From a virus, in the IMG/VR virus record IMGVR_UViG_3300046733_001521, positions 1-31,045 of that record: a stretch of 31,045 bases of DNA; one strand, given 5' to 3'. Each line of letters begins with the position of its first letter. Position 1 is the first letter of the stretch. The position numbers and the translations under genes were made by a program. Of the stretch, positions 1 through 31,045 are shown in pieces. Below the pieces are notes generated by a model. The model was not told the DNA's origin. It saw nothing but the letters and a program-made list of their open reading frames with translations, and searched no databases.

Positions 1-215
1 AGAAGAAACTCTTTGAAGTAATTGGCGAAGTAGATGTAGCAAGTACATTTACTACCGAACAACATATTGAGTTGAATACAACTAAGGAACCGGTGACGCC
101 CAATTCGGTTGAGTCTTCGGTGGAAGCAGTAGCCCCGACAAGCTCAAGTGAAAGTAATACAGGTGAATCTGATGAGGACACCCTAAGTTACTTTGCTAAG
201 TTAGCACAGTCTTAA
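1..215 (+). CDS. C-terminal part of probable gp32 single-stranded DNA-binding protein (5' end outside window)
   Basis: The open frame enters from the left edge (first full codon at 3) and stops with TAA at 213-215, giving about 70 residues. It starts KKLFEVIGEVDVAS, passes through a Ser/Thr/Glu-rich linker without hydrophobic core residues, and ends in an acidic tail, GESDEDTLSYFAKLAQS. T4 gp32 has the same plan: a helical core end, a flexible Ser-rich linker, and an acidic C-terminus that recruits replication partners. Cyanophage gp32 proteins, as I recall them, end in a similar acidic segment followed by a short hydrophobic helix. The DNA-binding core lies outside the window, so the call rests on the tail alone. 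A strong terminator follows directly, consistent with the end of a transcription unit. Any protein with a disordered acidic tail could look like this. Confidence 0.55.
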   Translation, partial: KKLFEVIGEVDVASTFTTEQHIELNTTKEPVTPNSVESSVEAVAPTSSSESNTGESDEDTLSYFAKLAQS

Positions 216-245
216 TAGTAGGGGTGAGCTAATTCCTAACGGTTC

Positions 246-277
246 AAGAGGTGGTCTTAATTGGCCACCTCTTTTTT
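246..277 (+). terminator. Rho-independent terminator after the gp32-like gene, at a convergent gene junction
   Basis: The arms AAGAGGTGG (246-254) and CCACCTCTT (265-273) pair perfectly. The stem extends inward by a T-G and a C-G pair, leaving a TTAATT loop, and runs into a T tract (272-277). It stops rightward transcription 30 bases after the gp32-like stop codon. The stop codon of the leftward tape-measure gene (276-278) overlaps the T tract, so the same hairpin closes both converging units. In the leftward direction it has no T run, so it would work less well. Confidence 0.85.
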
Positions 278-2051
278 AGTGTGAATACGCTGGAATGCCT
301 GTTTCATCAATCATATTACCTTGATGAAATGTTGTTGCACTCGCTGTCTGCGAATTGTCGACTTGATAATTATTAATTGTTGTACCACCTGCTGCAGCAT
401 TAACTGCCATAGCTTTTAGATCAGCATTCTGTTTTTCACGGGCTGCCATTTCAGCACCATTTTGTGCAAGCTGCTTTTCTAATTCTGCGATTTTCTTTTG
501 AGACTTAGCTATACCCTTTGATTCTCTACCAAGATATTCGTCCTCTCCTGATTGAGAGCGATTAATTCGGGCCCGTTCTTTTTCGATTTCAGCCTGAATC
601 TCTTCATTGCTTTTGCTAAATGGATTTAACTTACTAATAGTATTTTTTACAGCATTTAAAGATGCCTTAAGAGAATTCGACAAGTCTTCCATTATTGATT
701 TAAACAAATTTATTGGAGACATTAAAATGCCTTTAATACCATCCCAAATTTTACCAAGAGACTCTCCAATCTTTTCTTTATCAAATGTAAATATACCAAC
801 TACTAAATCTATTAGCCCAAGGAATACATTTTTAAATCCTTCGATGATTGAAGCAAATGAACTTTTAATTTGTTCACCCGCCTTTTCAAATCCAAGGACT
901 TTAAGGATATTTCCTAGTAAACCAGAGACGAGGCCACCAATTTTATTAAGTGCGCCGAATGATATGTTGACTAAAAACTTGAGTAATTTTCCAGCTAATT
1001 CTACTACACTACCAACAAGAGTATCGTAGAGTGCAAAAAGACCTTGTTTAATTCCTTCAACAATTCCACCTTCTTTCTTTCCTTTCATAAATCCTTTTAC
1101 GAAAGAAAATACACCAAGGATTATTTTTAAAGGAAGAAATATTTTTCCAAATATGTTACCTAAAGCCTTTGCCTTTGAGGCAAACTTTAAAAATCTTGCA
1201 AATCCTTTGCTACCTGCAATTTTACTTTGAATAACTTGAAAAAACCCACTAACTCGTGTTGCAATATTTTTAATAAATTCTATTCCTTTTGCTACGGCTT
1301 TATTTTTTGTAACCTTTGAAAGCAATACAGAAATTCTAGCGCCAATGCTTGTAAACGCACCTTTAATTGCCGTGCCTAATTTAGTGAAAAAGCCAGAAAA
1401 GACTTTATTGTCAATCCATTTACTTACATTGGCAAATCCTTTTAATACCTTACCTAGTTGTTGAAAATACCCCTGAAAGAATCCAATTAAAAAGAAAGGA
1501 ACTCCGAGCAATATCTTACCAAGTGTTTTTAAGAACCCTTGATACTTCTTCCCCTTAAAGTCTTTTCCGCGGGCTACTTTGGTATCCTTTAAAGCTGCAA
1601 GCATTTCTCTACGGTTTTCTTCTTCTGCAAGCTTATTGCCCATCATAAAGTCTGATAGGCGTGCAATATCACGTTGCATAAACTCGGTAAGAGTTGTAAG
1701 CATGTTCGTATTTTTTGCAACAGCTATTCCAGTATCTACCTGGGCTTCTTGTTCGATCAAATCTCGATTTGCCTGGTTTTCAGCAGCGATTGCTGCCTTT
1801 TTAGCGGATATTCTCTGAAATTGCGCTACAACTTGATTAAATATAAAATCACGTCTACGATAGAATTTTTCGCGCTTAATTTGTCTTTCTTCAATATCAC
1901 CAGCTTGCGCCTGCGCTGCGGCAAGCTCAAGAATAACTGCTCCAAGTGCTTCATTTTGAGCATTGATTTTGCCAAATTGTGCTTGTGAAACACCCAACTG
2001 TTCTTGCGATAAGTCAGCTATTCTTTTTTGATCTTGATTTTCGTCAGCCAT
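276..2051 (-). CDS. Tail tape-measure protein candidate (gp29-like), 591 aa
   Basis: This is probably the tail-length ruler that fills the tail tube. Residues 1-160 are hydrophilic and helical (Gln/Ala/Glu-rich, likely coiled coil). Residues about 170-455 alternate amphipathic and hydrophobic Phe/Gly/Lys-rich helices, for example GVPFFLIGFFQGYF near 183-196 and VFLGLIDLVVGIF near 409-421. The C-terminus (about 475-591) is again polar. This Phe/Gly-rich hydrophobic pattern is typical of tape measures. The length is almost the same as T4 gp29 (590 aa), so a T4-like tail length is expected. The position supports the call: it lies directly downstream of a tube-fold gene and a frameshifting chaperone-like gene, whose -1-frame stop overlaps this ATG by 8 nt. 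No Shine-Dalgarno precedes the ATG, so translation is probably coupled. I see no sequence identity to T4 gp29 itself. Confidence 0.7.
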   Translation of the reverse strand: MADENQDQKRIADLSQEQLGVSQAQFGKINAQNEALGAVILELAAAQAQAGDIEERQIKREKFYRRRDFIFNQVVAQFQRISAKKAAIAAENQANRDLIEQEAQVDTGIAVAKNTNMLTTLTEFMQRDIARLSDFMMGNKLAEEENRREMLAALKDTKVARGKDFKGKKYQGFLKTLGKILLGVPFFLIGFFQGYFQQLGKVLKGFANVSKWIDNKVFSGFFTKLGTAIKGAFTSIGARISVLLSKVTKNKAVAKGIEFIKNIATRVSGFFQVIQSKIAGSKGFARFLKFASKAKALGNIFGKIFLPLKIILGVFSFVKGFMKGKKEGGIVEGIKQGLFALYDTLVGSVVELAGKLLKFLVNISFGALNKIGGLVSGLLGNILKVLGFEKAGEQIKSSFASIIEGFKNVFLGLIDLVVGIFTFDKEKIGESLGKIWDGIKGILMSPINLFKSIMEDLSNSLKASLNAVKNTISKLNPFSKSNEEIQAEIEKERARINRSQSGEDEYLGRESKGIAKSQKKIAELEKQLAQNGAEMAAREKQNADLKAMAVNAAAGGTTINNYQVDNSQTASATTFHQGNMIDETGIPAYSH

Positions 2052-2229
2052 TTTGTTTTCTTATTCTTTCGTTTTCTTCTTTTATATATTGATCTAAGAG
2101 TGAAACATAGATTTGCCTTTCCCAAGGAAGCATGTTATCAAGCTCCGATAAACTATATTTATGGTGTTGGACCATAGAAAAGTTGGTTTGATAGTGATTT
2201 TGTAAAGAATCATGGGAAAGGCCTAGATA
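2044..2229 (-). CDS. -1-frame extension of the gp26-type gene (61 aa), made by frameshifting or mis-split by an indel
   Basis: In the -1 frame, translation continues from TAT at 2229 to TGA at 2044-2046 and adds 61 residues. Recognisable stretches are LGLSHDSLQNHYQTNFS, HHKYSLSELDNMLPWERQI and YIKEENERIRKQNG. The part before the only internal ATG (2175) already looks coding, and no Shine-Dalgarno precedes that ATG. A fusion with the upstream gene is therefore the best reading and would give a protein of about 295 aa. Segments of the form HHKYSL-MLPWER-EEN occur, as I recall, in small proteins next to, or at the end of, gp26-type proteins of T4-like phages. The frame ends 5 nt inside the tape-measure coding start (ATGGCTGA overlap). 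This matches the G/GT chaperone layout of siphophages such as lambda: short form, frameshifted long form, then tape measure. Confidence 0.75.
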   Translation of the reverse strand, partial: YLGLSHDSLQNHYQTNFSMVQHHKYSLSELDNMLPWERQIYVSLLDQYIKEENERIRKQNG

Positions 2230-2930
2230 AAAAAACTCTGTAGTCCAACCAACTCTACTTCATTTTTATGACCACACTTAGAGCATTTAAATTCAACAGT
2301 ATGCTTAAGCATTGGTTGGTTTTCAATAAACTCTTGAATTTTTTCAAGATGAGTATGACTTAGGTTATCAATAAACTCAGCAACTTCTTTAGGATTTGTT
2401 TCACTTACTTTATAAACGTTATCCTCATCGTATATTACATCAATAACAGCAGCAATTGCTTTAGTAAAACTATTTGGATCATTGACTTCAGTAAGAGTTT
2501 CAACTTCATCAACTAAAACTTCCTTTAACTGTATTCCAACGCTATCTGTAAGCTTTATGTCTGTTTCGGGTTTATTTTCAGGATATGCGATTTCAATATC
2601 ATTAAGATTTACTTCAACAGTGTTATATTCACCACACTCTTCGCATTTAAATTGAAGCTCTGCTGTTTCTCCTACACTGGCTGCTCTTAGTTTTAAGAAC
2701 ATATATTCGATATCATAAGTAGTACATTTACTCGGATTTAGTTTGTTGAACGTACATGCCTTAATAATGTTTTTCAGTGCCTTTAACGTTGCAGCATTAT
2801 CATTTGATTCTTGCGCAATCATGAGTATCTTTTCTTCTTTTACAAGAAAAGGACGATATTCAACCTTTTCTCCAGTAGAAGGTACTACTGTACTATAGGT
2901 TGGTGTTTCTAGTTTTGGTAACGTATTCAT
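2223..2930 (-). CDS. 26: gp26-type baseplate-hub/tail assembly protein, 235 aa, with two CxxC pairs
   Basis: This resembles the T4 gp26 family (baseplate hub assembly; Pfam T4_baseplate as I recall). It begins with a short beta segment, YRPFLVKEEKILM (25-37). A helical region containing FLKLRAASVGE (78-88) leads into the first cysteine pair, FKCEECGEYN. The second pair, FKCSKCGHKN, lies near the C-terminus. Cys96/Cys99 and Cys216/Cys219 are in matching strand contexts, so the two halves may form one four-cysteine zinc site. T4 gp26 is 208 aa. The gene lies between a tail-tube-fold gene and the tape-measure candidate, the position of tail-assembly chaperones in other tailed phages. The zero-frame product ends in QSFFI immediately after a slippery T run; a -1 shift would replace the final Ile with a 61-residue extension. 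The start is ATG at 2930, 20 bases after the upstream stop. Confidence 0.75.
   Translation of the reverse strand: MNTLPKLETPTYSTVVPSTGEKVEYRPFLVKEEKILMIAQESNDNAATLKALKNIIKACTFNKLNPSKCTTYDIEYMFLKLRAASVGETAELQFKCEECGEYNTVEVNLNDIEIAYPENKPETDIKLTDSVGIQLKEVLVDEVETLTEVNDPNSFTKAIAAVIDVIYDEDNVYKVSETNPKEVAEFIDNLSHTHLEKIQEFIENQPMLKHTVEFKCSKCGHKNEVELVGLQSFFI
2229..2235 (-). promoter_or_regulatory. Slippery heptamer T TTT TTT for -1 frameshifting
   Basis: On the minus strand the gp26-type gene ends CAG AGT TTT TTT ATC TAG. The run T-TTT-TTT fits the X-XXY-YYZ slippery rule, and a -1 slip places the ribosome on TAT CTA GGC, which stays open for 61 codons. The zero-frame stop comes one codon after the slip site, as in many programmed sites. 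I did not identify a convincing downstream pseudoknot. The alternative is a homopolymer length error in the assembly. Confidence 0.65.
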
Positions 2931-2949
2931 AATATTTTAATACTTTAGT

Positions 2950-3633
2950 TTAGTTAAATAATCCTCCAATCGCGTTTTTAATACCACCAAGAGTTGAGGA
3001 TATGCCTCCTGCGGGTTTAAAGTCATCATAAGTAAAAGTAATTGATAAACGCTGTGTTGTATCGCTACTTTCGTTATTTAGTTCAACACCATTCATAGTA
3101 ATAGGATAGGCGTTTTGTAAGGTGATTCCATAAACTGGAACATTGTTTTCGTTTAGTTGCTGAATGGTAACATCTGTCTTATAAACACTATCATAGTTTT
3201 TAAGATATGTTTCTTGATTGATAGGCAATCCCATCCACTTATCAAACATCTTTCTCATGTAATAATCATTTGTTAGGTGGAATTCAAACTCAACATCTTC
3301 ATTAAAGTAACCAGTAGGATGCTTAATTGCTTGAGCAAATCCATTCAAAGGATTATCAAGTGTTTGTATTTGTCTTCCAGGTAAAGAGCAACGATTACAC
3401 AATAGTGCTATATCTCGTGGATCATTTACTAAAGAAGATGCTTTAAAGTCTCCACTCAAGGCAGTAATCGCAATATTTTCAAGATCAATATTAAGCAACG
3501 ATTGTTGAGGAGGCCTCATATAGATTAAGAATCTATTTGTCTTAGCAAGTCCACCATGCTTACCAATGGTGGATTTAAAATCATCAATCGTTGTAGGATT
3601 AATAGTTTCGTTTATTTTGTTTAAAAAGCTCAT
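2950..3633 (-). CDS. Tail-tube-fold structural protein (gp19 family; possibly gp54-like tube initiator), 227 aa
   Basis: The protein has the marks of the T4 gp19 tail-tube family: an N-terminal NRFLIYM strand, LCNRCSLPGRQIQT (about 78-91), the central EFEFHLTNDYYMRKMFDKW, and a C-terminal ITLQNAYPITMNGVEL followed by SITFTYDDF. T4 gp19 and the tube initiator gp54 share this fold. The major tube gene of T4-like phages usually sits beside the sheath gene gp18, which is not here. A copy next to the tape measure is therefore more likely a tube-baseplate adaptor such as gp54; this is inference. Its ATG overlaps the stop of the upstream 195-aa gene by 4 nt (ATGA), indicating translational coupling, and no Shine-Dalgarno is visible. 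Confidence 0.65.
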   Translation of the reverse strand: MSFLNKINETINPTTIDDFKSTIGKHGGLAKTNRFLIYMRPPQQSLLNIDLENIAITALSGDFKASSLVNDPRDIALLCNRCSLPGRQIQTLDNPLNGFAQAIKHPTGYFNEDVEFEFHLTNDYYMRKMFDKWMGLPINQETYLKNYDSVYKTDVTIQQLNENNVPVYGITLQNAYPITMNGVELNNESSDTTQRLSITFTYDDFKPAGGISSTLGGIKNAIGGLFN

Positions 3634-4217
3634 ATCATTTTACGAGAATCGGACCAAACCTGATTCTTATTCTTTTTCTTAAAGTTTTCAGAAGGCAAAA
3701 ATAAAACAGTTTCCCATTCGCTTGCAGGAACTTCAACCATACGAGAACGAACATGCTCACTCAAGTAATGTTTGAAACATGGGCCATACATACTTAATTT
3801 TGAAGCACCTTTTAAAAGATTGTAAGATAGTCTTAAGCGAGTAGTTAGATCATACTTCTTATTTGTGGCATAGTCTGTAAGTCTATCAAAAAAGATCGCT
3901 CTTTGCTTATATGGCAAATAGTGTAAGTTCAATCCATAAAAACCACCTTTTGCTTTTTCTACCATAAAGATAAGAGGGAACCTATCATAATAAGGAAGCG
4001 TTTTCTTATGCTTAGGGTCGTAAAAATACATAAACATACGACCAGGTAGTGGACGAGATCTCGTTTTTAAATTATCATCCTTTAAAAGATTTTGACGATT
4101 AATTGTCTTCATTCCCTGCAATTGACGTTTAAACCAATTCAAAGACTTCTCGCTGTTCTTTTGAACTCCAGCTTTGTATGCTTGAGATTGTAATCTATCT
4201 ATGTATGAAACTGCCAT
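3630..4217 (-). CDS. Conserved T4-like structural or assembly protein, possibly gp2-like DNA-end protector, 195 aa
   Basis: This is a basic protein with a very recognisable core: PLPGRMFMYFYDPKHKKTLP (57-76), then PYYDRFPLIFMVEKAKGGFY and GLNLHYLPYKQRAIFFDRL. I recall proteins with the pattern YDPK-K-TLPYYD-FPL...GLNLHYLP in many T4-like phages, some annotated as the DNA-end protector (gp2), but I cannot verify that assignment. T4 gp2 is longer (about 274 aa). Adjacency to gp4 fits, since T4 genes 2 and 4 are neighbours in head completion. The N-terminus is helical and the C-terminus is Lys/Asn-rich. The start at 4217 lies only 9 nt after an exact minus-strand TATAAATA box and has no Shine-Dalgarno. 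Function is uncertain; conservation is likely. Confidence 0.5.
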   Translation of the reverse strand: MAVSYIDRLQSQAYKAGVQKNSEKSLNWFKRQLQGMKTINRQNLLKDDNLKTRSRPLPGRMFMYFYDPKHKKTLPYYDRFPLIFMVEKAKGGFYGLNLHYLPYKQRAIFFDRLTDYATNKKYDLTTRLRLSYNLLKGASKLSMYGPCFKHYLSEHVRSRMVEVPASEWETVLFLPSENFKKKNKNQVWSDSRKMI

Positions 4218-4226
4218 TATATAGTC

Positions 4227-4234
4227 TATTTATA
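4227..4234 (-). promoter_or_regulatory. Late promoter (TATAAATA) before the 195-aa gene
   Basis: The plus strand reads TATTTATA at 4227-4234, so the minus strand carries an exact T4 late promoter octamer. With T4 spacing (start about 6 nt downstream), transcription would begin near 4221, only about 4 nt before the ATG at 4217. The box lies between two leftward genes and just abuts the gp4 stop codon (4236-4238), so it would be an internal promoter of the leftward operon. AT-richness makes chance possible. Confidence 0.5.
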
Positions 4235-4235
4235 A

Positions 4236-4679
4236 CTATGTGAGTAGCTTTATGCCTAAACCTTTTAGTGTCTTTTCTGTCCAAACTTCAAACTTCATAC
4301 CATTTCTATTTGCATACGCTGTAGCTGCTTCCCACTTTGATATGTTCTTAGCGTATGTCATAACTTCATTTAAATACTTCTTTGTTTTTCGACTACCTTT
4401 CTTAGGTGGCACCGTCTGACTTTCTGGTTTAATTTCTATTAGAAAGCACTTGCCATCTTTCATTCGAATAAACAAATCAGTAAAGTATCTATGCATCTTA
4501 CCGTCCGTCTTACAGCGATAACGTACAACGATCTCTTCTGAATTCCAACCAACCACGGCTGGATTATCATCTAAATAGCGGAACGTTTGCCTCTCCCAAA
4601 GAGATCGATACTTAATTGTTGAAGGATTGCCCTCGTACTTTTTTATATTTTTTGGTTTATATCGTCCTGAATATGCCAT
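4236..4679 (-). CDS. 4: Head completion protein gp4, 147 aa, with nuclease-like D...ExK core
   Basis: In T4, gp4 (also called gp50) is needed to finish the DNA-filled head so that it can join a tail. The sequence opens MAYSGRYKPKNIKKYEGNP, continues with IKYRSLWERQTFRYLD, and has HRYFTDLFI followed by FLIEIKPE, the usual gp4 pattern. Length is close to T4 gp4 (150 aa). Asp68, Glu82 and Lys84 match a PD-(D/E)XK-type nuclease core, with Glu29 as a possible extra ligand. I chose ATG at 4679 because GGAG (4689-4686) sits 6 nt upstream. A longer reading from GTG at 4691 would use that Shine-Dalgarno as codons and add only four residues. It is the first gene of the leftward operon and is expressed from the late promoter at 4717-4724. 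Confidence 0.8.
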   Translation of the reverse strand: MAYSGRYKPKNIKKYEGNPSTIKYRSLWERQTFRYLDDNPAVVGWNSEEIVVRYRCKTDGKMHRYFTDLFIRMKDGKCFLIEIKPESQTVPPKKGSRKTKKYLNEVMTYAKNISKWEAATAYANRNGMKFEVWTEKTLKGLGIKLLT

Positions 4680-4685
4680 GATTAA

Positions 4686-4689
4686 CTCC
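4686..4689 (-). promoter_or_regulatory. Shine-Dalgarno GGAG that sets the gp4 start
   Basis: The minus strand reads GTGGAGTTAATCATG. GGAG lies 6 nt before the ATG at 4679. Clear Shine-Dalgarno sites are rare in this window, so this one decides the start against the upstream in-frame GTG. Confidence 0.7.
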
Positions 4690-4698
4690 ACGTTTTAT

Positions 4699-4706
4699 TA
4701 TAAATA
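4699..4706 (+). promoter_or_regulatory. Late promoter (TATAAATA) for the rightward baseplate operon
   Basis: An exact T4 late promoter octamer lies 19 nt before the gp48 start. The predicted transcription start is near 4712, giving a leader of about 14 nt that begins with the AAAGG ribosome-binding candidate (4712-4716). It is interlocked with an opposing promoter at 4717-4724. Confidence 0.8.
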
Positions 4707-4716
4707 ACACTAAAGG

Positions 4717-4724
4717 TATTTATA
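4717..4724 (-). promoter_or_regulatory. Late promoter (TATAAATA on the minus strand) for the leftward gp4-tape-measure operon
   Basis: The plus strand reads TATTTATA, an exact late octamer in reverse. The predicted start near 4711 gives a leader of about 32 nt that includes the GGAG before gp4. It faces the rightward promoter at 4699-4706, with predicted start sites next to each other. Confidence 0.75.
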
Positions 4725-4725
4725 T

Positions 4726-5727
4726 ATGATTGGACAAATAAAAAATCTCATTGGTAACGAAATTTCAGGTGCGGTTGATTCGTTTGCGAGTCAATTAGGA
4801 TTAGGCAATTTTGCTGGATATAATTCAGGGGCTGAAGGCCTTATGTATCCACTTGAATTACGAGGACAAGCTGATCGTCCTTGTATCGAATTTACAGCGT
4901 ATGATACATCATCTGGTGATGTACAACTAAAAACAATTTGGTTCCCGTGTCCAGCAGGAATTGAAATTAACGATCAGGCTACGTATAATACAATTGATCT
5001 TGGTGCACTTGGTGGTGCATTAAACACCGCGTTTGAAGCAGCTGGAGGAGCAACAGGGCTTGCTGGTAAAGCTTCAGCCGTTGGTAAAAGTATGATCGAT
5101 CAAATTAAATCAGCAAAAGCTGGTGAAATTACAGCACTTGCTGCTATGGCACTACCTGGTTACGGTGATAAGCTACAATTTAAAGCAAAAACAATTCTGA
5201 ATCCAAATACGAATACGAATTTTACGGGTAACACTGTTCGCTCTTTTAACTTTGGCTTTAAAATGATTGCACGTTCTGAACAAGAAGCAAAAGAAATACT
5301 ACGTATACACAAAACATTCCGTAAGTATACATACGCCGATTCAAATGGCAATCAACAGAATCTTACCTTAAGGTATCCACCAGTGTGGCGTATCCGATTC
5401 CTTGATGGCCAGAAGAATGAGAATAAGTACATTCCAAAGATCTTTTCATGCTATTTACAGAATGTAACATCCACATTTAACTCTACTTCACCTACTTTCC
5501 ATACAGATGGATCACCTCTTGAAGTTGATATTACGCTTGCATATCAAGAAACACGAGTACTTACACGATTTGATATTGAAAATTTAGGTGATGATGAAAA
5601 TCGTGGCATTGGTTCTGATGGACTTGCGACTGAACAAGGTACAAGCGAAGCTGATCTTGCTCGATTAAATGATCAAACGCGAAAAGCAATATGGGAAAAA
5701 GCAAATGCTTCAAATGAAAGTAAATAA
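4726..5727 (+). CDS. 48: Baseplate tail-tube cap gp48, 333 aa
   Basis: gp48 sits on top of the baseplate hub and primes tail-tube polymerisation. Length compares well with T4 gp48 (364 aa). Family-like stretches are YPLELRGQADRPCIEFTAYD (about 42-61), an Ala/Gly-rich hydrophobic middle (about 92-145), and LNPNTNTNFTGNTVRSFNFG followed by FKMIARSEQEAKEILRIHKT, which I recognise from gp48 of marine T4-like phages. A beta-rich part ends in DITLAYQETRVLTRFDIE, and the tail is polar. It is the first gene of the rightward operon, directly after a late promoter, and is followed 2 nt later by gp53, the usual order in marine T4-like phages. The start is ATG at 4726, with AAAGG 9 nt upstream. Confidence 0.8.
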   Translation: MIGQIKNLIGNEISGAVDSFASQLGLGNFAGYNSGAEGLMYPLELRGQADRPCIEFTAYDTSSGDVQLKTIWFPCPAGIEINDQATYNTIDLGALGGALNTAFEAAGGATGLAGKASAVGKSMIDQIKSAKAGEITALAAMALPGYGDKLQFKAKTILNPNTNTNFTGNTVRSFNFGFKMIARSEQEAKEILRIHKTFRKYTYADSNGNQQNLTLRYPPVWRIRFLDGQKNENKYIPKIFSCYLQNVTSTFNSTSPTFHTDGSPLEVDITLAYQETRVLTRFDIENLGDDENRGIGSDGLATEQGTSEADLARLNDQTRKAIWEKANASNESK

Positions 5728-5729
5728 TT

Positions 5730-6770
5730 ATGTCATTCTTTAAAAATTTTCCAACAAGACAATTTAATCTTAACGAGACAGGTGAACTCATCGATGTAAA
5801 GGATATCTTCCGACACGTCGATGTTGACGATCTTGCGGTGGATCCTTTTACTTCTTATACGTATTATGATATACAATCAGGCGAAAGACCAGATGTTGTA
5901 TCACAAAAACTATATGGAACAACTGACTTCTATTGGACATTCTTTATTGTCAACGACTTCCTCAAAGAAGGTATTGGAGCTTGGCCAAAGTCTGAACAGG
6001 AGCTTGAAAGATATATTACTGAACAGTATGATGGAACATCTATTCTTCAAATATTGCCGGGCCAGTTTAGTACCGGACTCGGTCTAAGACCATTAGCAGG
6101 AGAATCATATTATCGAAATACTTTCCTTGGATTGGACCTATCTCATGACTATTTAAGGCTACGTAAAATAGGTGATTCAAATGCTTATGCTCTTGTTGAT
6201 CGATTTGATCCTGATCTCTTTCAATTACACGTATACAAGCTGTCAAATCCATCTAAATTCTTGAACAATGATCGCGATTATGTACTCGAGACATATAATC
6301 CTTATCATGCGCAGAATCCAATGTATGAATCGATTGAACAAGCAAATGATGCTTGGCTTGAAAAGGCATTGACTTGGGTACAAGAAGGATATCAAACAGT
6401 GTATGAATTCTTTCTTCTGAATGTTGCAGCAGGATTATCACGGCGTGAATACTTACGTGAGTTTGAAAGGATCTGTCTCACGGCTGAATTCTTTAGTTAC
6501 GAGGCAAATATAGTCTTCGAAAAGGGTCGTAATGCACATGTATCATATACAAATACAGCCACGGAAGAACCTATTACGGCGTATGATGTCTATCGAGGTC
6601 CATACATAAATCCTCGTGGTTCAACCGCTTATGGGCCCGGAACTCAAGGATTAGCTGTACAAACACGGTACGAAGCCGAAGTCGAAAAGAACATGAATCG
6701 AAGAAAGATACGTGTTGTCAAGAAGAGTCAGATTAATGCCTTTGTTGAAGCATATAAGAACTTAATATAG
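5730..6770 (+). CDS. 53: Baseplate wedge subunit gp53, 346 aa
   Basis: gp53 clamps neighbouring wedges together around the hub. The N-terminal region has the gp53 signature: FPTRQFNLNETGELIDVKDIF (about 7-27), then the LysM-like segment GERPDVVSQKLYGTTDFYWT (about 50-69) and FFIVNDFLKEGI. The protein is much longer than T4 gp53 (196 aa), as is usual in marine relatives. The middle contains aromatic, beta-rich sequence, and the end (MNRRKIRVVKKSQINAFVEA) is basic. It lies between gp48 and gp27, with 1-2 nt spacing on both sides. No Shine-Dalgarno is seen, so translation is probably coupled to gp48. From this gene to the 352-aa gene, Ile codons shift towards ATC/ATA. Confidence 0.85.
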   Translation: MSFFKNFPTRQFNLNETGELIDVKDIFRHVDVDDLAVDPFTSYTYYDIQSGERPDVVSQKLYGTTDFYWTFFIVNDFLKEGIGAWPKSEQELERYITEQYDGTSILQILPGQFSTGLGLRPLAGESYYRNTFLGLDLSHDYLRLRKIGDSNAYALVDRFDPDLFQLHVYKLSNPSKFLNNDRDYVLETYNPYHAQNPMYESIEQANDAWLEKALTWVQEGYQTVYEFFLLNVAAGLSRREYLREFERICLTAEFFSYEANIVFEKGRNAHVSYTNTATEEPITAYDVYRGPYINPRGSTAYGPGTQGLAVQTRYEAEVEKNMNRRKIRVVKKSQINAFVEAYKNLI

Positions 6771-6771
6771 T

Positions 6772-8157
6772 ATGAGCGGAGCCGCACACAATCAGTATAC
6801 AGACGCGAAAGGGAATCGTTTTAATCCATCGGCGTATCACCTTGAACATATCGAGATGGTAAACCATCGAGGAGAGAGCAAGTTTATCGAGAATATGGTA
6901 GTCAAGTTCTCTATCTCCGAGAGTCTGTATAGTCCTACATGTATCCTTTCTTTGAGTATTAAAGACAGCGTAAACTTCTTTGAAAGCTTTCCTTGTATCG
7001 GTCAAGAGACAATACACGTTAAATTAAAGCAAAAAGAACACAATACAGACATCGAAAAGACTCTCGAACTCAAATTCTTTATTGTAGACTATCCTACTTA
7101 TGGCCGAGCACCGAAACAAAACCATACTCAAGTCTATCGAGTAACTGGTATATCAGAACAAGCTTATATATCGAATCATAAAAAGATCTCTCGTAGCTAC
7201 GATTATACTCAAACACATAAGATTATAGCAAACATATTAGAGAGGGACTGTAATCTAACGTTGAGTAAATATGCCTTAAGCGGAGAGACGGAGAGTAAGA
7301 TTAAGTGGAACTGTCCTTATATGACTCCATTCCGTGCTCTTGAACATATACGAGCAGCAAGCTATGATTCGACTGGCTCTCCGTATTATCTGTTTCATTC
7401 GATATCTGGTAACATGAACTTCGTATCGCATAGTGCTATAGCTAGTGAGCCAGTATATCAGACATACTTCGATGCACGCCAGTTCTCTTCTGATCCTCAT
7501 ACAGCGAAAGACTTCGTCGAACGTGCTACACGTATACTTGAATGTACATCGAATATACAACAATCTAAGCTCGATCAAAGCAAGAGCGGTGCTTATACAT
7601 CGGAGAATTACTCTTTAGACTATACTACTAAGTCTTATAACGAGCAGATCTATACTTATAAGCATGATGATATAAGTACGCTCGAACAGAATCCAACAGT
7701 ATCGGATAAGTTTGTCTTTTCAAATGGTGTGAATACTCCTGTTCAAAGGGCGGATCAGTTTACTTCAGCGCATGTAGAGTATATACCAATCAACTCTGGT
7801 GCTTATAAGAATGATATACAAGACGCGACTGATACAGGTCTATTATATAACGATTTAAATGAGAAAGCAATTGCAAAGTTAAATAGTTATCGTGCTATAG
7901 CAAATAATACTACTCACGATATTACTCTACACGGTGATTTGCAATTGAATCCGGGGAGAGTGGTGCAGTTATTGTTTCCGAAGGCGCTGGATCCAGAACA
8001 ATTAAAAGAATACCTTGAGACAGATGCTTCTGACGTGTATGATAGATCTTTAAGTGGTAAATACTTTATAGCATCGGTAGAACATATGTTTGAGAGTGGT
8101 CAATACTTTGTTAAATGCCGTGTAAAACGTGACTCAACAGCAATTGAAATAGAATGA
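6772..8157 (+). CDS. 27: Baseplate hub subunit gp27, 461 aa
   Basis: gp27 forms the trimeric ring of the baseplate hub and holds the gp5 spike. The sequence has the hub-type beta layout: HIEMVNHRGESKFIENMVVK (about 23-42), SISESLYSPTCILSLSIKD, then the QVYRVTGISEQAYISN strand region. A helix-rich insertion with NCPYMTPFRALEHIRAASYD (about 180-199) is typical of gp27-like hubs. The C-terminal domain ends in GKYFIASVEHMFESGQYFVK. Length exceeds T4 gp27 (391 aa). Position between gp53 and gp5 is decisive. The stop overlaps the gp5 start (ATGA at 8154-8157), so hub ring and spike are translationally coupled. Codon use is distinctive: in the first ~163 codons I count ATC 7, ATA 5 and ATT 3. Confidence 0.8.
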   Translation: MSGAAHNQYTDAKGNRFNPSAYHLEHIEMVNHRGESKFIENMVVKFSISESLYSPTCILSLSIKDSVNFFESFPCIGQETIHVKLKQKEHNTDIEKTLELKFFIVDYPTYGRAPKQNHTQVYRVTGISEQAYISNHKKISRSYDYTQTHKIIANILERDCNLTLSKYALSGETESKIKWNCPYMTPFRALEHIRAASYDSTGSPYYLFHSISGNMNFVSHSAIASEPVYQTYFDARQFSSDPHTAKDFVERATRILECTSNIQQSKLDQSKSGAYTSENYSLDYTTKSYNEQIYTYKHDDISTLEQNPTVSDKFVFSNGVNTPVQRADQFTSAHVEYIPINSGAYKNDIQDATDTGLLYNDLNEKAIAKLNSYRAIANNTTHDITLHGDLQLNPGRVVQLLFPKALDPEQLKEYLETDASDVYDRSLSGKYFIASVEHMFESGQYFVKCRVKRDSTAIEIE

Positions 8158-9407
8158 ATACAGGATTTAAAGATCAACCCCAATGGTTTACAGGCGTAGT
8201 CGAGGATATCAACGATCCTTCAGAGATGGGTCGTATAAAGGTACGCTGCTTTGGTTACCACACACCTGAGAAAGATATCGATTTAGGTGGTATACCAACA
8301 AAGAATTTACCTTGGTCTCACGTTATGATGCCAATACACGGAGCAAGTATGTCTGGTATAGGACAAAGCGCGACTGGCGTATTGCAAGGTAGCTGGGTGA
8401 TAGGATTTTTTCGAGACGGAGAAGCAATGCAAGATCCTTTTGTTATTGGTACTCTTCCGAGTATGTCGACTACACTACCTGCCATTACAAATGGGTTCGC
8501 TGATCCAGATGGTAACTATCCGCGAACAGACCGGTTACAAGAATCAGACCTGAGTCCTGCGAGTCGAAATGGTTATACTGCAGAGCAACCTTATATAACA
8601 AAGGATGATTTAAGACAAGAGTTAGTTGAAACCGCGGTACCACCTCGAGTGACTTCGGTACAACCTGATAAGGAAGATGCTTATTATAATCGAGGTACAT
8701 GGGAGAATCGTAAGTTGGATGATATTATATCTCCGCAGTATCCGAAGAATCATGTATACGAATCAGAGTCTGGACATATACTTGAGGTTGATGATACTCC
8801 GAAGAAAGAGAGATTGAGTCGCTTCCATACTTCTGGTACTTATGAAGAAATAGTCGCGAACGGTGACCGTACTTTGACTATCGTTGGGAATGGATACGAG
8901 GTTGTTCTGAAGAATAAGAATATACTTGTGAAGGGTGATTTCAACTTGACTGTTGAGGGGAATATGCGTACTCTTGTTAAGAAGGATTATATACTCGAAG
9001 TAGAAGGTGATAAGACCGAGTATGTGAAAGGTAACCGTAAATCAAAGATTGGCTTGAACGAGTTAATTGAAATCGATCAAGAAAAGAATATCAATGTGGC
9101 AAAGAATTTTACGACACGCATAGGCGGTAATGAAAAGCGTGATATTGTGAAGGACCGTACTCTGCACACTACCGGCCATTACAGTACGACGGTTGCTCTC
9201 GATTCAAAATCTGTCACGAACGGAGATGCTACAGAAACCGTCCTCGGAACTTTTACAATGAATTCTGATGGTAACCTTACACTTTCGTCGAGTTCAACAA
9301 CAAAGATCGATACTCAAGCAGATATCGATATCGATGCACAGAATAACATTGTCATCACGACTCCTGCAAATGTGGATGTCGACGGTGCCCGTATAGACTT
9401 AAACTAA
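8154..9407 (+). CDS. 5: Baseplate central spike gp5, 417 aa, without a lysozyme domain
   Basis: gp5 is the cell-puncturing spike at the tip of the tail. Residues about 10-105 form the OB-fold: WFTGVVEDINDPSEMGRIKV, LPWSHVMMPIHGASMSGIGQ, WVIGFFRDGEAMQDPFVIGT. A linker of about 120 residues follows. Residues about 230-417 carry the repeating V-x-G strand pattern of the triple beta-helix (for example ILVKGDFNLTVEGNMRTLVK, YILEVEGDKTEYVKGNRK) and end in NVDVDGARIDLN. T4 gp5 is 575 aa because a lysozyme domain lies between OB-fold and helix; here the linker (about 106-225) shows no lysozyme-like sequence, so this spike is probably purely mechanical. The start overlaps gp27 by 4 nt. Confidence 0.85.
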   Translation: MNTGFKDQPQWFTGVVEDINDPSEMGRIKVRCFGYHTPEKDIDLGGIPTKNLPWSHVMMPIHGASMSGIGQSATGVLQGSWVIGFFRDGEAMQDPFVIGTLPSMSTTLPAITNGFADPDGNYPRTDRLQESDLSPASRNGYTAEQPYITKDDLRQELVETAVPPRVTSVQPDKEDAYYNRGTWENRKLDDIISPQYPKNHVYESESGHILEVDDTPKKERLSRFHTSGTYEEIVANGDRTLTIVGNGYEVVLKNKNILVKGDFNLTVEGNMRTLVKKDYILEVEGDKTEYVKGNRKSKIGLNELIEIDQEKNINVAKNFTTRIGGNEKRDIVKDRTLHTTGHYSTTVALDSKSVTNGDATETVLGTFTMNSDGNLTLSSSSTTKIDTQADIDIDAQNNIVITTPANVDVDGARIDLN

Positions 9408-10466
9408 ATGAGTATAGATTGTTCCAGTAATAGTAAATTAGATGCGCTCAATGCGAAGAAGGCTGAGCTTGAGAGTCAGGTCGCGAATCTTGCAAGTGCA
9501 GGTTCGAGTGCGATGGCCGATATCAAAGCAAAGGTGGAGAGTATGGTTTCGGCACTCAAGGATATGATTCCTGAGCCTACCGTAATTCCTAACTTCAAAA
9601 AAGAACTTCAGGAATTGTCAGGACTCGCGGGAGAAGATCTTGTGAGAGCAAGGGCGGCATTCAAAGAAAGATGGGGTGATGCTCTACCTGATGTCGATAT
9701 CGATGGACTAATGGATAAGATTACAATACCGAGTCTGAATCCTAATTTTAATCTTTGTGATGAAGTACCAAACATTGATGCTCCGGAGATTGTAGATGGA
9801 AAGGTGACGAAGGTAATCGATAAAGGACCCGAACCGACAACACCGATCGAGGGCCCGGCCGTTGTCGAAACCGTAACACCAACAATCGTCGCAAAGGAGA
9901 AACAACCAAGCGTATCGGGCCTTACAACAAAATCTTATTCCGAACTCTTTGAGGCAAAGCAACCTTACGATGATGCAATTGACGCGCTTAAAGATAGTTA
10001 TTTCCCTCCTCTTAAAGAATGGAGTGATCGATCTAAGAAATTGAAGAAGACAAAGGAATGGAAGAAGATAGATGCAAGTGCTCGCAAAAGAACGCAGAAG
10101 TATGTTCAATACTATAATGTTGGCGCAAATGATGAGGAAAAGAAACTGATTGATGATTTTTATTCTGGCTATGGAGAAGCAACGAAAGCAAACGCCGCTC
10201 GTAAAAGGATCGATTTACTTGATGCTTATTATACTGCTGGTCAATATTCCGAAGTTCTGAGTAGTCTTTCCGAAAAAGAGTTTCTAACATTTTCGACTGA
10301 AGGAGAATTTAAAGTTGTAAGTTATACATCGAGGAATAGGCTTGTTATTACAACAGAAAAATTTAATCCTGAGGAAGTTGACTCGCAAGTAAAATCCATT
10401 TTTCAGCAGTACGAAAAAGAGATATTAGAATATCAAAACTATAAATCAGCAAAGTCTGGAGATTAA
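9408..10466 (+). CDS. Unassigned virion-associated protein between gp5 and gp25, 352 aa
   Basis: I do not recognise a functional family. Residues 8-55 look like a coiled coil (LDALNAKKAELESQVANLAS). A conserved-looking motif, NPNFNLCDEVPNI, lies at about 111-123. A Pro/Thr/Val-rich linker (about 138-168) follows, then a helical, Lys/Tyr-rich C-terminal half (PPLKEWSDRSKKLKKTKEWK, then a run with KYVQYYN). Proteins of similar position and N-terminal style occur, as I recall, in cyanophage baseplate operons. T4 has the spike-tip PAAR protein gp5.4 after gp5, but I see no PAAR-like sequence here. The ATG directly follows the gp5 stop (TAAATG), and a late promoter begins immediately after its own stop. 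A structural or assembly role around the spike is inferred only from context. Confidence 0.7.
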   Translation: MSIDCSSNSKLDALNAKKAELESQVANLASAGSSAMADIKAKVESMVSALKDMIPEPTVIPNFKKELQELSGLAGEDLVRARAAFKERWGDALPDVDIDGLMDKITIPSLNPNFNLCDEVPNIDAPEIVDGKVTKVIDKGPEPTTPIEGPAVVETVTPTIVAKEKQPSVSGLTTKSYSELFEAKQPYDDAIDALKDSYFPPLKEWSDRSKKLKKTKEWKKIDASARKRTQKYVQYYNVGANDEEKKLIDDFYSGYGEATKANAARKRIDLLDAYYTAGQYSEVLSSLSEKEFLTFSTEGEFKVVSYTSRNRLVITTEKFNPEEVDSQVKSIFQQYEKEILEYQNYKSAKSGD

Positions 10467-10467
10467 G

Positions 10468-10475
10468 TATAAATA
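10468..10475 (+). promoter_or_regulatory. Late promoter (TATAAATA) 6 nt before the gp25 start
   Basis: An exact late octamer followed by GAATAT and then the ATG of gp25 at 10482. With T4 spacing, transcription would begin at or one base before the ATG, giving a leaderless mRNA. The nearest Shine-Dalgarno-like GGAG (10458-10461) is 20 nt from the ATG and lies upstream of the box. Confidence 0.7.
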
Positions 10476-10481
10476 GAATAT

Positions 10482-10916
10482 ATGAGTATTGCAACTTCAG
10501 ATTATAGTAAATCACGTTCTACGAATGTAGCAACAGGTCGTTTATATTCTGACTTAGATTTAGGATTAGCAATACATCCTGTAAAAAAAGATATACTTCC
10601 TGTGAATGATATTCGTGCAGTGCGTAACGCAGTGAAGAATCTGGTTTTAACAAACTTCGGTGAAAGGCCTTTTCAACCTAAGCTAGGATCTAACGTAACC
10701 GCTTTGCTCTTTGAGCCTGCTGATCAATTCACGGGTATTCAAATGAAGAAGGAAATTTATCGTTTACTCGGAGATCACGAGCCACGAATTAACGCGACAC
10801 GAGTTCAAATACTTGACGATTCTGATGCAAACGCATATCGTGTTACAATTGAATTTAATATAATACAGGCAAACACCCAAACAGAAGTAGAATTTGCACT
10901 TCAAAGATTAAGATAA
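10482..10916 (+). CDS. 25: Baseplate wedge subunit gp25, 144 aa
   Basis: gp25 is the small wedge protein that nucleates sheath attachment; the family (gpW/gp25) is shared with type VI secretion TssE. Visible marks are SDLDLGLAIHPVKKDILPVN (23-42), NDIRAVRNAVKNLVLTNFGE (42-61), the RPFQPKLGSNV segment, and the conserved EPR motif at 100-102 in DHEPRINATRV. T4 gp25 is 132 aa, so length fits. The gene is followed one base after its stop by gp6, its direct partner in the wedge core. It is preceded by an exact late promoter placed so close that the mRNA may be leaderless. Confidence 0.9.
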   Translation: MSIATSDYSKSRSTNVATGRLYSDLDLGLAIHPVKKDILPVNDIRAVRNAVKNLVLTNFGERPFQPKLGSNVTALLFEPADQFTGIQMKKEIYRLLGDHEPRINATRVQILDDSDANAYRVTIEFNIIQANTQTEVEFALQRLR

Positions 10917-10917
10917 A

Positions 10918-12882
10918 ATGACACAGTTTAATACAACAGAATTAGATTTCGATCAGATTAAAGGTAATTTAAAGGACTATTTTAAGAGAGGTGACTCACC
11001 ATTTCGCGATTGGGACTTTGACGGTTCAGGATTAAATAACTTACTCGATATTCTCGCTTATAACACACACTATAATGCGATGAACGCACACGTTGCTATG
11101 AATGAATCATTTCTTGATTCAGCACAAGTAAGAGCAAACGTAGTATCCCGCGCTAAACTCCTTGGTTATATACCAACGAGTAAAAGCGCGGCGGTAGCGA
11201 GTATCGATTTAATTTTAACTCCAAACGATGGAGTAACAACGGGATATTCCTTAAATCGTGGAACATCGTTCTCAACAACGATTGATGATACAAATTATAC
11301 TTTCCTTCTGCTTGAAGATACTCAGGTTCCTCTTCAAACTGATAACGAAGGAAATCGTAGTTATCAATTTAATGATCTTTCGATTTATCAAGGTGTGTTA
11401 AAAGAAAGACGATACGCCGTTGACAACTCGGTGCAAAATCAAAAGTTTGTAATTGATGATCCTTACGTTGATACAAGTAGTATTGTTGTTCGAGTTTATG
11501 AAAATGCTAACTCGCAATCATATTCTATTTACTCACGATTTGATCAATTTACAAGTGATATTGATGGTAATAGTACAATCTATTTTATTGAAGAAAACTA
11601 TGATGGCAAATACGAAATTCATTTTGGTAATAATTCAATTGGTAAGCTTCCAGGAAACGCCGCTATTGTTGAAATTGACTTTTTAAGTACAAAGGGTAAT
11701 CTTGCGAATGGTGCATCTTCGTTTACGTGGAATGGTGGCGCTGATACTGTTGTTGATGGAACTTCAACAATCGTATTAAATTCAAAATCTGCAGGTGGTT
11801 CTGATATTGAAAATATCGAAAGTATTCGTTATAACGCACCTCTAGCTTATATCGCACAGAACCGTGCAGTAACGGCTGATGACTTTCAGGTTTTAGTAAA
11901 ACAACTTTATGGTTCAATTGATAGTATATCTGTTTGGGGCGGTGAGCTCAACGATCCTCCACAATTTGGTAAAGCATTCATTTCAATTAAGCCAACTGGT
12001 GCTCTTACAACTACAGAAGAAGAAAAGGAACTTATCATTGAAGGTTTGCAAAATAAACGCATTCTTTCAATTGAGCCTGTGATTGTTGATCCTGATTATA
12101 CGTATCTATTCTTTAACGTGTTCTTTAAGTATAATAGTAATTTGACTGCGTTAACTACAGGACAAATGCAATCAAATGTGAGAAATGTAATTCAAGCTTT
12201 TAATGATGAGAAGCTTCAAAACTTTGATGGAGTATTCCGTTACTCGCAGTTATTGCAAAGTATTGATAATAGCGATCCAGCAATACTTAATTCATTTGCT
12301 CGCGTATTCTTATATAAAGATTTGAGTGTTACATTTGGAAGCTCTATATCTCTTGAACTTAAGTTTAACACAGATCTTTATGTTGAAAATTCTGAAGATT
12401 CAATTATTCAATCTTCTTCTTGGAAATATACTGGTTATGATTATTACATAGGAGACGAAGGTTCAGGCGCAGAAAGAAATGTGTACGTATATCGTTTAGC
12501 AGAAGGCGTAAAGGTTAAGGTAGCGAATTCAATTGGTACATTAAATACTACAACTGGCAAATTAGTTGTAAATAGTTCATTCATACCTTTAGAGAAAAAT
12601 GAAATTATTCGCATTGAAGTTTCTCCAAATTCAAATGATATTGTAACATCGAGGAATAATATCATTCAAATTGATGAACCTAAATCAACTGTTGTTGGAG
12701 AAATTGATACTATATCTGTAGGTGGTACGTCCGGTTCACAGAACTATAATACATTCTCTCGTCATTCTGAATCAGGAGGAATCGTATCAAATCAAGGAAC
12801 AATAACACCAACATCAACCACGAGTGGAGGAACAACTACGAATAATGGTTCGGGAGGTTCTTCTGCAGGCGGAGGATATTAA
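10918..12882 (+). CDS. 6: Baseplate wedge subunit gp6, 654 aa
   Basis: gp6 forms the inner ring that joins wedges in the baseplate (baseplate J-like family). Length matches T4 gp6 (660 aa). The N-terminus shows the family pattern: GDSPFRDWDFDGSGLNNLLD (25-44), AYNTHYNAMNAHVAMNESFL, then ANVVSRAKLLGYIP. In the middle, YNAPLAYIAQNRAVTADDFQ and GGELNDPPQFGKAFISIKP (about 340-358) are typical of gp6. The end is unusual: about 40 residues of Ser/Thr/Gly/Asn low complexity finishing in SSAGGGY. The same style of tail ends gp7. The gene begins one base after gp25 and is followed 9 nt later by gp7, keeping the T4 wedge order. Confidence 0.9.
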   Translation: MTQFNTTELDFDQIKGNLKDYFKRGDSPFRDWDFDGSGLNNLLDILAYNTHYNAMNAHVAMNESFLDSAQVRANVVSRAKLLGYIPTSKSAAVASIDLILTPNDGVTTGYSLNRGTSFSTTIDDTNYTFLLLEDTQVPLQTDNEGNRSYQFNDLSIYQGVLKERRYAVDNSVQNQKFVIDDPYVDTSSIVVRVYENANSQSYSIYSRFDQFTSDIDGNSTIYFIEENYDGKYEIHFGNNSIGKLPGNAAIVEIDFLSTKGNLANGASSFTWNGGADTVVDGTSTIVLNSKSAGGSDIENIESIRYNAPLAYIAQNRAVTADDFQVLVKQLYGSIDSISVWGGELNDPPQFGKAFISIKPTGALTTTEEEKELIIEGLQNKRILSIEPVIVDPDYTYLFFNVFFKYNSNLTALTTGQMQSNVRNVIQAFNDEKLQNFDGVFRYSQLLQSIDNSDPAILNSFARVFLYKDLSVTFGSSISLELKFNTDLYVENSEDSIIQSSSWKYTGYDYYIGDEGSGAERNVYVYRLAEGVKVKVANSIGTLNTTTGKLVVNSSFIPLEKNEIIRIEVSPNSNDIVTSRNNIIQIDEPKSTVVGEIDTISVGGTSGSQNYNTFSRHSESGGIVSNQGTITPTSTTSGGTTTNNGSGGSSAGGGY

Positions 12883-12891
12883 TTTTCTAAT

Positions 12892-15800
12892 ATGTCTGTT
12901 TATTATTTAAAAGGTCAAAGTAATTACGGCGATTCTGCAGGTCTTACCGGATATTTTTATCCGCTTTATACCGATGCTTCGTTAATTAGTGGTTTATATC
13001 ATACACATACCTTCGTAGGATTAGATGATGTAGTATTCTATATGCCTATGAGCGAAAAAAACCACGCGGTTTTAAATGCACCCGCGGTTTCATCATATGG
13101 AGGTTTAACATACCAAGAATATGCAACATACAACATTGATGTTGATGGAGGAATTTTTTATACTGATTTACCTTCTCTTCCAGTACAACAGATAATTTCA
13201 GTTGCGGCCTATACACCACGACAAGCGATGCAGCCTCGTAAAAGAACTACGAATGTTGAATCTTCGCGGGTGGAAGATTTGATACCAGTTCAATTAAGAG
13301 AATCTTCTGAAACGCTTATATCTCTTCTAAGTGATTATTATAATTATCTAAATCAACAAGATCAGGCGAGTGATATTTTTAATCGTATAGTTTCTGAGCA
13401 AGATATTGATTCAACTTCACTTGATTATTTAGATAGATTACAAAACGAAATTGCTAAAACAGTTCCAGAGTCAAGAACATTAGATAAAGTTTCTCTTTAT
13501 AAAAGAATTGTAAAGTACTACTCTATTCGAGGTAGTGAAGAATCTGTCTTAGTTTTCTTTCGCCTTTTCTTTGATGAATTGGTTGAAGTATTATATCCTA
13601 AAGATTTCTTGTTAAAGCCATCAGACGGAGATTGGAAAAGCAATGATAACATTATAAACTATACTGATTTTATTTCGGGATCCACTTCGGTTGATTCAAG
13701 TTTTAGTGAGGAAAATTTAAACGATCTTATATCTTTTCGCGATAGCGCTGATTCGCAAATTGCAACAGGACAAATTACTCGAGTTGAAAAATTATTAGAA
13801 GAATCTGCGTTCAATCATCCAGTTTCAGATTCTGATAATGGACACATTATTGAGCTTGACGCAAGACAAACTGAAAGATATGACAACACCAATTTAGACG
13901 AACCAACGTTTAAGCCATTTGATCATAATGCAAATGCAGATGCACAGGCAACTGCGTTATTAAAAAATGGTGTAACATATTCTCCTATTGAAGGATTTGA
14001 TTTTACCGCGAATCCAAGTGGTGGTTCATTTAGCGGAAACCACGTTGATCTTGGCCAAATATATCAAACTGAAAATATAACAAACGTCACAAATCGTTTT
14101 TCAATGGTGGCACGAATTAAACCATCTGCAACAGTGAGTGCATCAGTTGGAGAAATTTTTAATACTGGTAATAGTTATCCATCTCATTCGTTATATCTTA
14201 ATGGAAATAAACTTGGAATAAGTGTGTGGAAGTGGGGATCTTTTTATGGATACAACAGTTCTACATTACGTGGTTCAACATCTGTTCCACTTAATGAATG
14301 GTCAACTGTAGCTGTAAGAGGAGCAAGAGATTCAGATGCTACTCCAGAAAGTGGAGGAGATGGTTGGGTAGAAGTTTCTGTAAATGGAGAAACGTGGGAA
14401 AGAATTTGGGATGATTCCGACTATGGTACACCTACTTCGTTTAATATTAATAATGTATTATCTCAAACAGGATCATTCAATTATAGCATAGAAAACTTTA
14501 CAGAAAATGGAACGTTTAATGGTAAACCTAAATACACAAGTACGACTTTAATAAATAGCGGAACCGGTAGTGATGCAGTTCTTGAAGCCGCGAGTTCCTT
14601 TGTAATACAATTTTATAATGATCTTACCGAAATAAATTTCTCGTCCATCCCATTTGGAAATGAGGAAGAAGGCGTTTATGGATATTGGATTTTAAGTACA
14701 AATACTATCCAACGTGTTCCTATCGTAATGTGGCCAGATATAGATACTAATGTTGAAATGTACGAAACTACGTACGGGAGTTATAGTCTTATTAATCGAA
14801 ATATAAAATCTCAATTTACTCCGGTGTGGGAACAGTATTTATTAAATGAGACATCCAGAGGAACGGGCATAGGTAATGGGCCCAATAATTCTGGTGCTGC
14901 GCGGACTAACTTTTTCGATGTTATAAAGGATTTTAATCGACAACTTCAGGATTCAGGCGGAACTCGAAGAGTAAGGTATCCTATCCACTATCGACAAGGA
15001 AGTTATACCGCTGATCCAAATACACCAGAAGCTTCATTTGAAAGTAACGATAAACAACTTACATGGGTTACAACAAAAGACTTTTTAGATGTAAAAGATA
15101 AATCAGGTCATTTACGATTAGGCGTGCATCGATGGAGTAATTATTATAGAGGAAATATATTACATTTTTCTTATTTTAATACGCAGCTAACGCAATCAGA
15201 CTTAATTCGAATTCATGAGTATTATTCACTGTTTTATAAAAATAAATGGGGACTAAGAGTTAACGTTGATGAAAACGCTTCTCTTCTCGATGCAGACACT
15301 ATTACTAATTTGACAAATGATTCGTATAGATTGGAAGATTTATCAGGACCAAAGATTGATGAGTTCTGGACGTATGATGAAGATAAGTTTGGTTCTGTCT
15401 TAACTGGATTTAAGATTCTTGGTACGAGTGGTTCTATTAATTGGGGAGATGGAAGTATACCTATTTCCTATTCCAACGATATAGCAGTTCAACACACATT
15501 TGGCCCATCATCCTATCTACAGGGTCAATATAACGATCGTAAAGGATTTATTTCTGATGTGAATAAATTACAAGATAGTAATTATTGGCAAGACTATTCT
15601 TATGAAATTCGTTCAGGTTTACAAAATGTTGAATGGATAAACGAATATTTGCGATTAGTGCATCCAGCAGGTATGAAATTATTTGCTGCTCTTTTACTTC
15701 AAATAATTCGCAAAAATATTTGGACAGGATACACGAATTATCGCGAAGGGAATCCTCAAGAAGAAGGCCAACTTGATAAATGGCTTGCAAAGCTCATACC

Positions 15801-17157
15801 GCCTTCAAGGATCGATTCAATTAATGAAAATGGTTATCACATGCCATTCTATCAACCTGGTTGGTTAAGCGCAGATATAAGATCACTTTCTCTCTTAGCG
15901 CAAGCATTAGTATTTAGCGGAGAAGATGCACGATCTGGAGGTGATATATTTGAAAGAACAGTTCAAATTGTATTACGATTTCTTATTGAATCAAATTCGC
16001 AAAACCGCAATCAACTTGTATTAGAACAACAACTTGGTGCTCAAAAGTTTTTTGATTCGAGTGTAAGATCCGGCGACTACGCGTATTTTACTTCCAACGA
16101 ACTAGGAAATAGCGAAACGAAATTAAGTCCTTCGCAATCATACGAAAGTAATATTGTTTCTTCCGCTTATCCATGGAGCTTAGGATCTGGAAATGATGAT
16201 ACCTATGGAACATCTTCCGAGCAGAGGTGGGTCATGAATGGTGTCACTGAGGAAAATATAAGAACATGGAGAAATGATCCATTTGGTAAACTCAATGTAG
16301 TTTGGGTAGCTAAAGATGTATCAACTGATAGTAACGCAGAAGGAGGTTTTCACACACCTGTTATTGATATTGATGCGTCAGAAAATAAAACATACCGTTT
16401 TTCAGTTTGGCTTAAACAGCAAAATGATAATGGTAAAAAATATTTCGGGGTGTACGCTCGAGATACTGGTGGAGATATAACCAGCGATAGTCTTCGCTCT
16501 TCGGGTCAAACAAGTGGAGGAAACCATAACAAATATTTTTGGAATGGAGATTTAGAAACAAACGATGAATGGTATTTAGTGGTTGGATTTATTCGTCCTG
16601 AAGATGGCACTATTCAAAAGCAATTATCAAATGATTTTGCAGGAATTTATAATACATCTGGCGTAAGAGTAAAAGAAAGTAATGTAGAAATTAAGTATTT
16701 AAGTGATGTGAATGGTTTAAGATTGAGAGCTTATCAATCTAATAATCCTTCCGGAACAGGTGATGAAGTTGAAATGTGGGGTCCACGCATTGATGTAGTT
16801 GATGGTAACGAACCTACAATTGACAAATTAATTTTCCCTACGATCGACTCTGATATACTTTACGGTGTAAAGAAAAGACCTTCACCAAAAACTGTTTATA
16901 AACTTAATAATTTTTCTACTACAGTTCTTGGTGTTACAGAAAGCATAGACGTAAATTCAATTACAACGAATGATATAAATTATTTCAATCAATCAAACTA
17001 TAACGAAAATTTAAAATTTATTGATACAACAAAAATTGGATCTTACTATAATGTCGTAATTTCAGATATGACAAACGTTGAAGAGTCTGGACATATATCT
17101 CAAACTGATGATGCTATAAGTTATAGTGGTTCATCTCAAAGTGGAGGAGGATATTAA
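12892..17157 (+). CDS. 7: Baseplate wedge gp7, 1421 aa, enlarged with lectin-like and carbohydrate-binding-like domains
   Basis: gp7 initiates the wedge and spans it radially. T4 gp7 is 1032 aa. Residues 1-90 (VYYLKGQSN...GYFYPLY...HTF...FYMP) form a domain that also begins the collar fibre at 24344. Residues about 120-260 carry the marine gp7 core (LRESSETLISLLSDYYNYLN, YKRIVKYYSIRGSEESVLVF, FDELVEVLYPKDFLLKPSDG). Residues about 368-505 resemble a LamG/concanavalin-type domain (FSMVARIKPS, LNEWSTVAVRGARD). Around 890-930 come KLQDSNYWQDYSYEIRSGLQ and LRLVHPAGMKLFAALLLQII, strong gp7 signatures. Residues about 1150-1305 resemble a carbohydrate-binding sandwich (YRFSVWLKQ, YLVVGFIRPED, LRAYQSN). 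It ends in SGGGY. Position between gp6 and gp8 fits. The extra domains are inferred from pattern. Confidence 0.8.
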   Translation: MSVYYLKGQSNYGDSAGLTGYFYPLYTDASLISGLYHTHTFVGLDDVVFYMPMSEKNHAVLNAPAVSSYGGLTYQEYATYNIDVDGGIFYTDLPSLPVQQIISVAAYTPRQAMQPRKRTTNVESSRVEDLIPVQLRESSETLISLLSDYYNYLNQQDQASDIFNRIVSEQDIDSTSLDYLDRLQNEIAKTVPESRTLDKVSLYKRIVKYYSIRGSEESVLVFFRLFFDELVEVLYPKDFLLKPSDGDWKSNDNIINYTDFISGSTSVDSSFSEENLNDLISFRDSADSQIATGQITRVEKLLEESAFNHPVSDSDNGHIIELDARQTERYDNTNLDEPTFKPFDHNANADAQATALLKNGVTYSPIEGFDFTANPSGGSFSGNHVDLGQIYQTENITNVTNRFSMVARIKPSATVSASVGEIFNTGNSYPSHSLYLNGNKLGISVWKWGSFYGYNSSTLRGSTSVPLNEWSTVAVRGARDSDATPESGGDGWVEVSVNGETWERIWDDSDYGTPTSFNINNVLSQTGSFNYSIENFTENGTFNGKPKYTSTTLINSGTGSDAVLEAASSFVIQFYNDLTEINFSSIPFGNEEEGVYGYWILSTNTIQRVPIVMWPDIDTNVEMYETTYGSYSLINRNIKSQFTPVWEQYLLNETSRGTGIGNGPNNSGAARTNFFDVIKDFNRQLQDSGGTRRVRYPIHYRQGSYTADPNTPEASFESNDKQLTWVTTKDFLDVKDKSGHLRLGVHRWSNYYRGNILHFSYFNTQLTQSDLIRIHEYYSLFYKNKWGLRVNVDENASLLDADTITNLTNDSYRLEDLSGPKIDEFWTYDEDKFGSVLTGFKILGTSGSINWGDGSIPISYSNDIAVQHTFGPSSYLQGQYNDRKGFISDVNKLQDSNYWQDYSYEIRSGLQNVEWINEYLRLVHPAGMKLFAALLLQIIRKNIWTGYTNYREGNPQEEGQLDKWLAKLIPPSRIDSINENGYHMPFYQPGWLSADIRSLSLLAQALVFSGEDARSGGDIFERTVQIVLRFLIESNSQNRNQLVLEQQLGAQKFFDSSVRSGDYAYFTSNELGNSETKLSPSQSYESNIVSSAYPWSLGSGNDDTYGTSSEQRWVMNGVTEENIRTWRNDPFGKLNVVWVAKDVSTDSNAEGGFHTPVIDIDASENKTYRFSVWLKQQNDNGKKYFGVYARDTGGDITSDSLRSSGQTSGGNHNKYFWNGDLETNDEWYLVVGFIRPEDGTIQKQLSNDFAGIYNTSGVRVKESNVEIKYLSDVNGLRLRAYQSNNPSGTGDEVEMWGPRIDVVDGNEPTIDKLIFPTIDSDILYGVKKRPSPKTVYKLNNFSTTVLGVTESIDVNSITTNDINYFNQSNYNENLKFIDTTKIGSYYNVVISDMTNVEESGHISQTDDAISYSGSSQSGGGY
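17143..17150 (+). promoter_or_regulatory. Strong Shine-Dalgarno GGAGGAGG before the 124-aa gene
   Basis: GGAGGAGG lies 8 nt before the ATG at 17159 and is embedded in the last codons of gp7, where it encodes the Gly-Gly of the C-terminal GGY. It is the strongest Shine-Dalgarno in the window and fixes the start of the small gene. Confidence 0.8.
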
Positions 17158-17158
17158 T

Positions 17159-17533
17159 ATGAGTTATCAAAAAAGACTTTTAGGACAACAATTAGGAGCG
17201 TTTGTATTTCGTGATCCTCCTTTAGTCATCGCAAATCACGATCTTGCACACGCATCTGGATCTTTTTGGACTACAGATTATGCATATACCGAAGGAAATA
17301 GTGTTTCAGGTATGAGACTTTTTTGGGATCCTCCTGCCTTTGGAACGCAAACAATTTTTTGGGGAGATGCTACAAGCGAAACATTTGAAAAGGGAGATTC
17401 ATTATCTCACTCCTGGCCTGCATCATTTGATCCTCCTCAGTTTGCGTCAGGAACATTAACACAAACAACTAATAATTATATGAGTGGAAATTATGTAAGA
17501 GGTTCTTCAAATTTTTACGAGAAACTTATATAA
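17159..17533 (+). CDS. Orphan 124-aa aromatic protein between gp7 and gp8, with three DPP motifs
   Basis: I do not recognise this protein. It begins MSYQKRLLGQQLGAFVFRDP and contains three similarly spaced motifs: FRDPPLVIA (about 17-25), FWDPPAFGTQTIFWGD (about 55-70), and SFDPPQFASGTLT (about 90-102). It is rich in Trp, Phe, Tyr, Ser and Gly, has no cysteine, no signal peptide and no membrane segment, and looks beta-structured. I chose ATG at 17159 because it follows an exceptionally strong Shine-Dalgarno; an upstream in-frame ATG at 17126 would lie inside gp7. The strong ribosome-binding site suggests high output, so a structural subunit is plausible, perhaps decorating gp7 or gp8. T4 has no gene in this place. 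Confidence 0.75.
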   Translation: MSYQKRLLGQQLGAFVFRDPPLVIANHDLAHASGSFWTTDYAYTEGNSVSGMRLFWDPPAFGTQTIFWGDATSETFEKGDSLSHSWPASFDPPQFASGTLTQTTNNYMSGNYVRGSSNFYEKLI

Positions 17534-17536
17534 ATA
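17529..17536 (+). promoter_or_regulatory. Late promoter (TATAAATA) before gp8
   Basis: An exact late octamer overlapping the stop codon of the 124-aa gene (17531-17533). The predicted start is near 17542, giving a leader of about 35 nt with a purine-rich stretch (AAAGAAAGAA, 17561-17570) just before the gp8 ATG at 17577. Confidence 0.75.
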
Positions 17537-17576
17537 AAACTATTAACAACAAACTTGATTAAAGAAAGAAATAACA

Positions 17577-19085
17577 ATGGCAGCTATTATTACAGACGAT
17601 TTTAGACGTAGCTCAACTACGTTTTTATTGAATGATATCAAAGACCAAAATACAGGAGCTCAAGATTCTCCTAATAGCGGTACTTATGAATATTTTATTG
17701 GAATTGGTAAATCGGATGCATGGGAAAATGATGCCGGCGATTTATCTGAAACAGATCAAAACTTTTCAACGCCTTTACCAACTGGTAGTGTAATTGAAGC
17801 AAAAGAGGTAATTGACAATCTTATTGGTGCAGTTGCGATTAAGCCCGCGAATGCGTATCATGTAATTCCTCGAATTGATTGGGCGGCAAATCGCAGATTT
17901 AAACGTTGGAACGAAAATGATCCAACTATGTTCGATGTTACTACTGATGGAGCTAATACGTATTATCCATGTTATGCAATTTATGCTGATAAAATTTATG
18001 TTTGCTTAGATAATGATTCGAATAATTCTTATTCTACAAATGGATCTTATATTCCAGGGCTTTCTAGTAATACGCCAGTTGGAGAAGCTTCTGACCGACT
18101 TCCTGAAAGATTAGATGATAATTACATCTGGGCCTACGTTGCAGATTTAGATAATAACTCTGAGTTCAATACAGACCAATTTGTTTCTATATCCGAAATA
18201 GCAGATGGTAGTGCTACTGATGCTACAACAGCAACTGGTGGTATGGTTTATGGATTCGAAATTATAAATCCTGGCACTGGCATTAGCGGAACTGATTTTA
18301 AATTGTTATTGAATGACAATGATGGAGCCGTTTCAACTGAAATAGATCTTACTGTTAATAATAGCGGTGTAGGAAGCTCAGCAAAAGGCGTTATTATGAC
18401 TTCTTATTCTGCTCCGCTCGACTTTCAAGCACAAACAAATGGAACAGTACGAGCAAGTGTTGTTCCTGGTCCTGGTATAACCGCAACAACTCTTCCAGTA
18501 ATTCGTCCTTTAGTTGCTCCTATTTTAGGATTTGGTTACACACCTACTGCGGATCTTCCTTCTTTTTATGCGGGTCTTGCTGTAAATTACAATGGTGACG
18601 TTGGTGGAGAATTATCAACAAGCGTTTCTTACCGTCAAATTTCTCTTTTACGTAATCCTACTCGCTTTGATGATGATTCACCAAGTCCAACTGGTGATGG
18701 ACTTTATGATAATGAAGAAGTTTATAACACGCTTCGCAGATTTGAGTTTGGAGCTCTCGAAGATCTTTCTAATATTTCTGCAGGTAATATTATTACTGAA
18801 ACTACTACTGGTTTAACCGAGACTCCAGCTAAAGCGTATGTTGATTTCGTTGATGATACTAACAAGTATGTATATTTTCACCAAAACGAAAGTGCTGAAA
18901 TTAATCAACAAGAATTTTCAGCAACAGGGGATATCACAATTGGTGTAACATCATATACAGGATATACCATCACCGATCCCGAATATACGCCATACAGTGG
19001 TGAAGTCTATTTTGTAGAAAACAGAAAACCTATTCAAAGGGCAGCTTCTCAAGAAGAAGAAATTAAATTAGTAATACAGTTCTAA
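17577..19085 (+). CDS. 8: Baseplate wedge subunit gp8, 502 aa
   Basis: gp8 is an outer wedge protein that dimerises and contacts gp7 and gp10. Clear T4-like matches are EYFIGIGKSDAW (about 39-50), YHVIPRIDWA (about 93-102), the IYVCLDN strand, NYIWAYVADL, SYRQISLLRNPTRFDD, and the C-terminal GEVYFVENRKPIQRAASQEE ending in IKLVIQF. These correspond to T4 gp8 segments such as the VIPRRDW strand and the GEMIYMENRPPI terminus. The protein is about 170 residues longer than T4 gp8 (334 aa). Most of the excess lies between about 205 and 340, including a beta-type segment with VYGFEIINPGTGISGTDFKL. It has its own late promoter and a purine-rich leader. Confidence 0.9.
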   Translation: MAAIITDDFRRSSTTFLLNDIKDQNTGAQDSPNSGTYEYFIGIGKSDAWENDAGDLSETDQNFSTPLPTGSVIEAKEVIDNLIGAVAIKPANAYHVIPRIDWAANRRFKRWNENDPTMFDVTTDGANTYYPCYAIYADKIYVCLDNDSNNSYSTNGSYIPGLSSNTPVGEASDRLPERLDDNYIWAYVADLDNNSEFNTDQFVSISEIADGSATDATTATGGMVYGFEIINPGTGISGTDFKLLLNDNDGAVSTEIDLTVNNSGVGSSAKGVIMTSYSAPLDFQAQTNGTVRASVVPGPGITATTLPVIRPLVAPILGFGYTPTADLPSFYAGLAVNYNGDVGGELSTSVSYRQISLLRNPTRFDDDSPSPTGDGLYDNEEVYNTLRRFEFGALEDLSNISAGNIITETTTGLTETPAKAYVDFVDDTNKYVYFHQNESAEINQQEFSATGDITIGVTSYTGYTITDPEYTPYSGEVYFVENRKPIQRAASQEEEIKLVIQF

Positions 19086-19088
19086 ACT

Positions 19089-22000
19089 ATGTCTATTAAA
19101 GCTTATGATGTACCTCCTTATAATGACGATTTTAATACATCCTCGTTAGAAGGCAAAAATTACTTGCGAATTTTATTCAAGCCGGGACTCAGTGTTCAGG
19201 TTCGTGAATTAAATCAATTGCAGTCGATGCTGCAATCCCAAATTGACAAATTTGGAAAAAGTGTCTATGAGGAAGGACCGGTTTTAGATGGAAGCACATT
19301 CTTTACTGATAACACAGATTTTATCGATGTTACAATTGATTCTACTGCAGTAACTAATGGTCTAATGTCAAATCTCAATTTGACGTATGGTACAAACATT
19401 CGTGTTTTAGGCAGTACAATTGATCAGGATTTAGCAGCTGAAATTTATGCGCATAAGGTACTTTCAACGACTACTAATTCGGTAAGATTTTATATTCGTT
19501 ATAATTCTTCTGGCGCTGTTGCAGGAGGTACCGAAACAAATACAGAAGTATTTACTAATGGAAGCGCGTTAATAAACAACGAAGGTATATCGATTGGTGC
19601 ATCAACCGTTATTGGCCAAGGAGGTAATTTTGGTACTATAACTAATCTTGGTTATGCAGGACGAATTACAACTGATATTGGCGTGTTTTTTGCTCGTGGT
19701 TCTTTCATATATAATGATTCTGTTAAATACACATTCATTGAAAAACCAAGTAAGGAATTTCAAATTACAGGTAAAGCAGTATTTCGATTAGACGAATCTG
19801 CAGTAGGTGCACTAACAGATACAACTCTCTACGATAATGCTGCTGGTACACCAAATGATAAAGCTCCTGGCGCTGATCGTTATGCAATTACACTTACACC
19901 TTTATTCCTAACAGATCAAAGTGAACTTACAAACATTGCAAATAATTCTTTTGTTTTAGCTTCTACAACAAGTGGAACAGCGCTGATCAATTACTTAGAT
20001 CTTTTAGATGTTTCCACTAGTCAATACGTTGCAGCTGCTCGTACTGAGTACTCACAACTTGATTCTAAACTAGCAGTACGTACTTCAGAAGAAAGTGGTA
20101 ACTACACGGTTAATCCTTTTAAGGTTTCTGTTAGAGAACATTTAAATGATACTGCAGGAAATGGTGGAAGATACGAATCTGCTGATGGAGGAGATGCATC
20201 TAAATATGTTACTACAATTGAACCTTCAGTTGCTTACGTGCAAGGTTATCGTATTCCACTTGAGGAAACATTAGAAATTTCTGTTGATAAAGCACGAACA
20301 ACTTTAGATACGCCTGAAACAACATTCGGTTCTGCAAATATTGGTAACTATATCGAAGGTAGTATTGTAAACGTTCCCAATTTTAATAAACCCGATGAAA
20401 CATATGTGTTCAGTGGTACTGGCTCAGTTACTTGTAGAATTCGTTCAATTGAAAAAGTTGGGTCTCTTTATCGCGCATATATTTACGACTTAAGCGGTGA
20501 TATACCCCGTGATGCTACAACACTTACAGGAGATAATGCAGAGGACGATAACGATACATTTGTATTTACATTAAGCGATACTGATACGAGTGCACCAACA
20601 CCAATTTTTAATTCTGCTAATAATACTAGTCTAATTCCATTACCTTATAATACAATATCGAGTATTGAGAAAGGTGGATCTTCACCTAATTTCGAAAGTG
20701 AAGTTGTTGTACGTGCAATTCAAACTGGTATTACACCTTCTGCAGGGTCCATTACACTTACTGTTAATGGTTTAACTGGTAAGAGTGCAGGAAGATTTTT
20801 TAATGACTCTGATAACGCTTACGTTGTAATTGACGAAACTGACGGAAGTGTTGTAGCCGCAACCTTTAATACATTTGGTGGAACGAACAATAGTACCGTT
20901 ACACTTTCAAGCGCTGGATCTAATTCAGTCACAGTTATTGCTCCAGTAAAACTTAAATTAGGAGCTGGTGGTTTAACCAGAAAACAAAAACAAGAAGAAC
21001 CTATAACAGATGAGGTAGTTACAGCTGGTGCAGTAGCTACAAACGATTCTTTTGATCTAGCTAATTATGATATAATTGAAATTGTTTCTGTTACAGATGG
21101 AAGTGATGTTGCAATTCCATCTACTGATTACGAATTAGATAATGGTCAACGAGATGGTCTTTATAAGGTTGGTAAAATCAAGTACACTGGATCAGGAGTA
21201 ACTGGATTAAAGGTTACATACAAATATTACACTCATGGTAGTGGTGATTTCTTTGATGTAACTTCTTATCCTGATTATGCCGGTGCCGGATACGCCGATA
21301 TTCCACAATATAAAGGCGCGTATCTTTCAGACGTATTAGACTTTAGGCCTAAGGATAACGCGACAAGTACATTTACACTTGATCCAAATAGTCCTACTAA
21401 AATTACTTTAAATTACTATCTTTCTCGTTTAGATAAAGTTACAGTTAATACATTAGGAGACTTTAGTGTATTAAGTGGAGAAGCTTCTAATCAGCCTGAT
21501 CCTCCTAAAGTGCCTGCAGATTCAATGGCGCTGTATGATCTTTTTGTTCCTGCATATACTCGTTCTGTAAGTGATATTCAATTACGACACATTGATAATC
21601 GTAGATTTACAATGCGAGATATTGGCCGACTTGAAAAACGTATCGAAAATCTTGAATATTACACTTCGCTATCTTTGCTTGAAAGAGAAGCAAATGGCAA
21701 ACAAATTCTTGACGCTGATGGCGAAAGATTTAAAAATGGTATACTCGTAGATAGTTTTCAAACACAAGGTATTGCTGATGTGCTTGATCCAAAATTAAAG
21801 GTAGCATTTGATACTCAAAAAGGAGAGCTACGACCACAATATAGTATTAATAATAAGAGACTTCGATTTGCTGGATATAATGGTAGCGATGATGCTTTAA
21901 CACGGGTTGATGGTGGAGGAACTCTTCTTAGTTTACCATTTACATCAACTCCTTTAATTACTCAAGACACCGCGAGTATTGATATTAGTGTTAACCCTTA

Positions 22001-24128
22001 TGATCTTGCGTCTTGGAATGGCACCGTTGAATTATCACCTGCAAGTGATGAATGGATTGAAACAGATCGTAGACCAGATGTTGTATTTAATATCAATGGT
22101 GGACTTGATGCTCTTGCAAATACATTGAATGAAAGTGATGCTCTTACAACTTACGCAAACGCTTGGGAAACACACTCAATTGGAAAAAAATTAAGTAGCT
22201 CTTCTAAAACAATATTCCCATATACGAGAAACGGAAAAAACGCAAGTGCGGTTGCTGATAAAGTCGCGGCAGGTTTTACCGGCTGGCAGCCAGTTCGTCA
22301 AACAACTTCAACATTTGAAACAACAGAGATCCGTGAAGGAATTAAACAAGAAGCAACTGTCAATACGGTTGAACAAAATATTGGAGATAGCGTTGTAGAT
22401 GTTAGCTTTATTCCTTTTATTCGCTCACGCCGAGTATACTTTAAAGCACAGCTGCTTAAACCAAATACACGAGTTTATGCTTTCTTCGATGGAATTGATG
22501 TAAGTGATTTTTGTACTAAAGGAACATTTGTAAAGCACTCAGATAACTCTACTGTTTACGCATCTACGCTTGATGCGTCCGAAAGTGATGTATTCCCTGG
22601 TAATACTCGAGTTGAACTAGTAACAGATTCTGAAGGTGATCTTGAAGGATATTTCATTATTCCAAATAATCAAACATATAAGTTTAGAACAGGAACTCGT
22701 AAGTTCAAATTTACAGATTCAAGCACAAATGATTTAGCAAACACTACAACTTCTGCGGAAGTAATGTATACCGCAAGTGGTTTATTACAATCTAAAGAAG
22801 CACAGATAGTTTCTACACAGCAGATACAACTTGAATCAACGGGAGAAAGAGTGCAACAACTTCGTCAAGGCATCCTTGAGGAAACTAAAACTGCATATTA
22901 TGATCCTCTTGCACAATCATTTATCATTGGTAATATTCCAACAGGTACATACACCACTAAGATTGATTTATACTTTAAAGCTCGTTCAGAAAACGTGCCT
23001 CTATCAATGCACTTAGTCACTGTTGAGAATGGTATACCTACACAAAAAATGGTTCCTTTCTCAAAGGTTATTAAAAAACCAGCTGAAGTTAACATTAGCG
23101 AGACTGCGTCCACAGCAACTACATTTGATTTTGAATCACCTGTTTATCTTTCACCTGGTGTTGAATACGCAATCGTTGTAATGTCTAACTCACCTGATTA
23201 TAGATTATGGATGGCTGAGGTTGGAGGTGATGATGTAACACCTGGCTCCGGCACACGTATTTCAAAGAACACCTACGCCGGTGTATCGTTTAAATCACAA
23301 AACGCTTCAACTTGGACACCTGATCAAAACCGCGACTTTAAGATGACTATTTATCGTGCTCAGTTTAGTAGCATTAGTGGTTATACTTATCGCGTAGATC
23401 CAATGTTTGATGGTGATACATTTAGTTTCTCTACACTTCGTTTAATATCTCAAGAGTTAAACTTTGCTGAAACGAGTACTTCATACACATTGCGTCTTGA
23501 ATCAACTGAAGATCACACTATAAGTCCTGAAGCTAATAAGTACTTTGATACTGTAAAATCGATTACCGCAGCGCCTGGAGCAGCTGCTCCAAGTAGTGGT
23601 GAAGCTGCAGTTAATATTACGCTTACAAGTACAAGCGATTTTGTAAGTCCAGTTATTGATTTAGATCGCCTTTCGCTCTTGGCTATTGATAATATTATTG
23701 GACCAAAGGGTGATCCTAACGATAGCCCTATTCCAATAGATGCTGTAGAACAAAATGGCGTAGATACAGAGCTATTGGCGGGTCATGGTGCTGGAACTGC
23801 ACGTTATATTACTCGTGAAGTTGAATTAAATAATGCCGCGGATCAATTAAATATTTTAATGCTTGCGAATAAGCCTTCAGAAGAAACCGATATTCGTGTT
23901 TATGTTCGAGTTAAATCGACCGATGAACGTATTCGTGATGTAGCATTTACAAAGGTTGAACCTCAATCGCCGCTTTTAATTGACTCTGGTAATAATTTTG
24001 GTGAAGCTGAGTATGTATTTGAAAACACTGAGCCTTTCACTTCTTTCCAAGTAAAGGTTGTATTTACATCAGAGAATACTGCATTTGCTCCTCGTATCAA
24101 AGACTTTAGAGCAATTGCAACTATTTAA
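19089..24128 (+). CDS. Large DUF4815-type baseplate/tail structural protein, 1679 aa
   Basis: This is a family I know from marine T4-like phages, where it follows gp8 in the slot of T4 gp9/gp10. The N-terminus is characteristic: DDFNTSSLEGKNYLRILFKP (about 14-33), then GLSVQVRELNQLQSMLQSQI and FGKSVYEEGPVLDGS, the DUF4815 start. Further on, YLSDVLDFRPKD and the IRHIDNRRFTMRDIGRLEKR-like segment near 835-855 are also typical, followed by a short coiled-coil-like stretch (LEKRIENLEYY). The C-terminal third has AYYDPLAQSFIIG (about 1268-1280) and FKARSENVPLSMHLVTVENG, then beta-rich domains. It probably forms the outer baseplate layer to which the fibres attach; that role is inferred from place and size. 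It starts 3 nt after the gp8 stop. Confidence 0.75.
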   Translation: MSIKAYDVPPYNDDFNTSSLEGKNYLRILFKPGLSVQVRELNQLQSMLQSQIDKFGKSVYEEGPVLDGSTFFTDNTDFIDVTIDSTAVTNGLMSNLNLTYGTNIRVLGSTIDQDLAAEIYAHKVLSTTTNSVRFYIRYNSSGAVAGGTETNTEVFTNGSALINNEGISIGASTVIGQGGNFGTITNLGYAGRITTDIGVFFARGSFIYNDSVKYTFIEKPSKEFQITGKAVFRLDESAVGALTDTTLYDNAAGTPNDKAPGADRYAITLTPLFLTDQSELTNIANNSFVLASTTSGTALINYLDLLDVSTSQYVAAARTEYSQLDSKLAVRTSEESGNYTVNPFKVSVREHLNDTAGNGGRYESADGGDASKYVTTIEPSVAYVQGYRIPLEETLEISVDKARTTLDTPETTFGSANIGNYIEGSIVNVPNFNKPDETYVFSGTGSVTCRIRSIEKVGSLYRAYIYDLSGDIPRDATTLTGDNAEDDNDTFVFTLSDTDTSAPTPIFNSANNTSLIPLPYNTISSIEKGGSSPNFESEVVVRAIQTGITPSAGSITLTVNGLTGKSAGRFFNDSDNAYVVIDETDGSVVAATFNTFGGTNNSTVTLSSAGSNSVTVIAPVKLKLGAGGLTRKQKQEEPITDEVVTAGAVATNDSFDLANYDIIEIVSVTDGSDVAIPSTDYELDNGQRDGLYKVGKIKYTGSGVTGLKVTYKYYTHGSGDFFDVTSYPDYAGAGYADIPQYKGAYLSDVLDFRPKDNATSTFTLDPNSPTKITLNYYLSRLDKVTVNTLGDFSVLSGEASNQPDPPKVPADSMALYDLFVPAYTRSVSDIQLRHIDNRRFTMRDIGRLEKRIENLEYYTSLSLLEREANGKQILDADGERFKNGILVDSFQTQGIADVLDPKLKVAFDTQKGELRPQYSINNKRLRFAGYNGSDDALTRVDGGGTLLSLPFTSTPLITQDTASIDISVNPYDLASWNGTVELSPASDEWIETDRRPDVVFNINGGLDALANTLNESDALTTYANAWETHSIGKKLSSSSKTIFPYTRNGKNASAVADKVAAGFTGWQPVRQTTSTFETTEIREGIKQEATVNTVEQNIGDSVVDVSFIPFIRSRRVYFKAQLLKPNTRVYAFFDGIDVSDFCTKGTFVKHSDNSTVYASTLDASESDVFPGNTRVELVTDSEGDLEGYFIIPNNQTYKFRTGTRKFKFTDSSTNDLANTTTSAEVMYTASGLLQSKEAQIVSTQQIQLESTGERVQQLRQGILEETKTAYYDPLAQSFIIGNIPTGTYTTKIDLYFKARSENVPLSMHLVTVENGIPTQKMVPFSKVIKKPAEVNISETASTATTFDFESPVYLSPGVEYAIVVMSNSPDYRLWMAEVGGDDVTPGSGTRISKNTYAGVSFKSQNASTWTPDQNRDFKMTIYRAQFSSISGYTYRVDPMFDGDTFSFSTLRLISQELNFAETSTSYTLRLESTEDHTISPEANKYFDTVKSITAAPGAAAPSSGEAAVNITLTSTSDFVSPVIDLDRLSLLAIDNIIGPKGDPNDSPIPIDAVEQNGVDTELLAGHGAGTARYITREVELNNAADQLNILMLANKPSEETDIRVYVRVKSTDERIRDVAFTKVEPQSPLLIDSGNNFGEAEYVFENTEPFTSFQVKVVFTSENTAFAPRIKDFRAIATI

Positions 24129-24129
24129 T

Positions 24130-24339
24130 ATGAAAAGACTTTTAGTAAAGGAAAATAAAAAATTAGAAAGAGATACTCAAACTAAAGCAATACTATCAAA
24201 TGATGTTGATGGTTATAGAGCAGCAATAGCACGAAGATCTTTAAGAAAAAACAAAGAAAAAGAATTTAACGAGTTAAAAAATAAAGTTGACAATCTTACG
24301 AATCTTGTTGAAAAGCTTGTTGAAAAATTAGATAAATAG
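24130..24339 (+). CDS. Small basic coiled-coil virion-associated protein, 69 aa
   Basis: This protein starts MKRLLVKENKKLERDTQTKA and continues ILSNDVDGYRAAIARRSLRK. The last 30 residues form a regular heptad coiled coil (NELKNKVDNLTNLVEKLVEK). I recall small proteins with the same plan (RD-x-x-T-x-A-I-x-x-x-D, then a Tyr/Arg helix, then a coiled coil) in many T4-like marine phages, function unknown. I chose ATG at 24130, one base after the preceding stop; an in-frame ATG at 24058 would only read through the end of the previous gene. It sits between the DUF4815 protein and the first fibre, so a trimerisation or fibre-adaptor role is possible but not shown. Confidence 0.75.
   Translation: MKRLLVKENKKLERDTQTKAILSNDVDGYRAAIARRSLRKNKEKEFNELKNKVDNLTNLVEKLVEKLDK
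24331..24338 (+). promoter_or_regulatory. Late promoter variant (GATAAATA) 5 nt before the first collar fibre
   Basis: GATAAATA followed by GAATT and the ATG at 24344. It overlaps the last codons and TAG stop of the 69-aa gene. One mismatch to TATAAATA at position 1, which is variable in marine T4-like phages. No Shine-Dalgarno precedes the ATG. Confidence 0.5.
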
Positions 24340-24343
24340 AATT

Positions 24344-26272
24344 ATGGCAGTATATTATATAAATGGAACAAGTAATTCGGGTACTACTTTTGGAACAAGT
24401 GGATATTTTTATCCTTTATACTTAACGGCTACTGAAGCAAACTCGGCTGTTGATAATACTGCAGGAACTTCACATCCTCACACATTTGAAGAAGCTCCAA
24501 ATATTACTTTCTATATGCCAGTTGAAGATGCGCAACACGCACAAGCAACTGCACCTTCTGGATCTTATAGTGGTGAACTTTATATTTCATATACAAGTCC
24601 TATTGCTGAAGAGGATGTTGAAGAAATTGGAACTGGTGTTCTTGCGGGTGATACATTTAATTCTTGGAGAAAGAAAACAAATGATGTTGCACGAGAAACA
24701 ATTGCAAATAAAGCGTCGATAGGTTCTGTTGATACTCGTATTACACGATTGATTAGCGTAACTGGTGGTGAAGAAAATATTATGACTCTTTCATCGAGCG
24801 ATAATATTACTGGTGAAAAAGAGTTTGAAGGTCTTGTAAAATTTACTGCAGCTGATGATTTAGCGAATGCAGTTCAAGTTGGAACCGATGGTAAATTTTA
24901 TGTAAGTAGTAGTAAATTCTTTTTTGATAAAGATGTAGACTTGCATGAAGCTGGTGCAGAAATTAAAGCGAGTAATTTAGATCTTCCAACCGGTAAAACA
25001 AAATATGCTGGTATTCAATATACATGGCCAACAACACCTCCTGTTGCTGGACAAATTTTAAAAGTTGGTTCGGGTAATACACTTAATTGGGCAACTGAAG
25101 CCGCGGCAGAAGCAACAGTGGAAGCTTTCTTAATCGAAGATCCAAATCCTATTGGTTCAATTCTGCAATGGTCAACAAATACCGCGCCTTCGAAATGGTT
25201 GATTTGCGATGGTAGAGCAGTTTATCGAGTTCCAACTGTTGTTGATGAAGTTACTCAGCCAGGTTATCCGGATCTTTTTGATAAAATTGGAGAAACCTAT
25301 GGGGCAGGTGATGGAAGTACCACATTCAATCTTCCCGACTTAAGAGCACGAGTTCCAGTTGGTAAAGGAACTAATGCTGATGCTAATAATTTATCTGCGG
25401 CGTTTGAAACTTTAGGTGCTACATCATACGTTGCAAATAGTACTAGAGTTTATGGTGAATATCAGCATGTTATAACACATACTATCACGACTGCGGAGAT
25501 GCCTCAGCACACGCATGATACTCCGTATGGAATGCTTACTGGAAATTATCAAGGGCCGCAGCAAAATGAGAATGCGGAAGGATACGATGGAGGTGGAAAC
25601 TTCCACCTCGGAATTAGCGCGCTTGCGAGGACAACAACATCAGCTGGTAGTAGTGATCCATTATCGATTACTACTCAAAACATTCAACCATTTATTGTTT
25701 TAAATTACATTATTAAAGCTGAAGGCTCTACTGTAGTTGAACAAAATGTTACACCAAGTAATGGTATATTAATTAATGATGCTGCTGCACAAACAAATCT
25801 TTTAGCAGCAGGAAGTGTTAATACTATTAAGATGGATGTTGATTCCAATGATTTTGAGTTTAATGGCAATACATTAAAACTAAAAGATGATTCGACTAGT
25901 GTTGCGACACAAATTGAAACTAAAGTTAAAACTATTTCAATTGAAACAGTTTTTGGTAGTGCTGATATTTCACATAGTATAGATCATAATCTTGGTGGTA
26001 TTCCGGCGTTTTTCAATATGTATGTCAAATTTAAAACGTCTAATAACACTTTAGGCTGGTCTCAGGGGGATATGGTGCCTTTATTTAATGGGGAAGTTTG
26101 GTCTGGTGAGGGAAGAATATTTTCTAGTGGTATGAGTAGTACTAAAATTTATTGGGCTTATGGCGGTTCATCATACAACAATATAAGAATTTCTAAACCT
26201 ACTGGTCATGGTGTTTTAACACCAAATGCTACAGATCATGCTTTGGTAATTAATGCAACGCGATATATTTAA
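24344..26272 (+). CDS. Tail fibre / short-tail-fibre-like protein with tail collar domain, 642 aa
   Basis: This is a modular receptor-facing protein. Residues 1-88 (VYYINGTSN...GYFYPLY...HPHTFEEAP...TFYMP) match the N-terminus of gp7. Near 102 lies the short motif GDTFNSWRKKTNDVA, also found in the next fibre. Residues about 265-345 form a phage tail collar domain (DPNPIGSILQWS, KWLICDGRAVYR, TTFNLPDLRARVPVGKG), as in T4 gp12. EMPQHTHDTPYG gives the HxH pair used for metal binding in gp12-type tips, although the second HxH seen in the paralogue is missing. Residues about 529-642 (ETVFGSADISHSIDHNLGGI to the terminal NATRYI) form a C-terminal domain shared with the next gene. The start has no Shine-Dalgarno and lies 5 nt after a late-promoter-like box. 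Confidence 0.8.
   Translation: MAVYYINGTSNSGTTFGTSGYFYPLYLTATEANSAVDNTAGTSHPHTFEEAPNITFYMPVEDAQHAQATAPSGSYSGELYISYTSPIAEEDVEEIGTGVLAGDTFNSWRKKTNDVARETIANKASIGSVDTRITRLISVTGGEENIMTLSSSDNITGEKEFEGLVKFTAADDLANAVQVGTDGKFYVSSSKFFFDKDVDLHEAGAEIKASNLDLPTGKTKYAGIQYTWPTTPPVAGQILKVGSGNTLNWATEAAAEATVEAFLIEDPNPIGSILQWSTNTAPSKWLICDGRAVYRVPTVVDEVTQPGYPDLFDKIGETYGAGDGSTTFNLPDLRARVPVGKGTNADANNLSAAFETLGATSYVANSTRVYGEYQHVITHTITTAEMPQHTHDTPYGMLTGNYQGPQQNENAEGYDGGGNFHLGISALARTTTSAGSSDPLSITTQNIQPFIVLNYIIKAEGSTVVEQNVTPSNGILINDAAAQTNLLAAGSVNTIKMDVDSNDFEFNGNTLKLKDDSTSVATQIETKVKTISIETVFGSADISHSIDHNLGGIPAFFNMYVKFKTSNNTLGWSQGDMVPLFNGEVWSGEGRIFSSGMSSTKIYWAYGGSSYNNIRISKPTGHGVLTPNATDHALVINATRYI
25590..25609. repeat. Perfect 9-bp inverted repeat inside the first collar-fibre gene
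   Basis: GAGGTGGAA and TTCCACCTC are separated by two bases (AC). The segment encodes a glycine-rich stretch just after the HxH motif of the fibre. There is no T run, so it is not a terminator. Its stem core GAGGTGG/CCACCTC is also that of the terminator at 246-277. It may be chance. Confidence 0.6.
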
Positions 26273-26278
26273 TAAATA
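26271..26278 (+). promoter_or_regulatory. Late promoter variant (AATAAATA) 5 nt before the second collar fibre
   Basis: AATAAATA followed by GAAAT and the ATG at 26284; it overlaps the stop codon of the preceding fibre. One mismatch at the first base. No Shine-Dalgarno is present. Spacing matches the boxes at 24331 and 28011. Confidence 0.5.
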
Positions 26279-26283
26279 GAAAT

Positions 26284-27993
26284 ATGGCAATACAAGAATC
26301 AGATTATATGGACTTTGGAAACGGAATTATCGGTGACGATACTTTCGATGTCTGGCGTAAGAAAACAAATCGTGTTAAAGTAGAACTTGATTCTGTTAAT
26401 ACTACTCTTACTACAAAGATTAATACCGATGTTGCTAATTTATCGACCGTGTATATTCCTCAATCAGGATCTGCGACATCGGTTTCAACCGCTTTACAAT
26501 TTACAAATAATATTACGTTATCCAATTCAAATTTAATTATTGGTTCTCGTACAGTATCAGAATCTGCAGGTAAACTTTCGGTTGATGGTGGAATTGCGTC
26601 TACAACTTCTGTTGAAGCAAATACTGTTCAAGCTAATTCAAATTTATCTTTAGGAACAAAAACGTATAGTGTACCTTCAAGCCCTGCTATTAATAATGCG
26701 GTTCTTGTAACACAAACAGATGGTACTCTTTCATGGCAAAACGTTTCAGATATCTTTACGCTTTCTGGAGGATTAAATCAAACTACAACAGTCTTTGAAG
26801 AAGTTATGCCAGTCGGCAGTGTTATTCCACTTGCTGGAGAACCTAATGATCCTAACTTTCTTTTGTGTGAAGGTGGAACAGTGTCAAAGGACACTTATCC
26901 AGATTTATTCGATGTAATTGGATATAGCTATGACACTGGATTAAGTGGAGATCAATTTAGACTTCCTGATTATAGAGGTCGAGTATTAGTAGGTACGCAA
27001 GGAACATCGGTTACTTTCCCATCTTCGTTTGGAGCTAAAGGAGGTACTGAAACACTTAGTACTTCAGGCCATACTCTTACGATTGATGAAATGCCAAAGC
27101 ACGACCACGTTCCCAATAGGAATACCTATGACACATATAATGGGCTTGTTAGAAAAAGTTCTCAGGGGTACAATAGTGGGAATGGCTTTGATAATTCGGT
27201 CGGGGAAATAGATCAGAGAAGTTCGATAAAAATAGAGGAAGAAGGTGGAGACGTTCCTCACTCACACAATATTACTGCTTCAAATCGAGTTCAGCCTTAT
27301 GTAACTGTTAAGTGGTACATTAAAGCGATTAAAAATTCAAAAGTAGACTTTAAAATTGATATTGCAAATAGTGGTCTTAAATCAACTACGTTCGGAGGAG
27401 AGCCTCAAACTCTTATTTCTCCTGTTGACGAAACAATTGCTTTAAGCATAAATCCTGATAATACGAGTATTGCTTTAGATAATGATTTTAAGGTTTCTGT
27501 TAAATCTTCACCTACAATTCAGGGAACTATTACAGCAACTGGCAATGTTATATCTGAAGAACCTACTGCATCAAATCATTTAACCACAAAGAATTATGTA
27601 GATACACGGTCTGATGGTATTAGAACAGTTACACTTGAAACGCCTTTTGGTGCTGTGCGTACAGATCACAGTATTGAGCACGGTCTCGGAGGGGTGCCTA
27701 ACATAGTTCAAACCTTTGTTAGATTTAACGCAACGACACCGGGCACTGATCACCGAATAGGTGAGTTAATACCTCTTTACGAAGGCACAACTTGGTCTGG
27801 CACCATAGGACAATTTGGTACGTCTGTTACTGCTACTCATTTTAAATGGGGTCACGGTGGGCCCGACGCCAGCCATGAGCATATTTACTTCGCAGATAAA
27901 CAAGGAAGCTACGATTATTTTTATGGCGACGATAGCACTTTAGCCGAAGAGGACAAGCCAACATTGGTCATTAATCTAATTAGATTCATTTAG
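26284..27993 (+). CDS. Second tail fibre with tail collar domain, 569 aa
   Basis: This is a paralogue of the preceding fibre but lacks its N-terminal 88-residue domain. It opens with the motif GDDTFDVWRKKTNRVK (about 18-33). A beta-repeat shaft follows. The tail collar domain lies at about 167-245 (MPVGSVIPLAGE, NFLLCEGGTVSKDTYPDLFD, FRLPDYRGRVLVG). EMPKHDHVPN and VPHSHNIT supply two HxH motifs, the arrangement expected for metal-binding gp12/gp37-type tips. A short module (ITATGNVISEE...HLTTKNYVDT, about 418-441) is shared with the next fibre. Residues about 445-569 (LETPFGAVRTDHSIEHGLGG to NLIRFI) form a C-terminal domain related to that of the first fibre but with a different distal loop (HGGPDASHEHIYF). 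Likely role: host recognition. Confidence 0.8.
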   Translation: MAIQESDYMDFGNGIIGDDTFDVWRKKTNRVKVELDSVNTTLTTKINTDVANLSTVYIPQSGSATSVSTALQFTNNITLSNSNLIIGSRTVSESAGKLSVDGGIASTTSVEANTVQANSNLSLGTKTYSVPSSPAINNAVLVTQTDGTLSWQNVSDIFTLSGGLNQTTTVFEEVMPVGSVIPLAGEPNDPNFLLCEGGTVSKDTYPDLFDVIGYSYDTGLSGDQFRLPDYRGRVLVGTQGTSVTFPSSFGAKGGTETLSTSGHTLTIDEMPKHDHVPNRNTYDTYNGLVRKSSQGYNSGNGFDNSVGEIDQRSSIKIEEEGGDVPHSHNITASNRVQPYVTVKWYIKAIKNSKVDFKIDIANSGLKSTTFGGEPQTLISPVDETIALSINPDNTSIALDNDFKVSVKSSPTIQGTITATGNVISEEPTASNHLTTKNYVDTRSDGIRTVTLETPFGAVRTDHSIEHGLGGVPNIVQTFVRFNATTPGTDHRIGELIPLYEGTTWSGTIGQFGTSVTATHFKWGHGGPDASHEHIYFADKQGSYDYFYGDDSTLAEEDKPTLVINLIRFI

Positions 27994-28010
27994 TAAAAAG
28001 GCAATTTTAG

Positions 28011-28018
28011 AATAAATA
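28011..28018 (+). promoter_or_regulatory. Late promoter variant (AATAAATA) 6 nt before the third fibre
   Basis: AATAAATA followed by GATAAT and the ATG at 28025, in a 31-nt intergenic gap. One mismatch at the first base. No Shine-Dalgarno is present, and the spacing equals that of the gp25 box. Confidence 0.5.
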
Positions 28019-28024
28019 GATAAT

Positions 28025-29890
28025 ATGGCAACTCAAATACAATTAACAAGAAGTGGAACTCCAGGTGCTCAACCAACTGCAACTGAAATGGAGCTTGGCG
28101 AATTGGCGCTGAATTACGCTGATGGTAAACTATATTTTAAGAATGATTCGAATAATATTGAGCAGCTTAACTCCACATATAATAATAGTGGACAAAAGAT
28201 TTTTGTAAATGAAGCTGATAATTATATTGGTTTAAATACTATTTCGCCTGGGTTTTTACTCGACTTAGGTGGTGATACTGCATCTGATGATAACACTCTT
28301 CGTTTAAACCAAAACGATGATGGTACTGCGATTCGAATTGGAGGATCAGCCGCTGGTGATATTACACTTTTAAGAGTTGATAATGCAGATGGTGAAACAG
28401 CAAATTCCGCAGAAGGATTTTCAATTAAGTATCTTGGTAGTAATGATCATGAGCTTGGAATTTTTGCAGATAATACAAGTTCTGAAGTTCAGGCCTTAAC
28501 AATTTTACAAGATGGTAACATCGGTATTGGACAAACAACACCTGTTGAAAAATTGCATATTGGTGGTACCGCACGAACAAGTCAATTATTAATTGGTGAT
28601 GAATGGGATACTGAAACACCGGATGGAGGTCAAAATCTTTATATTAAAGATTTGGCTGTTCATTCTAGTTATGATCCATTTGGTAGTGGAGCCGACGTTG
28701 ATAGCAACGATAACTATTCATTAAGCAAAGATAAATTTCCATTAATTATTTCTGTTGATGATGATCAGACAGAAGGTCCTAATTCTCATGGAATAGTTTT
28801 ATATAACGCAAATGGTGGTGCAGGTACTTTCGCACCAAGTATTTTATTTGCTTCTCGCGAAAGCGATGGAAGTGATTATCGTTCAGCTGCCGCAGGAATT
28901 TATTGCAGAAGTCCTCTTGGTACGGGTGGTGCAAGTGGAGGAAGCAATTACACTGACGGCGAATTGATTTTTTCAACATCAGGAACATTGAATGGATCTA
29001 CTAATAATAGCCAAGGTGTAACTCAACGAATGGTGATCGATCGTGCTGGTAAAGTTGGCATTAATACTACAACACCTACTGAAGTCTTAGATGTTGATGG
29101 TAACGCAGCAGTGAGTGGCGATATTACAGCAACAGGTAATATTGCAGCAACTGATATTACAGCAACAGGCGATATTATAGCAACAGGTAATGTAACTGCA
29201 TCTTCGCCTACAGCCGATACCCATTTAACTACTAAGACTTATGTTGATAACACTTATCAACCAGGACAAATTGTGCAACAATTTTATCATCGTGTTGATG
29301 ATGTGCTCGTTTATGGAATAGATGGCACATCCGGAAAACTTAATGCAACTTCATACAGGACTCCAGGACAAACTAACTTTAGAATTATTGATCTACAAGG
29401 GCTAAACTTTATCTCTGGCTCAGGCGGTACCGCCAGAAGTCTGTATGCAATAAACATGGAAGATTTTGAAATTTCTATCACACCTAAATATAGTAATTCA
29501 TTAATTGTAGTTGAATATAATATTTGCGGTGAAACGGGATCTCACAATACCGGAATGTGGATGGGAGAAGTTAATAGTAATGGTGCTGCTCAAGTTATTA
29601 CGAGATCTGGTTACGAAGGATATAATCCAAACGCACCGGTGGGTTATAACAACTCTTACTTTAGTGATTTCTACGACGGAAATGATTCTAGCACCTTAGC
29701 AAATCACGTAATTACATACATTGATAAACCTAACACTACGTCTCAGAAAACGTATGTTCCAATTTATCACTCGATCCACGGCGCTCTTTCGAATCGCGAA
29801 TTTCATTTAAATAGAACAGTTACACTAAGTACTGCCTATGATTATGAGTATGGTGTTTCTAACATGTCGATTAAAGAAATAAGACAATAA
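28025..29890 (+). CDS. Third tail fibre protein with GI-x-TTP shaft repeats, 621 aa
   Basis: The N-terminus (IQLTRSGTPGAQPTATEMEL then GELALNYADGKLYFKND) is the common phage-fibre start with the GELALN...DGKLY pattern. The shaft has three related repeats, YIGLNTISPGFLLDLGG, NIGIGQTTPVEKLHIGG and KVGINTTTPTEVLDVDG, a form seen in many fibre and adhesin stalks. A repetitive stretch (GDITATGNIAATDITATGDI, about 366-385) leads into HLTTKTYVDN, shared with the previous fibre. The C-terminal part (about 415-621: FYHRVDDVLVYG, ITPKYSNSLIVVEYNI, HSIHGALSNREFHLN) ends in SNMSIKEIRQ, a tip ending I recognise from cyanophage fibres. It probably binds the host surface; a dedicated chaperone is not evident nearby. 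Confidence 0.75.
   Translation: MATQIQLTRSGTPGAQPTATEMELGELALNYADGKLYFKNDSNNIEQLNSTYNNSGQKIFVNEADNYIGLNTISPGFLLDLGGDTASDDNTLRLNQNDDGTAIRIGGSAAGDITLLRVDNADGETANSAEGFSIKYLGSNDHELGIFADNTSSEVQALTILQDGNIGIGQTTPVEKLHIGGTARTSQLLIGDEWDTETPDGGQNLYIKDLAVHSSYDPFGSGADVDSNDNYSLSKDKFPLIISVDDDQTEGPNSHGIVLYNANGGAGTFAPSILFASRESDGSDYRSAAAGIYCRSPLGTGGASGGSNYTDGELIFSTSGTLNGSTNNSQGVTQRMVIDRAGKVGINTTTPTEVLDVDGNAAVSGDITATGNIAATDITATGDIIATGNVTASSPTADTHLTTKTYVDNTYQPGQIVQQFYHRVDDVLVYGIDGTSGKLNATSYRTPGQTNFRIIDLQGLNFISGSGGTARSLYAINMEDFEISITPKYSNSLIVVEYNICGETGSHNTGMWMGEVNSNGAAQVITRSGYEGYNPNAPVGYNNSYFSDFYDGNDSSTLANHVITYIDKPNTTSQKTYVPIYHSIHGALSNREFHLNRTVTLSTAYDYEYGVSNMSIKEIRQ
29119..29199 (+). repeat. Short imperfect tandem repeats within the third fibre gene
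   Basis: GATATTACAGCAACAGG occurs exactly at 29120-29136 and 29153-29169, with a near copy starting at 29171 (GATATTATAGCAACAGG) and a degenerate copy between. They encode the (D/N)I-x-ATG beta repeats before the HLTTK module. The repeats and the related sequence in the preceding fibre gene could promote recombination between fibre genes. Confidence 0.75.
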
Positions 29891-29894
29891 TATT

Positions 29895-30695
29895 ATGCCA
29901 AGCATATCAGTTACAAATCCGGAATTAATTGTAAGTATGAATTTAGGTGATGCATCGCCTAAACTAGGTGGTGTCGTAAATTTAAAAAATTTTAAAGTTA
30001 TTAGAACGTTTTATGGCGATCAACAAGACTTATCCGGTTTTCAAGATTATGATCACATCACTACATTTACGCTTGTACATGTGCACATAAATAAACTAAC
30101 AGGGAATGTTCCTGATGTTAGTGCTAGTTCAAGTTGTAGAATAGTGCTTGCAAATGAAAACAATTTAGATGGAACTTTACCTACAACTCTTCCTTCTGCG
30201 ATACAAGTATTTCGTGCAGGTTTTAACAATCTATTAAAATCTGATTCGCACTTAATACCAGATTTAAGTAGTTATACAGATTTAGCAGATTTTAATATTA
30301 CATCACAAAGTGCACTTTTTGGAGTAGATGGAAGTACACCTGCAGGTGGATGGTCTGGTCCTGGTCAACTTGCAAATGATGCAACTACTACTGCGAATGG
30401 TATTGAAGGTGCGATACCTGAAAGTATTCGAATTTTTAATTACGCAAAAGGTAATTTATCAAAGGACCATAAACGAATTTTGTTAACACAGCTTTATGAT
30501 ACTTTTGGTGGTAAACCCGCAAATTGGGCAAAAACTACTCCTGTGAATGGAGTGACTTATTCTACACCAAAAATTTCGGTAAATAATGGTAGAGGAAAAT
30601 GGGCTACTAATTTAGTTGGTAAACATTCGGCAGTTACTATCAGCACGGCTAAAACTACTTTAGGAAATGTAGGATTTTCATTACAGGGTTTTTAA
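29895..30695 (+). CDS. Leucine-rich-repeat-like protein in the fibre cluster, 266 aa
   Basis: The middle looks like degenerate leucine-rich repeats: HITTFTLVHVHINKLTGNVP (about 54-73), SSCRIVLANENNLDGTLPTT, AIQVFRAGFNNL, then IPDLSSYTDLADFNI. The LTG-x-VP and LDG-x-LP pattern resembles the plant-type and bacterial surface repeat with period about 20-24. The N-terminus (ISVTNPELIVSMNLGDASPK) is beta-type. Residues about 175-266 form a separate region with a helix (LSKDHKRILLTQLYDTFGGK) and a Thr/Ser/Gly-rich end. There is no signal peptide, cysteine cap or membrane segment, as expected for a virion part rather than a secreted host protein. It follows the third fibre by 4 nt. A fibre-tip or host-binding role is an inference from place and fold. 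Confidence 0.65.
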   Translation: MPSISVTNPELIVSMNLGDASPKLGGVVNLKNFKVIRTFYGDQQDLSGFQDYDHITTFTLVHVHINKLTGNVPDVSASSSCRIVLANENNLDGTLPTTLPSAIQVFRAGFNNLLKSDSHLIPDLSSYTDLADFNITSQSALFGVDGSTPAGGWSGPGQLANDATTTANGIEGAIPESIRIFNYAKGNLSKDHKRILLTQLYDTFGGKPANWAKTTPVNGVTYSTPKISVNNGRGKWATNLVGKHSAVTISTAKTTLGNVGFSLQGF

Positions 30696-30697
30696 AA

Positions 30698-30928
30698 ATG
30701 GCTATTCAAGAATATACAGATGAAATTAATAGTGTTAGCGTAACAGCTACGAAATCCGCGATTATCTTAACTGATAATGGCAAAATTGACAATGAGATTA
30801 TAAAAGGATCTACTAGTATTACATCGCCTAACAAAATTGTAGTTGGTACTCATGCCGAAATTAGTGATTATATTGTCGACAATAATTTAACATACGCAGA
30901 GGTACCACTTCCAAGTGTAGAAGAATAA
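30698..30928 (+). CDS. Small unassigned protein in the fibre cluster, 76 aa
   Basis: I do not recognise this protein. It begins MAIQEYTDEINSVSVTATKS, is beta-rich in its first half (AIILTDNGKIDN), and acidic at the end (YAEVPLPSVEE). There is no membrane segment or motif. It starts 2 nt after the LRR-like gene, and its TAA overlaps the next ATG (TAATG). The tight coupling on both sides supports a real gene. It could be a fibre adaptor or a chaperone; neither can be shown here. Confidence 0.6.
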   Translation: MAIQEYTDEINSVSVTATKSAIILTDNGKIDNEIIKGSTSITSPNKIVVGTHAEISDYIVDNNLTYAEVPLPSVEE

Positions 30929-31045
30929 TGGCAACATACTCAAATCTTTTTATTGATCAAGGATCAGATTTTAACTTTACTGTTGATCTTTCAACCACGA
31001 CTGGTGCGGTTGACTTGACAGATTACACTAGCCGCGGCCAAATAA
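30928..31045 (+). CDS. Start of a virion structural protein, cut by the window edge
   Basis: The first 39 residues are visible, opening MATYSNLFIDQGSDFNFTVD and continuing through GAVDLTDYTSRGQI to the edge. The pattern Y-S-N-L-x-I-D-Q-G-S-x-F followed by VDLT-x-Y is one I recognise from structural proteins in the fibre region of marine T4-like phages, where it forms a beta-sandwich that may anchor fibres. The ATG overlaps the preceding stop (TAATG). Length and downstream domains are unknown. Confidence 0.65.
   Translation, partial: MATYSNLFIDQGSDFNFTVDLSTTTGAVDLTDYTSRGQI

Follow-up and report, generated by a model that had tools for sequence, protein, structure and literature searches.

The window, the whole 31,045-nucleotide stretch of viral DNA analyzed here (IMG/VR record IMGVR_UViG_3300046733_001521), carries a run of tail genes on its minus strand. 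Among these, an open reading frame (2223–2930) encodes a 235-aa gp26 (PF12322, E 6e-60; phrog_150 positions 4–232), the putative short, G-like form of a tail assembly chaperone (TAC-N). The gene sits between a tail-tube fold protein of the T4 gp19 family upstream (2950–3633; phrog_45, E 1e-33; PF06841, E 4.5e-7) and a 591-aa tape-measure protein downstream (276–2051; phrog_1272, E 4e-7). Elsewhere on the same strand, a gp4-like head closure protein (4236–4691) matches a TnsA-like endonuclease N-terminal family (PF08722, E 3e-20).

The gp26 frame ends AGT TTT TTT ATC TAG. Its seven Ts (2229–2235) form the heptamer T_TTT_TTT in the canonical X_XXY_YYZ phase, 3 nt before the TAG stop of the short form (2223–2225), and the −1 frame stays open from that run for 61 codons (2047–2229; translation YLGLSHDSLQNHYQTNFSMVQHHKYSLSELDNMLPWERQIYVSLLDQYIKEENERIRKQNG) to a TGA (2044–2046) that overlaps the tape-measure ATG (2051) by 8 nt. 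An earlier sequence-only reading had described this arrangement exactly, together with the lack of a Shine–Dalgarno sequence at the extension's only ATG, which is codon 19. The extension, a T-like domain, is hit by phrog_634 (E 2e-27), a family labeled "baseplate hub assembly catalyst," and falls on positions 236–281 of phrog_150; by these matches it is not an unknown domain, the same piece being annotated elsewhere as gp51. The anatomy given in that reading was nevertheless too narrow, since a downstream RNA stem (2213–2222 with 2115–2124) also belongs to the locus.

Conservation of the slippery site and reading frame

Relatives were gathered from viral contigs in three scans. The frame test used 243 loci (viral contigs, the window, and four isolates), of which 239 have an intact downstream region and the remaining four are contig ends; a few contigs were counted twice via different scans, and the dereplicated set comprises 132 genes. 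A homologous extension lies in the −1 frame in 239/239 intact loci. Each of them also keeps an in-phase T_TTT_TTN heptamer 0–9 nt before the stop: 181 read TTTTTTC, 56 read TTTTTTT, and one each ends in G and in A. T_TTT_TTC is still present in the four contig-end loci.

Codon choice at the site is equally constrained. The codon before the Phe-Phe pair ends in T in 132/132 genes, against ~80 (~61%) expected from their own codon use (log10P −29, ignoring shared ancestry), and the first Phe is TTT in all 132, against a background of 72% (log10P −19, again with shared ancestry ignored). Comparison of gp26 homologs with the downstream frame, proposed as a check in the sequence-only reading, finds both heptamer and frame offset conserved throughout, and at the sequence level the −1 frameshift site is conserved far above chance. 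Isolates with the same arrangement include S-PM2, P-SSM2, HTVC008M, Rhizobium phages, and three further phages that retain it within the Straboviridae as well (phiAS5, EniLVp02, and KVP40-like V09). HTVC008M (L261, 3397–3729) and Rhizobium phages (L086, 4363–4782) carry an extra small ORF of ~110–140 codons between the extension and the tape measure. The viral-contig search found no relatives of the Vibrio 1.244.A protein.

T7 runs are generally error-prone, and a homopolymer sequencing or assembly error that splits one ORF had been named as the main alternative. We regard its chance as negligible and exclude it because the same T7 recurs in independent metagenomes (L003–L011, relatives at 73–88% identity) and many versions read TTTTTTC; most loci carry that variant rather than a longer homopolymer, and the frame offset is identical in all 239, drawn from many metagenomes and from isolates. 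Transcriptional rather than ribosomal slippage would also yield a long form, and polymerase realignment is conceivable on a 7-T run. We hold this to be exceedingly unlikely: 181/239 loci have only six Ts and then a C, the heptamer is kept in the ribosomal X_XXY_YYZ phase, and candidate ribosomal stimulators are conserved both upstream and downstream.

Alternatively, the downstream frame could be a small gene in its own right (gp51) that has an independent start or is reached by reinitiation at the gp26 stop. Many cyanophage records annotate it in this way; it is a separate CDS in the records of S-PM2, P-SSM2, HTVC008M, V09, and N34, and a TAATG or TGATG overlap makes reinitiation possible in a few lineages (V09, N34, EniLVp02, and P10VF). 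Yet 58/132 dereplicated genes have no ATG, GTG, or TTG within the first 12 extension codons, and a Shine–Dalgarno-like stretch precedes an early start in just 5/132. The annotated gp51 start varies between records, the heptamer is retained in every case, the TAATG/TGATG lineages included, and the domain is fused in T4-group phages. An independent start for the downstream frame, which the earlier reading had suggested looking for in related phages, is accordingly rejected on the start-codon and Shine–Dalgarno counts, and we judge the separate-gene explanation as a whole to be very unlikely.

Two further groups show related configurations. Ackermannviridae (L087, L088, L265, and L266) have a −1 extension after gp26 with a PWH or PWQ motif and without a clean heptamer, and some of their gp26 3′ ends show TAATG overlaps. 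In Salmonella jumbo phage SE_PL (L089, 3818–4869), T_TTT_TTC occurs in frame in a gp26 relative, with an open −1 frame of ~70 codons, although the 0 frame itself goes on for ~12 more codons. By sequence, frameshifting in jumbo phages is possible.

RNA elements flanking the heptamer

In a dnaX-like three-part signal, an internal Shine–Dalgarno-like element lies ~10 nt upstream of the heptamer. Across the family studied here, anti-Shine–Dalgarno pairing peaks 9–10 nt before the heptamer, with a family mean of −6.4 kcal/mol against a gene background of +0.1, and the Glu codon at the element is GAG in 66/92 cases, against 26% background. A Shine–Dalgarno-like element ~9 nt upstream is, on this sequence evidence, family-wide. 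It is weak in the window (GGTTGGA, 2244–2250, minus strand; dG about −3.4), where relatives have GGAGGG.

Downstream, the canonical −1 frameshift signal has a structure about 5–9 nt after the heptamer. Folding of the window gives a stem between GCCTTTCCCA (5′ arm, 2213–2222) and TGGGAAAGGC (3′ arm, 2115–2124, within the PWERQ codons), 10 bp with a 6-nt spacer from the heptamer and an 88-nt loop; the whole-region fold reaches a z of only −1.9. The stem came from the fold of the window alone, so that it is partly chosen from the data; counts of paired cells and permutations over 56 sequences served to test it. In these 56 sequences, 88.6% of the cells of the stem are paired, against 30–58% when it is slid. 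Double-changed cells number 26, against 10.6 in shuffles (0/500), which account for shared ancestry only in part, and they are confined to 3 of the 10 stem pairs. They are mainly GC to CG at 13–120 and UA to CG at 17–116 (counted from the heptamer), the latter joining two synonymous third positions (CTT-GAA with CTC-GAG); Gly/Gln versus Ala/Glu exchanges also track the pairing. When codons were permuted among sequences with the same residue, the observed pairing was never reached (0/2000). RNAalifold predicted no pairs on the same 56-sequence alignment.

Synonymous change between the window and L003 is 2% in the extension, against 28% in gp26 and 40% at the tape-measure start. Against L003–L011, the invariant stretch of the extension (2047–2229, minus strand) exceeds the stem, which accounts for part of the missing synonymous change.

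The long-range stem is without support in two cyanophage groups, MAHE-type and LFH-type, and in the mixed remainder of the sequences (swap tests 17/200, 86/200, and 45/200). In its place, the cyanophage groups show a local hairpin that keeps this spacing, with a z of about −4 against protein-preserving recoding; its covariation is weaker (5/500 and 23/500). The window's clade combines an in-phase X_XXY_YYZ heptamer near the stop with a 10-bp stem at 6 nt that covaries and closes an 88-nt loop. This stem is unusually long-ranged, seems undescribed, and, by these sequence comparisons, is the probable stimulator of slipping in the clade. We consider it likely that the stimulator architecture changed between related lineages, with cyanophages using a local hairpin and the window's clade a long-range stem whose far arm is ~90 nt downstream. 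On that reading the far arm would lie in the most conserved protein motif, with RNA pairing and protein sequence selected together.

The pairing might have another origin, either because the stem serves another purpose, such as tape-measure translation or mRNA stability, or because it is a by-product of protein conservation; the 3′ arm does fall in the strongly conserved PWER codons. We find this doubtful, given that the 6-nt spacer suits a frameshift stimulator, covariation occurs at synonymous positions, the pairing exceeds both the protein-preserving recoding and the permutation nulls, and a stem of another kind occurs with this spacing in other clades. This alternative touches the stimulator part only and leaves the frameshift itself aside.

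Protein family and proposed mechanism

The structure model of the window's gp26, built from a 52-sequence alignment, has a pLDDT of 94.6. Among solved structures, 3FGX (Z 7.7) and 2OB9, the HK97 tail assembly chaperone (Z 7.0), come nearest; these matches span 85 residues, and the one ranked third drops to Z 4.6. Both leading values are below 8, and a Z of ~7 lies below the level that shows relatedness alone. Foldseek gives 2OB9 a probability of 0.51 and 3FGX 0.35, the highest among the matches listed and with no significant E-value. The modeled fold supports, and does not prove, membership of gp26 in the tail assembly chaperone family. A model of T4-group gp51 gave no useful fold match.

In T4-group phages, the short form (gp26) and a fused long form (gp51) are encoded as separate genes. 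In the T4 relative RB14 the two genes are divergently placed; its gp26 covers phrog_150 positions 14–235 and its gp51 positions 13–280 of 282. The window's extension aligns with the T4-group gp51 C terminus (hhalign, E 1e-6), and the window follows the same family pattern, the short form being the PF12322 domain and the long form adding the phrog_634 C terminus. In a midpoint-rooted tree with long branches, the gp26 and gp51 proteins of the T4 group cluster together (support 94/87) and separately from the frameshift phages, as would be expected if the T4-group lineage had undergone duplication and fusion; with such branches and rooting, the tree gives no more than a hint of this origin. In Citrobacter phage Moon (L083, 4708–6346), the label "tape measure chaperone, GT-like fusion" is given to gp27 and to a gp27/gp28 join; this annotation is probably wrong because the family evidence points to gp26/gp51.

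Gene order, isoform structure, and the nearest fold, that of HK97, support the earlier proposal that a frameshifted gp26 between a tube-fold gene and a tape measure forms a chaperone cassette. The accompanying suggestion that gp26 be recast as a chaperone is not new, T4 gp26 and gp51 being already listed as hub assembly chaperones (PMC3004832).

We are highly confident that the locus encodes a two-length tail assembly chaperone via a −1 frameshift, probably stimulated by the stem; in this marine T4-type phage, as read from its sequence, a −1 slip on seven Ts probably gives rise to two lengths of one tail-building helper protein. What the sequences themselves show is the heptamer, the frame, the homology, the order of the genes, and the covariation of the stem; for the slipping and its rate, the effect of the stem, and the chaperone action, we infer the following course. 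Most ribosomes would stop at 2223 and release the 235-aa short form, and a fraction would slip −1 on T_TTT_TTT to give a 295-aa long form, composed of the short form's first 234 residues and the 61-aa T-like domain homologous to the T4 gp51 C terminus. The stem of 10 bp and 88-nt loop, which begins 6 nt past the heptamer and has its 3′ arm in the PWERQ codons, would stimulate the slip; most relatives would additionally use the Shine–Dalgarno-like element ~9 nt upstream. If the lambda gpG/gpGT model carries over, the tape measure would be held by numerous copies of the short form, which would coat it, together with a few of the long form, whose extension would bring in the tube protein.

Relation to known systems

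For T4-like phages, tail assembly chaperones have reportedly been identified before by Vladimirov, Gautam, and Davidson (Virology, 2022), and the genes meant would, judging from the sequences, be gp26 and gp51. As credited to that work by later papers, some T4-like phages carry a short gene and a fused long gene (PMC10885494), and T-rich (poly-T) frameshift signals occur in the TAC-N genes of T4-like phages (PMC12846349). The kind of system is therefore already known. The frameshift itself is widespread and already known for the gp26 family. For the recoding signal, with its upstream element and two stem architectures, no description was found in the literature searched, where Vladimirov et al. 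2022 is represented by citing papers.

A 2016 review names T4 as the exception to G–T frameshifting among long-tailed phages (PMC5009743). The present comparison suggests that conserved frameshifting keeps the short/long chaperone split across T4-type phages, with the two-gene T4 group as the exception. It would also explain cyanophage "gp51" ORFs as the C-terminal piece of a fusion, and the two stem architectures provide a natural series in which the influence of downstream RNA structure on the frameshift rate could be tested.

The window shares short and long forms with the T4-like gp26/gp51 chaperones, as far as the findings of Vladimirov et al. are relayed; the T4 group has a separate short gene and a fused long gene, whereas the window has one gene with a frameshift. 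In Vandenendeviridae and Andersonviridae, the TAC gene uses a −1 frameshift at a T-rich motif near the TAC-N end (PMC12846349). Their extension reaches the tape measure, as in the window, but the motif is GTTTTT and they are other phage families. The parts of the E. coli dnaX −1 signal (described in PMC5600365), a Shine–Dalgarno-like element upstream, the heptamer, and a stem downstream, are all three found in the gp26 family; unlike dnaX, the heptamer is of T rather than A, the stem closes an 88-nt loop in the window's clade, and the window's own upstream element is weak.

In lambda, the tape measure is a binding partner of both gpG and gpGT, and binding of the tube protein is a property of the T part (PMC5009743). 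Lambda gpG/gpGT and HK97 have the same order of tube, chaperone, and tape measure as the window, with a short and a −1 frameshifted long form, and the HK97 chaperone 2OB9 resembles the modeled gp26 N-terminal fold. Compared with the lambda and HK97 chaperones, gp26 is larger and carries cysteine-pair (CxxC) zinc-ribbon-like motifs, and its slippery site, T_TTT_TTY, is unlike that of lambda.
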